Shown: positions 1 through 64,000, counted from the first letter of the stretch. The stretch: DNA of 64,000 nucleotides from an alpha proteobacterium BAL199 (GCA_000171835.1 ABHC01000016.1:1-64000); one strand, 5' to 3'. Numbers and translations: made by a program. Notes: generated by a model not told the origin, from the letters alone.

Positions 1-21
1 TTCTTCATACGGCCGTCAAAC

Positions 22-393
22 TCACTTGAGTTCGACGGTCGCTCCGGCGTCCTCAAGCTGCTTCTTGATCTTCGCAGCTTCGTCCTTCGACGCGCCGTCC
101 TTGACGGACTTCGGCGCGGCCTCAACCAGGTCCTTGGCTTCCTTCAGGCCAAGACCGGTGATCGCCCGGACTTCCTTAATCACGTTGATCTTCTTGTCGC
201 CGACAGTCGCCAGGATGACGTCGAAATCGGTCTTCTCTTCAGCCGCCGGGGCGGCGTCGGCCGGAGCCGCCGCCATGGCGACCGGAGCGGCGGCGGAAAC
301 GCCCCACTTCTCCTCAAGCATCTTGGACAGCTCTGCCGCTTCGAGAACGGTCAGAGTGGAAAGCTCATCGACGAGCTTCGCGAGATCAGCCAT
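22..393 (-). CDS. rplL: 50S ribosomal protein L7/L12
   Basis: The 123-residue product is the acidic stalk protein L7/L12, which sits on L10 in the large subunit and recruits translation GTPases. The sequence shows the N-terminal dimerisation helix ([20 protein letters not shown]), an Ala/Pro-rich hinge at about residues 35-53, and the conserved C-terminal factor-binding domain with KINVIKEVR and [12 protein letters not shown]. Length is normal for the family. The ATG at 393 has AGGAG nine bases upstream. It is the last gene of rplK-rplA-rplJ-rplL here, 54 bp after rplJ; rpoB would be expected beyond the window edge. Identification is certain. Confidence 0.98.
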
Positions 394-447
394 TTGAAAC
401 TACTCCTAAGGGTTGGAACTTATAAAGACAGAGCGGTTCGACCACTC

Positions 448-960
448 TCACTCGGCCTGCTCGCCGCGCGCCGCAAACACCCGGGCCAACCCGCCGGCAG
501 GTGCCACGAGGACCCCCACCATGCGCGATGCCGGCGCCTGCAGCAGCCCGACCAACTTGGCACGCGATTCATCCAACGACGGGGTCTTGGCCAGAGCCTT
601 GACCTCATCGGGACTGAGCGCCCGCTCGCCAAGTCCACCACCGATGATGGTGACCTTGTCGTTCGAGTTAGCGAACTCGACGATCACCTTGGCCGCGGCC
701 ACCGGATCGACCGACGTCGTGACCGACGTCGGACCGGTGAAGCTTGCCGCCAGGTTCTCGTAGCGCGTGCCTTGCAGAGCGAGACGGGCGAGCCGATTCT
801 TGGTGACCTTGTAGCCGGCTCCTGCCTTCCGAACCTTCGAACGCAGCTGCTCCACTTCAGCCACCGTCAAACCCGTCTGATGGGTAATGACGACAACCTC
901 TGAGCTGTCGAAAGTCCGGCGAAGGGAGTCGATGAGGTCAGCCTTTTGAGCTCGATTCAC
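448..960 (-). CDS. rplJ: 50S ribosomal protein L10
   Basis: This 170-residue protein is L10, which anchors L7/L12 dimers to the ribosomal stalk base and represses its own operon by binding the mRNA leader. It opens with the family N-terminus (NRAQKADLIDSLRRTF), followed by VVITHQTGLTVAEVEQLR and the KVTKNRLARLAL segment. The open frame extends upstream to 1068, but the GTG at 960 matches the usual L10 N-terminus and has GGAG at proper spacing; the upstream part is the untranslated leader. It lies downstream of rplA after a 270 bp gap holding that leader, and is followed by rplL. Confidence 0.96.
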   Translation of the reverse strand: MNRAQKADLIDSLRRTFDSSEVVVITHQTGLTVAEVEQLRSKVRKAGAGYKVTKNRLARLALQGTRYENLAASFTGPTSVTTSVDPVAAAKVIVEFANSNDKVTIIGGGLGERALSPDEVKALAKTPSLDESRAKLVGLLQAPASRMVGVLVAPAGGLARVFAARGEQAE

Positions 961-1084
961 CTCTGTTCTCCGCCTGATGGACCACCCGCAAAACAACGGT
1001 GCGGTCCGGTTTGCACGTGGACCCGGCCAAACCTGGCGCGAGCCCGCTCGCCTGTCCCAGAAGTCCAACCGTCCTCGGCTCTCG

Positions 1085-1176
1085 CCGAATTCCGTTGGCG
1101 CTCCCGTCTGTACGGGCGAAATTTAAGGCTCCTTGGTCCGTCGACCGTGAGCCGCCCGTAGTCTCGGACAGGTTGA
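1085..1176 (-). promoter_or_regulatory. L10 leader (autoregulatory mRNA element)
   Basis: The untranslated stretch between rplA and rplJ holds, on the minus strand, GTCCGAGACTACGGGCGG and, further on, CTTAAATTT, CGCCCGTACAGACGGGAGCG and CCAACGG. These can form a long arm closing against one another. The position and the paired GGGCGG/CGCCCG blocks fit the L10 leader found ahead of rplJ in many bacteria, where L10 with L7/L12 binds to shut off translation. The fold was judged by eye; a covariance-model search would settle its boundaries. Confidence 0.6.
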
Positions 1177-1194
1177 ACCGGGCCGAAGCCCGGT
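1177..1194 (-). other. stable UUCG-type hairpin upstream of the L10 leader
   Basis: ACCGGGC-TTCG-GCCCGGT is a perfect 7-bp stem with a UUCG tetraloop, followed on the minus strand by TCAACC rather than a T run. It sits about 40 bp after the rplA stop. It could be a partial terminator, a processing signal or part of the L10 leader; the missing U tract argues against a strong terminator. Confidence 0.5.
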
Positions 1195-1230
1195 CCACGC
1201 CGCCGACCGGTTGCCCGGCCGTCGTCGTTC

Positions 1231-1944
1231 TTACCCTCGCGCCGCCGGAGCGTTGCTGAGGTTCGCGGTGTCGATCTTGACGCCCGGCCCCATGGTCGAA
1301 CTGATCGATACGCGCTTGATATACGTGCCCTTGGCTCCAGCCGGCTTCGCCTTCTGGATGGCATCGACGAACGCCGCGGCATTCGCAACCAGTTGCTCCT
1401 CGGAGAAGCTCGCCTTGCCGATGCCGGCGTGCACGAGGCCCGCCTTCTCGGCCCGGAACTCGACCTGACCGGCCTTCGCAGCCGCCACCGCTTCGCCAAC
1501 ATTGGCCGTGACGGTACCCAACTTCGGGTTCGGCATCAGGCCGCGCGGCCCAAGGATCTTACCGAGGCGCCCGACGACACCCATCATGTCCGGCGTCGCG
1601 ATCACCCGGTCGAAATCGATCTGGCCGCCCTGGATCCGTTCCATCAGGTCCTCGGCGCCGACGATATCCGCGCCGGCCGCCGTCGCTTCCGCTGCCTTGG
1701 CGTCCTTGGCGAAGACCGCAACCCGCACCGACTTGCCGGTACCGTGCGGCAACGAGACCACGCCTCGCACCATCTGGTCAGAGTGGCGCGGATCGACACC
1801 CAGGTTCATTGCGATCTCGACGGTCTCGTCGAACTTCGCAACAGCCTTGGTCTTCACGAGCTTGATGGCATCGGCCATCGGATACACGGCGGTCCGGTCA
1901 ATACCGGTATACGCGCCCGCCAAACGCTTGCCCTTGTTCGCCAT
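1231..1944 (-). CDS. rplA: 50S ribosomal protein L1
   Basis: The 237-residue product is L1, the protein of the mobile stalk next to the E site. The sequence carries the N-terminal GKRLAGAY segment, the [16 protein letters not shown] region, the [31 protein letters not shown] core and the C-terminal [20 protein letters not shown]. The ATG at 1944 gives MANKGKRL, the usual N-terminus, with GGGGTGA before it. A GTG at 1953 overlaps the rplK stop as GTGA and would add three residues. It follows rplK directly and is probably translationally coupled to it. Confidence 0.97.
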
Positions 1945-1949
1945 AGCCG

Positions 1950-2378
1950 TCACCCCACCACCTCGATGCCCATGGACCGGGCCGAACCCGTGATCATGGC
2001 CACCGCACCGTCAACATCAACGGCATTCAGATCCGTCATCTTGGCCTCGGCGATCTCCTTGACCTGGGCCATGGTGACCTTGCCGATCAACTCCTTGCTC
2101 GGAGTCGACGTACCCTTGGCCACACCGGACGCCTTCTTGAGGAAGTACGACACCGGCGGGGTCTTGGTGACGAAGGTGAACGTGCGATCACCGTAGGCGG
2201 TGATCACCACGGGGATCGGCATCCCCTTCTCCAGCTTCTCGGTCGACGCGTTGAAGGCCTTGCAGAACTCAATGATGTTGAGTCCGCGCTGGCCGAGCGC
2301 CGGACCGACCGGAGGAGACGGCGTTGCCGACCCCGCGGGGATCTGGAGCTTGATGTATCCAACAATCTTCTTAGCCAT
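1950..2378 (-). CDS. rplK: 50S ribosomal protein L11
   Basis: This 142-residue protein is L11, which binds the GTPase-associated region of 23S rRNA. It shows the family signature throughout: [31 protein letters not shown], the [16 protein letters not shown] hinge, and the C-terminal [28 protein letters not shown]. Length is standard. The ATG at 2378 follows a short spacer after nusG (95 bp). It is the first ribosomal gene of the block after nusG, and its stop overlaps a possible rplA GTG start. Confidence 0.98.
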
Positions 2379-2473
2379 CGTATTCTCGCCTTTCTGTCAT
2401 CGTGACGCGGTACGGCGTACCAGGACTTCGGGAACGCCTCCCACGACACGCACGTTGAACCAGCTCTGCCGGC

Positions 2474-3004
2474 TCAAACCTTCTCGACCTGAGTGAACTC
2501 CAGGTCCACCGGGGTCGACCGTCCAAAGATCGACACCGCCACTTTCAGACGCGCCTTCTCCTCGTCCACGTCCTCGACGTAGCCGTTGAAGGTCGCAAAC
2601 GGACCGTCGGCGACCCGAACCTGCTCGCCGATCTCGAACGTGATCGACGGCTTCGGCCGGTCCACACCTTCGGAGACCTGCTTGATGATCCGGGTTGCCT
2701 CGCCTTCGGTGATTGGAGTCGGCTTGCCCTTGCCTCCAAGGAAACCGGTCACCTTCGGCTGGCTCGTCACCAGATGCCAGGTCTCGTCCGTCAACTGCAT
2801 CTTCACCAGGATGTACCCGGGGAAGAACTTCCGCTCGGCGCTCACCTTGGCGCCTCGCCGCACCTCAATAATCTCTTCGGTCGGAACCAGAACCTCCTCG
2901 ATAAGGTCCTCCATTCCCTGCGCGGCCGCCTGCTCGCGCACAGCGGTCGCCACTTTCTTTTCGAAGCCCGAATAGACGTGGACCACGTACCAGCGTATCG
3001 CCAC
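2474..3004 (-). CDS. nusG: transcription termination/antitermination factor NusG
   Basis: NusG links RNA polymerase to ribosomes or Rho. The 176-residue product has the NGN domain ([35 protein letters not shown]) and a C-terminal KOW domain at about 120-176 ([23 protein letters not shown]). The open frame runs to 3043, but the GTG at 3004 gives [13 protein letters not shown], the normal N-terminus. It lies two bases after the secE stop, and GGAGG inside the end of secE serves as its ribosome-binding site. Translational coupling to secE is therefore likely. A 95 bp gap separates it from rplK. Confidence 0.97.
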
Positions 3005-3006
3005 CG

Positions 3007-3207
3007 TCAGCCTCCGAGTCCGAGGACCTTCTGGACGCCCCAAGAGAGCCCCAGGTCCACCAAGAAGAAGAATATCGACGCGGCGAACACCATGATGAAC
3101 ACCATCAAGGTTGCGGTCGCCGTGTCCTTGCGGGTCGCCCAGGTCACACGCGACACTTCCTGGCGTACCTGCCGCACGAACTGCGCTGGACTCACCTTCG
3201 CCATCAT
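3007..3207 (-). CDS. secE: preprotein translocase subunit SecE
   Basis: SecE is the small essential subunit that clamps SecY in the Sec translocon. The 66-residue protein has the short single-helix form typical of alphaproteobacteria: an amphipathic cytoplasmic part ([23 protein letters not shown]) with the conserved V-x-W-P/A-x-R motif, then one membrane helix at about residues 32-52 ([20 protein letters not shown]). Two ATG codons lie in tandem at 3207 and 3204, and either may start translation. It lies between tRNA-Trp and nusG, the usual order. Confidence 0.95.
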
Positions 3208-3282
3208 CGTTCCCGTTCAGACGCCCGAACGCGGGCGGCGCTTACCGGTCACCCGGCAGCGCCCCCGCGCTCATCCAACTAT

Positions 3283-3358
3283 TGGCAGGAGTGGAGGGGC
3301 TCGAACCCCCAGCCCCCGGTTTTGGAGACCGGTGCTCTACCAGTTGAGCTACACTCCT
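3283..3358 (-). tRNA. tRNA-Trp (CCA)
   Basis: A full cloverleaf reads on the minus strand. The acceptor AGGAGTG pairs with CACTCCT, followed by the G discriminator and an encoded CCA. The D arm is GCTCAACTGGTAGAGC, the anticodon stem CCGGT/ACCGG holds loop CTCCAAA with anticodon CCA, and the T arm GGGGGTTCGAGCCCC follows. It lies between tuf and secE, the classical position of tRNA-Trp. Confidence 0.97.
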
Positions 3359-3399
3359 GTACACACCTGTCTTCGACGGGTGCGTTCAACCTTCCGCCT

Positions 3400-4590
<1,191 letters not shown>

Positions 4591-4706
4591 CGCTCATCGC
4601 TTTCCGTCGGCTTGCAGTTACAGCGCCGATACGGCGCCCGATCTCTGGTTTCGTCAATTTCCGCCTCCGTGGAACCAACAGCACAGGGCCGTCGATCCGC
4701 GGGAGT

Positions 4707-4792
4707 TGGTGGTGGGGGTAGGATTCGAACCTACGTACGCGTACGCGGGCAGATTTACAGTCTGCTGCCTTTAACCACTCGGCCACCCCACC
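4707..4792 (-). tRNA. tRNA-Tyr (GTA)
   Basis: This 86-nt class II tRNA reads on the minus strand. The acceptor GGTGGGG pairs with CCCCACC, followed by discriminator A and encoded CCA. The anticodon arm GCAGACTGTAAATCTGC carries GTA, a long variable arm follows (CCGCGTACGCGTACG region), and the T arm is GTAGGTTCGAATCCTAC. It is the first gene downstream of the promoter at 4849-4876. Confidence 0.96.
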
Positions 4793-4848
4793 TTCGGCCA
4801 CCCCGATGCCATCGCCTGGACGACAACACCGTTCCGGAGGGAGCGCGA

Positions 4849-4876
4849 ACTATGTTAATTCGCTCCTGTTTGTCAA
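4849..4876 (-). promoter_or_regulatory. sigma70-type promoter for tRNA-Tyr/tuf
   Basis: On the minus strand a perfect -35 hexamer TTGACA (4876-4871) is followed after 16 bp by CATAGT (4854-4849), a 4/6 match to the -10 box. It lies about 57 bp ahead of the mature tRNA-Tyr 5' end. The local AT-rich stretch stands out in GC-rich DNA. It probably drives tRNA-Tyr and at least tuf. Confidence 0.7.
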
Positions 4877-4956
4877 CGACGAACACGACCACATCGATCG
4901 GTTCGGCGGTCAGCCGTCCGGATGTGGTCGTCTCAACAACGAAAGTTAACACAGCC

Positions 4957-5826
4957 ATGTCTCGACGCAAGCCCAGGTCCCACGCCGGCTCGGACCGCCA
5001 GACGGAGCGGTCGTTTGACGGTTCCACACGGTCGACAGAACCGGCGGTCGACGACCCGACCCTGGTCTATGGTCGCCATGCGGTTCGTGCGGCGCTTCAC
5101 AACGACCGCCGGCATGTCGTGGCAATCCGTCACACCGTCGGGGCCGGCGATGCGATGGCCGTATTCCTCTCGGAACTTCCGGAGCCACGCCGGCGCTCCC
5201 TGCCGGCACCACAGCCGGTCGATGCAACCGAACTTGATGCCAGCCTGCCGGACGGAGCGGTTCATCAGGGGCTCGTCCTCAAGGTGACTCCCCTGCCCGA
5301 CCCCAACCTCTCCGACCTGATCGTGGCCTGGGAAGGCCGAACCGACATCGTGCTGGTGGTCCTCGATCAGGTAACCGACCCTCATAACGTCGGCGCCGTC
5401 CTGCGATCCGCCGCGGCGTTCGGAGCGTCGGCGGTCGTCCTGCAGGACCGCCATGGCCCGCCGGTGACCGGTGTGCTCGCCAAGATCGCCTCAGGCGCAC
5501 TCGACGTGGTTCCCCTGGTCAGGGTCGTCAACCTGGCCCGTGCGCTGCGCGATCTTCAGGAGAACGGCTTCTGGTGCACCGGCCTCGCCGAGGATGGTTC
5601 CGTCGATCTTGGCCGAGTCGATCTCGGCGGTCGGTGCGCGATCGTGCTGGGTGCCGAGGGCGCCGGGCTGCGGCGACTCACCCGTGAAACCTGCGACGCC
5701 CTGGCCCGGTTGCCCACATGTCCGCCCATCGGGTCACTGAACGTGTCCGCCGCCGCCGCGGTAGCACTCTACCAAGCACGCCTCGCACGAACCGGCCGGG
5801 ATGATTTACAGTTGGTTAACGGATAG
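4957..5826 (+). CDS. rlmB: 23S rRNA (guanosine-2'-O-)-methyltransferase RlmB, TrmH/SPOUT family
   Basis: This 289-residue protein is a SpoU-type SPOUT methyltransferase of the RlmB group, which 2'-O-methylates G2251 of 23S rRNA in E. coli. It has the N-terminal substrate-binding domain beginning LVYGRHAVRAAL. The knotted catalytic domain then shows motif 1 (DPHNVGAVLRSAAAFGA, catalytic Asn/Arg), motif 2 (IVLGAEGAGLRRLTRETCD) and motif 3 (IGSLNVSAAAAVALY). The basic, low-complexity first 35 residues are a common extension. I chose the ATG at 4957 because the upstream open frame runs through the tRNA-Tyr promoter region. It diverges from tRNA-Tyr/tuf. Confidence 0.92.
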   Translation: MSRRKPRSHAGSDRQTERSFDGSTRSTEPAVDDPTLVYGRHAVRAALHNDRRHVVAIRHTVGAGDAMAVFLSELPEPRRRSLPAPQPVDATELDASLPDGAVHQGLVLKVTPLPDPNLSDLIVAWEGRTDIVLVVLDQVTDPHNVGAVLRSAAAFGASAVVLQDRHGPPVTGVLAKIASGALDVVPLVRVVNLARALRDLQENGFWCTGLAEDGSVDLGRVDLGGRCAIVLGAEGAGLRRLTRETCDALARLPTCPPIGSLNVSAAAAVALYQARLARTGRDDLQLVNG

Positions 5827-5859
5827 CGACTACTCTGCCCCACGGATGAGGGAGGGGAG

Positions 5860-7332
5860 ATGAACGACGAACCCAAATCGGATGTCGACGCCGCCAAGGC
5901 CGCGGTGTGCGAAGCCGTTTCCGATTTCTACACTCCCACCGGTCGACAGGCGGTCGGCCGGGCGGCCGGTGGGTTTCTGTATCCGCAATACCTGACGCCC
6001 TTGGAGGTCTTGCATTCGGTCGACCGACAGCGCCAGCTGGCAAATGCCGGCACCAATGCGATGCAAGCGGTTCAGAAAACCGCCAGCTGGCAGGTTCGCG
6101 GTACCAGCGTGCCGGTCAGCGAACGGATCCGGCGCTTGTGGGAATTGACCGACGCCATCCAGAACGGCACTGCGGCTCGGCTTGAAGCAGAGCCGCCCCA
6201 GCCGGTGGCCTTGGCGACACTGCCGGACACTCTGGCCCGGCGAGCGGGCGAGACCGATGCCGACCGCCGGTTCCGCATCGTCGCCGCGCTCACCTGAACG
6301 CTGGCCGACCGACAGGGCTGGGCTGCAAAGTTCGCCACCTTGGCGGAGCTCGGTTCCGGCTTAGCCGGGCTCGAGGCGTTCAGCGTGTTCGACTCGATGA
6401 TCTCGGAGATCCTGCGGCCGGTCGCCGGACTTGAAGCCGTGCTTGGTCGCATGGACACGGTCGGCGAAGACGTTCTGCGGCTGCTGGATCTGTCAGATGG
6501 AGCGGCCAAGCCTGAGTCCGCGCCGGCATCTCCTCCGACCGCACGGGCGCTGTTCGATCTTCTGGCAGTAGCCGCCATGCCGGAGACCAAAGCGGTACTG
6601 AGCGAGCACGCCATCTTGCTGGCGCGTTCGAACGAGAAGTTTACCCGCAAGCCCCTGGCGGAAGAGATCACCTTCATCGTCGAACTGCGGAGCCGCCTGA
6701 CCCGCGATGGTGAGCTGCGGGGCGGCGGCGATACCTTGGAGGCACTCAGCCGGCGGTTGGCACGGGCACTGTCCGATCAGACGATCGACATGATCATGGT
6801 CGGCACGAACAGCGTCGGCGAGCGGGTCCTGCGCGCCGTCCAGCTGCACGGCACGATCTTTGGCGAAGAAGCTCTTCGTTACATCGAAACCTACGTCACC
6901 GAGTTGATGGGCCAGCCGAAGCTGGAGACGGCGATCGTTGCTGAAGGCGAGTCCCTGCGCCACCGCATCAAGCTGCTGGGCAGGCTGCATCTCGCGCTCG
7001 CCAAGTCGGAGTTCCCGGCGAAAACCAAAGAGCGTTTGACGAACCAGGTCGAGCGTTTCCAAAGTGATCTGCTGGACCGTACACGCCTGCTTGAGAAGCT
7101 GGAGTCAGGCACCGGCTCGACCTCCGACCGGCTCATGAAGGTCATCGACCTGTGCCGCGAAGGAGCGTTTATCGACGGCCCGAACGCCGACCGTGCGCGC
7201 AAGGCGGCACGCGACCTGATGAAGCGCAATGATTTTCTGGAGAGCTACCTGGCGGGCGCCGACCAGAAGGGCGAGCGCGCCAATCGTCTGAAGGATCTGC
7301 AGAAGCTGCTCGCCGAAGCGCGGATCGTGTGA
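5860..7332 (+). pseudogene. unrecognised helix-rich protein interrupted by an in-frame TGA
   Basis: A single reading frame runs from the ATG at 5860 (ribosome-binding site GGGAGGGGAG) to the stop at 7330-7332, but codon 146 at 6295-6297 is TGA. The frame stays open on both sides: the first part ends RFRIVAALT and continues TLADRQGWAAKFATLAELG. The whole would be about 490 residues. I do not recognise the family. The product is soluble-looking and mostly helical, with a Pro/Ala linker (PESAPASPPT) near the middle and a charged C-terminal half rich in Lys/Arg/Glu that may form coiled coils. If the stop is real, a 145-residue protein is made, and a second could start at TTG 6340. Sequencing error (TGG or CGA read as TGA) is an equally good explanation. 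Confidence 0.65.
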
Positions 7333-7374
7333 TTGGATCGGTTGGGCGTTCGGATGCCGTAGCCGGGTTTGTTG

Positions 7375-8190
7375 ATGCAACCTTCCAGTGACACGAATGC
7401 TTGGCGCCGCCCGATGATTGATCTGCATCGCTCGGCGCTAGCGCCGGAACGGGTCTCGGCGCTGGCGGAGCTGCTGGAACAGGTTGCCAAGGCCGCGCCG
7501 GAATTGAAGTCAAGCGTGCGGACACTGTTTGGCGACCCTGCCAACCGACCGGTCGCAATCAGCATCATCGATTGGTTCTGGCTGTCTGTAATACCCGAAA
7601 TGTACCATCGATTAACCGGCCACAGTCCAGCGCTTCTGGTCGACTTCACGACCGTTAGACGGCACATACCCGGGCGGCAGGAAACCCGCGTCGGGTGGCA
7701 CATCGATGCCAATTTCGTTGGTTTCGATGGCGCCATGTGTGTCTTCTGGGTGCCTGTCGATCCAGTCGGCGAACACGCTCCCGGTCTGGAATTTGCCGTT
7801 CCGGCCGAGCCCGTCGAGCGAACCGCAATCGAACGCGCTTGGATCGACGTCAAGGCGCGGTCGGCGTCGACATTCTCCGATGCCGACGTCGCCGTGATGC
7901 ACGGTGATGCCGCTGTTGAATACTGGCGACCGTCCCTGCAGCCAGGCGATTTTCTGGTGTTCGACCAATGGGCCGTTCACCGGACCGATCCTCGGCTCGA
8001 TTCCGCTGCCCGAACCGCGATCGAGTTCCGGGTGTTCTCACCGGAGAGCCCACCACGTCGCGTTGCCAGCGACGACCGATTATCGGCCGCGGTCCAACCG
8101 GCAACCGGCGACTGGATTATCCGACCAGCGATTGATCTGGTCCGTGATGCCGCAAGATTGTCGGCTGACGGCGCTCGACCATCTGCTTGA
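7375..8190 (+). CDS. phytanoyl-CoA dioxygenase-like Fe(II)/2-oxoglutarate oxygenase
   Basis: The 271-residue protein looks like a double-stranded beta-helix oxygenase of the phytanoyl-CoA dioxygenase type. It has an HxD pair in GWHIDANFVGFDG, a distal His in WAVHRTDPR about 100 residues later, and a downstream Arg in TAIEFRVFSP that could bind 2-oxoglutarate. FRV and GDFLVFDQW strands match the fold. The substrate is unknown. The ATG at 7375 follows two in-frame TTG codons; a later ATG at 7414 (MIDLHRS) is also possible, and no strong ribosome-binding site decides it. It stands alone between the interrupted gene and tRNA-Thr, whose promoter overlaps its 3' end. Confidence 0.6.
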   Translation: MQPSSDTNAWRRPMIDLHRSALAPERVSALAELLEQVAKAAPELKSSVRTLFGDPANRPVAISIIDWFWLSVIPEMYHRLTGHSPALLVDFTTVRRHIPGRQETRVGWHIDANFVGFDGAMCVFWVPVDPVGEHAPGLEFAVPAEPVERTAIERAWIDVKARSASTFSDADVAVMHGDAAVEYWRPSLQPGDFLVFDQWAVHRTDPRLDSAARTAIEFRVFSPESPPRRVASDDRLSAAVQPATGDWIIRPAIDLVRDAARLSADGARPSA

Positions 8191-8215
8191 CGCACCAGCA
8201 ATCGCCCCGTATCGA
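8187..8215 (+). promoter_or_regulatory. putative promoter of tRNA-Thr
   Basis: TTGACG (8187-8192), a 17 bp spacer and TATCGA (8210-8215) end 10 bp before the tRNA-Thr 5' end. The -35 box overlaps the TGA stop of the preceding dioxygenase gene. Spacing is ideal; the -10 match is moderate. Confidence 0.5.
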
Positions 8216-8225
8216 AGGCTGAAGT

Positions 8226-8301
8226 GCCGGCATAGCTCAGCTGGTAGAGCACCTGATTTGTAATCAGGGGGTCACGGGTTCGAATCCTGTTGCCGGCACC
8301 A
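8226..8301 (+). tRNA. tRNA-Thr (TGT)
   Basis: A complete cloverleaf: acceptor GCCGGCA pairs with TGCCGGC, followed by discriminator A and encoded CCA. The D arm is GCTCAGCTGGTAGAGC, the anticodon arm CTGATTTGTAATCAG has anticodon TGT, and the T arm is ACGGGTTCGAATCCTGT. It is a single tRNA gene, not linked to other tRNAs. Confidence 0.97.
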
Positions 8302-8324
8302 TCACGCCACAGATCCGACTTCCT

Positions 8325-8468
8325 TCAGTGCCAGTGCATCTTCTTGGCCTGTCCGGGCGGAGGCGAATAGACCTTCTTGGCTTGCCCTGGCGGCACGTGA
8401 TAGGCGCCGTGGCAGCCCGCCATCACGAGCGCGACCGTCATCAGGACGGCAAATTTCACTAATTTCAT
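8325..8468 (-). CDS. 47-residue lipoprotein with a duplicated PPGQAKK motif
   Basis: A short gene reads on the minus strand from ATG 8468, with GGAGG five bases upstream. The product begins MKLVKFAVLMTVALVMAGC, a lipoprotein signal peptide with lipobox VMAGC (Cys19). The mature part is only 29 residues and consists of two near repeats, VPPGQAKKV and PPPGQAKKM, ending HWH. Small secreted proteins with PPGxAKK motifs occur widely in proteobacteria with no agreed function; I rely on memory for that. The good start site, intact signal and clean repeat make it a real gene in my view. It converges on tRNA-Thr. Confidence 0.75.
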   Translation of the reverse strand: MKLVKFAVLMTVALVMAGCHGAYHVPPGQAKKVYSPPPGQAKKMHWH

Positions 8469-8553
8469 CGATCCCTCCGGCATCAATACGTCCCACTCGA
8501 AACCCTCCAGGATGGCACCGGTTCCGGAATCGAAACGATTGATCCGTGACGAG

Positions 8554-8778
8554 TCACCGTCGGCTCACAACCCTTGCCGCCACGCGCTCGGCCAGCCACA
8601 GCGTTCCGGCGGCATAGACCGGAACCAGGGGATAGCGCAGATCCCACAGCCAGGTGCCGCCGAGCACCGTCCAGGCGCCATCCCATTCAACCGGCCCAAG
8701 CCGGAAACCCGTCCACCCGACATACAGCGCCCCGCCAAGGGCGGCGGTCAAAGCGAGCGCGAGCAGCCGATAGAACAT
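8554..8778 (-). CDS. small two-helix membrane protein, last gene of the Rieske operon
   Basis: The 74-residue product has two hydrophobic segments, MFYRLLALALTAALGGALYV at the N-terminus and YPLVPVYAAGTLWLAERV near the C-terminus, with a polar WTGFRLGPVEWDGAW stretch between. No family is recognised. GAGGTGG lies five bases before ATG 8778; an in-frame GTG at 8787 would add three residues. It starts ten bases after the stop of the 256-residue gene, so it belongs to the five-gene operon 8554-10971. It is probably a structural or accessory subunit of that complex; this is inference from context. Confidence 0.7.
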   Translation of the reverse strand: MFYRLLALALTAALGGALYVGWTGFRLGPVEWDGAWTVLGGTWLWDLRYPLVPVYAAGTLWLAERVAARVVSRR

Positions 8779-8788
8779 TGTGACCACC

Positions 8789-9559
8789 TCACAGGTGCTT
8801 CAGGGTGGCGGGGTCGACGCGGAAAACCAGCAGGTCGGCGCGCCGTTCCACCGTGCCACTCAATTCGACATAGCGTGCGGTGTCGTCCAGCAACGCATCG
8901 GTCACCGGCCCGCCTTGCAGATCGGCCAGCAACAGCACCTCCGGCGGTCCGTCGGCGCGGTAGACCACGAACATCGGCGGGATGCCGCCGATCAGGCACA
9001 GGTTGGCGCACAGTTTGTGGGTCTTGCCCTCGCCCGGTCGCATCGCCCCTAGGTAACACTTCGAGTCGACGATCTCGCCGCGCAGGGTCCGCTTGCCGAC
9101 GGCTTCGGATGATGGTCCGGAGAAGCCTGCCAGGGCCGACCGATCCCGGGCCGGGCGCAGATCGACCTCGCCACCGACTTGCAGCATGTCGCGATCCCCG
9201 GCGCGCAGCAGAAAGCCGCCGATGTCGACCGGCTTGCCGTCCAGGTCCGCCGCCTTGTCACGCACGCCGCGCTTGCCTTCACCGGACAGCGGGATCGCCC
9301 GGCCCTGCGGGTAGGCCGCGTCCGGCGGCAGGAAAAGGACGGGATAGGGCTCGACCTTCAGGATGCCGGTCCGGGTCTGATACCCGTCGCCCCATTGGAA
9401 CCCGGCGTCACCCCAGTCGTCTTGGGCAACCACCAGGGTCACCGCCAGCACCGCCGACACCCCCAGCACGCCTCCAACGACAATCGCCAGGAAAGCCAGC
9501 AGCGCACGCGGGGTCTTCAGGTACCCGACGTAGAATGGAGCGCGACCCTGCCTGGTCAT
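8789..9559 (-). CDS. membrane-anchored protein with a Cys/His motif, partner of the Rieske fusion
   Basis: The 256-residue protein has one membrane helix at about residues 20-45 (LLAFLAIVVGGVLGVSAVLAVTLVV shape). The rest is presumably periplasmic. Its most distinctive part is near residues 160-198: GEIVDSKCYLGAMRPG, then KTHKLCANLC and IGGIPPMFVV, giving Cys168, His181, Cys184 and Cys188. Spaced Cys/His like this suggests a metal or disulfide site. A DSxC...CAxxC pattern is familiar from uncharacterised secreted proteins. Its ATG overlaps the stop of the Rieske fusion gene by four bases, so the two are almost certainly co-translated. Exact function unknown. Confidence 0.75.
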   Translation of the reverse strand: MTRQGRAPFYVGYLKTPRALLAFLAIVVGGVLGVSAVLAVTLVVAQDDWGDAGFQWGDGYQTRTGILKVEPYPVLFLPPDAAYPQGRAIPLSGEGKRGVRDKAADLDGKPVDIGGFLLRAGDRDMLQVGGEVDLRPARDRSALAGFSGPSSEAVGKRTLRGEIVDSKCYLGAMRPGEGKTHKLCANLCLIGGIPPMFVVYRADGPPEVLLLADLQGGPVTDALLDDTARYVELSGTVERRADLLVFRVDPATLKHL

Positions 9560-10605
9560 GACACGGCCTCCGCCAGCCGCACCGGTTCGGTCCGGGTGCC
9601 GGGCGGCAGGGCCCGGGGATCGATCAACAACCGGTCACCATCACGGCGCAACCGGTATGTCGCGACCTTCTCGGTGAACGGCGCCGGCGCGCGACCGGTT
9701 TCCGGGTCGTACTGAAAGCCGTGCCAAGGACAGGTGACACACCCGTCGAGGATGCGTCCCTCGCCGAGCGGACCGTTCTGATGGGCGCAGGCGTTGGACA
9801 GGGCGGAGATCTTGTCGCCGTGCCGGAACACCGCGGCACGCTCGCCACCCGGCAGGGTGACGGTGCGTCCGACGCCATCCTCCAGTTCGTCGATCCGTGC
9901 GACCTGGACCCAGCCATCCGCGTCGGATACCGGCGCGGTGTCTCGCCGCGCTTCCACCCGGCCCGCGACCACATGCAGCCCGGCCACGACGGCAAGACTG
10001 ATCCCGATCATTGCTCCGTAAGCCAGACTCGCCTCGGCCTGCAAGACGCCGAGGGTCACGTGCATAACCACCAGTCCATAGGCGGCGTAGACCAGCATGT
10101 GCAGGCGCTTCCAGACCGGCGGGGTCAGGAAGGCCAGCCAGAAGTCATGGCTGGTCGCCGCCATCGCGAACAGCACCGTTAGGGCCGCGATTCCCAGCCA
10201 TTCGAACGGGAAGCCAAGGAAACTCAGATCCGTGTTAGAGCCGAGCAACGCGACCCACGGGTCAATCGGCGAGAACGCGGTGTACCAGCCAAGCACGGTG
10301 TAGAGATGGGCCACGGCGACAAAGAACGTCAGCACGCCGAAATGCCGGCGGTTGTAGAGGACCGGCAGGAAACGGCGATCGAGTCGAGCCAACGGCCCTA
10401 TGCACAGGATCAGCGTCAGCATCCAGAACGCGCAGGTTCCGAATGCCCGCATCCGCAGTTCGGCCCCCCCGATCAGCGGCGGCTCGACCAACCCAGGGGC
10501 CCAGCGAAGATAGATCAGCAGGTACAGCGCCACCCCGACGCCGAGGCAGGTGTCGTAAACGACTTTTGATCGGTTCCACTGGACCGGACGATAACGGACG
10601 CTCAC
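9556..10605 (-). CDS. ferric-reductase-like transmembrane domain fused to a Rieske [2Fe-2S] domain
   Basis: The N-terminal 215 residues hold about six membrane helices with candidate haem-ligand histidines H88 (RRHFG), H100 (AVAHLY), H169 (KRLHM) and H182 (VMHVTLG), as in ferric-reductase-like/MsrQ-type haem b proteins. A linker leads to a Rieske domain at about 230-335 with C273xH275 (CAHQNGPLG) and C292xxH295 (CPWHGFQYD), the four ligands of the cluster. All ligands are present, so electron transfer between haem b and a [2Fe-2S] centre is likely. The GTG start at 10605 overlaps the stop of a 47-residue membrane gene as GTGA. The electron donor and acceptor are unknown; no cytochrome c or molybdoenzyme gene is adjacent. 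Confidence 0.85.
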   Translation of the reverse strand: MSVRYRPVQWNRSKVVYDTCLGVGVALYLLIYLRWAPGLVEPPLIGGAELRMRAFGTCAFWMLTLILCIGPLARLDRRFLPVLYNRRHFGVLTFFVAVAHLYTVLGWYTAFSPIDPWVALLGSNTDLSFLGFPFEWLGIAALTVLFAMAATSHDFWLAFLTPPVWKRLHMLVYAAYGLVVMHVTLGVLQAEASLAYGAMIGISLAVVAGLHVVAGRVEARRDTAPVSDADGWVQVARIDELEDGVGRTVTLPGGERAAVFRHGDKISALSNACAHQNGPLGEGRILDGCVTCPWHGFQYDPETGRAPAPFTEKVATYRLRRDGDRLLIDPRALPPGTRTEPVRLAEAVS

Positions 10606-10745
10606 GGTTTGAGACTGCCGGCTACCGCCCCAGGCATCACCGGTCGGTCGGGCTTCAGCAACAGGCCCAGGCCAAGGCCAACGGCCAGCAGAATCGCAAG
10701 CACCGGCCAGATCCGGCGGTGAACCCGCCGCAGATCACCCTGCAT
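10602..10745 (-). CDS. 47-residue single-helix membrane protein of the Rieske operon
   Basis: A small gene lies between the two larger frames. It begins MQGDLRRVHRRIWPVLAILL, one hydrophobic helix follows (IWPVLAILLAVGLGLGLLL), and a short tail ends SLKP. The basic N-terminus suggests the start stays in the cytoplasm. Its ATG (10745) overlaps the end of the upstream 78-residue gene by 11 bases, and its TGA overlaps the GTG of the Rieske fusion gene. This gap-free tiling on both sides is the main evidence that it is translated. No family is recognised. Confidence 0.7.
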   Translation of the reverse strand: MQGDLRRVHRRIWPVLAILLAVGLGLGLLLKPDRPVMPGAVAGSLKP

Positions 10746-10971
10746 GCCCGGCCCCCCGGCGGTCGATCCGGCTTTCGGCGATCGCCCATCGCACCGCGAC
10801 CAACGGCCAAAGTCCGATCACGCCGGGCGCCACGAGTAACCGAAACAAGTAGGCGCCACGCGCCGACGGGTCGATCCGGTCGACGCCCCACCCCAGGAAC
10901 AAGACGGCAGTCGCGACGCCGACCCAAAGATAGATCCCGGCAAAGGTGACGAGCGCGTTTGCGATTTCCAT
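10735..10971 (-). CDS. 78-residue two-helix membrane protein, first gene of the Rieske operon
   Basis: The product starts MEIANALVTFAGIYLWVGVA, has a first helix at about 5-28 and a second at about 42-62 (FRLLVAPGVIGLWPLVAVRW), with GWGVDRIDPSARGAY between and a basic C-terminus. The DRIDPSARGAYLFR loop looks conserved in style but I cannot name a family. It heads the operon 8554-10971 and diverges from the enolase-superfamily gene across 181 bp, which should hold both promoters. A role in assembling or stabilising the haem/Rieske protein is inference. Confidence 0.75.
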   Translation of the reverse strand: MEIANALVTFAGIYLWVGVATAVLFLGWGVDRIDPSARGAYLFRLLVAPGVIGLWPLVAVRWAIAESRIDRRGAGHAG

Positions 10972-11152
10972 GGCACCCCTCCACCGGTTCCAGAAGTTCC
11001 TGCAGGTCAGGATGCCTGTATTTGGATGCCGGATACAGCGGCGCCGGCGTCACCGGCGGTCACGGTTCGGCGATCATCTGAACCGCACTGGGTTGTCGTG
11101 GCGGCTGGATCGTCTGCTAGGCTTCGATCGTCATAGCAACGGCGGAACGGTC

Positions 11153-12294
11153 ATGAAGATCACAGCGGTACGCACCCACGTCCTGGAAGCTCCGATCGAA
11201 CAGCGCTTCGCATTCTCCCAGGCCTGGGTCGACCGCCGCGTCGGGTTGGTGGTCGAGATCGAGACGGACACCGGTCGGTCGGTTGGGGCGACGGCTACGG
11301 GCCGCCCTGGGCGCTCGCCACCGTGATCGACCGGTACTATGGCCCCCGGCTCATCGGCAGATCACCGTTGGCCGGCGACGCGCTCTGGGAGGAACTCTAC
11401 AACATGCTGCGCGACCATGGTCAGCGCGGCATCGCGGTCCAGGCATTGTCGGCGGTCGACATCGCACTGTGGGATCTGCGCGGCAAGCACTTCGGCGCCC
11501 CGGTCCATGCCCTTATGGGCGGACCGATCCGCACCGAGATCGCCGCCTACGCGACCGGCCTTTACCGGCGAACCGATGACCGCGCCGAGAACCACCGGCT
11601 GCTGCGCGAAGAAGCCGAGGGCTATCTGGCCGCCGGTTTCAAGGCGATGAAGACCAAGGTCGGATTCGGCTTCGACGATGATCTGGCTCTGGTCACCATG
11701 CTCCGCGAGGTGATCGGCCCGGACGTCACGCTGCTCGTCGACGCCAACCATGGCTGCGACGTGGTGCAAGCCAAGCGTCTGGCCCGCGCCATCGAGCCGT
11801 TTAACATCGGCTGGTTCGAGGAGCCGGTCGAGCCGGAGGATCTGGAGGGCTACCGCGAGGTCCGCGCGTCGACCTCGATTCCAATCGCCGGCGGCGAGTG
11901 CTCGTTCACCCGCCACGACTTCCGCCGGATCCTGGAGGCACGGGCGATCGACGTGATCCAGCCGGACACCGCCTCCTGCGGCGGCTTGACCGAGGCTAAG
12001 CGGATCGCCGACATGGCCTGGACCCATGGCGTGCGCTACAACCCGCACGTCTGGGGAACCGGCGTCGGCCTCGCCGCTGCCATGCAGCTTCTGGCGGTGC
12101 TGCCGACCAACGTGCCGTCGTTCGGCGCGCACCAGCCAATGCTGGAGTACGACAGCACGCCCCACCCGTTCCGGCAGGGCCTGCTGGTCGACCCGATCCG
12201 GGTCGAGGATGGAGTGGGCCACGTGCCCACTGGCCCCGGCCTCGGCGTTGAGATCCGCCGCGACGTGCTGGAACGCTGGCGAATCGGGCCTTGA
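11153..12294 (+). pseudogene. enolase-superfamily (mandelate racemase-like) enzyme with a frameshift
   Basis: Two frames together make a normal-length (about 380 residue) member of the mandelate racemase/muconate lactonising group. The first part, from ATG 11153, reads MKITAVRTHVLEAPIEQRF to about 11270. The frame then shifts, and frame 1 continues with WGDGYGPPWALATVIDRYYGP from 11284. All catalytic residues lie in the second part: the KTK pair (KAMKTKVGF), metal ligands in LLVDANHG, WFEEPVEP and IAGGECS, and a His in RYNPHVWGTG, as in the mandelate racemase subgroup that acts on hydroxy acids. One base appears missing (or two extra) in the GGTCGGTCGGTTGG repeat at 11271-11286. It may be a sequencing indel or a new pseudogene. 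The substrate cannot be read from the sequence. Confidence 0.8.
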
Positions 12295-12302
12295 CTGTCG
12301 AT

Positions 12303-12322
12303 TGAGCCGAAGGGCCGGCTCA
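12303..12322. terminator. stem-loop between convergent genes
   Basis: TGAGCCG-AAGGGC-CGGCTCA is a perfect 7-bp stem with a 6-nt loop, 8 bp past the enolase-like stop and 38 bp from the end of the convergent PAS_5 gene. No T tract follows on either strand, so if it ends transcription it is a weak or Rho-aided site. Confidence 0.35.
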
Positions 12323-12359
12323 CCCGAAGTCCCCCGAACGTCCGTGCTGGAGATTGTCC

Positions 12360-12959
12360 CTAGGCAACGACGATCCGTCCGTCCCGATCGAGAGGTGTAC
12401 TGCCTACCAGGATACGGGTGACTTCGCTCGTATCGTCGGTGAGCGGCAGCGCCAGCCGCGGCCAACGCATTGTCATTTCGGCCCACGCCGGTTGCCGCTC
12501 GGTGTAGAGCGGCTGACCCCGGCGCGCGCAGGCCAGGGTCGAGGCGATCGCGAACTCAGTAGCGTGGGGGCTTGCAGGATGGGCGGACATCAGTTTGCCC
12601 GTCATGTCGAAGCCGGACGTTCGTGCGATGGAACTCCCAAAAAGGCGGTATCGAAACTCCCGCCCATCATCCACCGACTCCAATATGATGACGAAGCCAA
12701 GCGCCGGCCGGAAATCGATAGGGTCGACACATCGATGGTGCGGCAAGGCGCCGTCGACAACCAGCGTGGACCAGTACCTCAGCAGCACGCGAAGCGGCTC
12801 GACCGGAAGATCGTCTCCTGTCGGTTGCCACCGAACAACCGGTGGTGGCAACCCTTGTGTCAAGAAGGCCGGCGCGATGTCCGCAATGTCCCCGGCAACG
12901 ATCCGATCCGTCCAATGAGCTATGCGTTGCCAGTCAATGGTCGATGACCCTGTGGACAT
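12360..12959 (-). CDS. PAS_5-family protein (divergent pair, left)
   Basis: The 199-residue protein resembles the alphaproteobacterial PAS_5 family (small one-domain PAS-like proteins of unknown ligand). Typical features are the LLRYWSTLVVDGALPHHRCVDP segment, the VIILESVDDGREFRYRLFGSSIARTSGFDMTGK core and a closing strand LVGSTPL. The open frame reaches 13061, but ATG 12959 has GGGAG close upstream; the extra 34 residues would be low-complexity. It faces away from a second PAS_5 gene at 13462 across a 500 bp gap. A regulatory or sensing role is likely but unproven. Confidence 0.65.
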   Translation of the reverse strand: MSTGSSTIDWQRIAHWTDRIVAGDIADIAPAFLTQGLPPPVVRWQPTGDDLPVEPLRVLLRYWSTLVVDGALPHHRCVDPIDFRPALGFVIILESVDDGREFRYRLFGSSIARTSGFDMTGKLMSAHPASPHATEFAIASTLACARRGQPLYTERQPAWAEMTMRWPRLALPLTDDTSEVTRILVGSTPLDRDGRIVVA

Positions 12960-13461
12960 GGTGCTCCCGGACGCGGCTGTGTCAAAGGACACGGTATCTC
13001 CTGTCCGTGGCGGAACCAATGCCCGCAACCTATCCCGGGTCCCGATGCGCCCAAGATCCACGGATCAAATCGTTGCTCAGTTTGGTGAATCAAGCAATCT
13101 GGTCGCCCAGCTTGAATACGTCGCATCGCAGACGATGGGCCATAACGCCGTACGTCGTTCGCTCATGCGAAAACCCGCGAGGCTCGACGGGCCTGTCTTC
13201 CTGTGTCGCCAGTTGTCAGTGCTGTACGTTGTGAGACAGCGCTGCACATCCGTCGGCAGCCTACTTCCCGGGTAATCCCGGCGGTCGGTCATATTGCCTT
13301 GGAGGAAGATGTTCACCGACATTCGGATCGCACAGTCCAAACAATGCCGAAATGTTCTCCAGGCAAAGAACAACCTAACGTTCACACGCTTATATTCGTT
13401 ACATTTTTACGGAGTTTCGCTATTTATGCGACACGATATCGGATAAATACTGGTGAGCTGG
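12960..13461. other. 502-bp intergenic gap between divergent PAS_5 genes
   Basis: No frame here looks like a gene. Composition drops to visibly lower GC, especially at 13370-13455, where a run of TTATATTCG, TTACATTTTTACGG and CTATTTATG stands out. That AT-rich part is the natural place for the promoter of the rightward PAS_5 gene. A minus-strand frame at 13077-13385 lacks family features and a convincing start site. Confidence 0.5.
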
Positions 13462-13986
13462 ATGACAACCTCCAATACGCTGCAAATCGACCTGCAGGTT
13501 GAACGCCGTTATCGTCCAGCCGCCGATCCAACATTGTCGATCGAGGCCCCTGTTCTTCGGAGACTCTTCGAATACTGGAAAAACAAGTCCGCACAACAAC
13601 GCCCGTGCCGAAGTGATATCGACCCGCTTGAGATCGGCGTTGATATCCCGAACGTCATCCTGCTCGATATCCTGCATGACCCTCTTCGTTTCCGGTGGCG
13701 CCTGCTCGGCAGTTGCATCGTCGATGCCACCGGACGCAACGTCACCGGCAAGCGGTTTGAGGACATCTATCCGCATCCGGTGTTGGTCGATGTGATGCGG
13801 GTATTCTCACGATCCGCGTTGACCGGACTGCCGATCCGCCATGTCGGCACCGGACGTTTCGCTGACCGCGACTATCTGGCTTACGAATCGGTCCACCTGC
13901 CGCTGTTCGACGCGCGCGGGAATGTGGAGATGATCATGGGAGGGCTCCATTTCCGGCGGTTGTCGATGGGCCGAGGCACGTCCTGA
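13462..13986 (+). CDS. PAS_5-family protein (divergent pair, right)
   Basis: This 174-residue protein is a second PAS_5 member. It shares the pattern LRRLFEYWKNK, RSDIDPLEIGVDIPNVILLDIL, RFRWRLLGSCIVDATGRNVTGKRFEDIYP and a final LPLFDARGNVEMIMGGL. The DIDP-x-xIG element and the RWRLLGS strand are standard for the family, better preserved than in the left gene. ATG 13462 has GGTGAG upstream; GTG 13453 is the longer alternative. It lies apart from other genes, 104 bp before the cupin gene. Confidence 0.75.
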   Translation: MTTSNTLQIDLQVERRYRPAADPTLSIEAPVLRRLFEYWKNKSAQQRPCRSDIDPLEIGVDIPNVILLDILHDPLRFRWRLLGSCIVDATGRNVTGKRFEDIYPHPVLVDVMRVFSRSALTGLPIRHVGTGRFADRDYLAYESVHLPLFDARGNVEMIMGGLHFRRLSMGRGTS

Positions 13987-14089
13987 CCAAGGGTACGAAA
14001 CGGCAGGAACTTGACGGCCTCCGGGCTAGTGGCCGAGAGATGTCGGCGCTACCATCGTTCAACCGTGCAAGCCCCCAGGAGGATGCCCA

Positions 14090-14644
14090 ATGTTTGACCT
14101 CGACCGGTTCGTCCAGGACTGCACTGCGGCCCTCGATGACGCGTCGCCCGAGATGGCCACGCGCGAGATTGTCGCGGCGGCCGTGTCCGACCCCGCCGAT
14201 CTGATGCGAGCCATCGGTGAGCCGGAGCGTGGCGGGATCTACACTCTGCACAACAGCGACCGTCTGACCGTTCTCAATCTGGTGTGGGGCCCGGAGATGG
14301 TCCTGATGCCGCATGACCACCGGATGTGGGCCTCGATCGGGATTTACACCGGACGGGAGGTCAACGTGTTCTGGCGGCGGGGCGCCGACGGGTTGGAGCA
14401 GTTGGGCCGCAAGGAAATGTCGGAGCGCGACGCCAACTGGCTGGGCGCGACGGCTATCCACTCGGTCACCAACCCGCTGAGCCGGTTGACCGGAGCGCTG
14501 CATGTCTACGGCGGTGATTTCTTCGGCACGCCACGCAGCGAATGGGACGCCGAGACCCTTGAGGAATCACCTTACGATGTGGCCAAGGCCCGTCGTCTGT
14601 TCGACGAGAGCAACCAGCGCCTCGACTCGGGGCAACGGCGCTGA
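14090..14644 (+). CDS. cysteine-dioxygenase-like cupin
   Basis: The 184-residue protein fits the cysteine dioxygenase-like group of small cupins, mononuclear iron enzymes that oxidise thiols. The metal-site pattern is present: MPHDHRMWASIGIYTGREVNVFW supplies two His, and AIHSVTNPLSRLTGALHVYGGDFF supplies a third His plus the family C-terminal strand. Which thiol or other substrate it uses is not clear. ATG 14090 follows AGGAGG by seven bases, a strong start. It is followed by a response-regulator gene about 70 bp downstream. Confidence 0.75.
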   Translation: MFDLDRFVQDCTAALDDASPEMATREIVAAAVSDPADLMRAIGEPERGGIYTLHNSDRLTVLNLVWGPEMVLMPHDHRMWASIGIYTGREVNVFWRRGADGLEQLGRKEMSERDANWLGATAIHSVTNPLSRLTGALHVYGGDFFGTPRSEWDAETLEESPYDVAKARRLFDESNQRLDSGQRR

Positions 14645-14713
14645 GCGCCATTGTTTAAGCGTTCGTTTACCTCGACCGGCGATACTGGACCGACGCAGCG
14701 GTACGAGGGCGCA

Positions 14714-15232
14714 ATGAAGACCTATGATATGTCCGCACTGACCATGCTGGTGGTCGATACCAACGCGTTCATGCGCGAGGTGTTGCGGGAGATGCTCGAC
14801 GGCCTGGGGGTCGGCCGCATCGTGACGGCCCGGTCCCTGGAGAACGCCTGGGACCGGCTCTCCGAAGATACCAGGATCGATGTCGTCCTGACCGAACTCG
14901 ACCTGGAGCAGAGCGACGGCGTCAAACTCATCCACATGATTCGATCGAACAAGGATCAGCGCGTCCGGATGCTGCCGCTGCTGGTGCTGTCCAGCGATAC
15001 CCGGATTCCCCGCATCATGGAGTCGCGGGATGCCGGGGCCACCGAGTTTCTGGCCAAGCCGATCTCGGCGGAGGCGGTCTACAAACGCCTGGTGCAGGTG
15101 ATCGAGAAGCCCCGGCCCTTCGTGCGGGTCGGCGATGAGTATTTCGGACCCGACCGCCGCCGCCAGATGCGTGACTTTATCGGTAGTGACCGGCGCGACG
15201 CCCCGGGGCTTCCTTCACCCGCCGTCGCCTAG
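14714..15232 (+). CDS. single-receiver response regulator with Glu at the phospho-acceptor position
   Basis: The 172-residue protein is a CheY-like receiver (about residues 8-130) plus a short tail with FVRVGDEYFGPDRRRQMRDF, a tail I associate with stand-alone regulators of Rhodospirillales. Aligned by eye with CheY, the acidic pocket is altered. LVVDT gives Asp15-Thr16 in place of the Asp pair, and VVLTELDLEQSDG puts Glu61 where Asp57 is phosphorylated. Ser93 and Lys115 (LAKP) are kept. It may be locked in an active-like state or respond without phosphorylation. I use ATG 14714 (GAGGGCGC upstream) rather than the longer frame from 14651. Its end overlaps mnmC by 56 bp, tail to tail. Confidence 0.85.
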   Translation: MKTYDMSALTMLVVDTNAFMREVLREMLDGLGVGRIVTARSLENAWDRLSEDTRIDVVLTELDLEQSDGVKLIHMIRSNKDQRVRMLPLLVLSSDTRIPRIMESRDAGATEFLAKPISAEAVYKRLVQVIEKPRPFVRVGDEYFGPDRRRQMRDFIGSDRRDAPGLPSPAVA

Positions 15233-17072
15233 CCCGCTCCAGGAACCTGTCCGGCGCCAGTGCCGCCGCCGTCTCCCGTTCGATCGGGCACGGTTCGCCA
15301 AGCAACCGCGACACCACCAGTTCGGCCAGCAGCGGGGCCGTCACCAGTCCGCGTGAGCCGAGTCCGGAGAGCACATGCAGTCCCGCGACCGGAAATGCCG
15401 GTTCGCCCTCCGGTACCGGTCCAGCGACAGGCAATCGATCCGGTGTTGCTGCCCGCAGCGCCGCCCGACCACCGATCGGTCTGATCCCATCGAACCACCG
15501 GGAGACCTGATCCGGCAAGCCGGTGCGGATCCTGTCATGCTCCTCCGCTTTGACCGGCTGAGGCCATTCCGACGGATCGAAGCCGCCCCACTCATAAGTC
15601 GCACCCGCGACGTGGATGCCGCCGACCGATGGCGCCAAGTATCCGCCGAACGTCAACGCCGACCGCAGCCGCCGGCTCAGATCGGTTTCCCGCAACAAAG
15701 AGAGCTGGCCGCGGACCGTTCCCATCGGGATGCCAGCGAGCTGCTGAAACGCTGTTGCGGTGGCTCCGGTGGCAAACACCACGGCGTCGACTTCGTCCAC
15801 CACGCAGCCCCCGACATCCACTAGCCGCCAGACCTCGCCGAACCGATCAACACGGTCGATAGCCTGCCCAAACCGGGTCTCCCCGTCGCCAGCCAGCGCC
15901 CGCACCAGAGCCGGTGGCGACACCCAGCCGGCCCGGCGGTACCACACCGCCGAGCGGTCCAACGCGACACCGGCGATCCGGCTCGCTTCGGCGGCGTCAA
16001 CGAGTCGCCCGTCCATCGGGTCGAGGACGCCGGCCTCCGTCAGCCGCTGGTGACGCGCGCGCATTGCCGGATCGCCAGCCAACTCAAGGACCCCGTCGCC
16101 GCCGATCGCAACGCCTCGTTCGGCGCATTCCGCAAGGGCATAGCGGAAAGCCGCCACAGACAGCGCACCCCCTGGGTCGCCGTCAAGCGTGGGACGCGGC
16201 ATCATGATTCCGAGAGGGTTGCCGCTGGCTTCAGCCGCGATCGTCGTACGCTGATCGACCCAACTCACCTCGGCTCCGCGCCGTCGCAACGATCCGACCA
16301 GGGCCGCGCCGGCAATTCCGGCGCCGATCACCGCCACGCGGTCCGGCGGTCGCACGCGGTCCGCCGACGCCCCGACATGCGTCCCGGCAAGGCATTCGCG
16401 CTTCGACCCGAACCCCGGGCGCCGCTGCATCGTGAACCCGCGCGTCTCCAGCCCACGCCGGACCGCGCCGGCTGCGGTAAACGTCGCCAACTGACAACCG
16501 GGTGCGGCGAGCCTCGCCACTTCATCCAGCACCACCGGTTCCCACATCGTCGGATTCTTCGCCGGCGCGAACCCGTCCAGAAACCACGCATCCACCCGTG
16601 CATCCAGCTTCGGGAGAATCGATGCCGCCTCCCCGATCGCCAAAGTCAGGCAGACTCGGTCCTCGGGAAACCACAGCCGGTGCAGCCCCGCGTCCGGGCG
16701 GGGGTAACGCGCGATCAATCTGCTGGCGAGTACGGCGATCGACCGGAACGGCGCCAGAACCGTCGCCAGCGTGCCGCGCCGGATCGGAAAGCCTTCGACC
16801 GCCAGATAGTGCAGCACGCCACCGGACGGCCCGGTGCGGCGCCAGAGATCCCAAGTTGCGAGGAAGTTCAGACCGGTGCCGAAACCGGTCTCGGCGATCG
16901 TGAAGCTCGACCGGCCCGCCCAGGCGTGCGGCAGGCCAGCACCGGCCAGGAAGACGTAATCCACCTCCTCCAGTCCGCCGGCCCGGGAGAAGTAGACATC
17001 ATCGAACCGGGTCGACACCGGAACCCCATCGCGGATGACCAGTCCGGGGTCCCGGGTGTCGGTCACCGTCAC
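15177..17072 (-). CDS. mnmC: bifunctional tRNA mnm5s2U biosynthesis protein MnmC
   Basis: MnmC finishes the mnm5s2U34 modification of certain tRNAs. The C-terminal FAD oxidoreductase removes carboxymethyl, and the N-terminal domain then methylates the amine with S-adenosylmethionine. In the 631 residues the MnmD part shows FDDVYFS, the SAM loop ETGFGTGLNFLATW and DAWFLDGFAPAKNPTMW. From about residue 245 the FAD part begins VAVIGAGIAGAALVGSLRRRGAEV with SGNPLGIMMPR, and ends SGLGSRGLVTAPLLAE. Length matches the fused form. The start is GTG 17072 with a weak ribosome-binding site, seven bases after the cupin gene, so the two are probably co-transcribed. Confidence 0.93.
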   Translation of the reverse strand: MTVTDTRDPGLVIRDGVPVSTRFDDVYFSRAGGLEEVDYVFLAGAGLPHAWAGRSSFTIAETGFGTGLNFLATWDLWRRTGPSGGVLHYLAVEGFPIRRGTLATVLAPFRSIAVLASRLIARYPRPDAGLHRLWFPEDRVCLTLAIGEAASILPKLDARVDAWFLDGFAPAKNPTMWEPVVLDEVARLAAPGCQLATFTAAGAVRRGLETRGFTMQRRPGFGSKRECLAGTHVGASADRVRPPDRVAVIGAGIAGAALVGSLRRRGAEVSWVDQRTTIAAEASGNPLGIMMPRPTLDGDPGGALSVAAFRYALAECAERGVAIGGDGVLELAGDPAMRARHQRLTEAGVLDPMDGRLVDAAEASRIAGVALDRSAVWYRRAGWVSPPALVRALAGDGETRFGQAIDRVDRFGEVWRLVDVGGCVVDEVDAVVFATGATATAFQQLAGIPMGTVRGQLSLLRETDLSRRLRSALTFGGYLAPSVGGIHVAGATYEWGGFDPSEWPQPVKAEEHDRIRTGLPDQVSRWFDGIRPIGGRAALRAATPDRLPVAGPVPEGEPAFPVAGLHVLSGLGSRGLVTAPLLAELVVSRLLGEPCPIERETAAALAPDRFLERARRRRVKEAPGRRAGHYR

Positions 17073-17079
17073 GCCAAAC

Positions 17080-17472
17080 TTACTCTGCCGCCTGCGACGG
17101 AGCGTCGGTCAGTTGGGTCGCAAAATCGCCCGGCGAGGTGATCTCGACCAGTTCCAGATCGTCCGAATGCTCGATCTCGCGGTGCCGGATACCCGGCGGT
17201 TGCAGGATGCAGTCCCCAGGTCGAAGGGTGCGCTGGCACTGGCCCTCGTACTCGAAGGTCGCCCAGCCCTTGAGGATATAGACCATCTGGAAATCCAAGG
17301 TGTGGGTGTGCCACTCCGAGACCGCGTGCTTGCCCGGCACCGCCCGAATGACGTGGGCGTGGAACTTGCCGCCGGTGGCGTTCTTGATGCCGAGGTCGCG
17401 ATACTCGAAGAAGTCGCGCAACCCGTCGGTGACGAATTTCGCCTTGGCGGCGATGTTGTAAACGAAATCCAT
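17080..17472 (-). CDS. cupin-domain protein
   Basis: This 130-residue protein is a single cupin barrel. Motif 1 appears as SEWHTHTLDFQMVYILKGWATFEYEG (HxH and Glu-like position), and motif 2 as LRPGDCILQPPGIRHREIEHSDD with the final His. The residues needed to bind a metal are there. Substrate unknown. ATG 17472 (GGGAGGACTGCC upstream) is the clear start; the longer open frame to 18153 is a shadow of the SDR gene. It precedes mnmC by seven bases. Whether it has any role with tRNA modification is open. Confidence 0.8.
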   Translation of the reverse strand: MDFVYNIAAKAKFVTDGLRDFFEYRDLGIKNATGGKFHAHVIRAVPGKHAVSEWHTHTLDFQMVYILKGWATFEYEGQCQRTLRPGDCILQPPGIRHREIEHSDDLELVEITSPGDFATQLTDAPSQAAE

Positions 17473-17604
17473 GGCAGTCCTCCCATCAACGGATTTTGCG
17501 CACTCTGCCACGGACGAACCGCGTCGGCCACGCCCGGTCGATCGAACTGCAGGGTGACACCGACCAACCGGCGCGCTATGGCTGGCGCGAGCAGGAGGAG
17601 CCGC

Positions 17605-17856
17605 ATGACCGACGAACGGGAACCCCCGATTCTCCCCGAGGACGAGCAGAAGCGGCTGGCGCTGAAGGTCGTCCTGGAAGCCTGGGACGAAGCGATCGCC
17701 CAGGGAGCGTCGCCGGAGATCGTCGCCTCGTCGGCGATCTTCGCCGCCCTCACCGACATGATCGACATCTACGGCGAAAGCACCGTGGCCGACATGGTGC
17801 AGGACTGGCCGGACCGCATCCGCGACGGCGAGTTCACCCTGAAAGATCCCCGATGA
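17605..17856 (+). CDS. small conserved-looking protein of unknown function
   Basis: The 83-residue acidic protein starts MTDEREPPILPEDEQKRLAL and contains LEAWDEAIAQGASPEIVASSAIFAALTDMIDIYG, two likely amphipathic helices with no membrane segment or metal motif. GGAGGAG lies four bases ahead of ATG 17605, a strong site. It runs 16 bp ahead of the SDR gene and is probably in the same transcript. I do not recognise a named family. Confidence 0.7.
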   Translation: MTDEREPPILPEDEQKRLALKVVLEAWDEAIAQGASPEIVASSAIFAALTDMIDIYGESTVADMVQDWPDRIRDGEFTLKDPR

Positions 17857-17872
17857 CCCACAGAGACCTTTG

Positions 17873-18625
17873 ATGAACACGCTCGATCTGGACGGTCGCG
17901 TCGCGGTCATCACCGGCGGCGCGCGGGGCATCGGTTTGGCGGTCGCGGAGCGCCTGCTGGAAAGCGGTGCGCGTGTGGCTCTTTGGGACGCCGACCGGGC
18001 GGCACTCGACGCCGCGCGCGACCGGCTCGATGTCGGAGACCGGCTGATATCCGCCACCGTCGACATCACCGCCGCCGCCGCCGTTGGAGCGGCACGCGAT
18101 GCCGTTATGCAAACCTTCGGACGCCTCGACATCCTGGTGAACTCGGCCGGCATCGCGGGCCCGACGGTTCCGACTCTCGACTATGGGCTGGACGATTGGC
18201 GCCGGGTGATCGACGTCAACCTCACCGGCACCTTCCTGGTCTGCAAGACCCTGGCGCCGTTGATGGTCGAGCGCGGCTGGGGCCGGATCGTCAACATCGC
18301 CAGCCTGGCCGGCAAGGAAGGTACGCCGAACGCCCCCGCCTACTCGGCGTCGAAGGCCGCGGTAATCGCTTTCACGAAATCCTTCGGCAAGGAACTCGCC
18401 GCTACCGGCGTGCTGGCCAACAGCGTCGCACCGGCGGCACTCGACACCGACATGGTCAGGCACATCGACCCCAAGCACGTGCAGATCATGGTGTCGAAAA
18501 GCCCGCTCGGCCGCCTCGGCACCGCCGAGGAGTGTGCCGCTCTGGTTGCCTGGCTCTGTTCACCGGACTGCAGCTTTTCGACCGGTGCCACCTTCGACCT
18601 GTCCGGAGGTAGAGCGGTCTACTGA
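17873..18625 (+). CDS. SDR-family NAD(P)-dependent oxidoreductase
   Basis: A classical short-chain dehydrogenase of 250 residues. The nucleotide loop is TGGARGIGLAV at about residues 13-23, the structural motif is NSAG, and the active site is Ser (NIASLAG) with YSASK. The C-terminal GRLGTAEECAALVAWLCS and FDLSGGRAVY fit the FabG-like group. It probably interconverts a hydroxyl and a keto group on a small acid; the substrate cannot be told. ATG 17873 is used; TTG 17870 precedes it. It ends 10 bp from the convergent NicO-type gene. Confidence 0.88.
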   Translation: MNTLDLDGRVAVITGGARGIGLAVAERLLESGARVALWDADRAALDAARDRLDVGDRLISATVDITAAAAVGAARDAVMQTFGRLDILVNSAGIAGPTVPTLDYGLDDWRRVIDVNLTGTFLVCKTLAPLMVERGWGRIVNIASLAGKEGTPNAPAYSASKAAVIAFTKSFGKELAATGVLANSVAPAALDTDMVRHIDPKHVQIMVSKSPLGRLGTAEECAALVAWLCSPDCSFSTGATFDLSGGRAVY

Positions 18626-18635
18626 CCGGTTGCCG

Positions 18636-19550
18636 TCACAGCAGTGGATGCTTCGGGCCGCTGGCCGCGACCAGCAGCAGAACGCCGAGCGTCGCAAGGC
18701 CGAGGCCGGCGGCGATCGACAAGCCGCGCCGCACCAGTGCGACCCGATGCTCATCGTCGCCGAACAGCCGCATCACCGCTTCGCGGGCTCCCGAGACGGC
18801 GCCGGCGAGGCCGGCGACGGCGAGCGCCGTACCGAGCGACATGGCTACCACCACGGCAACCGCCAGCCACCGCAACTCCAGGCTCTCGCCCAACACCAGC
18901 ACCAGCAACGCGCCGCTGCATGGCCGGATGCCGACCGTACCTAAGGCGGCCCACCACGTCCGGCGGTCGCGCAGTTCTCCATCCTGGATGCTGAACGCGG
19001 ACAGCTGACCGGGCGCGCAGACCGCGCAGTTGTCGTGACTTGCCGGAGCACCCCAGAGCGCCCGGCCAGCGATCCACAGGCCGAGCAGTGCCACCAGCGC
19101 GTAGCTACCACGCTCCACCCAAGCAGCAGCGTCGAACGTCTCGCGCCGGGTCAGGCCGAGCAGTTCCGACACGCCCATAATCAGAACAATCGCCACCAAT
19201 CCCTGGACCAGCGCCGATGCCACGGCCAAGCCGACCGCACGGCGCACCCGACGCTCCGCGCCGAGGACATAGGTCGAGACGACCGCCTTGCCGTGACCCG
19301 GTCCTAAGGCGTGCAGGACACCGTAGCCGAAGCCGATGCCCAACGCGCCTGCCGCACCGACAAGATCGAGGCCGCCCCGCGCGCGCGCCATCGCGTCCGA
19401 CAGCTGACGCTGCAGGGCCAAGCGGCCGTCCTGCAGGGCCCGAGCAATGGTGTCGGGATCAATCCCGGCGGCCCACAGCGCGGCGGCACCACCGGCCGCC
19501 GCCAGCACGAACAAAACCGGCCATCGCCACCGGTGAGCAAGAGCCGTCAT
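18636..19550 (-). CDS. NicO-family nickel/cobalt transporter
   Basis: The 304-residue membrane protein has about six helices and the NicO signatures LHALGPGHGKAVVSTYVLG and TVGIRPCSGALLVLVLG, as in RcnA-like transporters. A short SHDNCAVC segment in a loop could bind metal. It is translated from ATG 19550, which overlaps the TGA of the DUF1007 gene as ATGA. DUF1007-NicO pairs are a known arrangement thought to move divalent metals across the inner membrane, but the metal and direction are not established here. An aldo/keto reductase lies upstream in the same orientation. Confidence 0.85.
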   Translation of the reverse strand: MTALAHRWRWPVLFVLAAAGGAAALWAAGIDPDTIARALQDGRLALQRQLSDAMARARGGLDLVGAAGALGIGFGYGVLHALGPGHGKAVVSTYVLGAERRVRRAVGLAVASALVQGLVAIVLIMGVSELLGLTRRETFDAAAWVERGSYALVALLGLWIAGRALWGAPASHDNCAVCAPGQLSAFSIQDGELRDRRTWWAALGTVGIRPCSGALLVLVLGESLELRWLAVAVVVAMSLGTALAVAGLAGAVSGAREAVMRLFGDDEHRVALVRRGLSIAAGLGLATLGVLLLVAASGPKHPLL

Positions 19551-20200
19551 TGGCAAGTCACCTTGACGTAGTCGGCAAACAGCCGGCCAAGGCCCGAGGG
19601 CGCTGTCTCGTCCGGCCCCAGGGCTGCTGCAGAAGCCACCGTCTCCGGCGACGGCTCGGACCGGCCGACCTTGGCGGTACACGTTCCGCTGCCCGGACCC
19701 TCGACCATCGCGGCACCCGCGCCGTCGGGATGGCGGATATCGATGTAGAAATCGGGATCGTAGGCCATGTAGCCGAACACCTGTTTGCGCGGGTCGGCTG
19801 GTTGGTCCAGGTGGACCACGAACGACATGTGCAACTGGCCGTCGCGCCACCGACCGATCGCCTGCCCGGCCTTGACCGGTGGCCGGCTCTGGCCATCGAC
19901 CAGGATCTCGGCGAAGTAGCCGACCTTGGCTATGTTTTCGAGCGCGGTCCGCGCCCATCGGTCTGCTTCTGCGTCGGTGATCACGCCGTTACCGTCGGTG
20001 TCCACGTCTTCCTGCGCGAACGCGGAGTAGAACCGATCGAACAGCCATTCGATTCGGAGCGCCGCCACCCGTCCCCGATCATCGAGCAACGCAGCGGTCC
20101 GCATGTCGATCCAGACATGCGGATGCGCCACTGCCCGACCACCGGCCGGTAGCAGCAAAATCAGACCAACGATCAGCGCAGAGACCCCTATCCGAACCAT
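19547..20200 (-). CDS. DUF1007-family secreted protein
   Basis: The 217-residue protein starts with a signal peptide (VRIGVSALIVGLILLLPAGG, cleavage near AVAHP). It then has the family core HPHVWIDMRTAALLDDRGRVAALRIEWLFDRFYS. A calcium-type EF-hand loop is visible in DVDTDGNGVITDAEAD. The N-terminal His after cleavage (HPHVW) may bind metal. It is the usual periplasmic partner of NicO transporters, and the four-base overlap with that gene supports a shared role in metal handling. Its start at ATG 20200 lies 18 bp after the aldo/keto reductase stop. Confidence 0.85.
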   Translation of the reverse strand: MVRIGVSALIVGLILLLPAGGRAVAHPHVWIDMRTAALLDDRGRVAALRIEWLFDRFYSAFAQEDVDTDGNGVITDAEADRWARTALENIAKVGYFAEILVDGQSRPPVKAGQAIGRWRDGQLHMSFVVHLDQPADPRKQVFGYMAYDPDFYIDIRHPDGAGAAMVEGPGSGTCTAKVGRSEPSPETVASAAALGPDETAPSGLGRLFADYVKVTCQ

Positions 20201-20218
20201 GTCGGTTTCTCTAACGGA

Positions 20219-21214
20219 TCAGGGTGCGGACGCCAGTCCGAAATTGCGATCCCAGACCCCGCGCAAGGCCGCCAGCGCCGATTCCGGCAAAGGCCCCATC
20301 TCGGCCGCCTTCAAGACCTCGTCAAGGTGCGAGAGTTCAGCGAGACCGACCACCGCACCGGACACCCGCGGCTCCGCGAGGGCAAAGCGCAACGCCCGCT
20401 GCGCCCTGGTGCCGTGCTGCTCGTCGACCACCGCCAGGGCCGCCTTTGCGCGCTTCGCCTCAACCTCGATGGTGCCGTCCGGGGTGATCGGTGCCTCGCG
20501 GCCATGCCGGACGTCGCTCGCCAGCGCGCCACCGGCGAACACCCGGATGTTCATCACGGCGACGTCGGTCCGCGCGCAGGCGCTGAGCAGGCCGGAGAAG
20601 TCCTGCACCGCCAGATTGCCGCGTTCGGCCAGGGCGGCGGTCGGATTCAGCATGTTGAAGTAAACTTGTGCGGAATCGAACCGCCCGCTGTCCACCACCT
20701 GGATGCAGCACGCGGGATCGCCGAGTGCGGTGAACCCGATATGGTCGCACAGGCCGTCGTCCCGGATGCGGTCCAGCGCATCGGCCACCCCACCGGCGCC
20801 GAGCACCGCATCGATCGCGATCCGCCCGTTGCCGGACTCGGCCGCGATCGGGTTGTGCAATTGGAACAGCGTCACCTTGTCCATGCGCAGCCGTTCCAGG
20901 CTCTGCTCCAGGCTGCGCCGGAGTTGATCGGCCAGTGCTTCGCTGGAGTTCAGATCCAGGCGTGCCTTAGTGGATATCCGCGGACGAGCATCGACCGGCA
21001 AGCTCTCCATCAATGGGCCGATAGTCCGTTCCGACTCCCCCTTTCCGTAGTCGGCTGCGGTGTCGATCCAGTTGATGCCGGCGTCAAGGGCACGATGGAA
21101 CGCTTGGTGCTTTGTGTCGTTATCCTGATGAATAAGGATTCCGCCGACCCAGCCGGCGCCGAACACCACCTCGGAGATCTGGATGCCGGTTCGACCGAAA
21201 CGCCGTGTCCGCAT
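20219..21214 (-). CDS. aldo/keto reductase
   Basis: A 331-residue NADPH-type aldo/keto reductase of the open-barrel family. It begins MRTRRFGRTGIQISEVVFGAGWVGG and has NWIDTAADYGKGESERTIG (catalytic Asp/Tyr), STKARLDL with the Lys, and FQLHNP with the His. The C-terminal VSGAVVGLAELSHLDEVL gives the phosphate-binding region. AGGAG precedes ATG 21214 by eight bases. It shares strand and short spacing (18 bp) with the DUF1007-NicO pair, which suggests one transcript. Its divergent promoter region holds a 15-bp palindrome. Confidence 0.88.
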   Translation of the reverse strand: MRTRRFGRTGIQISEVVFGAGWVGGILIHQDNDTKHQAFHRALDAGINWIDTAADYGKGESERTIGPLMESLPVDARPRISTKARLDLNSSEALADQLRRSLEQSLERLRMDKVTLFQLHNPIAAESGNGRIAIDAVLGAGGVADALDRIRDDGLCDHIGFTALGDPACCIQVVDSGRFDSAQVYFNMLNPTAALAERGNLAVQDFSGLLSACARTDVAVMNIRVFAGGALASDVRHGREAPITPDGTIEVEAKRAKAALAVVDEQHGTRAQRALRFALAEPRVSGAVVGLAELSHLDEVLKAAEMGPLPESALAALRGVWDRNFGLASAP

Positions 21215-21282
21215 GGTCTTGCTCCTGTTGCGATCCGCACTATCTGGTAACGACATCGTGGTTTAATATTACTGATGCCAAT

Positions 21283-21297
21283 GCGGGTATTACCCGC
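21283..21297. promoter_or_regulatory. 15-bp perfect palindrome, likely operator
   Basis: GCGGGTATTACCCGC is two perfect 7-bp arms around a single T. It lies in the 116 bp between the aldo/keto reductase and the divergent methyltransferase gene, just after an AT-rich GTTTAATATTACTG stretch and 33 bp before ATG 21331. This is the expected spacing and size for a dimeric regulator site. Confidence 0.5.
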
Positions 21298-21330
21298 CCC
21301 CGAATGCATCGAATATGGGGGGTTGGAACG

Positions 21331-22581
21331 ATGCTTGCCTCTCTGGGGTTTCGACAGTTCATCCGTGTCGGGCACCTGACGATAGTCGACGCGGACGGCA
21401 GACGACACGAGTTTCAGGGCGAACCCGGTCCGCGGGCGATCATACGCCTGACCGACCGGTCGCTGCACCACCGGTTGTTCTTCGCACCACAGATGGCGAT
21501 CGGCGAAGGCTACATGGATGGCGGCCTGGTGCTGGAAGACGGCACCGACCTCTACACCTTCCTCGACCTGTGCATGGCGAACCTTGGCCGCGCCGAGACC
21601 GAAAGCATCCAGTGGATGTTGCGCTGGTTCCGCTACCTGCGAGGTGCGGTCCGGGCCTGGAATCCGATCGGCATCGCCCAGCGCAAGGTTTCCCACCACT
21701 ACGATCTGCGGGACGAACTGTTCGACCTGTTCCTGGACAGTGACCGGCAGTACAGCTGCTCATATTTCCTGGACCCGTCCGACGATCTGGAAACCGCGCA
21801 GTACAATAAGAAAGTCCATCTGGCCGCCAAGCTGCGGGTCAAGCCGGGGCACCGGGTGCTCGACATCGGCTCCGGCTGGGGCGGACTTGCTCTGTATCTG
21901 GCCGACAAGCATTCGGACGTCCGGGTCGACGGCATCACCCTGTCGCGCGAGCAACACCGGGTCTCGAACGCCCGCGCCCGGGCGGCTGGCGTGGACGACC
22001 GGGTCAAGTTCCACCTGCAGGACTACCGCACGGTGGAGAACACCTACGACCGCATCGTATCGGTTGGCATGCTGGAGCATGTCGGTCCCCACCACTATCG
22101 CGAATACTACAGCAAGGTGGCCAGCCTGCTGAAACCGGACGGGGTGGCGTTGATCCACGCCATCGGGGTATTCCGCCCGGCCCAGCCGCAAAATCCGTGG
22201 ATGGAGAAGTACATCTTCCCTGGCGCCTATACTCCGTCGCTCAGCCAGCAGACCCGCACCATCGAGCAGCACACCGACCTGTTCACCACCGACATCGAGA
22301 TCCTGCGCACCCACTACGCCGATACCCTGCTGGCGTGGCGGATGGGTTGCGCCGCCAACCGCGATGCGATCGTGGAGATGTACGACGAGCGGTTCTACCG
22401 GATGTGGGAATTCTATCTGACCGGCTGCGAGGCGGCATTCCGGCACGGCACCCTGATGGTGTTCCAGATTCAGCTCGCCAAGACCATCGACGCGGTGCCG
22501 CAGACCCGCGACTATGTGCGGGCCTATGAGGCTCGGCACTTCCGGCGCCCGGCGACACCGTTGCGACAAGCCGGGGATTGA
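21331..22581 (+). CDS. cyclopropane-fatty-acyl-phospholipid synthase family methyltransferase
   Basis: The 416-residue protein belongs to the CFA synthase (Mycolic_acid_synthase) family, which adds a methylene from SAM to unsaturated phospholipid acyl chains. It has an N-terminal lipid-binding region (GEGYMDGGLVLED), then SHHYDLRDELFDLFLD and YSCSYF. The SAM site reads VLDIGSGWGGLALYLA, and IVSVGMLEHVGPHHY is the usual bicarbonate/catalytic neighbourhood. The C-terminus also fits (WEFYLTGCEAAFR). ATG 21331 is preceded by GGGGGGTTGG; the longer frame from 21205 crosses the divergent promoter. It may help membranes resist stress, as CFA enzymes do elsewhere. Confidence 0.9.
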   Translation: MLASLGFRQFIRVGHLTIVDADGRRHEFQGEPGPRAIIRLTDRSLHHRLFFAPQMAIGEGYMDGGLVLEDGTDLYTFLDLCMANLGRAETESIQWMLRWFRYLRGAVRAWNPIGIAQRKVSHHYDLRDELFDLFLDSDRQYSCSYFLDPSDDLETAQYNKKVHLAAKLRVKPGHRVLDIGSGWGGLALYLADKHSDVRVDGITLSREQHRVSNARARAAGVDDRVKFHLQDYRTVENTYDRIVSVGMLEHVGPHHYREYYSKVASLLKPDGVALIHAIGVFRPAQPQNPWMEKYIFPGAYTPSLSQQTRTIEQHTDLFTTDIEILRTHYADTLLAWRMGCAANRDAIVEMYDERFYRMWEFYLTGCEAAFRHGTLMVFQIQLAKTIDAVPQTRDYVRAYEARHFRRPATPLRQAGD

Positions 22582-22686
22582 GATCAGCCACGAAGCACCA
22601 CCCGTCGGAGATTGTATACACCCCTTCACCCCGCCATCGCCCTGCCGTATCGTCCCGTCTGACGAAAGACGCCGCAGGAGAACATC

Positions 22687-23079
22687 GTGAGCGCAGACCA
22701 AGTCGCTGCCGTGCTGGCGCGGTTGCCGGAGTTGGTGAACCGCCGGGAGCCGCTGGTGCGGCGCGGTCGGTTCTTCTCAGGCGAGTTCCTGGTCGAGGCC
22801 GATGGCGTGCCGGTCCATGTGAAGGTCCACGAGGGCCGGATCGAAACAGTCGAGAAAGGCCCGTTCCGGATGCGGGCGTGGCGCTTCGCGATCCGTGCCG
22901 AGGCCGATGCCTGGCTGCGGTTCTGGGAGCCGGTGCCGGCTCCGGGCTATCACGACGTCATTGCCATGGGCCGGCTTGGCGTCGCCCGACTGGAGGGTGA
23001 CCTGCAGCCGCTGATGGCCAATCTGCGCTACATCAAGGAAGTGCTGGCTTCGCCTCGTGGCACCGTGGGAGCACGCTGA
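22687..23079 (+). CDS. SCP2-like small protein
   Basis: The 130-residue product resembles a sterol-carrier-protein-2-type lipid-binding domain. It has FFSGEFLVEADGVPVHVKVHEGRIE, a middle strand pair FAIRAEADAWLRFW, and a C-terminal VARLEGDLQPLMANLRYIKEVL that fits the GD-x-x-x-LM segment of that fold. The match is by pattern only. The GTG start (22687) has AGGAG six bases upstream. It is followed after two bases by the hydrolase gene at 23082, so both form an operon with the class II aldolase gene. Confidence 0.6.
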   Translation: MSADQVAAVLARLPELVNRREPLVRRGRFFSGEFLVEADGVPVHVKVHEGRIETVEKGPFRMRAWRFAIRAEADAWLRFWEPVPAPGYHDVIAMGRLGVARLEGDLQPLMANLRYIKEVLASPRGTVGAR

Positions 23080-23081
23080 CC

Positions 23082-23933
23082 ATGGCCATCCAGTTCGAGC
23101 CGATCGTCGGACGCTACGCCACCCTCACGATGTTCGACCGGCCCTGCCGGGTCTATATTGAGGAGGCTGGCCAGGGCATCCCGCTGCTGTGCCTGCACAC
23201 CGCCGGCGCCGACGGTCGGCAGTACCGCCACCTGATGACCGATCCGGCCATCACCGAGCATTTCCGGGTAATTGCGTTCGACCTGCCGTGGCACGGCAAA
23301 TCGACCCCGCCGGTCGGTTTCCACGACGAGGACTACCAACTCACCACCACGCGCTACACTGACGCCGTCCTGACGGTCGCCGACGCCCTGGAGCTCGACC
23401 GGCCGGCGCTGATCGGCTGCTCGATGGGCGGTCGGATCGTGCTGCACCTCGCCGCCCATCACGCCGAGCGGTTCCGGGCGTTGATCGGGGTCGAGTGCGC
23501 GGATCACCAGACCTCCTGGTATGACACCACCTGGCTGAACCGGCCGGACGTGCACGGCGGAGAGATCTGCGCCGCCATGGTCTCCGGATTGGTCGCCCCG
23601 CAGTCGCCGGACGAGTACCGCTGGGAAACGCTGTGGGGCTACATGCAAAGCGGGCCCGGGGTGTTCAAGGGCGATCTGTACTTCTACCGCGAGGATTCCG
23701 ACTTCCGCGACCGCACCGCACTGATCGACACGGCGAAGTGCCCGCTCTACCTTCTGACCGGCGAATACGACTATTCCTGCACGCCGGAGGACACCGAACG
23801 CACCGCAGCCGCGATCCCCGGTGCCGATGCTGTCATCATGAAGGAACAGGGCCATTTCCCGATGAGCGAGAACCCGGCCAAGTTCCGCGAGTATATCCTG
23901 CCCGTGCTCGACGCCATCCGCGGCGCCGGTTGA
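23082..23933 (+). CDS. alpha/beta-fold hydrolase
   Basis: A 283-residue alpha/beta hydrolase. The oxyanion region is LLCLHTAGADGRQYRHL, the nucleophile elbow GCSMGGRIV (Ser), the acid lies in LLTGEYDYSCTPED and the His in KEQGHFPMSE. FDLPWHGKSTPP is the usual strand after the first loop. This layout is common for ester or C-C bond hydrolases acting on ring-cleavage or acyl products; the substrate is unknown. It lies two bases after the SCP2-like gene and 19 bp before the aldolase gene, which suggests a shared pathway. Confidence 0.85.
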   Translation: MAIQFEPIVGRYATLTMFDRPCRVYIEEAGQGIPLLCLHTAGADGRQYRHLMTDPAITEHFRVIAFDLPWHGKSTPPVGFHDEDYQLTTTRYTDAVLTVADALELDRPALIGCSMGGRIVLHLAAHHAERFRALIGVECADHQTSWYDTTWLNRPDVHGGEICAAMVSGLVAPQSPDEYRWETLWGYMQSGPGVFKGDLYFYREDSDFRDRTALIDTAKCPLYLLTGEYDYSCTPEDTERTAAAIPGADAVIMKEQGHFPMSENPAKFREYILPVLDAIRGAG

Positions 23934-23952
23934 GAGAAAAGGGAGAACCGTC

Positions 23953-24741
23953 ATGAACGTCCAGAGCCCGAAGAGTTTTCAGCTGTCGCGCCCGGCTACC
24001 TGTTCGGACGCCGAGTGGGACCAGCGGGTAAAGCTCGCCGCCGCCTACCGGCTGGTCGATCACTTCGGCTGGTGCGAGCTGATCTACGGTCACCTGACCG
24101 CCAAGGTGCCGGGGCCGGACAATCACTTCCTGATCAACCCCTACGGCTTGTCCTACGACGAGATCACCGCCTCGAACCTCGTGAAGATCGACGTCGACGG
24201 CAACAAGATTGACGCCGACAACCCCTACCCGATCAGCAAGGCCGGCTTCGTGATCCACTCCGCAGTCCACATGGCGCACAGCGAGCGGCACAAGGTGGTG
24301 ATGCACACGCACTCGCGTGCCGGCATGGCGATCGCCGCGGTCAAGGAAGGCATCCTGCCGATTTCGATGGGATCGACCGCGTTCGTCGACCGGATCAGCT
24401 ACCACGACTACGAGGGTGTCAGCCTGTACCTGGAGGAGCGCGACCGGATCGTCGAGAGTCTGGGCGAGAACCACGCGATGATCCTGCGCAACCACGGCCT
24501 GCTGACCACCGGCCGCACCGTCGCCGAGGCGTTCCTGTGGTTGTACCGCATGGAGCGCGCCGCCCAGGTGCAGATCGACGCCGGATCGGCCGGCACCCTG
24601 AACGTCATGGGCGGCAACGTCGCCAAGAAGTCCGGCGAGGACGTGAACGCGTTCGCCGCGATCGAGGACGGTTATGGCGAGTTGGAATTTGCCGCGCTGC
24701 TGCGCAAGCTCGACCGCATCGATCCGAGCTACCGTGAGTGA
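23953..24741 (+). CDS. class II aldolase/adducin-family protein
   Basis: The 262-residue protein has the class II aldolase fold that uses a divalent metal. Metal ligands are seen in [11 protein letters not shown] (HxH) and in [17 protein letters not shown]. The N-terminal part has [17 protein letters not shown] and the [22 protein letters not shown] segment of the family. Members cleave or decarboxylate phosphorylated sugars or hydroxy acids, so the substrate stays open. ATG 23953 has AGGGAGAA upstream. Its TGA overlaps the GTG of the YcgN-family gene. Confidence 0.85.
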
Positions 24742-25181
24742 GTGAAGCGCCGTTCTGGAAGCGCAAGACGCTGCAGGAGATGACCCGCGACGAGTGGGAA
24801 AGCCTGTGCGACGGCTGCGGCAAGTGTTGTCTGGTCAAACTCCAGGACCCTGACACCGACGAGATCGCCTACACCGACGTGTCCTGCAAGCTGCTGGACG
24901 GTGCCACCTGCCGCTGCACCGACTACACCCGACGCAAGAAGCGGGTGCCGGATTGCGTGGTGTTGAGCCCAGCACTGGTCGCTGACCTGTCCTGGATGCC
25001 GTCAACCTGCGCCTACCGGCTGGTCCGCGAAGGTCAGGACCTGGCCTGGTGGCACCCGCTGGTGTCGGGCGACCCGAACACGGTGCATCAGGCCGGCATC
25101 TCCGTGCGCGGCCGGGTGATCTCCGAAACACTGGTCGAGGATGCCGAGTTGCCCGAGCACGTGGTCGATTGGTCCGCCTGA
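24738..25181 (+). CDS. YcgN-family cysteine-cluster protein
   Basis: A 147-residue member of the YcgN/UPF0260 family. It has CDGCGKCC at about residues 24-31, then [20 protein letters not shown] and VPDCVVLSP, the Cys-rich set of that family that may hold a metal or iron-sulfur cluster. The C-terminus [12 protein letters not shown] and LPEHVVDW match. GTG 24738 overlaps the aldolase stop as GTGA. Function is unknown in any organism that I can recall with certainty. Confidence 0.9.
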
Positions 25182-25253
25182 ACGAAGACCGGCGGTGTTG
25201 ATCGCGCCGATCAGCCCCCATATGCACCGTGCACAACGACGGAGCGCGTGACG

Positions 25254-25499
25254 ATGAGCCGAAGCATGTGGATTCTGGCCGCCCTGATCGGCGTCATGAC
25301 AATCGTCATGATCTACCAGGAGCGGAGCGGCGGCATCGACCGGCCATGGGCGCAGTGCAAGGAAAGCCTGGTCCAGCAGATGTTCTCCGACCAGTGTACT
25401 CCAGTGACCGGCGGCCTTCGCGCACCCGGCGCGCCACGGATTGACGAGCCGGCCCCCGACCAGCCGGATCGACCGGTCGGCGAGATCAAGTTGAAATGA
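25254..25499 (+). CDS. small membrane-anchored protein of unknown function
   Basis: The 81-residue product starts MSRSMWILAALIGVMTIVMIYQE, a single N-terminal membrane helix. It is followed by a polar part with two Cys (WAQCKESLVQQMFSDQCTP) and a Pro-rich tail (APRIDEPAPDQPDRPVG). The two Cys may form a disulfide outside the membrane. ATG 25254 has GGAG nine bases away; GTG 25248 is an alternative. It follows the YcgN gene by 70 bp and ends one base before the convergent PAS_5 gene. Not recognised. Confidence 0.6.
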   Translation: MSRSMWILAALIGVMTIVMIYQERSGGIDRPWAQCKESLVQQMFSDQCTPVTGGLRAPGAPRIDEPAPDQPDRPVGEIKLK

Positions 25500-25928
25500 T
25501 CAGAGGCCAGCCCCGCGCTTGGTGATGCGCGGGAACATGGCGACCGCGATTTCCACGATCCGCCCGTCAGCGTCGACCAGCGGCAGCATCAGCCGCTCAT
25601 AGGTCGCGATCCACCAGTTCTCGACGAACCGGAACGAGCCGTAGGTCGCGTCGCGCCTGTCCAGCACGTCGCGATAGGCTGGTTCGGCGAAGGTGCGGAA
25701 CAGCCTCGGCATCTCATCCAGATAGCGACCGGCGAGATCCTCTCCGTAGATCCGCGACAACTCGACCCCTACCGCACGGTAGCGGATCCGGGAGGTATCG
25801 GCCTCCACCTCCGCGAAGATCATATGGGACAGGAACGGTGTCAGTTCGGTCGGCGCAAACTGCGCCACCAGCGGCGGACGGCGCTTATCGCTGCGCGCCT
25901 CTTCCCACAACAGCAGGATGTCACGCAA
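25500..25928 (-). CDS. PAS_5-family protein (third copy)
   Basis: This 142-residue protein matches the PAS_5 pattern: DILLLWEEARSDKRRPPLVAQFAPTEL, IRYRAVGVELSRIYGEDLAGRYLDEM and the closing LPLVDADGRIVEIAVAMFPR. The first in-frame start is TTG 25928. Coding continuity upstream (IDLSGIQRTE) suggests the true N-terminus lies about 11 residues earlier, at tandem ATC codons with AGGGGA before them where an ATG would be expected. So the start is unusual, or a start codon has mutated. It converges on the small membrane protein gene. Confidence 0.7.
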   Translation of the reverse strand: MRDILLLWEEARSDKRRPPLVAQFAPTELTPFLSHMIFAEVEADTSRIRYRAVGVELSRIYGEDLAGRYLDEMPRLFRTFAEPAYRDVLDRRDATYGSFRFVENWWIATYERLMLPLVDADGRIVEIAVAMFPRITKRGAGL

Positions 25929-26044
25929 TTCGGTACGCTGAATCCCGGAGAGGTCGATGATGGTTCCCCTGCTCGACAGCGACCCGCACGGTCCGGCTCG
26001 GTAAGGCTCGACACGCCGTGCGCTGTCTTCCTAAGCTGCCTTGA

Positions 26045-26464
26045 ATGAGCAGATGGGAAGCAATCGTGACATCGCAACCGCCGATCACCCAACAGGTCAC
26101 CTTCATCTACACCCGCGATCTAGCGACGGCGTCCGCGTTCCTGCGCGACAAGGTCGGGCTGCAACTCGCGCTGAACCAGAATGACCTGTGCCACATCTAC
26201 ACGGTCGCGCCGAACGCCTTCCTGGGTGTGTGCGTCAACCGCGAGCCGCCCGCGGAGCCCGGCGTCACCTACAGCTTCGTCACCCCGGATGTCGACAGCA
26301 TGTACGAGACGCTGAAGGCGCGCGGTGTCGAGTTCGAGGCACCGCCGACGCTGTCGGAGCGATTCAACGTCTACTCCTGCTTCTTCCGGGGAATCGAAAG
26401 TTACCGGTTCGAGATCCAGGCATTCCGCAACGCCGACTGGCCGGCTCCCCTGACCGCTTCCTGA
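26045..26464 (+). CDS. VOC (glyoxalase/dioxygenase)-family protein
   Basis: The 139-residue protein has the two beta-alpha-beta-beta-beta units of the VOC fold. The first unit is VTFIYTRDLATASAFLRDKVGL and QNDLCHIYTVAP; the second is YSFVTPDVDSMYETLKARGVEF and SCFFRGIESYRFEIQAF. A clear three-residue metal site is not evident, so it may be a binding or resistance protein rather than an enzyme. ATG 26045 is used; GTG 26069 is a shorter choice with GGGAAG upstream. It is 32 bp before the amidase gene and probably shares its transcript. Confidence 0.75.
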   Translation: MSRWEAIVTSQPPITQQVTFIYTRDLATASAFLRDKVGLQLALNQNDLCHIYTVAPNAFLGVCVNREPPAEPGVTYSFVTPDVDSMYETLKARGVEFEAPPTLSERFNVYSCFFRGIESYRFEIQAFRNADWPAPLTAS

Positions 26465-26496
26465 AGTCCAACCTCCCGCCTCTAGAGGATCGTTTC

Positions 26497-27894
26497 ATGC
26501 CGAAGACCGATCTCGCCTTCTGGTCCGCTACCGAACTGCTGCGCGGTTACGCCACCGGAACCGTCTCACCGGTGGAGGCGACCCAGGCGGCGCTGGCCCG
26601 GATCGAGGCGCTGAACGGCACGCTGAACGCGTTCTGCCTGATCGACGCCGAGGGTGCGCTCGCGGCCGCCCGCGAGTCCGAGGCGCGCTGGGCCAAGCGG
26701 ACGCCGAACGGCTTGGTCGACGGGGTTCCAACCTCGATCAAGGACCTGTCGCCGACAAGGGGCTGGCCGACCATGCGCGGCTCCAAGGCCGTCGACCCGA
26801 AGGGACCCTGGGAGATCGACGCGCCGTTCGTCGCCCGGCTGCGCGAGCATGGCGCGGTGTTCCTGGGCAAGACCACCACGCCGGAGTTCGGCTGGAAGGG
26901 CGTGACCGACAACGCGCTGACCGGGATCACCCGCAACCCGTGGGATCCCTCCAAGACTCCCGGCGGCAGCTCCGGCGGGGCCGCGGTGGCGGCTGCGACC
27001 GGCATGGGGGCGCTGCACCAGGGCTCCGACGGCGGCGGGTCGATCCGCATGCCGGCCGGCTACACCGGCGTCTACGGGATCAAGCCGACCTTCGGCAAGG
27101 TCCCGGCCTACCCGCTGTCGCCGTTTGGCACGGTCGCCCATATCGGCCCGTTGACCCGAACAGTCGCCGACTCCGCCCTGATGCTGGCGGTGATGGGCGA
27201 GCCGGACGCCCGCGACTGGTACGCCCTGCCGGACGACGGCAGCGACCCGCGACGAGCCGTCACCGCATCGGTCAAGGGATGGCGCATCGCCTACTGCCCG
27301 GTGCTCGGCAACGCCGATGTCCACCCGGAGATCGCCGCCATGGTCAAGGCAGCGGCGCAGGCCTTCGTCGAGCTGGGCGCCACCGTCGAGGAGATCGAGG
27401 CGCCGATCGCCGACAGCCACGAGACCTTCCGCAAGCACTGGTTCACCGGTGCCGCCAACCTGTTCACCGCCTTCAACGCCGAGCAGAAGAAGCTGATCGA
27501 TCCCGGCCTGCAGCAGATCGCCGCCGAGGGTGCCGCGTTCACTTTGCTGGAGTACCTGGCGGCGGTGAAGGAGCGCGAGGCGATGGGCACGGCCATGAGC
27601 CTGTTTCATGAGACCTACGACGTGCTGCTGACCCCGACGCTGCCGATCCCGGCGTTCGAAGCCGGGCACGAAGTGCCGCCTGGGTCCGGGCTGACCCGGT
27701 GGACCGAGTGGACGCCGTTCTCCTATCCGTTCAACCTGACCCAGCAGCCGGCAGCGTCGATCCCGTGCGGCCGGACCAGCGACGGCTTGCCGGCCGGCCT
27801 GCAGATCGTGGCCACCAAGGGCCGGGACGACAAGGTGCTGACTGCCTCCGCGGCCTACGAGACCGTGCGCCCGGTGGAGCTACCGAAGATCTGA
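26497..27894 (+). CDS. amidase-signature family hydrolase
   Basis: A 465-residue amidase-signature enzyme. The catalytic triad is readable: Lys in GVPTSIKDLSP, the cis-Ser in TPGGSSGGAAVA, and the nucleophile Ser in GSDGGGSIRMPAGYTG. The C-terminal part has PTLPIPAFEAG and FNLTQQPAASIPCG typical of the family. It hydrolyses an amide, but the substrate cannot be assigned; GatA is unlikely because no gatB or gatC is linked. ATG 26497 follows AGAGGA. Its last 15 bases overlap the convergent DUF2459 gene. Confidence 0.9.
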   Translation: MPKTDLAFWSATELLRGYATGTVSPVEATQAALARIEALNGTLNAFCLIDAEGALAAARESEARWAKRTPNGLVDGVPTSIKDLSPTRGWPTMRGSKAVDPKGPWEIDAPFVARLREHGAVFLGKTTTPEFGWKGVTDNALTGITRNPWDPSKTPGGSSGGAAVAAATGMGALHQGSDGGGSIRMPAGYTGVYGIKPTFGKVPAYPLSPFGTVAHIGPLTRTVADSALMLAVMGEPDARDWYALPDDGSDPRRAVTASVKGWRIAYCPVLGNADVHPEIAAMVKAAAQAFVELGATVEEIEAPIADSHETFRKHWFTGAANLFTAFNAEQKKLIDPGLQQIAAEGAAFTLLEYLAAVKEREAMGTAMSLFHETYDVLLTPTLPIPAFEAGHEVPPGSGLTRWTEWTPFSYPFNLTQQPAASIPCGRTSDGLPAGLQIVATKGRDDKVLTASAAYETVRPVELPKI

Positions 27895-28518
27895 CCCGGC
27901 AGGTTGTGCGGCTGGATCGTCGGCGAGCGCCGCCCGAAGCCGTTTCATCAGCGTGTCGGCGGTGACGACCCCGTCCGGATCGATTGGGACGCCGGCCTCG
28001 GCCAGCGTCTCGGCGACCCAGGTGTTGCAGGTTCGGCCCAGGTGGAAGCGGCCGACCGCCGGATAGAACCGGCTATCGGGATACAGGCCCGGAGCAATCG
28101 CCTCGGCCCGTGTTCGCCCCTCGCGCCGCATCGTGTCGGATATGAGGGTGACCAGCCGCGTGAACCGGTCAGCGTCGAGCGGGATCGCCAGCACCTCGGC
28201 GCCCGGCAGATAGCGTGCCGGGTGCGCCGGCATGGCCACCAGATGCAGCACAGCCGGTGTCGGCACCAGCGCCGCTTCCAGGATGGTGTTCAAGTCCGGG
28301 TCCGGATGCTGGTAGAATGCCGAGTCTCCCCAGCCGACTTCGATCCAGCGCGCGTCGGGAAAGTCGGAGAGTTCCGGGAACACCGCGGCATCGAGATCGC
28401 CCGCCGAAAACGCGAGGCCGACATGCCAGCCGATGTTGACCGCCTGTACTTCACGGATCTGGGCGGCGACCGGTCCGGCCAACGCCAGAGCAACGAGCAT
28501 CATCAACAGGATGCGCAT
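27880..28518 (-). CDS. DUF2459-family secreted protein
   Basis: The 212-residue protein has a signal peptide (MRILLMMLVALALAGPVAAQ). Its mature part shows the DUF2459 elements NIGWHVGLAFSAGDL, WIEVGWGDSAFYQ and FHLGRTCNTWVAETLAEAG with its Cys-Asn pair. The pattern of His, Asp and Cys recalls a cysteine-peptidase-like fold, but activity is unproven. It lies 85 bp downstream of the D-aminoacylase gene in the same direction and could be the last gene of that transcript, though I see no strong link in function. Confidence 0.8.
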   Translation of the reverse strand: MRILLMMLVALALAGPVAAQIREVQAVNIGWHVGLAFSAGDLDAAVFPELSDFPDARWIEVGWGDSAFYQHPDPDLNTILEAALVPTPAVLHLVAMPAHPARYLPGAEVLAIPLDADRFTRLVTLISDTMRREGRTRAEAIAPGLYPDSRFYPAVGRFHLGRTCNTWVAETLAEAGVPIDPDGVVTADTLMKRLRAALADDPAAQPAGSDLR

Positions 28519-28602
28519 CCAACCCTCCCCCGATCGTCCAGAGGGTCGATAACCCGGGATTGCGGCAGTGGATGCGATGAAAGGCGGCCGAAAAGCGGCG
28601 CC

Positions 28603-30051
28603 TCACCCGCCGCGGCGCAACGCCCGTCCCGGTCGGTCACCGGTGCTGCGACCATCCGTCCAAACCACCCGACCGTTGACCACCACCGTGTCGATGCCGG
28701 CCGCCGGCTTCATCGGGTCCTCGAAGCTGTTGGAGTCGACAATGGTCGCCGCGTCGAACACGCACAGATCGGCGAACTTGCCGGTGGCGATCTCGCCGCG
28801 ATCCTTCAACCCGAACTCCGCCGCCGACAGCGAGGTCATCCGGCGCACACCCTCTTCCAGCGTGAACAGGCCTATGTCGCGGGCGTAGTGGCCGAGGATG
28901 CGCGGGAACGTGCCCCACAGCCGCGGGTGCGGGAACTCATCGTGCGGCAGGCCGTCCGATCCGAACATGGCATGTGGGTAGGACAGGATGCGGCGGACAT
29001 CGTCCTCGTCCATCGCGAAATAGATAGCACCCGCCGGCTGCAGGCGGTCGGCAGCCTCATGGATGCTGCAGCTCCATTCCGCCGCGATGTCGGCAAGGTC
29101 GCGGCCCGACGCCTCGGGATGCGCCTTCGACCAGGTCACCAGCACCCGAGTGGCGTGAACGATCGAGTCGTGTTTCAGCACCGTCGAGGACGCGTGATAC
29201 GGGTAAACGTCGAGGCCGATCTTCTGGGTGTGGCGGTAGCGTTCGAACAGCTCCAGCGTCTCCTTGGAGCGCCCGAAATTGCCCTTGCCGTGCACCTTGT
29301 GGTGCGACACCACCACCGGCACTCCTGCCTCGCGGCCGATCAGGAAGGTTTCCTCCAGGCTCTTCAGCACGTCGTTGCCTTCGTCGCGCATGTGCGTGAC
29401 GTAGCGCCCGCCATAGGCCTTCACGCCCTTGGCCAGTTCAATCACTTCCTCGGTCGGCGCCTTGGCCGACGGCGCGTAAAACAGTCCGGTCGACAGGCCG
29501 ACCGCGCCGGCCGCCATCGACGCTTCCAGATTGGCACGCATGGCCTTGACCTCACCCGGGTCGGCGGCGCGGTCCAGCTTCTCCATGGCACCGACCCGCA
29601 GGGTCGAATGGCCGACCAGGAACGCCGCGTTCAGCGATGCCGGCTCATCATCGACCGCATTCAGGAACGCGTCGAAGGTGGCGAACTTCCACCACTCCTC
29701 GTCGCCGAGCAGGTCGAGCGGCGGCGGCGGGCGACGGTCCAACACCAGCGGCGCCAACGAGATGCCGCAGTTGCCGACCACCACGCTGGTGACCCCCTGG
29801 CTGACCTTCATGTCCATGGTCGGCTTCGACAGCAGCGCCCGGTCGTCATGGGTGTGCACATCGACGAAGCCAGGCGCGATGATCTTGCCGGTCGCGTCGA
29901 CCGTACGGCCGGCCGACGTTCCGGACAGATCGCCGACGGCGGCAATCCGGTCGTCGACAATCGCAACATCGGCACGCCGCCGCGGGGCGCCGGTTCCATC
30001 GATCACGGTACCGCCGGTCAGCAGCAGGTCGCAGCGCTCAAGCGCGGTCAT
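28603..30051 (-). CDS. N-acyl-D-amino-acid deacylase-type amidohydrolase
   Basis: This 482-residue enzyme is a D-aminoacylase/dihydroorotase-like amidohydrolase. It begins MTALERCDLLLTGGTVIDGT, has the metal motif FVDVHTHDD, then VVVGNCGISLAP. The VVVSHHKVHGKGN part carries further His ligands. MFGSDGLPHDEFPHPRLWGTFPRILGHYAR provides the conserved Asp and the D-aminoacylase tail. It would cut N-acyl groups from D-amino acids or related amides. GGAGG lies six bases ahead of ATG 30051. It lies 75 bp after the N-formylglutamate amidohydrolase-like gene and closes the peptide-uptake operon. Confidence 0.88.
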   Translation of the reverse strand: MTALERCDLLLTGGTVIDGTGAPRRRADVAIVDDRIAAVGDLSGTSAGRTVDATGKIIAPGFVDVHTHDDRALLSKPTMDMKVSQGVTSVVVGNCGISLAPLVLDRRPPPPLDLLGDEEWWKFATFDAFLNAVDDEPASLNAAFLVGHSTLRVGAMEKLDRAADPGEVKAMRANLEASMAAGAVGLSTGLFYAPSAKAPTEEVIELAKGVKAYGGRYVTHMRDEGNDVLKSLEETFLIGREAGVPVVVSHHKVHGKGNFGRSKETLELFERYRHTQKIGLDVYPYHASSTVLKHDSIVHATRVLVTWSKAHPEASGRDLADIAAEWSCSIHEAADRLQPAGAIYFAMDEDDVRRILSYPHAMFGSDGLPHDEFPHPRLWGTFPRILGHYARDIGLFTLEEGVRRMTSLSAAEFGLKDRGEIATGKFADLCVFDAATIVDSNSFEDPMKPAAGIDTVVVNGRVVWTDGRSTGDRPGRALRRGG

Positions 30052-30126
30052 GGGAAGCCTCCAAGGTGGGACCCTGATCGCACCGCGTGGACCGCCGGGT
30101 GTCAAGCCTTAGGTGCGAGTCCGGGC

Positions 30127-30993
30127 TCAGTCGAGCCGATGCTGTATCCAGTCGGCCAGTTCAACCACCAGGGTGTCCATGTTGGCCTTGAGCCGGTCGA
30201 AACCCTCCGAGCGCTCGAACGTTTCCGGATCCAGGTACAGGGCCCGGTTGATCTCGATCTGCAGTGAATGGCGTCCGGTCGCGGGATCGGAATGCCGCTG
30301 CACGATCTCGGCCCCCTTATAGGGATCGTTGATCGCCACGCGGTACCCGAGGTCGCTCAGCACCTCGGCAGTGCGACCGATGAACGCCGGGCAGCAGGTC
30401 TCACCCTCGCGGTCGCTCAGCACCACATCCGGCCTAGCTTGCCCGTGGTCATCGTTCATCGGGTTGCCGACCGGCTTCATCGAGTGGGCGTTGATGTGGA
30501 ACACCACCCCGTGCCGGGCATGAGCCCGGTCGATCGCCGCCGCCAGGGCAGAATGGTAGGGCCGGTGATAGGTCTGCAGCCGGTGCAGCACCTGCTCGAC
30601 CGGCAGCGGTTGGCTGTACAGCGGCCGGCCCTTCAGGATCAGGCGCCGGATCACCCCCATGCCGAACCCGGTCTTACGGGTCGGGTTCAGCGGGTGCGGC
30701 CAATCACCGTCGAGCAGTTTGGCGTCCAGGTCGTCCTCAGCACGGTTGGCATCGACATAGGCGCGTGGGAACAGGGCGGCCAGCAGGGTGCCGCCGACCG
30801 CCGGGGTGTGTGCAAACAGTTCGTCGACGTAGGCGTCGACCGACGTCATCAACTCGGTCAGCGTCACTTGGTGGTCAAAGTCGGCGGGCCAGTCGGTGCC
30901 GTTGTGCGGGCTGTCGATCACCAGCGGCAGCGCCTCGGCGACCGGGTCGCGGCGGTAGAGGACGCCGGGAATGACGACATCCGCCTGGTGCAC
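30127..30993 (-). CDS. N-formylglutamate amidohydrolase-family protein
   Basis: The 288-residue protein matches the N-formylglutamate amidohydrolase (HutG-like) family: LVIDSPHNGTDWP, FPRAYVDANRAEDDLD, the YHRPYHSALAAAI stretch, VVFHINAHSMKP and LQIEINRALY. The SPHNG His and the DxNR element are expected metal and substrate contacts. Because no hut genes are nearby and it sits in a peptide-import operon, its substrate may be another N-formyl or N-acyl amino acid. The start is GTG 30993, two bases after the ATPase gene, so it is probably translated with the transporter. Confidence 0.88.
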   Translation of the reverse strand: MHQADVVIPGVLYRRDPVAEALPLVIDSPHNGTDWPADFDHQVTLTELMTSVDAYVDELFAHTPAVGGTLLAALFPRAYVDANRAEDDLDAKLLDGDWPHPLNPTRKTGFGMGVIRRLILKGRPLYSQPLPVEQVLHRLQTYHRPYHSALAAAIDRAHARHGVVFHINAHSMKPVGNPMNDDHGQARPDVVLSDREGETCCPAFIGRTAEVLSDLGYRVAINDPYKGAEIVQRHSDPATGRHSLQIEINRALYLDPETFERSEGFDRLKANMDTLVVELADWIQHRLD

Positions 30994-30995
30994 GA

Positions 30996-32036
30996 TCAGC
31001 CCGCGTCGTTCAAATGACAGGCTGACCAGCGGCCGGGCGCGATCTCCCGCAGTACTGGCTGTTCCGCCGCGCAGCGTGCCGTGGCGTGCGGACAGCGCGG
31101 GTGGAAGTGGCAGCCGGTGGGAGGGTCGAGCGGCGACGGGATCTCGCCCTTAACCGGTACGAACCGCCGCTTGCGGCTGTCCAGCCGCGGGATCTCGGCG
31201 AGCAGCGCTTGAGTGTAGGGGTGGTTCGGTGCGTCGAACAGCGCCTCCGTCGGTGCGGTTTCCACCACCCGGCCGAGATACATGATGACCACCCGGTCCG
31301 ACAAATGCTCGACCACACCGAGATCGTGGCTGATGAACAGGTAGGTCAGGTTCAGCTCCTCGCGGAGCTTCATGAACAGGTTCAGCACCTGGGCCTGGAT
31401 CGACACGTCCAGGGCCGCCACCGACTCGTCGCACACCAGGAAGTCCGGCTGTACCGCTAACGCACGGGCGATGCCGATGCGCTGGCGCTGGCCGCCGGAG
31501 AACTGATGCGGGTATCGGCGCATGTAGACCGGGTCGAGTCCGACCCGCATCAGGGTCTGGGCTACGTAATCGTCGACACCCTTGGCATCGACCAGCCCAT
31601 GCACGACGGCGGCCTCACCGACGATGTCCTTGACCCGCATCCGTGGGTTCAGGGAACTCATCGGGTCCTGGAAGATCATCTGGATCTTCAGGGCCGCGTC
31701 GCGGGCCTCAGGGCCGCGCAGGGAGGTCACCTCGCGATCTCGGAAATGCACCGTGCCGGTGGTCGCCGGATGGACCCCGGCCACCACCCGGCCTAGCGTT
31801 GACTTTCCGCAGCCCGACTCGCCGACCAGTCCGACAACCTCGCCGTCGGCGACCGTCAACGATACATCGTCGACCGCCTGCACGATTTCGTCACGCAGCG
31901 TGGCGCCAACCAGATTGGCGATCTTGGCCGCTAGGTCGAGCCGCTTCACGAACCGCTTCGAGACATGCCGCAGTTCCAGAATCGGTACTGTCGGGTCGGT
32001 CTCCGAGCGGGCCGTTTGCTCTGCTACCGCGCTCAT
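30996..32036 (-). CDS. peptide ABC transporter ATP-binding protein (OppF/DppF-type)
   Basis: A 346-residue ATPase of the oligopeptide class. Walker A GLVGESGCGKSTLGR, Q-loop QMIFQDPMSSLNPRMRV, signature SGGQRQRIGIARAL, Walker B FLVCDESVAALD and switch His in ISHDLGVV are intact. The C-terminal HPYTQALLAEIPRLDSRKR and the Cys/His-rich segment GCHFHPRCPHATARCA (oligopeptide-HPY region) show the Opp/Dpp subgroup. ATG 32036 overlaps the stop of the partner ATPase as ATGA. Its own stop is two bases before the N-formylglutamate amidohydrolase-like start. Confidence 0.95.
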   Translation of the reverse strand: MSAVAEQTARSETDPTVPILELRHVSKRFVKRLDLAAKIANLVGATLRDEIVQAVDDVSLTVADGEVVGLVGESGCGKSTLGRVVAGVHPATTGTVHFRDREVTSLRGPEARDAALKIQMIFQDPMSSLNPRMRVKDIVGEAAVVHGLVDAKGVDDYVAQTLMRVGLDPVYMRRYPHQFSGGQRQRIGIARALAVQPDFLVCDESVAALDVSIQAQVLNLFMKLREELNLTYLFISHDLGVVEHLSDRVVIMYLGRVVETAPTEALFDAPNHPYTQALLAEIPRLDSRKRRFVPVKGEIPSPLDPPTGCHFHPRCPHATARCAAEQPVLREIAPGRWSACHLNDAG

Positions 32037-33034
32037 GCCGTCACCTCCAGCGGTGCACCAGCCGTCACCGGGTGATGGCAGCGTACATCCCGGCCGGCAG
32101 CCGGATGGGTGATCGCCGGTTCGGCCTCGCAGACAGCATCGGCGTCCGGGCATCGGGTCTTGAACGGGCAACCGGGCTCCAGGTTCAGCAGCGACGGCGT
32201 CATGCCCGGGATCTGGGTCAGCGGCTGGCCACGCCGATTGCGGCTCGGCACCGATCCGATCAGCCCGCGTGTGTAGGGGTGTGCGGGCTGGTCCAGGACC
32301 TCGTCGACGGTGCCATGCTCGACCACCCGGCCGGCGTACATGACGCAGATCTCATCGGCCAAGCCCGCCACCACCGACAGGTCGTGGGTAATCCAGATCA
32401 GCGCGGTGCCGGTTTCCTCGCACAGCTTCTGGACCTCGTACAGGATCTGGCCCTGGATGGTGACGTCGAGTGCGGTGGTCGGCTCGTCCGCCACGATCAA
32501 GTCAGGCCGGTTCAGCATGGCGATCGCGATCGCCACCCGCTGGCGCATCCCGCCTGAGAACTGGTGCGGATAGGCCCGAAGCCGCTCCTCCGGCGATGGG
32601 ATGCCGACCCGGCCGAGCGCGTCACGGGACTGCTGCCATGCCTCCTTATGGCTGACGCTGTGATGCGCCCGGATCGCCTCGACCATCTGGGTGTCGACGC
32701 GGAGCACGGGATTGAGGGTCATCATCGGGTCCTGGAAGATCATCGCGATCTCCCGACCGCGCAGCCGGCGCATTCGGTCGTCGGTTGCTGTCGCTATGTT
32801 CTCGCCCTTGTATCGGATCTCGCCGCCGACCACGCGGCCGGGCGCGTCGACCAGTCCCAGGATCGAAAAGCCGGTCACCGTCTTGCCGGATCCGGACTCG
32901 CCGACCAATCCCATGACCTTCCCGGGACGCACAGCAAACGACACGTCGTCCACCGCCTTGACCACCCCGGCCTTCGTGAAGAAATGAGTCCGCAGATTGC
33001 GAACCTCGAGCGTTGGCTCCGTATCGCTCACCAT
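32033..33034 (-). CDS. peptide ABC transporter ATP-binding protein (OppD/DppD-type)
   Basis: The 333-residue partner ATPase. Walker A LVGESGSGKTVTGFS, QMI-type loop AMIFQDPMMTLNPVLRV, signature FSGGMRQRVAIAIAM, Walker B LIVADEPTTALDVTIQ and THDLSVVAGLAD are complete. The tail HPYTRGLIGSVPSRNRRG with a CPFKTRCPDADAVC segment is typical of OppD. ATG 33034 has AGAGGG upstream and follows the permease gene by seven bases. Together with the OppF-like protein it forms a heterodimeric motor. Confidence 0.95.
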   Translation of the reverse strand: MVSDTEPTLEVRNLRTHFFTKAGVVKAVDDVSFAVRPGKVMGLVGESGSGKTVTGFSILGLVDAPGRVVGGEIRYKGENIATATDDRMRRLRGREIAMIFQDPMMTLNPVLRVDTQMVEAIRAHHSVSHKEAWQQSRDALGRVGIPSPEERLRAYPHQFSGGMRQRVAIAIAMLNRPDLIVADEPTTALDVTIQGQILYEVQKLCEETGTALIWITHDLSVVAGLADEICVMYAGRVVEHGTVDEVLDQPAHPYTRGLIGSVPSRNRRGQPLTQIPGMTPSLLNLEPGCPFKTRCPDADAVCEAEPAITHPAAGRDVRCHHPVTAGAPLEVTA

Positions 33035-33041
33035 CGGCCCT

Positions 33042-33986
33042 CTACCTCTGCAGACGCGGGTTCAACACGTCGCGCAACCGGTCGCCGACCAGATTGATGC
33101 TGACGATGGTCACCAGCAGAGCGATGCCCGGAAACGTACTGATCCAATACGACCCGCTCATGATGTATTCAAAGCCGTTCGAGATCAGCAAGCCCAGCGA
33201 CGGTTCGGTCTGCGGCAACCCCAGGCCGAGAAACGACAGCGTCGCCTCCAGCGAGATGGCATGCGCGGTCTGGACCGTACCGACCACGATGATCGGCGCC
33301 AGGCAGTTCGGCAGCAGGTGCCGGAACAGCACACGCCGATCGCCGAGCCCCAGGCTGGCCGCCGCCTCAACGTATTCCTTGCGTCGCTCGACCAGGGCCG
33401 ACCCGCGAATCGTGCGGGCGTAGTAGGCCCATTGCACGGCGACCAGGGCGACAATGATCTTGTCGATCCCTTTGCCCAACACCGCCAACAGGATCAGCGC
33501 CACCAGGATGGCCGGAAACGACAGCTGGATGTCGACCACCCGCATGATCAGGGTATCGACCCGGCCACCGTAGTAGGCAGCGGCCAGTCCCAGACTGCAG
33601 CCGATCAGCATGGCGATGGCGCCGCTGCCGATCCCAACGCCCAGGCTGATCCGCAGGCCGTAGATCATCGCGCTCAGCATGTCGCGGCCGAGGCCGTCGG
33701 TGCCGAGCCAAGCGGCCCGTCCGTCCATCATCGCCTCGCCGGGCGCCAGCCGGCTGTCCATGATGCTGACGGTCGCGAGATCATAGGGGTCGGTCGGCGC
33801 GATCAGCGGCCCCAGCAGCGCGATCAACGCAATCAACGCCACCGCGACCGTGCCGACAACCGCGACGGAACTCTCCCGGTAGTCCGAGACGAACCGGCGA
33901 AACGGCGTCTCAACACCGGAATCCGCTGACGCGGCTGCTGCCGGCGCGCGGTTCGGAAGGGTCGGGTCATCCTGAAGCGCGGTCAT
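33042..33986 (-). CDS. peptide ABC transporter permease (OppC/DppC-type)
   Basis: A 314-residue permease with about six helices. It has the N-terminal FVSDYRESSVAVVGTVAVALIALIALLGPL helix, APTDPYDL, WLGTDGLGRDMLSAMIYGLRISL, and the EAA loop YVEAAASLGLGDRRVLFRHLLPN that contacts the ATPases. The C-terminal helix ends FLGLGLPQTEPSLG and NLVGDRLRDVLNPRL. These are the hallmarks of the DppC subgroup. ATG 33986 overlaps the stop of the first permease gene as ATGA. Confidence 0.95.
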   Translation of the reverse strand: MTALQDDPTLPNRAPAAAASADSGVETPFRRFVSDYRESSVAVVGTVAVALIALIALLGPLIAPTDPYDLATVSIMDSRLAPGEAMMDGRAAWLGTDGLGRDMLSAMIYGLRISLGVGIGSGAIAMLIGCSLGLAAAYYGGRVDTLIMRVVDIQLSFPAILVALILLAVLGKGIDKIIVALVAVQWAYYARTIRGSALVERRKEYVEAAASLGLGDRRVLFRHLLPNCLAPIIVVGTVQTAHAISLEATLSFLGLGLPQTEPSLGLLISNGFEYIMSGSYWISTFPGIALLVTIVSINLVGDRLRDVLNPRLQR

Positions 33987-34963
33987 GACTTCATATCCTG
34001 CAGCCGGACCCGGGGGTCGAGAATCGAGTAGGCGATGTCCACGACCAGATTCAGGAAGACGAAGATCAGGACGATGATCATCAGGTAGGCGACGATCACC
34101 GGCCGGTCGAGGAAGCTGATCGACTCGATCAGCAGCTTGCCGATGCCCGGCCATGCAAACACCGTCTCGGTCACCACCGAAAACGCCACCAGGCCGCCGA
34201 ATTCCAGTCCCAGGACGGTCACCACCGGGATCAGGATGTTCTTCATGACATGGACCAGGATCACCCGGCTCTCGGACAATCCCTTGGCGCGGGCGAACTT
34301 GATGTAGTCCTGGTGCACAACCTCGCGCGCGCCGGCCCGGGACAACCGGATCACCAGCGACAACTTGAACAGCGCCAGATTAACCGCCGGCAGCAGGATG
34401 TGTGCCCAGCCGTCCAGGCTGAACAGGGTGGTCGGGAAGCCGAGGACGTAGGTGATCTCGTCCGATCGACCGGTCGACGGCAACCACCCGAGAATGACGG
34501 CGAACAGCAGGATCATCATGATGCCCACCCAGAAGGTCGGCAGACTGAACCCGAGGATCGAGCCTGTCATGATGGTCTTGGCAACCGGTGATTCCGGCCG
34601 CAAACCGGCCCAGGTTCCAAGCGGAATGCCAAAGAACACCGCGATCGCCAACGCCACGAACGCCAATTCCAGAGTGGCCGGCAGACGTTCAAGGATCAGT
34701 TGGAGCGCGGGTTCGTTGAACCGGAACGACTCTCCGAGATTGCCTGACAGCGCGCCGCCCAGGAACTGCAGGTACTGCATGTGGAACGGCTGATCGAGGC
34801 CGAGTTCGGCAATGACCCGCGCCCGCTCAGCCTGATCGGCGTCATCGGCCACCAGGATCTGCGTGGGATCGCCGACCACATAGACGCCCGCGAACACCAG
34901 GAACGACATGACCAGCACGACCAGCATCGCCTGCATCAGCCGTCGGATGATGAATACGCTCAA
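33983..34963 (-). CDS. peptide ABC transporter permease (OppB/DppB-type)
   Basis: The 326-residue permease begins MSVFIIRRLMQAMLVVLVMSFLVFAGVYV and has the DppB-type GDPTQILV stretch, the EAA loop FARAKGLSESRVILVHVMKN, and the C-terminal FSVVTETVFAWPGIGKLLIESI followed by a helix and VDIAYSILDPRVRL. Length and helix pattern are standard. The start appears to be TTG 34963, preceded by AGGGGA at good spacing; no ATG lies near. It lies about 103 bp after the substrate-binding protein gene. Confidence 0.93.
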   Translation of the reverse strand: MSVFIIRRLMQAMLVVLVMSFLVFAGVYVVGDPTQILVADDADQAERARVIAELGLDQPFHMQYLQFLGGALSGNLGESFRFNEPALQLILERLPATLELAFVALAIAVFFGIPLGTWAGLRPESPVAKTIMTGSILGFSLPTFWVGIMMILLFAVILGWLPSTGRSDEITYVLGFPTTLFSLDGWAHILLPAVNLALFKLSLVIRLSRAGAREVVHQDYIKFARAKGLSESRVILVHVMKNILIPVVTVLGLEFGGLVAFSVVTETVFAWPGIGKLLIESISFLDRPVIVAYLMIIVLIFVFLNLVVDIAYSILDPRVRLQDMKS

Positions 34964-35066
34964 TCCCCTAGCCTCCGGCCGGAATCGCGGTCACGTCCTT
35001 TCAACACGGACGCTAACGGAAGGCGGCGGCGCGGAACCGAATGACCTTCGGCTCCGCGCCCCACAC

Positions 35067-36680
35067 TTACTTCTTGTAGACGTCGTACGCGACCGTCCGC
35101 TCGTCGGTGCGCGCATGGTAGGCAAGGCCCTTGCGGGTCGCCCAGGTGTTGACCTGATAGTGCAGCGGAATGATGCCCATGTCCTGGCCGATGCCGATGT
35201 CGGTGGCCTCGGCCAGCAGCGCCCCGCGTTGCTTGTCATCGACCGTTGCCAAAGCCGCGACCAGCGCCTCATCCATCTTCGGATTGGAATGGCGCCCCCG
35301 GTTGGAAGCGCCGAAGCCCTTCTTAGGATCGAAGGTTGCCAGCAGCGACTTCAACGGCGACGACGCCTCGCCGGTGCCCGAACCCCAACCGACCAGGATG
35401 AAGCTGAACTCCGGCGACTTGTCCGGCCCACCCTTCGAGGCCCGTGAGAAGAAGACGTTCTTCGTCATCGTCTCGACCTTGGTCGGGATACCGTTGGCGG
35501 TCAGCATCTGACCGATCGCCTCGCAGATCTTGGAGTCGTTGATGTAGCGATCATTCGGGCCGTGGATGGTCAAGCCAAAGCCGTCACCCCATCCGGCCTC
35601 TGCCAGCAGCTTCTTGGCCGCCTTGGGATCGTAAGGGTCGGCCGTCAGGTTCGGCGACCGGCCGAAAAAGCCGTCGGGCAGCAACTGACCGGCCGGAAGC
35701 GCCACGCCTTCCATCACCCGATCGACGATCGCCTGGCGATTGATCATCAAGGACAACGCCTTGCGGACCTTGGGATCCAGCAACGGGTTCTTGTCCAGCG
35801 GCTTGCCGTCGACCGTGGTCACGAACGGCGATTTCTCGCGGAACTGGTCTAGGTGCAGATAAATCACCCGATTCGAGACGCCCTGGGACAACGCTACCGA
35901 AGAGTCCTTCTTCAGACGTGCAATATCCACGGTCGGCACGTTGTCGATCATGTCGACGTCGCCCGCCATCAGCGCGGCAACCCGCGCCGGCTGTGCCGGG
36001 ATAAATTTGAATGTGACATTGTCGAACGGCTGTTTCAGGCCGCCATTGTACTTGTCGAACTTCTTCAGGGTGACGCGTTCGCCCTTCTTCCATTCGACGA
36101 AGCGGAACGGCCCTGTACCGATGGTAGCGGTGCCATCGTTGAAGTCTTTTGCCTCGATACCCTTGTTCTTCGCCGGGTCGCCGGTGCCCTTGGCCCCCGA
36201 CGACATCATCATCACCGTCGTCAGATCGTTCGGCATCAGCGGATAGGGCGCCTCGGTCGCGATGCGGACCGTGAGGTCGTCGACCTTGGTGACCGTCTTG
36301 CCTTTGGTATAGGTGCGGAACGACGAGTTGCCGCCCTCGTACTGGTCGGCGCGCGCGAAGGAGAAAATCACGTCGTCAGCCGTGAAGGCGCTGCCGTCGT
36401 GGAAGGTCGTGTCCTTGCGCAGCTTCAACTCCCACACCGTGTCAGAGACGGCCTTCCATTCGGTGGCCAATCCCGGGATGAGTTGCTGATTGGCGTCGAA
36501 CTCGACGAGTCGCTCGAACATGTGCCCGATCAGGGCATTGTTCGGCCCGAGGTTGTGAAAATACGGATCCATGGACGACGGCTCCGCCGCCAGACCAATC
36601 GTGATGTCCTCCGCATATACCGGAGTGGTGAACGCGCCGAACGCGATCGCGACGGCCCCTAGCCGACGTATCATGGTCAT
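35067..36680 (-). CDS. peptide/nickel ABC transporter substrate-binding protein (SBP family 5)
   Basis: The 537-residue periplasmic protein has a signal peptide (MTMIRRLGAVAIAFGAFTTPVYA, cleaved before ED) and the family 5 solute-binding features. These include AAEPSSMDPYFHNLGPNNAL, WELKLRKDTTFHDGSAFTADDVIFSF, ATIGTGPFRFVEWKKGERVTL, and later MINRQAIVDRVMEGVALP and LLAEAGWGDGFGLTI. These bind short peptides or similar ligands; neighbouring deacylases hint at N-acyl amino acids. GGAGG sits upstream of ATG 36680. It heads the operon 28603-36680 and faces a divergent LysR gene. Confidence 0.94.
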   Translation of the reverse strand: MTMIRRLGAVAIAFGAFTTPVYAEDITIGLAAEPSSMDPYFHNLGPNNALIGHMFERLVEFDANQQLIPGLATEWKAVSDTVWELKLRKDTTFHDGSAFTADDVIFSFARADQYEGGNSSFRTYTKGKTVTKVDDLTVRIATEAPYPLMPNDLTTVMMMSSGAKGTGDPAKNKGIEAKDFNDGTATIGTGPFRFVEWKKGERVTLKKFDKYNGGLKQPFDNVTFKFIPAQPARVAALMAGDVDMIDNVPTVDIARLKKDSSVALSQGVSNRVIYLHLDQFREKSPFVTTVDGKPLDKNPLLDPKVRKALSLMINRQAIVDRVMEGVALPAGQLLPDGFFGRSPNLTADPYDPKAAKKLLAEAGWGDGFGLTIHGPNDRYINDSKICEAIGQMLTANGIPTKVETMTKNVFFSRASKGGPDKSPEFSFILVGWGSGTGEASSPLKSLLATFDPKKGFGASNRGRHSNPKMDEALVAALATVDDKQRGALLAEATDIGIGQDMGIIPLHYQVNTWATRKGLAYHARTDERTVAYDVYKK

Positions 36681-36829
36681 GCCTGCCTCCATCTGTTCCA
36701 ACCATTTGGTAGTCTTTTTGCGATCCGTCACGACCAGATTCGGACGCGGGAACGAAGGTCGAGCATGGCGGAATTAGGACAGATCGACAATCCCGACACG
36801 CCTGTCGATCAGCCTTCAAGGGCATAGGA

Positions 36830-36848
36830 CTATACTATTTTGATATAG
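36830..36848. promoter_or_regulatory. inverted repeat in the LysR/ABC divergent promoter region
   Basis: CTATA-N9-TATAG is a 5-bp dyad in an AT-rich patch of the 235-bp gap between the binding-protein gene and the LysR gene. The spacing fits the T-N11-A type sites that LysR regulators use. This makes it a candidate site for the neighbouring regulator, by analogy only. Confidence 0.4.
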
Positions 36849-36915
36849 ATTTTCAGACGACCATACGCCTCAAATATACATTCAATCTCGGCACCCAAGG
36901 CACCGGAGCTGCCCA

Positions 36916-37836
36916 ATGGCGACCAATACCTGGCCGAACCTGCGCGCCATCGAAGCACTGCGCGCCACGATCGTCACCGGGACTACCACCGCGGCGGGAC
37001 AGCGGCTCGGCATCAGCCAGCCTGCCGTGAGCCGGCTGCTCGGGCAGTTGGAGGCGCGCATGGGACGCCCGCTGTTCGAACGCCGCGGAGGCCGGTTGCT
37101 GCCGACCGCCGAAGGCCTGGCCTTGAACTCCGAGTTGGATCCGTTGTTCGAGGGATTGGCCCGATTGACCGAGGGACGATGGGCCCAACCGGCAGGAGGA
37201 TCGTTACGCGTGGTGGCGCCACCCACGCTGGGCGGCGGCTTTCTGCAACAGGCCCTGGCCGAGTTTGCCGGCGTGCATGCCGATCTGCGGGTCTACCTGG
37301 AAATCGCCTCGTCGGACCAGGTGATCGCCCAGGTGTCCGAAGGTCGGGCCGATATCGGACTGACCGACCTGAAGATGCTGCACGACCGCATCAATCTCGT
37401 GCCGTTTCGCCGGGCACGGGCGCATGTGGTGCTGCCGAACGACCATCCGCTCAGCAACCGGACCGTGCTGACGCCTTCCGATGTGGCCGACCAGCCCTTT
37501 GTTGCGCTGACGGTCCGGCATTCGGTCGCTCAGATCGTCGAACAGCGGTTCGCCGAAGCCGGTGTCGCACGCCGCGTGGTCGCCGAGACCACGACTTCAG
37601 TTTCGGCCTGCGCGTTCGTTCGGGCCGGAATGGGCATTGCCATCATGAATCCGTTTCCAGTAATCCGGTATGACTGGGTGGCCCGGCATCTGGTGTTTGT
37701 TCCGCTGGAGCCGGCGATCGACTACCTCACCTCGATCGTCCTTCCGACCCGTACGGCACCGGCGCCGTCGAGACGCCGGTTCGTCGAGTTCCTGCGCCAG
37801 ACCTTGCCGTCCGATGCCTGGTCCGATCGGGCCTGA
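36916..37836 (+). CDS. LysR-family transcriptional regulator
   Basis: A 306-residue LysR-type regulator. The helix-turn-helix covers about residues 8-66 (LRAIEALRATIVTGTTTAAGQRLGISQPAVSRLLGQLE, with RRGGRLLPTAEG). The ligand-binding domain follows from about residue 95 (GSLRVVAPPTLGGGFLQQALAEF, GRADIGLTDL, VRAGMGIAIMNPF). It is transcribed away from the peptide-import operon and is likely its regulator, with the ligand perhaps a substrate amino acid or peptide. ATG 36916 follows CCGGAGCTGCCC. Promoters share the gap 36681-36915. Confidence 0.92.
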   Translation: MATNTWPNLRAIEALRATIVTGTTTAAGQRLGISQPAVSRLLGQLEARMGRPLFERRGGRLLPTAEGLALNSELDPLFEGLARLTEGRWAQPAGGSLRVVAPPTLGGGFLQQALAEFAGVHADLRVYLEIASSDQVIAQVSEGRADIGLTDLKMLHDRINLVPFRRARAHVVLPNDHPLSNRTVLTPSDVADQPFVALTVRHSVAQIVEQRFAEAGVARRVVAETTTSVSACAFVRAGMGIAIMNPFPVIRYDWVARHLVFVPLEPAIDYLTSIVLPTRTAPAPSRRRFVEFLRQTLPSDAWSDRA

Positions 37837-38015
37837 CCACCGGACAAGGCGACGCACTGGGACGCTCCCGGCTGGCCAAGGCCTCCGCCGTCACATAACC
37901 TAGGCAACCATTCAACTGTCCCTATTGCATCGCTTGACCGACACCTCAGCCGACACTCCGCCCGTCGAGCCCGGACGCCCGACACCTGCTTCCCACGCGC
38001 ATACGGACGCTGCTG

Positions 38016-38984
38016 ATGACCGCTGATTCCGCTCGCCTTACCCCATGGCCCGTCGAGCTCAGGGCCCCGGACATCGACCCCTATCGGAATGGCAACACCG
38101 ACGTTCCGTTTTTCTGGAGCTTCGACAGCGGCCAGCCGGGACCGCATGTCATGGTGACGGCAGTCGTTCACGGCAACGAACTGTGCGGCGCCCGGGTCAT
38201 CGACCGACTGCTGCGCGAACAGCTGCGGCCGGGTCGTGGCCGACTGACGTTCGGGTTCTGCAACGTCGCGGCCTATGTGGCGTTTGACCCGGTCTATCCG
38301 ACCCTGTCGCGCTTCGTGGACGAGGATTTCAACCGCATCTGGGACCAACCGACACTGAACGGCGGGCGGTCATCGATCGAATTGGCCCGAGCAAGGGCGA
38401 TCCGACCGATGCTCGACACTGTCGATGTCCTGCTCGACCTTCATTCGATGCAGAACGCAACCGAGCCGCTGATCCTAGCGGGAGCCTGCCAGAAGGGTCT
38501 CGACCTAGCCCGGCGCGTCGGATACCCGGCGACCACCGTCATCGATGCCGGGCACGCCGCCGGTGCGCGCATGCGCGACTACTCGTTCTTCCAGGACCCG
38601 TCAGACCCGCGTTCAGCCCTGCTGGTCGAATGCGGACAGCACTGGGCCCAGTCGTCGGAGACCGTCGCCCTGGAGACCACCCTGCGCTTCCTGCTCGCCA
38701 GCGAAACCGTGGACCGGGCGGCGATAGAGCAGTGGCTCGGGCCGGAGCCTGAGTCGCAGCGGGTGATCCAGATTACCCAGCCGGTGACGGTTCGCACCGA
38801 CGGCTTCGCGTTCGTCGAGCCCTATGTCGGCATGGAATGCATTCGCAGAGCCGGCACAGTCATCGCCCACGACGGCGACCAGACAATCGTCACGCCGTAC
38901 GACGACTGCATCCTGATCATGCCGTCGCGCCGGCTCTCCGTCGGCCAGACCGCGGTACGCTTGGGTCGGTTCGTCGATGACTGA
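38016..38984 (+). CDS. succinylglutamate desuccinylase/aspartoacylase-family zinc hydrolase
   Basis: The 322-residue protein is a zinc carboxypeptidase-fold deacylase of the AstE/AspA type. Zinc ligands are seen in VVHGNELCGARVID (His, Glu) and in LLDLHSMQNATEP (His); FVDEDFNRIWD has the substrate-binding Asn-Arg pair. The C-terminal beta domain follows (TVRTDGFAFVEPYVGMEC). It could free an amino acid from an N-acyl derivative, in line with the two other deacylases in this area. ATG 38016 overlaps no gene; its stop overlaps the next start (ATG 38977). Confidence 0.85.
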   Translation: MTADSARLTPWPVELRAPDIDPYRNGNTDVPFFWSFDSGQPGPHVMVTAVVHGNELCGARVIDRLLREQLRPGRGRLTFGFCNVAAYVAFDPVYPTLSRFVDEDFNRIWDQPTLNGGRSSIELARARAIRPMLDTVDVLLDLHSMQNATEPLILAGACQKGLDLARRVGYPATTVIDAGHAAGARMRDYSFFQDPSDPRSALLVECGQHWAQSSETVALETTLRFLLASETVDRAAIEQWLGPEPESQRVIQITQPVTVRTDGFAFVEPYVGMECIRRAGTVIAHDGDQTIVTPYDDCILIMPSRRLSVGQTAVRLGRFVDD

Positions 38985-40080
38985 CACTGCGGACCAGCAA
39001 CGGCCGGAAAACGCCGGCGGCGACCGCATGACTGCCGGACGCCCGAAGGGGTCCATGGCACTTGCCCTCGCCCTCGGCACCGCCGGCGGTTTGCTGTTCG
39101 CGTGGGCGAAGCTCCCGCTGCCCTGGATGATGGGCGCCATGGTGGCAACGACCATCGCGTCCGTCGCCGGAGCCAACATCCGCGTCGACTATCGCCTTCG
39201 GACCGTGATGATTGCAATTCTCGGCATCATGCTCGGCAGCGCGTTCCAGCCATCGTTGATCGATCGGATTGGCGAATGGACCATCACCATCGCCGGCCTG
39301 CTGGTTTACGCCATCGTGGCCGGTAGCCTGTGCACTTGGTACTTCCGCAAGGCCGCGGGATACGACGCGGTGACGTCCTACTTCGCGTCGTCGCCCGGCG
39401 GGTTGAATGAGATGGTGATCGTCGGCCGTGAAATGGGCGGTGACGATCGGATTATCGCGCTGACCCACTCGGCGCGCATCCTGCTCGTCGTGATGACGCT
39501 GCCGTTCCTGTTTCAATTGTTCACCGACTACACCCCGGCTGCCGGCCTGCTGCCACGCGGTGGGTCGATCGACATGCCCTTGCTTGATTGGGCCATTCTC
39601 GCCGGGTGCGGCGTGGTCGGCGCGATCGTGGCCAAGCGCCTGAGAATCCCGGCCGCCGTCCTGATCGGCCCGATGCTCCTGTCCGCCGGGATCCATGTGG
39701 CCGGCGTCACCCAGGCGACCCCGCCGAGCCTCCTGGTCGCCATCGCACAGGTGGTGATGGGAACCGGCATCGGTTGCCGGTTCGCCGGAACCGCGGTGCG
39801 CGACATCGTGAAGGTCGTCGGCGTCTCCATAGGATCGACGGTGATCCTGCTGGTCCTCGGCGTGCTGTTCGGGTTTGCCCTCCAGCAGATCACCGACGTG
39901 CCGTGGTTCGTGCTGGTCCTCGCCTACGCGCCGGGGGGGCTCGCGGAAATGAGCCTGGTCGCCCTGGCGCTGGGCCGCGATGTCGCGTTCGTCGCAACCC
40001 ACCACATCTTCCGCATCGGTTTCATCGTGATCCTGGCACCTTTGGCGTTTCGGATCATGCGACGCACCGGACGGGTCTAG
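38977..40080 (+). CDS. AbrB-family integral membrane protein
   Basis: The 367-residue membrane protein has about ten helices in two repeats, the architecture of the AbrB (ammonia monooxygenase-like, PF05145) family. The two repeat cores are visible: KLPLPWMMGAMVATTIASVAG with FASSPGGLNEMVIVGREMGGD, and RIPAAVLIGPMLLSAG with LAYAPGGLAEMSLVALALGRD. The SPGGLNEM/APGGLAEM pair is diagnostic. Substrate unknown. It starts inside the last codons of the deacylase gene, so the two are translationally coupled and may act on and move the same compound. Confidence 0.88.
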   Translation: MTDTADQQRPENAGGDRMTAGRPKGSMALALALGTAGGLLFAWAKLPLPWMMGAMVATTIASVAGANIRVDYRLRTVMIAILGIMLGSAFQPSLIDRIGEWTITIAGLLVYAIVAGSLCTWYFRKAAGYDAVTSYFASSPGGLNEMVIVGREMGGDDRIIALTHSARILLVVMTLPFLFQLFTDYTPAAGLLPRGGSIDMPLLDWAILAGCGVVGAIVAKRLRIPAAVLIGPMLLSAGIHVAGVTQATPPSLLVAIAQVVMGTGIGCRFAGTAVRDIVKVVGVSIGSTVILLVLGVLFGFALQQITDVPWFVLVLAYAPGGLAEMSLVALALGRDVAFVATHHIFRIGFIVILAPLAFRIMRRTGRV

Positions 40081-40096
40081 CGGCCGTCGAGCACTC

Positions 40097-41149
40097 TTAC
40101 TTCGCCGTCAGGATCGCGATGACGCGCTTGGCGAACTCCTCGTCCGCCGCAGCCGCCACCTTCCGGTCATTTGCGACGTGCGAGATCACCAGAAGCTGTC
40201 CGGACAGGTGCGGGTAGAAGGCAAAGACTTCGGTCACCCCCTTGCCATCTCCGATGTCCGAGCAGCGGATCTCGACTCGCTTGACCTGGATGGCGGTACC
40301 GGGCAGCGCGCGGGCGTCCGCCGACGACGTCATCTCGCCTTTGCATTTCGGCTTCTTCTGCTGAACCAGATTGTCGCGCAGAGCCTCGGCGTCGGGATTC
40401 GAACCCACTCCGGTGGCAAGGCCCATTCCATCGGTGACGTTCCAGAGAAGAGCTGCGTTCCACTTGCGCATCGCCTCGGGAAGGTTTTCTGGAACAGTAA
40501 AGAACCCGGGCTTCCCGCTGGTCACGACCTGCCCGGCGAAGTCCCGGGGCGACAGTGCGAGCAGGTCCATGCCCTTAGCTCGCTTGGCGGGGCCCGCTGG
40601 CTTGGCTGCGCCGGCAGCCGGCTTGGTGGGCTTGGCGGTTGCAGGCGCCCCGGACGCGCTCTGCGACCAGCATTGATCGAGTTCACCGATCGCCTTGAAG
40701 GTCCCGGTCAGCTTGAAGTCGATTGCCTGGGTGGCCGTGGTGACGTGAAGCACGTTGCCGCGCTTCAACGCCTCGGCCAATGCCGCTCCATCCGCTCCGA
40801 ACTGGGCGGCCATCGCATCTCTTGAGACGACCTGAAAGTCCCCAGTGCGCTTGGCGCCACCGTCGACCCAGAGCGTCACATGCTGCGCTGTATTCGGCTG
40901 CAGCTCCCACGCCTTGTTCAGCAGCCAGATCTCGAACGCACCGTCGACCGATCGGCCGAACCCGAGGCGCATGCCATTGGGGTGCTCGGAGGTCATGACG
41001 CAGCGCTCGAACTTACCGCTGTTGCTGGCGTAAGCGCTGCCGGTCCATGGTCCGCTTTCGAACTTGGCAAAAGCGGGTGCGGAAAAGCCCATTACCAGGA
41101 TGGCGGCCGTCAACCAACTCCCCGCCATCCACCGTATTACCGACGCCAT
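40097..41149 (-). CDS. secreted protein of unknown function
   Basis: The 350-residue product has a signal peptide (MASVIRWMAGSWLTAAILVMGFSAPAFA). Then follow two similar-sized domains joined by an Ala/Pro/Lys-rich linker around residues 165-195 (ATAKPTKPAAGAAKPAGPAKRAKG). The first domain has VMTSEHPNGMRLGFGRSVDGAFEIWLLNKAW. The second has NVTDGMGLATGVGSNPDAEALRDN with two Cys. I do not recognise a family. GGAGAG lies about nine bases ahead of ATG 41149. It converges on the AbrB-family gene. Confidence 0.7.
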   Translation of the reverse strand: MASVIRWMAGSWLTAAILVMGFSAPAFAKFESGPWTGSAYASNSGKFERCVMTSEHPNGMRLGFGRSVDGAFEIWLLNKAWELQPNTAQHVTLWVDGGAKRTGDFQVVSRDAMAAQFGADGAALAEALKRGNVLHVTTATQAIDFKLTGTFKAIGELDQCWSQSASGAPATAKPTKPAAGAAKPAGPAKRAKGMDLLALSPRDFAGQVVTSGKPGFFTVPENLPEAMRKWNAALLWNVTDGMGLATGVGSNPDAEALRDNLVQQKKPKCKGEMTSSADARALPGTAIQVKRVEIRCSDIGDGKGVTEVFAFYPHLSGQLLVISHVANDRKVAAAADEEFAKRVIAILTAK

Positions 41150-41206
41150 AAACCGTCTCTCCGTTGCACACAGCAAAGTCGCGGGCGCGATTGGCGCACC
41201 CAATTG

Positions 41207-42007
41207 TTACGCAAATTTGGCAGTGATCCCACCATCGACCACCAGTTCCGCCGCGGTCACGTACTTGGCCTCATCCGAGACCAGGAACAAGGCCGCGTTC
41301 GCGACATCCCACGCATCACCCATTTTGCCGGTCGGGCATTGGGCGTCGCGCAACCGAACCATCTCCGCAGAGTCGCCCTTGGCATAGGCGTCGGGCAGGC
41401 CGGCAAAGATCAGCGGCGTGTTCATCAATCCCGGCAGAATGCAATTCGACCGGATCCCTTGCCCGGCATACTGCAGCGCGATCGCCCGGCTGAACGGGAT
41501 CAACGCGCCCTTGGTGGTGGAATAGGTGATGTAGTCGACGCCGGTGTATCGAATTCCGGCAATCGACGAAATGTTGACGATGGCGCCGCCACCACGCTTG
41601 AGCATCTCGGGTATCACGGCCTTGCAGACCAGGAACGCGCTCTTCAGGTTCACGTCTGCAACCAGATCCCACTCCGCCTCGTCGACTTCCACCGGACCGC
41701 CGACCCGGACGATCCCGACATTGTTGTCGAGAATGTCGATACCGCCGAACGCTTCGACAGCCGTTCCGACCATCGCATCGACCTGATCCTTGCGGGAGAC
41801 ATCGCAGACGACGGCGATCGCTTCGTGCCCCTCACCGACGATGATCGAGCGGGTTTCCTCGGCAGCCGCCGGGTTGACGTCGACGCACACCACCTTGGCA
41901 CCCTCGCGGGCGAACAGCACCGACGTTGCTTTGCCGTTGCCCCAGCCTGGACCGATCGACCCTGCACCGGTCACAACCGCCACCTTGCCGTCCAGCCGCC
42001 CGGCCAT
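41207..42007 (-). CDS. SDR-family NAD(P)-dependent oxidoreductase
   Basis: A 266-residue short-chain dehydrogenase. The nucleotide loop VVTGAGSIGPGWGNGKATS is extended compared with standard SDRs, and VCVDVNPAAAEE suggests NAD preference. The usual NNAG motif is replaced by DNNVGI. The active site reads NISSIAG and YITYSTTKGAL (Ser, Tyr, Lys). The end matches SDRs with LVVDGGIT. GGAGAAGCG lies before ATG 42007. It diverges from the ChrA-type transporter gene across 195 bp. Substrate unknown. Confidence 0.9.
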   Translation of the reverse strand: MAGRLDGKVAVVTGAGSIGPGWGNGKATSVLFAREGAKVVCVDVNPAAAEETRSIIVGEGHEAIAVVCDVSRKDQVDAMVGTAVEAFGGIDILDNNVGIVRVGGPVEVDEAEWDLVADVNLKSAFLVCKAVIPEMLKRGGGAIVNISSIAGIRYTGVDYITYSTTKGALIPFSRAIALQYAGQGIRSNCILPGLMNTPLIFAGLPDAYAKGDSAEMVRLRDAQCPTGKMGDAWDVANAALFLVSDEAKYVTAAELVVDGGITAKFA

Positions 42008-42202
42008 TCGCTTCTCCGCTGCCCTGATTCGCGGCGGCATATTGCCTTGTTGCGTTGCGAAACGCGATATCTGCTTGAAACACAACGTTCGAAGTCCCTT
42101 TATCCGTTCACTCCCGGGACGCCAAAGGATACCGTCACTCGCCGGCACCCAGTGCCGAGGATCGCTCTGCACGGCCATGACCTGCAGGCGAAGGAGGGCA
42201 GG

Positions 42203-43423
42203 ATGCCGAAGCGTGGCAAGGCCGGTGAGCAGCCGGTGCGGGGAACCGTCGGTGAGGTCTTTCTGGCCTTTCTGCGGCTTGGCTTGACGGCCTTCGGAGG
42301 TCCGGTCGCCCACATCGGGTATTTCCGGTCGGAGTTCGTCGTACGCCGCCGCTGGCTCGACGACGCCGTCTATGCCGACATGGTAGCTCTCTGCCAGTTC
42401 CTGCCCGGGCCTGCGTCATCGCAGGTCGGCCTGTGCCTCGGCGCCCGTCGGGCTGGAGTCCTCGGGGGCGCGGCGGCATGGCTCGGTTTCACTCTGCCGT
42501 CCGCGGTGCTGATGATTCTGGCCGGGCTCGGCGCGGTCGCCTTCGGCGTCAACGACCCGGCGGTCGCCGCGGCAATACATGGCCTAAAGTTGGTCGCGGT
42601 CGCCGTGGTGGCCCAGGCTGTACAGCAGATGGCCGGACGCTTGGCCGCCGACGCCTATCGCGCCACCATCCTGGTCGCTTCGGCCACGCTGGCGCTGTCT
42701 ATCGACGGGTTGGCGGGACAACTCGGGGCAATCGCCCTCGGCGCGGTCGCCGGATTGGTGATCGGGCGAGGCGGCAGCGCAGTACCCGACCGCAGGAATC
42801 CGACGCCGCTGTCGATGCGCGTGCCGATGCCGGTGGGCGTTGCGTTGCTGGCGATTTTAGCCGGCCTGTTGCTCGCCCCCCTCGTGGTGCCGATCCCCGA
42901 GGCCCTGCGGATCGCCGACGCCTCGTTCCGTGCCGGCTCCCTGGTGTTCGGCGGCGGGCACGTGGTGTTGCCGTTGCTGGAGGCGGACACGGTTCGAACC
43001 GGTTTGGTCAATCGCGACACGTTTCTGGCGGGCTATGGCCTCGCCCAGGCGGTCCCCGGTCCGTTGTTTACCTTCGCCGCATTCCTCGGGACGGCGTCGC
43101 CGACGCCCGGCGGGGTATTTGGTGGAGTCCTCGCGGTCGTTGCCGTGTTCCTGCCGTCGTCGCTGGTGCTGTTCGGCGCGCTGCCGTTCTGGGACCACAT
43201 ACGGTCCTGGACGCCGGCCCGCGCCGCCCTGGACGGGGTCAACGCGGCCGTGGTCGGGCTGTTGGTCGCAGTGCTGTACGATCCGGTTGCAACCGCGGCG
43301 ATCACCGGTCCACGCGATGTGGCTGCCGTGCTGGTCGCCTACCTGTTGCTAGAAGTCTGGAAAGCGCCGCCCTGGGCGGTGGTCCTCGGCTTCGGCTTTA
43401 CCGGAGCGTTGCTCAGCCTCTGA
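42203..43423 (+). CDS. chrA: ChrA-type chromate transporter family protein
   Basis: A 406-residue, two-domain member of the CHR family. The first half has FLRLGLTAFGGPVAHIGYF, CQFLPGPASSQVGLCLGARRAG and WLGFTLPSAVLM. The second half repeats the layout with FRAGSLVFGGGHVVLPLLE, GYGLAQAVPGPLFTFAAFLG and VFLPSSLVLFGALPFW. The FGGP and PGP motifs of the family are in place. Real activity may be chromate or sulfate export. ATG 42203 has GGAGGGCAGG upstream. It runs alone, with no regulator such as ChrB beside it. Confidence 0.9.
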   Translation: MPKRGKAGEQPVRGTVGEVFLAFLRLGLTAFGGPVAHIGYFRSEFVVRRRWLDDAVYADMVALCQFLPGPASSQVGLCLGARRAGVLGGAAAWLGFTLPSAVLMILAGLGAVAFGVNDPAVAAAIHGLKLVAVAVVAQAVQQMAGRLAADAYRATILVASATLALSIDGLAGQLGAIALGAVAGLVIGRGGSAVPDRRNPTPLSMRVPMPVGVALLAILAGLLLAPLVVPIPEALRIADASFRAGSLVFGGGHVVLPLLEADTVRTGLVNRDTFLAGYGLAQAVPGPLFTFAAFLGTASPTPGGVFGGVLAVVAVFLPSSLVLFGALPFWDHIRSWTPARAALDGVNAAVVGLLVAVLYDPVATAAITGPRDVAAVLVAYLLLEVWKAPPWAVVLGFGFTGALLSL

Positions 43424-43433
43424 TTCCGACCAT

Positions 43434-43604
43434 TCAGCGCCCGAATCGGACGACCACCTGGGTGTTCCGCCGGCCGGCCGGACCTATCTCTGTGTCCCCT
43501 CGTTCCTGCTGGCGGACGCGTTCGATGTCCCGACTATCCAGCCCGAACAGGTCGCACGCGATGAACTCGGCTATTGCGGCCATCACGCATTCAATCCACA
43601 GCAT
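43434..43604 (-). CDS. possible 56-residue small protein
   Basis: A short minus-strand frame begins ATG 43604, with GGGAGGGCGGG directly upstream. It reads MLWIECVMAAIAEFIACDLFG and ends TQVVVRFGR. It holds an amphipathic N-terminal part with two Cys and a basic tail. No homology is recognised, so the only support is the good start site and a clean frame in the gap between chrA and the hydrolase gene. Confidence 0.35.
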   Translation of the reverse strand: MLWIECVMAAIAEFIACDLFGLDSRDIERVRQQERGDTEIGPAGRRNTQVVVRFGR

Positions 43605-43686
43605 CCCGCCCTCCCCAAAAGCCGACCCGAATGAATGTTAGGTCGCCGCCGTGGGATTGCAATCGCTCCAGAGCATCGTCGACGCA

Positions 43687-44643
43687 TCAAGAATTGGTTG
43701 GGACCGTGTCCAAAAACGCATCGACCGCATTCCAGAACGCCCGGCGCACCGGTTCAAGCTCACCCAGAATCTCGTGCTTGGCATCGGCGAGCCGCAGAAT
43801 TTGTGCGTCAGGCAGCCGTAGGGCGGCAGCCTCGATCGCAGCATTCGACACGATGGTGTCCTGGCCGGCTACTGCAAGCAGAAGCGGCGTGCGCGCGCGC
43901 TCAAGGACCGCCGGAGCCATCACAGCCTCGATCGAGCGGAGCGCCGACCGTACCCAGGAGAACGTCGGGTCCGCCAGCACCAGATCCGGATCCTGGGTCA
44001 TCAGGCGGTGCAGTCGTTCGAAACGCGCCTGGTCGTGGGTCAGAAGATTGCCTTCAAACTTCTGCCGACGCGGTCCGTAACCCGCACCGCCAAAGATGTA
44101 ACTCTTCGCCAGTGGAGTGAGACAGAGCCCTTCAACCAGCCACCGCGCCAGCCAGTTGGGAAGGCCGGTTCGTCCGACCCCGAGCATGGGCGCGATCAGG
44201 ACAGCCCGATTCACCCGCTCCGGCCGATCGATGCAGTAGCGCAACGCCAGATGCGCGCCCATCGAGTGCGCGACGATGGTGAACGTCCCGTCCCGGAAGC
44301 CGGCAAAACCGTCCAGGACTGCCTGTAGATCCCCGAGATGGGTCTCCATCCGGTCGATGTGCCCTTTGTGGCGATCCGCCAGCAGCCGATCGGACAAACC
44401 TTGCCCACGCCAGTCCAGGGTCAACACGCTGAAGCCTCGAGCGGTCAACTCACCGACGGACTCCAGGTTCTTTTCGATGAACTCGGTGTAGCCCGAGAGA
44501 AACACGCACAGACGCGGTTCACTGCTGGCAATGCCGTCGGGGTCCAAGCGGGCGACGCGCAGCCGGATTCCACCGGGGCGCTCGATCAACGTCACGCTTC
44601 CCCCAGCCGCCTCGACCGTCTCTGGGACGGATATATGCGTCAT
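43687..44643 (-). CDS. alpha/beta hydrolase (lysophospholipase/monoglyceride-lipase-like)
   Basis: The 318-residue protein fits the serine aminopeptidase/Hydrolase_4 group. FLSGYTEFIEKNLESVGEL and TLDWRGQGLSDRLLADRHKGHID are typical of these lipases. The nucleophile sits in VAHSMGAHLALRY, the acid in LAVAGQDTIVS and the His in LADAKHEILGEL. It may hydrolyse a monoacylglycerol or lysophospholipid. The ATG at 44643 overlaps the TGA of the polyamine ATPase gene, so it is translationally coupled to the transporter. That is an unusual partner and suggests a role in handling an amide or ester of the imported compound. Confidence 0.85.
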   Translation of the reverse strand: MTHISVPETVEAAGGSVTLIERPGGIRLRVARLDPDGIASSEPRLCVFLSGYTEFIEKNLESVGELTARGFSVLTLDWRGQGLSDRLLADRHKGHIDRMETHLGDLQAVLDGFAGFRDGTFTIVAHSMGAHLALRYCIDRPERVNRAVLIAPMLGVGRTGLPNWLARWLVEGLCLTPLAKSYIFGGAGYGPRRQKFEGNLLTHDQARFERLHRLMTQDPDLVLADPTFSWVRSALRSIEAVMAPAVLERARTPLLLAVAGQDTIVSNAAIEAAALRLPDAQILRLADAKHEILGELEPVRRAFWNAVDAFLDTVPTNS

Positions 44644-45755
44644 TGTGACAGAACGATCCCGCAGGTCGGCGTCCAGGACAGGTGCACCCGGTCCCCCCAG
44701 GTAAACGGTCGGCGAGTTACCCGGTCGACGTTGGCGATCGCGACCTTGATCAACGGATGCTCGTCGTCGAGCCGGACGTGGAAAATCGACACTTCGCCAA
44801 GATAGGTGATCTCTTCGACGGTCCCCATCACTGTGTTACGCGCCGCATCGGCCGGCGGATCGTTCGAGATGTCGACCTTCTCCGGCCGCAGAGCCAACCA
44901 TCCGGTCGATCCCTCGGGCAGCCCGTTCTCCTGCTCGATCTCCACCGGCACGGGCACTCCTGGGGCCAGCAACCGCACCTGCCCATTGCCACCCGCCTGC
45001 ACCCGGCCCTCGATCAGGTTCACCGAGCCGATGAAGTCGGCGACGAACTTGGTCTGTGGAAACTCGTACAACTCCGCCGGCGGGGCCGTTTGCTGGACCC
45101 GGCCGTGATCCATGACCGCGATCCGGTCAGCCATCGACAGTGCCTCGCCTTGATCGTGGGTCACGACAACAAACGTGATCCCGACACTCTCCTGCAGATT
45201 CACCAACTCCAGGCGCATTTGCTCGCGCAGCTTGGCGTCGAGCGCGGACAACGGCTCGTCCAGCAGCAACACCTTCGGCCGCTTCACCAGCGCCCGGGCC
45301 AGCGCGACGCGTTGCCGCTGCCCGCCCGAAAGCTGATCGGGACGACGTGGCCCGTAGCCGCCGAGTTTCACTAGGTTCAAGGCTTCCTCGGCCTGCTCCC
45401 AGGCGTCGCTCTTCGGAACACCGTCAACCCTGAGGCCGTAGGCCACGTTGTCGCGCACGCTCATGTGCGGGAACACGGCGTAGGACTGAAACACCATGTT
45501 CACGGGCCGGCGGTTCGCCGGGACCATCGACATGTCCTGCCCGTCGATCCGGATCGTGCCTTCGGTCGGAAGTTCAAGTCCGGCCAGCATGCGCAGCAAG
45601 GTGGTCTTGCCGCAGCCCGACGGCCCCAGGAGCGCAAAGAACTCCCCGCGACGGATCGTCAAGTCAACCGAGTCGACCGCCGAGATCGGGCCGTATCGTT
45701 TGCTCAGCCCGCTGATCTCGATGATCGGGGTGTCGTCCGTCCCGATGGCGCTCAT
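44640..45755 (-). CDS. potG: polyamine ABC transporter ATP-binding protein (PotA/PotG-type)
   Basis: A 371-residue ATPase of the spermidine/putrescine class. Walker A is ALLGPSGCGKTTLLR, Q-loop VFQSYAVFPHMSV, signature LSGGQRQRVALARAL, Walker B VLLLDEPLSALD and VTHDQGEALSMADRI. A C-terminal TOBE-type domain begins near residue 250 (GSVNLIEGRVQAGG, RPEKVDIS, GEVSIFHVRLDDE). ATG 45755 overlaps the stop of the permease gene as ATGA. It completes the importer potF-potH-potI-potG, then runs into the hydrolase gene by a four-base overlap. Confidence 0.93.
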   Translation of the reverse strand: MSAIGTDDTPIIEISGLSKRYGPISAVDSVDLTIRRGEFFALLGPSGCGKTTLLRMLAGLELPTEGTIRIDGQDMSMVPANRRPVNMVFQSYAVFPHMSVRDNVAYGLRVDGVPKSDAWEQAEEALNLVKLGGYGPRRPDQLSGGQRQRVALARALVKRPKVLLLDEPLSALDAKLREQMRLELVNLQESVGITFVVVTHDQGEALSMADRIAVMDHGRVQQTAPPAELYEFPQTKFVADFIGSVNLIEGRVQAGGNGQVRLLAPGVPVPVEIEQENGLPEGSTGWLALRPEKVDISNDPPADAARNTVMGTVEEITYLGEVSIFHVRLDDEHPLIKVAIANVDRVTRRPFTWGDRVHLSWTPTCGIVLSQ

Positions 45756-46591
45756 CCAGCAGCCCTCTCCGCCTTGTCGTTCGCCCGGTTCTGCAGCCAC
45801 AGGGCCGTCGCCGTCAGCGCGACGGTGATCACGATGAGGATGGTCGACGCCGCGTTGACCTCCGGCGTCACCGAGAACCGGACCATCGAGTAGACCTTGA
45901 CCGGGAAGGTCACCGTGTTCGGACCCGAGGTGAAGAAGGTGATCACGAAGTCGTCCAGCGACAGAGTGAAAGCCAGCATCCCGCCGGCCACCAGTCCCGG
46001 CCGCATGAACGGAATCATAATGTCCCGGAACACCTGCCACTCGGTGGCGCCCAGGTCCTGCGCCGCTTCGGCCAGTTCGCGGTTGAACCCCTCGAGCCGG
46101 GCACGGACCACCACCGCGACAAACGGAAAGCTGAACGAGACGTGCGCGATGGTGATGGCCGATAGCGAGAACGGCCAGGGCAGGTCGCTCGGCCATCCGA
46201 CCCGCGAGAAGAACGCCAGCATCGCCACGCCCATGCAGATCTCCGGGATGACGATCGGCAGGGCCATCGCCCCTTCGTAGCCGGCCCGGCCCGGAAACCG
46301 GAAGCGCCAGAGCAGCACAGCGACCAATGCGCCGAGGATGATCGAGATGATCGTCGATGCCAGAGCGATCGTCAGCGAATTGCCGAACGCCTCGATCAGG
46401 CTGTCGTTGCGCAGCGCCTTGCCATAATAGTCGAGGGTGAAGCCCTGCCAGACGATATTGCGCCGGCTGTCGTTGAAGCTGAATGCGATCAGCGTGACGA
46501 TCGGCGCGTACAGGAACACGAAGACCACCATCAGCATCAACCGCACCCACGTTCGGCGGGCATAGTCGAGCGGACCGACCGGCGTAGCCAT
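45752..46591 (-). CDS. potI: polyamine ABC transporter permease (PotC/PotI-type)
   Basis: The 279-residue permease has six helices. It begins with TWVRLMLMVVFVFLYAPIVTLIAFSFNDSR, the hallmark of PotC/PotI, and carries the EAA-type loop LAEAAQDLGATEWQVFRDIMIPFMRPGLVAG near residue 175. It also has SLDDFVITFFTSGPNTVTFPVKVYSM, typical of the polyamine group. ATG 46591 overlaps the stop of the first permease as TGATG. Symbol by analogy with the putrescine system potFGHI. Confidence 0.92.
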   Translation of the reverse strand: MATPVGPLDYARRTWVRLMLMVVFVFLYAPIVTLIAFSFNDSRRNIVWQGFTLDYYGKALRNDSLIEAFGNSLTIALASTIISIILGALVAVLLWRFRFPGRAGYEGAMALPIVIPEICMGVAMLAFFSRVGWPSDLPWPFSLSAITIAHVSFSFPFVAVVVRARLEGFNRELAEAAQDLGATEWQVFRDIMIPFMRPGLVAGGMLAFTLSLDDFVITFFTSGPNTVTFPVKVYSMVRFSVTPEVNAASTILIVITVALTATALWLQNRANDKAERAAG

Positions 46592-47511
46592 CAGCCCCTG
46601 CCCTGTCCGGCAGTGCGCCGGCTGTAGAGCGCCCGCAGCGCCAGAGCACCGAAGGTCAGATACATCAACAGGAACGACAGCGCCGAACCGAACGGCCAGT
46701 CGTTGGCGCTCTTGAACTGCCGCTCGATGACGTTTGCGATCATCTGGCTGTCGGTACCGCCCAGCAGGTCCGGCGTCAGGAATGAGCCGAGCGCTGGAAT
46801 AAACACCAGGATCGACCCCGAGATGATGCCCGGCAAAGCCAAGGGCACGACGACGGTACGGAACGCATGAAGCTGCGACGCGCCGAGATCGAGCGCCGCC
46901 TCGATCAGCGAACGGTCCAGCTTCTCAAGCGACGCATACAGCGGCAACACCATGAACGGCAGGTGCACATACACCAGACCGACCACAACGGCGGTGTTGT
47001 TGTACAGCAGCTCCAGCGGTTCGAACCGGCCGCCGAGAAGCTGCAGAGACCCGAGGCCGATCAGCGACAACACCGCGTTCGCCTGATCCCAGAACCATTC
47101 CAGCGTGAAGTTCACGAACCCCCGGGTCCGCAGCACCGCGATCAAGGCGTAAGTCCGGATCAGCAGGTTGGTCCAGAACGGCAGGATGACCAGCAGCAAC
47201 AGCAAGGCTCGCCACCGTCTCGGTGCAAATACGATGGCTAAGGCGACTGGAAAGCCGAAGACCAGTGAAACCACAGTGGTCAGCCCGGCAAACACAAAGG
47301 ACTTCACGAAGATCTGCAGGTACAGCGGATCGATCGCTCGCGCGTAGTTGGAGAGTGTCCCGGTCACCTCCATGTCCACGACGCCGCGCAGCTCGGCGAA
47401 GCTCAGCACCCACACCAGGGCCAGCGGGATCAGAAAGAACCCCAGCAGCCATGCAGTCGGCGGCAGGCCGATGATCCAGAACACCAGCGGATTACGCCGC
47501 CAACTCTCCAT
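46591..47511 (-). CDS. potH: polyamine ABC transporter permease (PotB/PotH-type)
   Basis: A 306-residue permease with a long first helix (WIIGLPPTAWLLGFFLIPLALVWVLSF) and the conserved PotB/PotH parts LLVILPFWTNLLIRTYAL, YNNTAVVVGLVYVHLPFMVLPLYASLEKLD, the EAA loop LIEAALDLGASQLHAFRTVVVPLALPGI and FIPALGSFLTPDLLGGTDSQMIANVI. Residues that pair with the ATPase are intact. It lies 31 bp after the binding-protein gene, and its stop overlaps the next permease start. Confidence 0.93.
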   Translation of the reverse strand: MESWRRNPLVFWIIGLPPTAWLLGFFLIPLALVWVLSFAELRGVVDMEVTGTLSNYARAIDPLYLQIFVKSFVFAGLTTVVSLVFGFPVALAIVFAPRRWRALLLLLVILPFWTNLLIRTYALIAVLRTRGFVNFTLEWFWDQANAVLSLIGLGSLQLLGGRFEPLELLYNNTAVVVGLVYVHLPFMVLPLYASLEKLDRSLIEAALDLGASQLHAFRTVVVPLALPGIISGSILVFIPALGSFLTPDLLGGTDSQMIANVIERQFKSANDWPFGSALSFLLMYLTFGALALRALYSRRTAGQGRG

Positions 47512-47542
47512 CGCGCCCGCCCCCCCGACCGCAGCGCGTAAA

Positions 47543-48619
47543 TCAGGCGGCGCCGATCTTGGTCCAGAGCCGATCGATCAGCTGGGTGTACTCGGTCCCC
47601 TGATAGATCGCGGTCTCACACCGGGCGATGACCGCATCGGACGGGAAGATCGCAGGGTTGCCCGTGTATTCGGTTTTCATCAGGGCCTTGGCGGCCGCAT
47701 TCGGCGTGGCGTACTGGATGAAGTCAGCAATCGCAGCTCCGGCCTTGGCGTCCAGCAGATAGTTGATGAACGCGTGGGCGTTCTCGGGATGCGGTGCGCC
47801 GTTCGGGATGGCCAGTGTGTCTTCCCACAGCAAGCCGCCCTCGTCCGGGACAACGTAGGAGATGTCCTTGTCCTCGGCCATCACCTGCAGGATATCGCCG
47901 TTCCATTCCATGGTCAGGTCGACCTCACCCGACAGCAGCAGGTCCTGGCCATTGTCCTCGGCAAACACCTTGATGTGCGGCTTCTGCTTGATCAGCATCT
48001 CAGCGACCTTCTCAAGCTTGGCCGGATCGGCTTCGTTGAGTGGCCAGCCCAGGTACTTGCAGCCGACCTGCAGAACCTTCGAAGGAGCGCCGAGCAACGC
48101 GATTCGGCCGGAGTACTTGTTAGAGTCGTACAGTGCCTTCCAGCTGTTCGGCACCCCGTCCACCCGACTCTTCCGGTATCCGATGCCGACCGTTCCCCAC
48201 ATGTAGGGCAGTGAGTACTTGCGGCCGGGGTCGAATTTTGGGTTCAGGAATGGCTTGGCAATATTGGCAATGTTGGGGATCTTCGTATGATCCAGCGCCA
48301 TCAACATCTTTGCCGTGATCATGCGTTCGGCGTAGTCGTTGGTCGGCACGATCACGTCGTAGCCCGGATTGCCTTCCTTCAGCTTCGCGAACAACTCGTC
48401 GTTGTCGGCGAACAGGTCCATGGAGACATCGACACCGGTAACGCCCTTGAAATCAGCCAGGGTCGTTTCGCCGATATAGGTGTCCCAGTTATAGAAGTTG
48501 AGCTTCTTCTCTTCGGCGCTCCAGCCGTCTTTGGGCAGGAAAGTGAGGCCGGCGGCGACAGCGCCGGTACCTGCCAGGAAGGAGCGACGCGTCGAGCGCC
48601 GAGGTGAGTGGTTTACCAT
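47543..48619 (-). CDS. potF: polyamine ABC transporter substrate-binding protein (PotD/PotF-type), Tat-type signal
   Basis: The 358-residue binding protein begins MVNHSPRRSTRRSFLAGTGA, a twin-arginine signal (RRSFLAG), so it is probably exported folded. The mature part has FYNWDTYIGETTLADFKGVTGVDV and FADNDELFAKLKEGNPGYDVIVPTNDY, then LPYMWGTVGIGYRKS and PYVVP-like VVPDEGGLLWEDTLAIPNGA, all typical of PotD/PotF. The TNDYAER and the Trp/Asp positions suit amine binding. GGGAGG precedes ATG 48619. It heads the importer operon running to the hydrolase gene. Confidence 0.93.
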   Translation of the reverse strand: MVNHSPRRSTRRSFLAGTGAVAAGLTFLPKDGWSAEEKKLNFYNWDTYIGETTLADFKGVTGVDVSMDLFADNDELFAKLKEGNPGYDVIVPTNDYAERMITAKMLMALDHTKIPNIANIAKPFLNPKFDPGRKYSLPYMWGTVGIGYRKSRVDGVPNSWKALYDSNKYSGRIALLGAPSKVLQVGCKYLGWPLNEADPAKLEKVAEMLIKQKPHIKVFAEDNGQDLLLSGEVDLTMEWNGDILQVMAEDKDISYVVPDEGGLLWEDTLAIPNGAPHPENAHAFINYLLDAKAGAAIADFIQYATPNAAAKALMKTEYTGNPAIFPSDAVIARCETAIYQGTEYTQLIDRLWTKIGAA

Positions 48620-48757
48620 CCGTCGTGCCTCCCGTACCGATGACCCGATGCCGGCGCACCCATTCCCGAGCCCGCCACCGTTGTGCAGTGCCGAAAGCAA
48701 AAACGCTCACGTCCTTGCTGTCAATCGGGCAGGTTGTTGCGAAGACGTCCCGAGCGG

Positions 48758-49177
48758 TCAGACGGACAGATCGACGAACGCTCCACGCGGCGCCACCTCA
48801 CCGGACGAGCCGGCGACAACCGCTGCATCCACGGTCCGTGGCGCCACCGGATTGTCATCCTCGTGAGCGGCGGTATCCGTTGCCAAGTCGGCCGGATGAA
48901 GCTCGGCTTGTACCACCGCTTCCTGCGCCTGGTCGTTCTCACGCTCAAGCCGCGCTTGCTCAGCCAGCGCTTCGCTGGCTCGCGCACGTGCTTCGCTGAG
49001 TTCACCGGCGGTTACGGTGGCGCGGTGGACAACGGTCAATCCGGTGCGAAGACCGGTGCCTAAGGACGCAAGCCCACGCAAACCGCCCGACGAGTCCGTC
49101 GGGCTTCGATTTACGCCTCCCTGACCAAGAGTGCTGCTGGACAGGGACAGCGACGACGCGCTGATGCCAATCGCCAT
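48758..49177 (-). CDS. hypothetical small protein
   Basis: A 139-residue frame opens MAIGISASSLSLSSSTLGQGG and has a helical middle rich in Ala/Glu/Arg (GELSEARARASEALAEQARLERENDQAQEA) that could be a short coiled coil. The Ser-rich N-terminus and lack of membrane or metal motifs give no function. The ribosome-binding site GGAGG lies 13 bases ahead of ATG 49177, a long spacing. A strong stem-loop lies inside the frame (49085-49104), so the gene call is not secure. It sits between potF and the aminotransferase gene. Confidence 0.45.
   Translation of the reverse strand: MAIGISASSLSLSSSTLGQGGVNRSPTDSSGGLRGLASLGTGLRTGLTVVHRATVTAGELSEARARASEALAEQARLERENDQAQEAVVQAELHPADLATDTAAHEDDNPVAPRTVDAAVVAGSSGEVAPRGAFVDLSV
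49085..49104. terminator. 8-bp GC-rich stem-loop, possible terminator of the aminotransferase gene
   Basis: GCCCGACG-AGTC-CGTCGGGC is a perfect stem with a 4-nt loop, followed by TTCGATTT on the plus strand and GGTTTGCG on the minus strand. It lies about 130 bp after the end of the aminotransferase gene. Its form suits a terminator, but it falls inside the frame 48758-49177. Confidence 0.4.
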
Positions 49178-49237
49178 GTCGTCCGTTAATCCTCCGTTAA
49201 CACATTATGCGCAACGCGAGGGTCAACGGCAAGCGTC

Positions 49238-50614
49238 TCAGAGTCCCAGATCGGCCTGCGTCCGGTCGATACAGCGGCGCACCGTCTCGACCAGATGGTC
49301 GACTTCGGCATGCGTAATTACCAATGGTGGTGCCGTGACCATACCGTCACGCACGGCCCGGAGGATCACGTTGCTTCGGACACAATGGTCCCTGCAGATC
49401 GTGCCCGCATGGCCTTCCGGCTGGAAGAACACCGGCCCGTCCTTGTCCCGGACCAGTTCGATACCGGCGATCAGGCCAATGCCCCGCACCTCTCCGACCA
49501 GCGGGTGATCCATGAGTTCGCGCAGCCGGGTCTGGAAGTACGGACCGATATCGTCGCGCACCCGCTCGACCAGCCGTTCGTCTTCGATGATCCGAAGGTT
49601 CTCAAGCGCCACCGCACAGGCCACCGGATGCCCGGAATAGGTGAAGCCGTGATAAAACTCTCCACCCTCGTCGATCAGGGTGCGCGCTACCCGGTCACCG
49701 ACCATGACGGCCGAAATCGGCATGTACCCGGACGACAACCCCTTCGCCAGGGTCATGAAGTCGGCCTGAATACCGAACGTCTCCGCGCCGAACCAATTGC
49801 CGGTCCGGCCAAAACCACAGATCACCTCGTCCACGATCAGCAGAATCCCGTGCCGGCGGCAGATTCGTTGAATCTCCGGAAAGTAGCTGTCCGGCGGAAC
49901 GATGACACCGCCGGCACCCTGGATCGGTTCGGCGATGAAGGCGGCGACTCGTTCCGGCCCCACCGTCTGGATGCGTTCCTCGAGCGCCTGGGCAGCGGCA
50001 ATCCCGAACTCATCGGGCGTCATGTTCCCGCCGTCGCGCAGGTAGTAGGGCGGTCGAATATGCTCGAACCCCGGCAACGGCATCCCGGTCTGCTTATGCA
50101 TCGCCGTCATGCCGCCAAGGCTGGCCGCCACCATCGTTGAACCGTGATAGGCATACTCGCGGCTGATGATGACGTTGCGATCCGGCTGGCCGTGAAGCTG
50201 CCAGTAGCGCCGAACCATACGCACGATCGTGTCGTTCGCTTCCGACCCGGAATTGGCGAAGAACACGTGCTCTAACCCGTCGGGTGTCAGTTCCGCCAGC
50301 CTGGCCGCCAGCGCGGTCGCGGGCTCGGTCGTGGTCTTGAAAAAGGTGTTGTAGTATGGCAGCTCGCGCATTTGCCGGGCTGCCACGTCGGCGAGTTCCG
50401 GCCGACCGTAGCCGACGTTCACGCACCAAAGCCCGGCCATGCCATCCAGAATGGCGGTACCTTTGGAATCCCAAATCGTGCTGCCTTCGGCCCGCACGAT
50501 GACCCGGCTGCCTTCGGCTGCGAGGCCTTTGTAATCGGTGAACGGATGCAGGTGATGGGCTGCGTCGGCAGCCTGGAATGCGGCGTCATCATCGGCATTC
50601 GGCAGCTTATTCAT
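49238..50614 (-). CDS. spuC: class III aminotransferase, putrescine--pyruvate type
   Basis: The 458-residue PLP enzyme is a class III aminotransferase close to the putrescine/omega-amino acid type: DGMAGLWCVNVGYGRPELAD, FANSGSEANDTIVRMVRRYW, REYAYHGSTMVAASLGG and LIVDEVICGFGRTGNWFG (Asp pairs with PLP). The Lys that holds PLP is in LAKGLSSGYMPISAVMVGD. YSGHPVACAVALENL is also typical. It would turn putrescine into 4-aminobutanal, as SpuC does. I use ATG 50614; a further ATG at 50644 adds ten residues. It diverges from the chemoreceptor gene at 50760 and lies downstream of nothing else. Confidence 0.82.
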   Translation of the reverse strand: MNKLPNADDDAAFQAADAAHHLHPFTDYKGLAAEGSRVIVRAEGSTIWDSKGTAILDGMAGLWCVNVGYGRPELADVAARQMRELPYYNTFFKTTTEPATALAARLAELTPDGLEHVFFANSGSEANDTIVRMVRRYWQLHGQPDRNVIISREYAYHGSTMVAASLGGMTAMHKQTGMPLPGFEHIRPPYYLRDGGNMTPDEFGIAAAQALEERIQTVGPERVAAFIAEPIQGAGGVIVPPDSYFPEIQRICRRHGILLIVDEVICGFGRTGNWFGAETFGIQADFMTLAKGLSSGYMPISAVMVGDRVARTLIDEGGEFYHGFTYSGHPVACAVALENLRIIEDERLVERVRDDIGPYFQTRLRELMDHPLVGEVRGIGLIAGIELVRDKDGPVFFQPEGHAGTICRDHCVRSNVILRAVRDGMVTAPPLVITHAEVDHLVETVRRCIDRTQADLGL

Positions 50615-50759
50615 GTTGATCTCGTTCAAAATGTTCCGATGCATGTGTCGAACCAAGCCCAGTTCGTCGCTTCCCACGGTCTTAACTGGTTTTTTACAGA
50701 GCCCGACACAGGATTTGCCCTAAAGTGCCGCAAAAAACAGAAACGACTGGGAGGAAATC

Positions 50760-52172
50760 ATGGCAGCAGATTCGGAGGGCGTCGATCCGGGGTCGCCCCC
50801 AGCCAACCATGTCATGGACGTTATCGCCAAGGAGGCAGGCAGCCTATCGATCGAAATCGTCGACGTGGCAGGAAACGTCGACGAGGTCGCCGGACGAATT
50901 GCCCGGCAGGCAGACGAGTTCCATCGTCTGAATGAAGCCGCAGTACAGGTCGCCAGCAGCAATGCCGCAATTGTCGAAGCAGCCGAACGCACGCGCGATA
51001 TCGCAACCCGAGCATCGGACGACGTCCGGTCGTCGCGCAACACTGTCACTTCTGCCGTGTCCGACATTCACTCCCTGGTTGAGGGAGTCTCGGCAATCGA
51101 AGGCCGATTGAGTGGGCTGCAGGAGGCCCTCGGCCAAGTCGGCAAGATCGCCGAGGTCATCAACGCAATCGCCAAGCAAACCAACTTGTTGGCACTGAAT
51201 GCAACCATCGAAGCGGCGCGGGCCGGAGATGCCGGCCGCGGGTTCGCGGTGGTCGCGGGCGAGGTCAAATCACTCGCCAACCAGACCGCCGAAGCCACGC
51301 TGGACATCGGACGAACCCTGAAGGATCTGGAAGCGCAAGCCCGCGAGCTGATCGAACAAGGTACCCAGACCACGCGGCTGGCTGACGGCGTGCGCGACGG
51401 AACTCAGGCGATTGGCACCGCCATGGGCACGATCGGCGACGCCGTCGAGGATATCGCGACCCAGGCCACCTCGATCGCCAGCGATGCCACCTCGATCGCG
51501 GAAACGTCTGCCAGCTTTCGGGTGACCATCGAAACCATCACCGCAGACGTCGATCGGTCAAGCAGCACGCTCAAGGAAGCCCGGGACCGCGTGAATCGCT
51601 TGATCGACACCGGCGAGCGCTTGGCCGGGTACTGCGCCGGGTCAGGAGCCAACACCGTCGACGGCCCGTTCATCACGAAGGTGCAGGAGATCGCCAAAGC
51701 GGTTTCCGGCGCGTTCGAGGCGGCCGTCCAGCGAGGCGAGATTACGATCGCCGAGTTGTTTGACCGCCAGTACACCCCGATCGCCGGCACCAACCCCGAA
51801 CAACTCCGCGCGGGCTGCCTCAAGGTCACCGATCGGGCATTGCCGCCAATTCAGGAGCCGGTCCTCGCATTCGATGACCGCATCGTGTTCTGTGCGGCGG
51901 TCGATGAGAACGGCTACCTGCCGACGCACAACAACAAGTTCAGCAAGCCCCAGGGCAACGATCCGGTCTGGAACGCGGCCAATTGCCGAAACCGGCGGAT
52001 CTTCAACGACCGTGTCGGCCTGAAGGCCGGGCAAAACCAGGAGACGTTCCTGCTGCAGACCTATCGGCGTGACATGGGTGGCGGGGTATTCGCGTTGATG
52101 AAGGACGTCTCGGCACCAATCACCGTGAATGGCCGACACTGGGGGGGCGTTCGTCTGGCCTACAAGCCGTAG
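50760..52172 (+). CDS. soluble methyl-accepting chemotaxis protein with C-terminal sensor domain
   Basis: The 470-residue protein has no membrane helix or HAMP domain. Residues 20-290 form a chemoreceptor signalling domain, with the highly conserved hairpin tip at about 137-170 ([31 protein letters not shown]). The C-terminal 170 residues form a compact domain with [37 protein letters not shown] and [14 protein letters not shown]. It resembles a Cache-like or PAS-like sensor and is found at the C-terminus of other cytosolic receptors. So ligand sensing would be inside the cell. GGGAGGAAATC precedes ATG 50760. Between putrescine aminotransferase and PuuA-like genes, it may sense polyamines or products. 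Confidence 0.85.
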
Positions 52173-52181
52173 CGTCGGCGA

Positions 52182-53525
52182 TCAGACGTTGAGCAGCAGG
52201 AACTCCCGCTCCCAGGCGCTGATCACCTGCATGTAGGCGCGCGATTCGGTCTCCTTGACCGTCGTAAGAACGTTTACGAATCGCTGGCCCAGCAGTTCGC
52301 GCAACGGCTTTGCCCGGTTCAGGCGCAGCAGAGCGTCCTCCAGGTGTCTCGGAAGATTCACTGCGAGTTGGTAGGCGCTGCCGTCGATCGGCTTGGACGG
52401 CTCCAACTCCTCGACCACGCCGAGGTAGCCGCAGGCCAGAGATCCTGCCATCGCCAGATACGGATTAGCGTCAGCACCGGCAACCCGGTTTTCGACCCGT
52501 CGCGCTTCGGGCGATGAGATCGGCACCCGGAAACCGACGGTGCGGTTGTCGATGCCCCAATGCACGTTGATCGGCGCGTCGTTGTCCGGCATCAGCCTTC
52601 GGTACGAATTCACATAGGGCGCCAGCAGCGGCATCGACGCCGACAGGTACTTCTGCAGGCCACCGATGTAGTTCAGGAAGAACTCCGAATTCTCCCCGTC
52701 CTCGTTTGCGAACAAGTTTCGACCGGTCGCCACGTCGCTAACCGACTGGTGAATGTGCATCGATGACCCCGGTTCGCGCTGCATTGGCTTGGCCATGAAG
52801 GTCGCGTAGACGCCGTGGTTGAGCGCGGTCTGCCGAACCGTCCGCTTGAACAGGAAGGTCTGGTCGGCGAGTTCCATCGGATCGCCGTGATTGAAGTTGA
52901 TCTCCAGCTGCGCGGCTCCCGACTCGTGGGTCAGGGTGTCGACGTCGATGTCCTGGGCCTCGCAATAGTCGTAGATGTCCTCGAACAGCGGGTCGAACTC
53001 GTTGACCGCATCGATGCCGTAGGCCTGACGCGCGGTCTCCGGTCGGCCGGACCGTCCGATCGGCGGCTCCAGCGGATAATCGGGATCGGCGTTGACCTTC
53101 ACCAGGAAGAACTCAAGCTCCGGAGCGACCGTCGGTTTCCATCCCCGCTCGGCGTAAAGGTCGAGCACCCGCCGCAGCACATGGCGCGGAGATACGTCCA
53201 CCGGTGATCCGTCAAAGTAATACGCGTCGCAGATGACCTGGGCCGTCGGCTCCTTGTACCAGGGCACCATCCGGATGGTCTCCGGCGCCGGCCGCAGATA
53301 GACGTCGCTGGCACGCGGGTTGAGATCGTACTCCTCGATGTAATCGCCGGTAACCGTGAGCCCGAAAACCGACTCCGGTATGCGCAGTCCCTGCTCGCCG
53401 ATTGCCTTGAGGAACTTGCGGGCCGGCAGAATCTTGCCCCGGGGAATGCCGGAAACGTCGGAAACCATGCATTCGACTTCAGTGATTCGACGTTCCTGAA
53501 TCCAAGCTTCCAGATCGGGGATCAT
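52182..53525 (-). CDS. puuA: glutamine-synthetase family protein, gamma-glutamylpolyamine synthetase-like (A)
   Basis: The 447-residue protein has the GS fold. The N-terminal beta-grasp is short (VECMVSDVSGIPRGKILPARKFL). Catalytic parts read APELEFFLV, ESGAAQLEINFNHGDPMELADQ, TFMAKPMQREPGSSMHIHQSV, HWGIDNRTVGFRVPISS and RVENRVAGADANPYLAMAGSLACGY. These fit PuuA-like enzymes, which join glutamate to putrescine or another amine. ATG 53525 has GAGG just before; the longer frame is rejected because it overlaps the divergent gene. It faces the second GS-like gene across 122 bp and lies convergent to the chemoreceptor gene. Confidence 0.8.
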   Translation of the reverse strand: MIPDLEAWIQERRITEVECMVSDVSGIPRGKILPARKFLKAIGEQGLRIPESVFGLTVTGDYIEEYDLNPRASDVYLRPAPETIRMVPWYKEPTAQVICDAYYFDGSPVDVSPRHVLRRVLDLYAERGWKPTVAPELEFFLVKVNADPDYPLEPPIGRSGRPETARQAYGIDAVNEFDPLFEDIYDYCEAQDIDVDTLTHESGAAQLEINFNHGDPMELADQTFLFKRTVRQTALNHGVYATFMAKPMQREPGSSMHIHQSVSDVATGRNLFANEDGENSEFFLNYIGGLQKYLSASMPLLAPYVNSYRRLMPDNDAPINVHWGIDNRTVGFRVPISSPEARRVENRVAGADANPYLAMAGSLACGYLGVVEELEPSKPIDGSAYQLAVNLPRHLEDALLRLNRAKPLRELLGQRFVNVLTTVKETESRAYMQVISAWEREFLLLNV

Positions 53526-53647
53526 GAGACCTCGCGTGAAAGGATGGCCAGACATACACCGGGCTCTATTGCTCGGGCAACGCGCCTCTCCCGCTACGGC
53601 ATTGAGCATGCTATCAATGTGTTCTTCACAACCGTCGTTGGAATCCC

Positions 53648-55048
53648 ATGTCCCCCGAAGGTCCCACCGGGTCCAGTACCTCCGCCGGCCGCCTCTTTGC
53701 CGAGACATTTCTCGCCAAGAACCCCGAAGCCGCCACCATCGATATCCTGCTGCCTGACGTCTCCGGCGTCGTTCGCGGCAAGCGCGTCGGAAGGGATCAA
53801 CTCGCTGGAATCTTCGAGGACGGCGCGGCCTTTCCGGCATCGGTGTTCGGAACCGACGTAACCGGTGACTCCGTCGATGAAACTGGACTGGTCTGGGAAC
53901 TCGGCGATGCCGACTATCCGTGCTGGCCGGTACCGGGAACCTTGATGGCGGTGCCGTGGACCGCTCGTCCGTCGGCGCAGGTCCTGCTGACCATGACCGA
54001 GCCTAACGGCGCGCCGTTCTTTGCCGAGCCGCGGGTCGTGCTGCAGCGGGTTTTCGACCGCTACAAGGCGCGTGGCCTGACGCCGGTGGTCGCGCTGGAG
54101 CTTGAATTCTACCTGATCGACCGGAAGCGCGAGGATCACCTGCCGCCGATCCCGGCGATGTCGCCGGTCACCGGCGCGCGCCAGGCCACCACGCAGGTCT
54201 ACGGCCTCGACGAACTCGACGACTTCGAAGCCGTGCTGGACGACGTCGCCAACGCCTGCCGGGTTCAGGGCATCCCGGCCATGGCCGCGTCGGCCGAATA
54301 CGCGCCCGGTCAGTTCGAGATCAACCTAACCCACGAAGCCGATCCGGTTCAGGCGGCCGATCACGCCGTGCTGCTGAAGCGGGCGGTCAAGGGCGTTGCT
54401 CGAGCCCACGGCATGAACGCGACCTTCATGGCCAAGCCGTTCAGCGAGGAAACCGGCAACGGCTTGCATCTGCACGTCAGCGTGTTGGGGCCGGACGGCA
54501 AGAACATCTTCGCCGACCCGAAGGGCGGCAAGCTCGGCTCGCCGGCGCTGAGCCACGCGGTCGGCGGGCTGGCCGCGACGATGAACGACTGCATGGCGCT
54601 GTTCGCACCGACCGCCAATGCCTACAAGCGGCTGCGCCCGGCGAACTACGTCCCGATGTCGGCATGCTGGGGCTACAACAACCGCAGCTGTGCATTCCGG
54701 GTCCCGGCCGGCTCCGCGGCGGTGACCCGTATCGAGCATCGGGTCGCCGGCGCCGACGCCAACCCGTACCTCGCCACGGCGGCCGTGCTGGCCGGCATGC
54801 TGCATGGCATCGAGACCGAAGCCGAGGCGCCCCGCCCGATCGACGGCAACGCCTACGAGACCGAAGAGCCGTCGGTGCCCAAGACATGGTCGGCCGCGCT
54901 CGATTGTTTCCAGGGCAGCGCGTTCGTCGCCAACTGGCTCGGCGCCGACTTCCAGCGGGTGTTCCATGCCGTCAAGGAAGCCGAACGACGGGACTTCGAG
55001 GCCGAGGTTACCCCCCTGGAGTGGCGGTGGTATCTGACGACCATATGA
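53648..55048 (+). CDS. puuA: glutamine-synthetase family protein, gamma-glutamylpolyamine synthetase-like (B)
   Basis: A second GS-like protein of 466 residues, different from A but with the same motifs: DILLPDVSGVVRGKRVG, ALELEFYLI, AEYAPGQFEINLTHEADPVQAAD, TFMAKPFSEETGNGLHLHVSV, WGYNNRSCAFRVPAGS and RIEHRVAGADANPYLATAAVLAG. Two paralogues likely act on different amines (for example putrescine versus a monoamine or spermidine), but I cannot assign them. ATG 53648 is preceded by a weak site. Its TGA overlaps the ATG of the PuuB-like oxidase gene, so these two work as a pair. Confidence 0.8.
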   Translation: MSPEGPTGSSTSAGRLFAETFLAKNPEAATIDILLPDVSGVVRGKRVGRDQLAGIFEDGAAFPASVFGTDVTGDSVDETGLVWELGDADYPCWPVPGTLMAVPWTARPSAQVLLTMTEPNGAPFFAEPRVVLQRVFDRYKARGLTPVVALELEFYLIDRKREDHLPPIPAMSPVTGARQATTQVYGLDELDDFEAVLDDVANACRVQGIPAMAASAEYAPGQFEINLTHEADPVQAADHAVLLKRAVKGVARAHGMNATFMAKPFSEETGNGLHLHVSVLGPDGKNIFADPKGGKLGSPALSHAVGGLAATMNDCMALFAPTANAYKRLRPANYVPMSACWGYNNRSCAFRVPAGSAAVTRIEHRVAGADANPYLATAAVLAGMLHGIETEAEAPRPIDGNAYETEEPSVPKTWSAALDCFQGSAFVANWLGADFQRVFHAVKEAERRDFEAEVTPLEWRWYLTTI

Positions 55049-56316
55049 CGCCTTCGCTTACCTGGTATCACGCGACCGCGCCGGCAGCGGCACCTCGACA
55101 GGCACTTGCCGGAGCCGTACGCGCGAAGGTCTGTGTGATCGGCGGCGGACTGACCGGAGTTTCGACAGCCCTGAACCTGGCCGAGCGCGGGATCGACGCC
55201 GTGCTGCTGGAGGCCGAGGCGATCGGCCACGGCGCCTCCGGGCGCAACGGCGGCCAGATCGTCCAGGGCTACAGCGCGCCGATGGAGCGCATCGAAGCCG
55301 CGGTCGGTCGCTCCGACGCCCAGGCGATCTGGGACATGGGGCGCGAGGCGATCGCCGCCATTCCCGACCGGGTCAAACGCCACAACATCGACTGCGACCT
55401 GCGTTGGGGATACTTTATCGCCGCGCTGAACCGCAGCCAACTCGCCGATCTGCGCGATACCGTCGAGCAATGGGCTGAATACGGCTATCGCGGCCCGACC
55501 ATGGTCGAAGGTTCGGCGGTTCGCTCGGTGCTGGCGACCGACCTCTATGTCGGCGGAATGGTCGAGCCCGGCAGCGGGCAGTTGCACCCGCTGGCCTATC
55601 TGCTCGGCCTTGCCGGTGCTGCCGAAGCGGTGGGGGCACGGCTGTTCGAACGCTCGGCGGCGATCGAAATCCACTACGGCAAGACGGTGCGGGTGACCAC
55701 ATCGGGCGGCACGGTCGAGGCCGATACCCTGGTACTGGCCGGAAACGCCTATCTGGGCCGCCTGGTGCCGGAGATGAACCGCAAAGTCATGCCAGTCGCA
55801 TCCTTTATCGGCGTCACGGAACCGCTGGGCGAGGAACGCGCGCGCAGGCTGTTTCCGCAGGATGTGGCCGTTGCCGACTGCAACGTCGCACTCGACTACT
55901 ACCGGCTCACTGCCGACCGACGCCTGCTGTTCGGTGCCGGCGCCAGCTACTCCGCAACCACGCCAATCGGCCTGAAGGACTGGCTGGCCAAGCGCATCCG
56001 GCGGGTGTTCCCTGAACTTACCGATGTCGCGATCGAGCACGCCTGGGGTGGGTTGATCGGCATCACCCACAACCGAGTGCCGGATTTCGGCCGGTTGGCG
56101 CCGAACGTCCTGTACGCTCAGGGGTTCTCCGGGCAGGGAGTAGCCCTGACCGGTCTTGCCGGCACATTGATGGCCGAGACGATTGCCGGCGACGACAGCC
56201 GGTTCCGCCTGATCGAGCAGGTTCGCCACCTACCATTCCCCGGTGGCTTGTTGAGGACGCCGACCCTCGTTGCCGCCATGGGCGTGCTCAAGCTGAAGGA
56301 CCGACTGGGCTGGTAA
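55045..56316 (+). CDS. puuB: FAD-dependent oxidoreductase, gamma-glutamylputrescine oxidase-like
   Basis: The 423-residue flavoprotein is a DAO-family oxidase near PuuB. The FAD loop is KVCVIGGGLTGVSTALNLAERGIDAVLLEA at about 27-58. GHGASGRNGGQIVQGYS is the second flavin segment, and GLIGITHNRVPDFGRLAPNVLYAQGFSGQGVALTGLAG the C-terminal FAD site typical of PuuB. It would oxidise the gamma-glutamyl-amine made by the upstream enzyme to an aldehyde. ATG 55045 overlaps the GS-like stop as ATGA. An aldehyde dehydrogenase (PuuC) and hydrolase (PuuD) are not nearby. Confidence 0.88.
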   Translation: MTPSLTWYHATAPAAAPRQALAGAVRAKVCVIGGGLTGVSTALNLAERGIDAVLLEAEAIGHGASGRNGGQIVQGYSAPMERIEAAVGRSDAQAIWDMGREAIAAIPDRVKRHNIDCDLRWGYFIAALNRSQLADLRDTVEQWAEYGYRGPTMVEGSAVRSVLATDLYVGGMVEPGSGQLHPLAYLLGLAGAAEAVGARLFERSAAIEIHYGKTVRVTTSGGTVEADTLVLAGNAYLGRLVPEMNRKVMPVASFIGVTEPLGEERARRLFPQDVAVADCNVALDYYRLTADRRLLFGAGASYSATTPIGLKDWLAKRIRRVFPELTDVAIEHAWGGLIGITHNRVPDFGRLAPNVLYAQGFSGQGVALTGLAGTLMAETIAGDDSRFRLIEQVRHLPFPGGLLRTPTLVAAMGVLKLKDRLGW

Positions 56317-56329
56317 CTGAGAGTGCCCG

Positions 56330-56689
56330 ATGACGACAGACTGCTCCCTCCCGATCGACCGTCTGCGCGCAATCTGTCTGGCGTTGCCCGAAACCGTCGA
56401 GAAGCAGGCTTGGGGCGACCCCACCTTCCGGGTCCGCGACAAGATCTTCGCGATGGAGAAGCGAGGCGACGGTCGGATTTCACTGTGGTGCAAGGCACCG
56501 CCCGGCAGCCAAGCCGTCCTGGTCGGTGCCGACCCCGACAGGTTCTTCGTTCCGCCCTATGTCGGTCACAAGGGTTGGGTCGGCGTCCGGTTGGACACCG
56601 GCCCCGACTGGGATGAGGTCGCGAACCTGGTTCGGCGCAGCTATCGGCTGACCGCGCCCAAGGGTCTGGTCGGCACGATAGACGACTGA
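56330..56689 (+). CDS. MmcQ/YjbR-family protein
   Basis: A 119-residue small protein of the MmcQ/YjbR family (DUF419). LPIDRLRAICLALPETVEKQAWGDPTFRVRDKIFAM, SLWCKAPPGSQAVL, FFVPPYVGHKGWVGVRLD and the C-terminal helix with VRRSYRLTAPKGL are all typical of the family. It is often described as DNA-binding by fold, though its role is unproven. It begins 13 bases after the PuuB-like gene and could be a transcript passenger. Confidence 0.88.
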   Translation: MTTDCSLPIDRLRAICLALPETVEKQAWGDPTFRVRDKIFAMEKRGDGRISLWCKAPPGSQAVLVGADPDRFFVPPYVGHKGWVGVRLDTGPDWDEVANLVRRSYRLTAPKGLVGTIDD

Positions 56690-56707
56690 GAATCGGGCAA
56701 TCTGAGG

Positions 56708-57124
56708 CTACGGTCCGACAGGTTCCTCAGGCGCTCCCGCACCAGTCGCCCACAGCACGCCAAGCACGACGCCCTTGCTGCTCGGCAACAGCACCAGCAT
56801 CAACGCCAACGTCACCACCGGCCACACCGCCATCTGCAGCATCATGGACGGATGCCAGAGCTTCTCGACCAACAGCAGGAGCGGCACGACGACATGCCCG
56901 ACCACCATGATGGTCAGCCAGGGCGGCATGTCGTCGGCCCGCAGATGTGCATACCCCTCGCCACAGAACGAACACGCCTGCGTCGCAGTCAGATAACCGT
57001 CCAGCACACGTCCCCGGCCGCACGCCGGGCACCGGCCACGGACACCTCGGGTAACGGCCTGCCAGACACTGCGGTCAGCACTCGGCGAAACAACCAAGTC
57101 GGCCGTCCCAGTCGGTTCGATCAC
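56708..57124 (-). CDS. DUF983-family membrane protein
   Basis: The 138-residue protein has the DUF983 form. A zinc-finger-like pair RCPACGRG and ACSFCGEG lies near the N-terminus (about 31-56). The segment YAHLRADDMPPWLTIMVVGHVVV follows, then two helices (VVVPLLLLVEKLW and WPVVTLALMLVLL) and a short tail. The four Cys suggest a bound metal on the cytosolic side. Function unknown. Its start GTG 57124 overlaps the TGA of alanine dehydrogenase as GTGA, so the two are co-translated. Confidence 0.88.
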   Translation of the reverse strand: MIEPTGTADLVVSPSADRSVWQAVTRGVRGRCPACGRGRVLDGYLTATQACSFCGEGYAHLRADDMPPWLTIMVVGHVVVPLLLLVEKLWHPSMMLQMAVWPVVTLALMLVLLPSSKGVVLGVLWATGAGAPEEPVGP

Positions 57125-58239
57125 GTCCTGAGCGCCTCTTCGACCGGGGTGTAGGGCAGCCCGTGCGCCTCGGCGACCGCTTCGTAGACCACCCGGCCCT
57201 CGTGTACGTTCAGGCCAGCCCGCAGGTGCGGGTTGTCCGACAATGCCAGACGCCAGCCTTTGTCAGCCAGTGCCAAGGTGAACGGTAGCGTTGCGTTGTT
57301 CAGCGCGAAGGTCGAGGTGCGGGCCACGCCACCCGGCATGTTGGCGACGCAGTAGTGCACCACCTCGTCGACGATATAGGTCGGCTCGGCGTGGGTGGTC
57401 GGGCGCGAGGTCTCGAAACAGCCGCCCTGATCGATCGCCACGTCCACCAGGACCGAGCCGCGCTTCATGCGCGACACCATCTCGCGGGTGACCAGCTTCG
57501 GGGCGGCGGCCCCTGGAACCAGCACCGCGCCGATCACCAGATCCGCGCTCAGCACGTACTCCTCGATCGCGTCGCTGGTCGAGAAGATCGTGTTCAGGGT
57601 CGGTCCGAACTGCATGTCGAGTTCGTAAAGCCGGTGCAGCGATTTATCGAGCACGGTGACCCGGGCCTCCAGGCCCATCGCCATACGAGCGGCGTTGGTG
57701 CCGACGACACCGCCGCCCAGGATCACCACCGAGCCGACCGACACGCCGGGAACGCCGCCCAGCAATGTGCCGTTGCCGCCCTGCGCCTTCTCCAGACAGT
57801 GCGCGCCGGCCTGGATCGACATCCGGCCCGCGACCTCGCTCATCGGCGCCAGCAGCGGGAGCCGGCCGTGTGCGTCGGTCACCGTCTCGTAGGCGATGGC
57901 GATGCAGCCGGAATCCACCAGCCCCTTGGTCTGCGCCTCGTCCGGCGCCAGGTGCAGGTAGGTGAACAGGATCTGGCCCGGGCGCAGGCGGGCAATCTCG
58001 ACCGGTTGCGGTTCCTTGACCTTGACCACCATGTCGGCGGTCGCGAACACCTCGTCGGGCGTCGGGACGATCCGCGCGCCGGCAGTCGCGTAGTGTTCAT
58101 CGTCGAGGCCAATGCCGTAACCGGCATGGGTCTCGACAAGCACTTCGTGACCATGGGCAACCAGTTCCCGCACGCTGCCCGGAATCAGGCCAACGCGGTA
58201 TTCGTGATTCTTGATTTCCTTCGGCACGCCGATGCGCAT
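57121..58239 (-). CDS. ald: alanine dehydrogenase
   Basis: This 372-residue enzyme oxidises L-alanine to pyruvate and ammonia with NAD. It starts [23 protein letters not shown] and has [34 protein letters not shown] and the Rossmann loop [23 protein letters not shown]. The Lys and His of the active site lie in VKVKEP and YLHLA. The C-terminus has [19 protein letters not shown] and [19 protein letters not shown]. Full length. It precedes DUF983 by overlap and diverges from an EamA transporter, which could export an amino acid or product. Confidence 0.96.
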
Positions 58240-58379
58240 GAAGCCCTCCGTTATCGGTGTTGGCTGACACTATGCCGCCGCGGTTTCCGGTTCAATGCGA
58301 CGTTCGCACGCAAGAACCGGATGGCGTTGCCCCGCCAACCGACGCAGTGTGCCGCCGCGATCCTGACCTGGAGCCAACC

Positions 58380-59297
58380 ATGACCATTGCTGCCGCGCCG
58401 CGTATGACCGGCCTCGACTGGCTCTGCCTGTTGGCCCTGTCGGCCCTGTGGGGCGGGTCGTTCTTCTTCGGCAAGGTGGCGGTGGCGGTGGTGCCGCCGC
58501 TGACGCTGGTGCTGGCACGGGTCGGGTTGGCCGCGCTGGCGCTGCTGGTCGTCGTGCGAGTGGCCGGACTGCGCATGCCCAGTGATGTCCGCCTGTGGCT
58601 CGCCTTCGCCGGCATGGGGATTCTGAACAATCTGATCCCGTTCGGCCTGATCTTTTACGGCCAGACCACGATTGGCGCCGGCCTCGCCGCCGTTATCAAC
58701 GGCATGACCCCGTTCTGGGCAGCCCTGCTGGCCCGCGCCGTCGGTGCCGAACCGCTGACGTTCGGCAAGCTGGCCGGCATCGCGATCGGGTTCGGCGGTC
58801 TCGCCGTAATGATCGGTCCGGCGGCGCTGGGCGGGCTCGACACCTCGCTGATCGCCCAACTCGCGGTGGTCGGCGCCACGATCTCCTACGGCTGCGCCAG
58901 CGTGTTCGGTCGGCGCTTCAAGGCGCTGCCGCCACTGGTCACCGCCACCGGTCAGTTGTCTGCCAGCAGCCTGCTCGTCCTGCCGCTGGCGCTGCTGATC
59001 GACCGGCCATGGACCCTCGACATCCCGGAACCGGCCGTGCTCGGCGCGATCGTCGCCCTGGCGCTGTTCAGCACCTCGCTCGCCTACATCCTGTTCTTCA
59101 GGGTGCTGGCGAACGCTGGGGCCACCAACGTCTCGCTGGTCACCTTGCTGGTTCCGGTCAGTGCCATGCTGCTTGGCGTGCTGATTCTGGACGAGGCTGT
59201 CACCGATCGCCAGCTGCTCGGCTTGGCGCTCATCGCGCTCGGCATGGCGTTCATCGACGGACGCCTGCTGGCCCGTCTCCGGTTGGCGACCGGTTGA
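58380..59297 (+). CDS. EamA/DMT-superfamily transporter
   Basis: A 305-residue ten-helix DMT permease made of two EamA repeats. The first begins LCLLALSALWGGSFFFGKVAVAVVPPL and holds FGLIFYGQTTIGAGLAAVINGMTPFW. The second begins LIAQLAVVGATISYGCASVFGRRF and holds YILFFRVLANAGATNVSLVTLLVPVSAMLLG. Members export amino acids or metabolites, and the nearby alanine dehydrogenase makes an amino acid role possible. ATG 58380 has GGAG seven bases upstream. It is followed 65 bp later by a 58-residue gene. Confidence 0.9.
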   Translation: MTIAAAPRMTGLDWLCLLALSALWGGSFFFGKVAVAVVPPLTLVLARVGLAALALLVVVRVAGLRMPSDVRLWLAFAGMGILNNLIPFGLIFYGQTTIGAGLAAVINGMTPFWAALLARAVGAEPLTFGKLAGIAIGFGGLAVMIGPAALGGLDTSLIAQLAVVGATISYGCASVFGRRFKALPPLVTATGQLSASSLLVLPLALLIDRPWTLDIPEPAVLGAIVALALFSTSLAYILFFRVLANAGATNVSLVTLLVPVSAMLLGVLILDEAVTDRQLLGLALIALGMAFIDGRLLARLRLATG

Positions 59298-59362
59298 CGC
59301 TGCCGCGATCGTACCCACGTTCAAGGGCGTACATCGACACCAACCACCGAAGGGAGGATGCG

Positions 59363-59539
59363 ATGGCCGAGGAACCCATCAAACGCTACGCCGCCGCTCC
59401 GTTGGAGACGGCCGAGACCTACCGGATCAGCGACACCTGGACCGGCGAGGTCGTGTCGGTCGTCAAGGGTCGGGAGTCCGTGCGCAAGCGGCTCGACCAG
59501 TTGAACGCCGAACAGAGCTTGGCCCGGCGCCCAGCATAA
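59363..59539 (+). CDS. 58-residue hydrophilic protein
   Basis: The 58-residue protein starts MAEEPIKRYAAAPLETAETY and is soluble, with a charged C-terminal half (KGRESVRKRLDQLNAEQSL) that is likely helical. GGGAGGATGCG before ATG 59363 is a strong ribosome-binding site. No family recognised. It lies 65 bp after the EamA gene and 18 bp from the convergent AceE-like gene. A real small gene is likely, but the function is unknown. Confidence 0.6.
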   Translation: MAEEPIKRYAAAPLETAETYRISDTWTGEVVSVVKGRESVRKRLDQLNAEQSLARRPA

Positions 59540-59557
59540 CGTTTCGCCGACGGCCGC

Positions 59558-61939
59558 CTACGCCCGGGCGGCCTCCAAGCACGCCGTCGCCGCCATGTTT
59601 ACGATCGCGTCCGCGTCCAGTCCGTAGTGGGCGTACAGGTCCGGGATATCGCCAGACTGGCCAAAGCTCGATACGCCCAACGGGTACAGTCGGCGGCCGG
59701 TTGCCGAACCGATCCAGCTCAGCGCCGCCGGGTGGCCGTCATGCACCGTGACCAGCCCGGCGTTTGGTGCAAGTGGAGACAGCAGCCGCTCGACCAGGCT
59801 GCCGCCGGCACCGCTGCCGTTGCGGCGGCGCAGGCCGCCCTGCCAGTCATGATACAGCCGGTCGTTCGAGGTGACCGCCAGGACGCCAAGGCCTGGCACG
59901 TCTTCGGCCAGTTCCTCGTAGGCCTGCAGGACTTCGGGCACCACCGGGCCGCTGTACAGCAGCGCCAGTTCGGCACCGGCCTTCGGCTCAATCTGCCAGT
60001 AGGCGCCGGCCAGGAGATCGGCGGTCTGGGCGTCGCCGAGCGTGCGGTCCGGCTGATCGACGGCGCGGGTCGACAGCCGCAGATAGACCGAGCCGCCGTC
60101 GTCGGCCTGCATGTGTTCGAACCCCCACCGCATGATGGCCGCCAGTTCGTCCACATAGGCCGGCTCGAAACTGCTCAGTCCCGGCTGGCCGAGGCCGATC
60201 AGGGGCGTTGAGATCGACTGGTGCGCCCCGCCTTCCGGCGCCAGCGTGATACCGGCTGGCGTAGCGACGACCATGAACCGGGCGCCCTGGTAGCAGGCGT
60301 AGTTCAGGCTATCGAGGCCGCGCTGGATGAACGGGTCGTACAGCGTGCCGACCGGCAGCAGCCGGGTCCCGAACAGCGGACCGGACAGTCCCAGCGCACC
60401 CAGCAGGATGAACAGGTTGCTCTCGGCAATGCCGAGTTCCAGGTGCTGGCCACCGCCGTGGCGCATCCATTTCTGCGCCGAGGCCACCTGTTCGTCGCGG
60501 AACACGTCGTTCCGCACGTCGAGGGAGAAGATGCCGCGCTGGTTCACCCAGGGTCCGAGGTTGGTCGACACCGTCACGTCCGGCGAGGTCGTCACAATCC
60601 GCGACGCCAGCGCCGAATTTCCGCGCGCCAGCTCATTCAGGATCGAGCCGAACGCCTGCTGGGTCGCCATGGTCTTGTTGATGCGCAGGTTCAGGCGGTC
60701 CGGCAGCTCGACCTTCGGCGCCGAATGAATCCGCGAGCCCGGCGCGTTGAACGACACGCCCTTGACGTAGTCCTTCAGGGTCTGCGCCGGCAGGCCAGCC
60801 TCGGCGAACAGGTCCCATTCCTGGCCGTCGGCGATACCGTTCTGCGCCTTGAACCGGGTCATCTGGTCCGGTGTCATCAACCCGGCGTGGTTGTCCTTGT
60901 GGCCGGCAAGCGGTGTACCGTAACCCTTGATGGTGTAGGCAATGAAGCAGCGTGGCGCATCGTCCTCGACCGCGTGGAACGCCTCCAGGACAGCTTCCAT
61001 GTCCTGTCCGGCCAAGTTGGTCATCAAGGTGTGCAGGGCTTCGTCGTCATGGTCGTCCAGGATCGCCTTGATCCCGGACACGCCCTTCAGGTCGAGCTTC
61101 AGTCGTTCGCGCCACGCCCCCGGCTCGCCCGACTGGCCCTTGAAGGTCAGTGCCGAGTAGATCTCGTTCGGGCAGTCGTCGATCCACTTCTCCAGCACGT
61201 CACCGCCGGGCAGCTTGAACACCCGTTCCAGTTTCTTGCCGTACTTCAGGGTGACGACCTGCCAGTCGACGGTCTTGAAGAACTCTTGGATCTTGCGGAA
61301 CAGGCCATCAGAGACGACACCGTCCAAGCTCTGGCGGTTGTAGTCGATGATCCACCACAGGTTCCGGACATCGTACTTCCAGCCCTCCAGCATGGCCTCG
61401 TAGATGTTGCCCTCGTCCAGTTCGGCGTCGCCGAGCACCGAGATCATCCGGCCCGGCCCCTGGGCGGTGATCTCCGGGTCCTGCACCAGGTTGTGCAGCT
61501 GGACGTAGTCCTGGACCATCGAGGCGAACAGGGTCATCGCCACGCCGAGCCCAACCGAGCCGGTGGAGAAGTCGACCTCGTCGGCATCCTTGGTGCGCGA
61601 CGGATAGGACTGGGCGCCGCCATAGGCGCGGAATCGCTCCAGCGCGTCGCGGCTCTGCCGGCCCATCATGTACTGGATGGCGTGGAAGATCGGACTGGCG
61701 TGCGGCTTGACCGCCACCCGGTCCTGCGGACGCAGCACGTCAAAGTACAGCGCCGTCATCAACGTCGCTACCGATGCGCACGACGCCTGGTGGCCGCCGA
61801 CCTTGATGTGGTCGCGGCTCTCGCGGATGTGGTTGGCGTTGTGGATCGTCCACATGGCGTGCCAGAGCACCTTGCGCTCCAGCGCCCGCATCAGATCGAT
61901 CTTCAACGGGTCGATCGGCTCCGCCGGCTTGCCGGTCAT
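59558..61939 (-). CDS. AceE/transketolase-like thiamine diphosphate enzyme (solitary E1)
   Basis: This 793-residue protein is a homodimeric pyruvate-dehydrogenase-E1-like or transketolase-like TPP enzyme. The N-terminal domain has NANHIRESRDHIKVGGHQAS and DFSTGSVGLGVAMTLFAS. The TPP motif is GDAELDEGNIYEAMLEGW ... IDYNRQSLDG, and GYGTPLAGHKDNHAGL is AceE-like. The second half has SPDVTVSTNLGPWVNQRGIF, the E-x-N motif LELGIAESNLFILLGALG, and TPAGITLAPEGGAHQSI. The length is shorter than E. coli AceE. No E2 or E3 gene is adjacent, so the acceptor is unknown. GGAGAG lies seven bases before ATG 61939; ATG 61954 is the alternative. Confidence 0.8.
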   Translation of the reverse strand: MTGKPAEPIDPLKIDLMRALERKVLWHAMWTIHNANHIRESRDHIKVGGHQASCASVATLMTALYFDVLRPQDRVAVKPHASPIFHAIQYMMGRQSRDALERFRAYGGAQSYPSRTKDADEVDFSTGSVGLGVAMTLFASMVQDYVQLHNLVQDPEITAQGPGRMISVLGDAELDEGNIYEAMLEGWKYDVRNLWWIIDYNRQSLDGVVSDGLFRKIQEFFKTVDWQVVTLKYGKKLERVFKLPGGDVLEKWIDDCPNEIYSALTFKGQSGEPGAWRERLKLDLKGVSGIKAILDDHDDEALHTLMTNLAGQDMEAVLEAFHAVEDDAPRCFIAYTIKGYGTPLAGHKDNHAGLMTPDQMTRFKAQNGIADGQEWDLFAEAGLPAQTLKDYVKGVSFNAPGSRIHSAPKVELPDRLNLRINKTMATQQAFGSILNELARGNSALASRIVTTSPDVTVSTNLGPWVNQRGIFSLDVRNDVFRDEQVASAQKWMRHGGGQHLELGIAESNLFILLGALGLSGPLFGTRLLPVGTLYDPFIQRGLDSLNYACYQGARFMVVATPAGITLAPEGGAHQSISTPLIGLGQPGLSSFEPAYVDELAAIMRWGFEHMQADDGGSVYLRLSTRAVDQPDRTLGDAQTADLLAGAYWQIEPKAGAELALLYSGPVVPEVLQAYEELAEDVPGLGVLAVTSNDRLYHDWQGGLRRRNGSGAGGSLVERLLSPLAPNAGLVTVHDGHPAALSWIGSATGRRLYPLGVSSFGQSGDIPDLYAHYGLDADAIVNMAATACLEAARA

Positions 61940-62105
61940 GCGTAAACTCTCCATCCGATGTCACTTCCGCCCGGGGGACACAATGATGTCCGGGCCGAGC
62001 CTATCCGAACGCGGCTTTCGCGTCCTGCGCCGGATACGCCAAGGGGACGGCGACGGCAACCGCCGCGCCGGCAGGGCTGGCATTCCGAATTCAGTCGAGT
62101 GGTGC

Positions 62106-63437
62106 TCAGAAACGGATCGACGCACCCAGCGAGACGATGTCGATCGACGACTCGTAGGTGCCAGCCACCGTTCCGGAGGCCGACCCAGACGTGTTCAGCG
62201 ACGCATCATCGACCCAGATATGGGCGTAGCCCGCGCGTAGGGTGACCATGCCGTTGAACTTGTAGTCGGCGCCAAAGGTCGCCCAGTAGCGGTCCTGGTC
62301 GGGGATTCGGGCCGTGCGGAAATTGTCGTCCACCGGGCTCTGGTCGTAGGCAAGGCCGCCGCGCAGGGTCCAGCCGTCGGCCGGCTTGTAGGTGGCGCCG
62401 ACGGAGGTAAAGAACGTGTCGTTCCACTGCTCCGGAGTAACGCTGTCCGGCTGCGACGGGTTGTCGAACTCGAACCGCAACTCCTCGAACCGGCTCCAGG
62501 CCGTCCAGACCACATCGGCCATGACCGCCCACTGCGGGTTGATGTCGTGGTGCACGCTGAGGCTAGCCGTCTCCGGCAAGGTGATGGTGCCCCTGACGGA
62601 CGAATCGGTAAACGCACCGGATCCGGTAAGGAAGCTGGCCCTGGACGGAACCGTGAAGTCCGCCGTCCCTTCCACCCGGAGTTCGACCTGACTGCGGTAC
62701 GACAGTCCGATCCGCGTTCCCTTGATCGGTTCGTACAACAGGCCGCCGGCGAAACCGAAGCCCCAGGCGTCGCCAGTCAGGTCGACATTGCCGTCGGCAC
62801 CCTGCGGCGTGACGCCGGCCCCGGCGCAGGTCGAAACGCCGAGCGAGCCGGCGCAGATCGTGCCGAAATCGATGCCGTTGGTCAGCCGGGCATCGGCGTA
62901 CATCAGGTAGGGGCCGCCGGCGACCGACAGCCGGTCGTTCACCCTGTACGACGCCATCGGCGTGATCATGAAGGTCTTCAGTTCGGACGTGATCGCGTGG
63001 TATCGCCCGACCCAGTTGTCGTCATACGACGTCACCAGCCCGAACGGCGCGTTCACCGACAGGCCCAGGTTGACCCGATCGTTCAACACCCAAGCCGCGT
63101 AGAGGCTGGGCACGAACGCGCCCTGCCCGGCGTCACCGCCGTCGCCGCCGGTCATCGCGGTGCCGACACCCGACGTTGCCGACGTCACCGACAGTTCGGC
63201 GTGCGGCACGATCAAGGCCGAATCGGCCTGCACCTGACTGCGGTCGAACAAGGCCAAACCGGCCGGGTTGTAGAACAGGATCGACAGATCGTCGCCCGAC
63301 GCGCCGGCACCCGCGAACGCATTGCCGAGCTTGGCAGCACTCTGTTCCTTGATCTGAAACCCGGAGGCCAGGGCGTCACCGGTTGCTGCAGCCAGCAGCA
63401 CTGTCGCGACAACCCCGACCGTGGTCGACCTGTGCAT
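62106..63437 (-). CDS. OmpP1/FadL-family outer-membrane porin
   Basis: The 443-residue protein begins with a signal peptide (MHRSTTVGVVATVLLAAATGDALA). It then has the FadL N-terminal hatch SGFQIKEQSAAKLGNAFAGAGASGDDLSILFYNPAGLALF. The rest is beta-barrel, with repeated amphipathic strands, and ends in aromatic Phe (SLGASIRF), needed for outer-membrane insertion. Such channels import hydrophobic compounds such as long-chain fatty acids or aromatics. GGGAGGGAGCA precedes ATG 63437. It stands alone, between the AceE-like gene and the truncated dehydrogenase. Confidence 0.92.
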   Translation of the reverse strand: MHRSTTVGVVATVLLAAATGDALASGFQIKEQSAAKLGNAFAGAGASGDDLSILFYNPAGLALFDRSQVQADSALIVPHAELSVTSATSGVGTAMTGGDGGDAGQGAFVPSLYAAWVLNDRVNLGLSVNAPFGLVTSYDDNWVGRYHAITSELKTFMITPMASYRVNDRLSVAGGPYLMYADARLTNGIDFGTICAGSLGVSTCAGAGVTPQGADGNVDLTGDAWGFGFAGGLLYEPIKGTRIGLSYRSQVELRVEGTADFTVPSRASFLTGSGAFTDSSVRGTITLPETASLSVHHDINPQWAVMADVVWTAWSRFEELRFEFDNPSQPDSVTPEQWNDTFFTSVGATYKPADGWTLRGGLAYDQSPVDDNFRTARIPDQDRYWATFGADYKFNGMVTLRAGYAHIWVDDASLNTSGSASGTVAGTYESSIDIVSLGASIRF

Positions 63438-63540
63438 TGCTCCCTCCCGCACCGTCGTGACGCTTCAGCGTCCATTCGATATTGATCGGATTGTCGGCAA
63501 TGCTGGTTAACAAAATGACAACTCGCCGGACGGAACCGGC

Positions 63541-64000
63541 CTACTTCGCCTTGGGTTGGCCGATCTGGTGGTCCGCCAGCAGTTCCAGAGCCTGCACCAG
63601 GGCCGAATGGTCCTTGGCCGATCCACCGCGGGCGGCACAGGCGTTGAACAACTCCTGGGTCGTCGCGGTGTTCGGCAGGCTGATACCGAGTTCCCGGGCA
63701 CCCGACAGCGCCAGATTGAGGTCCTTCTGGTGCAGGTTGATCCGGAAGCCCGGCTCGAAATTGCGCTCGATCATGCGCTTGCCGTGCAATTCCAGAATCC
63801 GCGACGAGGCGAAGCCGCCCATCAATGCGCCGCGAACCTTCTCCGGATCGGCGCCGGCCTTGGACGCGAACAGCAGCGCCTCCCCCACGGCCTCGATGGT
63901 CAGCCCGACGATGATCTGGTTGGCGACCTTGCAGGTCTGTCCATCGCCGTTGCCGCCGACCAGGGTGATGTTCTTGCCCATCAACTCGAAGATCGGCTTG
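63541..64000 (-). CDS. beta-hydroxyacid dehydrogenase (tartronate semialdehyde reductase-like), 3' part only
   Basis: The window edge cuts this gene, leaving the last 152 residues. The visible part is the C-terminal helical domain of a 3-hydroxyisobutyrate/2-hydroxy-3-oxopropionate reductase: GKNITLVGGNGDGQTCKVANQIIVGLTIEAVGEALLFASKAG, with the catalytic Lys in GQTCKVANQ. Then follow GFASSRILELHGKRM, FEPGFRINLHQKDLNLAL and KDHSALVQALELL. These suit GlxR/GarR-type enzymes. The N-terminal NAD domain lies beyond position 64000. Confidence 0.9.
   Translation of the reverse strand, partial: KPIFELMGKNITLVGGNGDGQTCKVANQIIVGLTIEAVGEALLFASKAGADPEKVRGALMGGFASSRILELHGKRMIERNFEPGFRINLHQKDLNLALSGARELGISLPNTATTQELFNACAARGGSAKDHSALVQALELLADHQIGQPKAK

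Follow-up and report, generated by a model that had tools for sequence, protein, structure and literature searches.

What does a membrane cytochrome fused to a Rieske domain do, and which way do electrons move through it? The question is raised by a gene cassette in the alpha proteobacterium BAL199, found in a 64,000-nucleotide stretch of DNA (GCA_000171835.1, ABHC01000016.1:1-64000), referred to here as the window. Positions 8554-10971 of the minus strand carry five packed genes, listed in Table 1 in their order along the cassette. Successive genes overlap by 11, 4, and 4 bases, followed by a single gap of 10 bases; this layout, including the gene sizes, had been predicted from the sequence and is exact. 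For gene 5, an alternative GTG start further upstream, at 8787, would give a 77-aa product with a gap of 1 base. The cassette is flanked in the window by a divergent enolase-superfamily gene and a 53-aa lipoprotein-like frame. A reading of the window's genes and Pfam matches finds no adjoining cytochrome oxidase, quinol oxidase, or molybdoenzyme, in agreement with the original prediction. For genes 1, 2, 4, and 5, no Pfam or NCBIfam model scores above its cut-off.

Table 1 Genes, domains, and candidate sites of the cassette (positions counted from the first base of the window)
Feature	Position	Strand	Description
Gene 1 (sm1)	10735..10971	-	78 aa, ATG; membrane protein, about 2 TM
Gene 2 (sm2)	10602..10745	-	47 aa, ATG; single-TM protein
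Gene 3 (fus)	9556..10605	-	349 aa, GTG; Ferric_reduct-Rieske fusion
Gene 3, transmembrane haem domain	9943..10572	-	residues 12-221
Gene 3, Rieske [2Fe-2S] domain, predicted cytosolic	9655..9912	-	residues 232-317; ligands C273, H275, C292, H295
Gene 4 (cys)	8789..9559	-	256 aa, ATG; N-terminal anchor and two OB-like domains
Gene 4, candidate Cys/His metal-site motif DSKCYLGAMRPGEGKTHKLCANLCLIGGIP	8978..9067	-	residues 165-194
Gene 5 (sm3)	8554..8778	-	74 aa from ATG; two-TM protein

All five frames are real genes under purifying selection. Comparison with Thalassobaculum fulvum, whose fusion protein is 83% identical to that of the window, gives dN/dS values of 0.31, 0.46, 0.14, 0.21, and 0.49 for genes 1 to 5, respectively. 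Of 61 genomes, comprising that of the window and those of its relatives, 13 encode a full-length fusion, and in the relatives' loci that were read genes 1, 3, and 4 follow the same order throughout, with gene 2 in nearly all and gene 5 in most. Scanning about 85,000 named genomes recovered 80 fusion loci. These are mostly from Alphaproteobacteria, including Thalassobaculum, Nisaea, Labrenzia/Roseibium, Stappia, Pseudovibrio, Roseobacter, Roseovarius, Litoreibacter, and Filomicrobium; a few come from metagenome bins labelled Phycisphaerae and Chromatiaceae, for which the assigned taxon may be wrong. Profile searches find the order small protein 1, small protein 2, fusion, and Cys/His protein in nearly all of 79 loci. 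A 4-base overlap joins the fusion to the preceding gene in 66 of about 76 loci and to the Cys/His gene in 58 of about 74. In 70 of 75 loci, the Cys/His gene is followed by a short frame encoding hydrophobic helices, the positional equivalent of gene 5. Genes 1 and 2 form one frame of about 125 aa in Rhodobacterales. The dN/dS values, the conserved order, and this joining of genes 1 and 2 rule out chance or poorly conserved small frames, and the gene order proposed from the window recurs both in relatives and in about 79 further loci.

The original prediction would have been weakened by fusions that commonly occur alone. We looked for such cases, and fusions lacking the neighbouring genes are very rare. 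Among 387 sampled alphaproteobacterial genomes, 21 encode the full-length fusion and 19 the full-length Cys/His protein, whose gene adjoins the fusion in all 19. Full-length fusions are confined to the window's class in a phylum-level sample of 299 genomes. An annotated Rhizobium plasmid record has the same five genes in a row, four of them labelled 'hypothetical protein'. Flanking genes vary from genus to genus, which indicates that the cassette is an autonomous unit. There was no phage match and no mobility gene stood out beside the cassette, as might have pointed to a mobile element. The Rhizobium copies are located on large replicons labelled as plasmids.

The central protein of the cassette combines two known superfamilies. 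It matches Ferric_reduct (PF01794; E 3e-11, 43.9 bits against a cut-off of 28) and Rieske (PF00355; E 9e-16, 58.1 bits against a cut-off of 20.3), which places it in the FRD superfamily above the curated cut-off, and it has the CxH...CxxH ligands and the fold of Rieske [2Fe-2S] proteins. An AlphaFold model, built on 62 aligned relatives and without haem, has six long membrane helices and a C-terminal Rieske domain (pLDDT 88). The membrane half of the model resembles STEAP2 (Z 17.7, rmsd 3.5 over 203 residues), STEAP4 (Z 17.2), and NOX5 (Z 16.3), and MsrQ matches the membrane domain at E 1.4e-7. These sequence and model comparisons suggest a STEAP/NOX/MsrQ-like haem domain. All four Rieske ligands, which had been described as intact, are invariant in 62/62 aligned fusions. 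Several candidate haem histidines had been noted as well, and these too are conserved: R86, H88, H100, H153, H169, and H182 are found in 62/62 sequences and H211 in 61/62.

In the YedZ/STEAP signature, as described in an earlier survey, an arginine replaces the first canonical haem-spanning histidine, with histidines at the other position in TM3 and in TM5 (PMC3591440). The fusion has this pattern, with a spacing of 14 between R86 and H100 and of 13 between H169 and H182. H100 and H182 are likely the outer haem pair, and a second haem bound by H169 with H88 or H211 is possible. In common with the MsrQ/YedZ and STEAP branch of PF01794, the protein has a six-TM haem domain, an arginine for the first haem histidine, the three canonical histidines (here H100, H169, and H182), and a predicted role in moving electrons across the membrane. 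Unlike that branch, it has a fused Rieske domain, three further near-invariant histidines (H88, H153, and H211), three very small partner proteins in the membrane, and a Cys/His OB-fold protein with a membrane anchor. It is not part of an MsrPQ pair, since no MsrP molybdoenzyme gene is present beside the cassette in the window or among the recurrent neighbours of the 79 loci. With the NADPH oxidases (NOX2, NOX5, DUOX, and bacterial SpNOX) it shares the membrane fold and an electron-entry domain that follows the six helices and is predicted to be cytosolic. However, this domain is a Rieske ferredoxin rather than an FAD/NADPH module, and one of the four canonical haem histidines is missing. The lack of any FAD or NAD family in the fusion (Pfam) and the arginine at the first histidine position separate it from NOX.

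The Rieske half is most similar to ferredoxins of dioxygenases (Z about 13, 18-32% identity). It has the fold and ligand set of CarAc, BphA3, and the naphthalene dioxygenase ferredoxin, whereas here the domain is joined to a membrane haem protein and no ring-hydroxylating oxygenase gene recurs alongside. Basic residues are located at the N-terminus, in the loop between helices 2 and 3, and in the linker after helix 6, with none in the predicted outer loops. From this distribution we infer that both ends of the protein, and hence the Rieske domain, face the cytosol. The Rieske domain is of the soluble-ferredoxin type and is predicted to lie on the cytosolic side. A b-type haem membrane protein (predicted here) together with a Rieske cluster is also found in cytochrome bc1 and b6f complexes, but the membrane fold of the cassette differs from theirs and its soluble-ferredoxin Rieske domain is predicted on the opposite side of the membrane. 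The fusion matches just Ferric_reduct and Rieske, and the cassette contains no gene for cytochrome c1, f, or c. A bc1-like complex was rejected on the Pfam results, which identify no cytochrome b or c1 families in the cassette.

The pairing of Rieske and FRD domains is itself not new, because Zhang et al. (2013) list M4, a predicted bacterial architecture with both in one protein (PMC3591440). M4, which may belong to the same family, additionally carries an FMN-binding label; the passages on M4 in that paper describe no gene cassette, partners, or function (PMC3591440).

Gene 4 encodes the second large protein. Its AlphaFold model (pLDDT 93) consists of one helix (residues 18-44) followed by two OB-like domains, the second of which places C168, H181, C184, and C188 on two helices. 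This C/H/C/C site is invariant (65/65 aligned sequences) and predicted to be periplasmic. The alignment matches no Pfam family, and comparison with the PDB returns generic weak OB folds (best Foldseek E 0.0045, to an SSB protein; best Z 7.8). Since these matches are to weak OB folds only, no function was drawn from them. The second domain has stand-alone relatives, which are secreted proteins of about 140-160 aa. They carry a GE.(I/V)D..C...H..CA..C..GG.P domain, a family defined here, and the C-terminal domain of gene 4 shares its D, C, H, C, and C. A related secreted paralogue adjoins the stand-alone domain in all 12 loci examined, and a gene for an SCO1/SenC copper chaperone is alongside in 6 of the 12. 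Because these relatives are secreted and near SCO1/SenC, a periplasmic copper site in gene 4 is a reasonable inference, and by this analogy copper is the most likely metal of the Cys3His site.

Such a site invites a reading as metal reduction or handling, in which Cu(II) or Fe(III) in the periplasm would be reduced by the STEAP-like unit, with the Cys3His OB protein carrying the metal instead of electrons. STEAP metalloreductases are the best fold match of the membrane half, and the copper chaperones beside the stand-alone relatives also fit. However, the genes that recur around the cassette include no conspicuous metal transporter, outer-membrane receptor, or metal regulator, and an SCO gene is near just one cassette (L072) in the loci searched; we regard this explanation as quite unlikely. 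Another role for the same cysteines would be in repair or quality control, with the conduit reducing oxidised periplasmic proteins through a redox-active Cys/His protein, much as MsrQ feeds periplasmic MsrP (PMC5676040). The C-x3-C cysteine pair of gene 4 is invariant, and the membrane domain has MsrQ among its bacterial relatives. Against this, neither a Mo enzyme nor a thioredoxin-fold partner adjoins the cassette, the fixed histidine and aspartate of gene 4 resemble a metal site, and a second FRD protein in the window's genome could serve as MsrQ. A repair function is thus the least probable of the explanations considered here.

The small membrane proteins have conserved motifs of their own: G(V/I)DRID..ARG.Y.FR..L.PG...WP.VL.RW in gene 1, RR.HRR.WP...(TM)...RPVE in gene 2, and LRGTWL.DLR...P in gene 5. 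A homologue of gene 1 is at the equivalent position in nearly all loci. The three products may be assembly, structural, or accessory subunits of a complex formed with the fusion and the Cys/His protein.

Candidate electron donors are suggested by the neighbours of the cassette. Two additional genes, Rieske-ThDP and Rieske-GltS, recur near the cassette, and at least one of them is present within about 8 kb in 41 of 79 loci. Rieske-ThDP has an N-terminal Rieske domain and a ThDP enzyme whose best NCBIfam match, below that model's cut-off, is pyruvate oxidase; its alignment leaves out L091, a ThDP enzyme without a Rieske domain. Rieske-GltS has an N-terminal Rieske domain and an FMN glutamate-synthase domain, in which C451, C457, and C462 form a C-x5-C-x4-C motif with the spacing of the 3Fe-4S motif of glutamate synthase. 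A gene of the Na+/H+-exchanger family adjoins Rieske-GltS in 15 loci. Across the class sample, Rieske-GltS is present in 10/387 genomes, 9 of which have the fusion (expected 0.5; Fisher 6e-12), and Rieske-ThDP in 15/387, 7 with the fusion (Fisher 2e-6), although these values overstate independence because the sampled genomes are related. The nine genomes with both Rieske-GltS and the fusion represent six of seven families. In Filomicrobium, a trio of genes for the secreted Cys/His protein, its paralogue, and SCO adjoins the Rieske-ThDP gene near the cassette. A third Rieske fusion adjoins the fusion gene in G223 and G360, two genomes without a full-length gene 4; the one in G223, directly after fus, reads as Rieske plus an NADPH-dependent FMN reductase. 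The occurrence of three Rieske-bearing enzymes beside a Rieske-bearing membrane cytochrome suggests that electrons pass from Rieske to Rieske.

An obligatory link to these two enzymes was considered and rejected. Neither Rieske-GltS nor Rieske-ThDP was found in the window's genome, and Rieske-GltS was not found in 11 further fusion-bearing genomes of the class sample. In G225, where the cassette is present, the single other Rieske domain is in a 195-aa frame, the size expected of a bc1 Rieske subunit, so a Rieske-fused donor is not obligatory.

We propose, with about even confidence, that the cassette is an outward transmembrane conduit of the FRD type, in which a cytosolic Rieske domain replaces the NAD(P)H/flavin domain and electrons are passed to a periplasmic Cys3His protein. 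Electrons from a soluble cytosolic donor would enter at the [2Fe-2S] Rieske domain of the fusion. The donor may be the neighbouring Rieske-ThDP (2-oxoacid oxidase-like) or Rieske-GltS-like flavoenzyme in many species, and the Rieske-FMN-reductase in one lineage. Electrons would then cross the membrane through one or more b-type haems, on H100/H182 and probably on two of H169, H88, and H211 as a second pair. Delivery would be to the anchored periplasmic OB-fold protein, where the Cys3His site may hold a metal (most likely copper) or act as a redox thiol. The evidence supports the original view of the five genes as a compact membrane electron-transfer set, conserved as a unit and with haem and [2Fe-2S] as its predicted cofactors.

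The same conduit could also run in reverse or be linked to quinones, from the quinol pool or periplasm through the haems to the cytosolic Rieske domain and on to cytosolic Rieske-linked enzymes. Examples would be reductive amination by the GltS-like enzyme or the supply of reductant to Rieske oxygenases. GltS-type enzymes normally run reductively, the usual role of a dioxygenase-type ferredoxin is to reduce an oxygenase, and the invariant H88, H153, and H211 sit within the helices towards the cytosol, a region that could accommodate a quinone site. However, the structural relatives STEAP, NOX, and MsrQ carry electrons outward, and the conserved periplasmic Cys/His partner would still need a role. 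The oxidase-like Rieske-ThDP and Rieske-FMN-reductase neighbours are, moreover, natural donors. We consider the reverse direction unlikely, but still a more serious contender than either metal handling or repair.

A more specific form of the outward conduit, a 'Rieske-wired' system, is put forward tentatively and is itself rather doubtful. In such a system, Rieske-fused thiamine, GltS-like, and FMN-reductase enzymes would dock on a STEAP-like cytochrome that discharges onto a periplasmic, copper-type Cys3His protein. If so, the cassette would provide an electron exit, or a respiratory entry, that bypasses NADH dehydrogenase and the flavin domains of its characterised relatives.

The original prediction knew of no system with exactly this composition, and a literature search, with subscription journals and preprints outside its scope, likewise returned no description of the cassette. 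Its parts come from known superfamilies; what is new here is the entry domain, the periplasmic partner, and the accessory subunits of an FRD conduit. The cassette has a wide distribution among Alphaproteobacteria of sea and soil, with cultured strains of Roseobacter, Labrenzia/Roseibium, Pseudovibrio, and Rhizobium among its hosts, and the existence of cultured hosts makes the question open to direct experiment. If the proposed outward conduit is correct, the NOX/STEAP superfamily would gain a Rieske electron-entry domain and a periplasmic redox partner, and two unstudied Rieske-fused enzymes would gain a physiological context.

A Cys/His OB-like protein makes up a secreted trio together with a paralogue carrying its own cysteines and SCO1/SenC. 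Elsewhere in the window's genome, the long C-terminal part of another Rieske protein has no Pfam match, and a second Ferric_reduct protein is possibly MsrQ. The lipoprotein-like frame downstream of the cassette carries a repeated PPGQAKK motif; in related genomes, the surroundings of the cassette gave no convincing match to it.

Features outside the five-gene cassette
Feature	Location	Remarks
Rieske + FMN glutamate-synthase domain fusion, ~536 aa	L063:2494-4101 and relatives	
Rieske + pyruvate-oxidase-like ThDP enzyme fusion, ~659 aa	L093:10086-12062 and relatives	
Rieske + NADPH-dependent FMN reductase fusion	L145:6257-7384 (G223); G360:C63	domain reading from G223
Secreted trio	L131:3994-5523, L133:4861-6625, L137:5242-6847	conserved
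552-aa protein, N-terminal Rieske domain	G000:C22:4662-5012 (L002:1441-3099)	window's genome
Second Ferric_reduct protein, 321-aa frame	G000:C55:72530-72868	window's genome
53-aa lipoprotein-like frame	window 8325-8486, minus strand	just 3' of gene 5

In two genomes in which gene 4 is absent (G223 and G360), the FRD-Rieske gene is directly adjoined by the Rieske-FMN-reductase fusion, as read in G223. Haloarchaea and a Mycobacteroides plasmid carry similar Rieske-bearing ThDP genes as well. The glutamate-synthase fusions share 73% to 82% mutual identity, and both they and the Rieske-ThDP fusions are conserved and, it seems, unstudied proteins.
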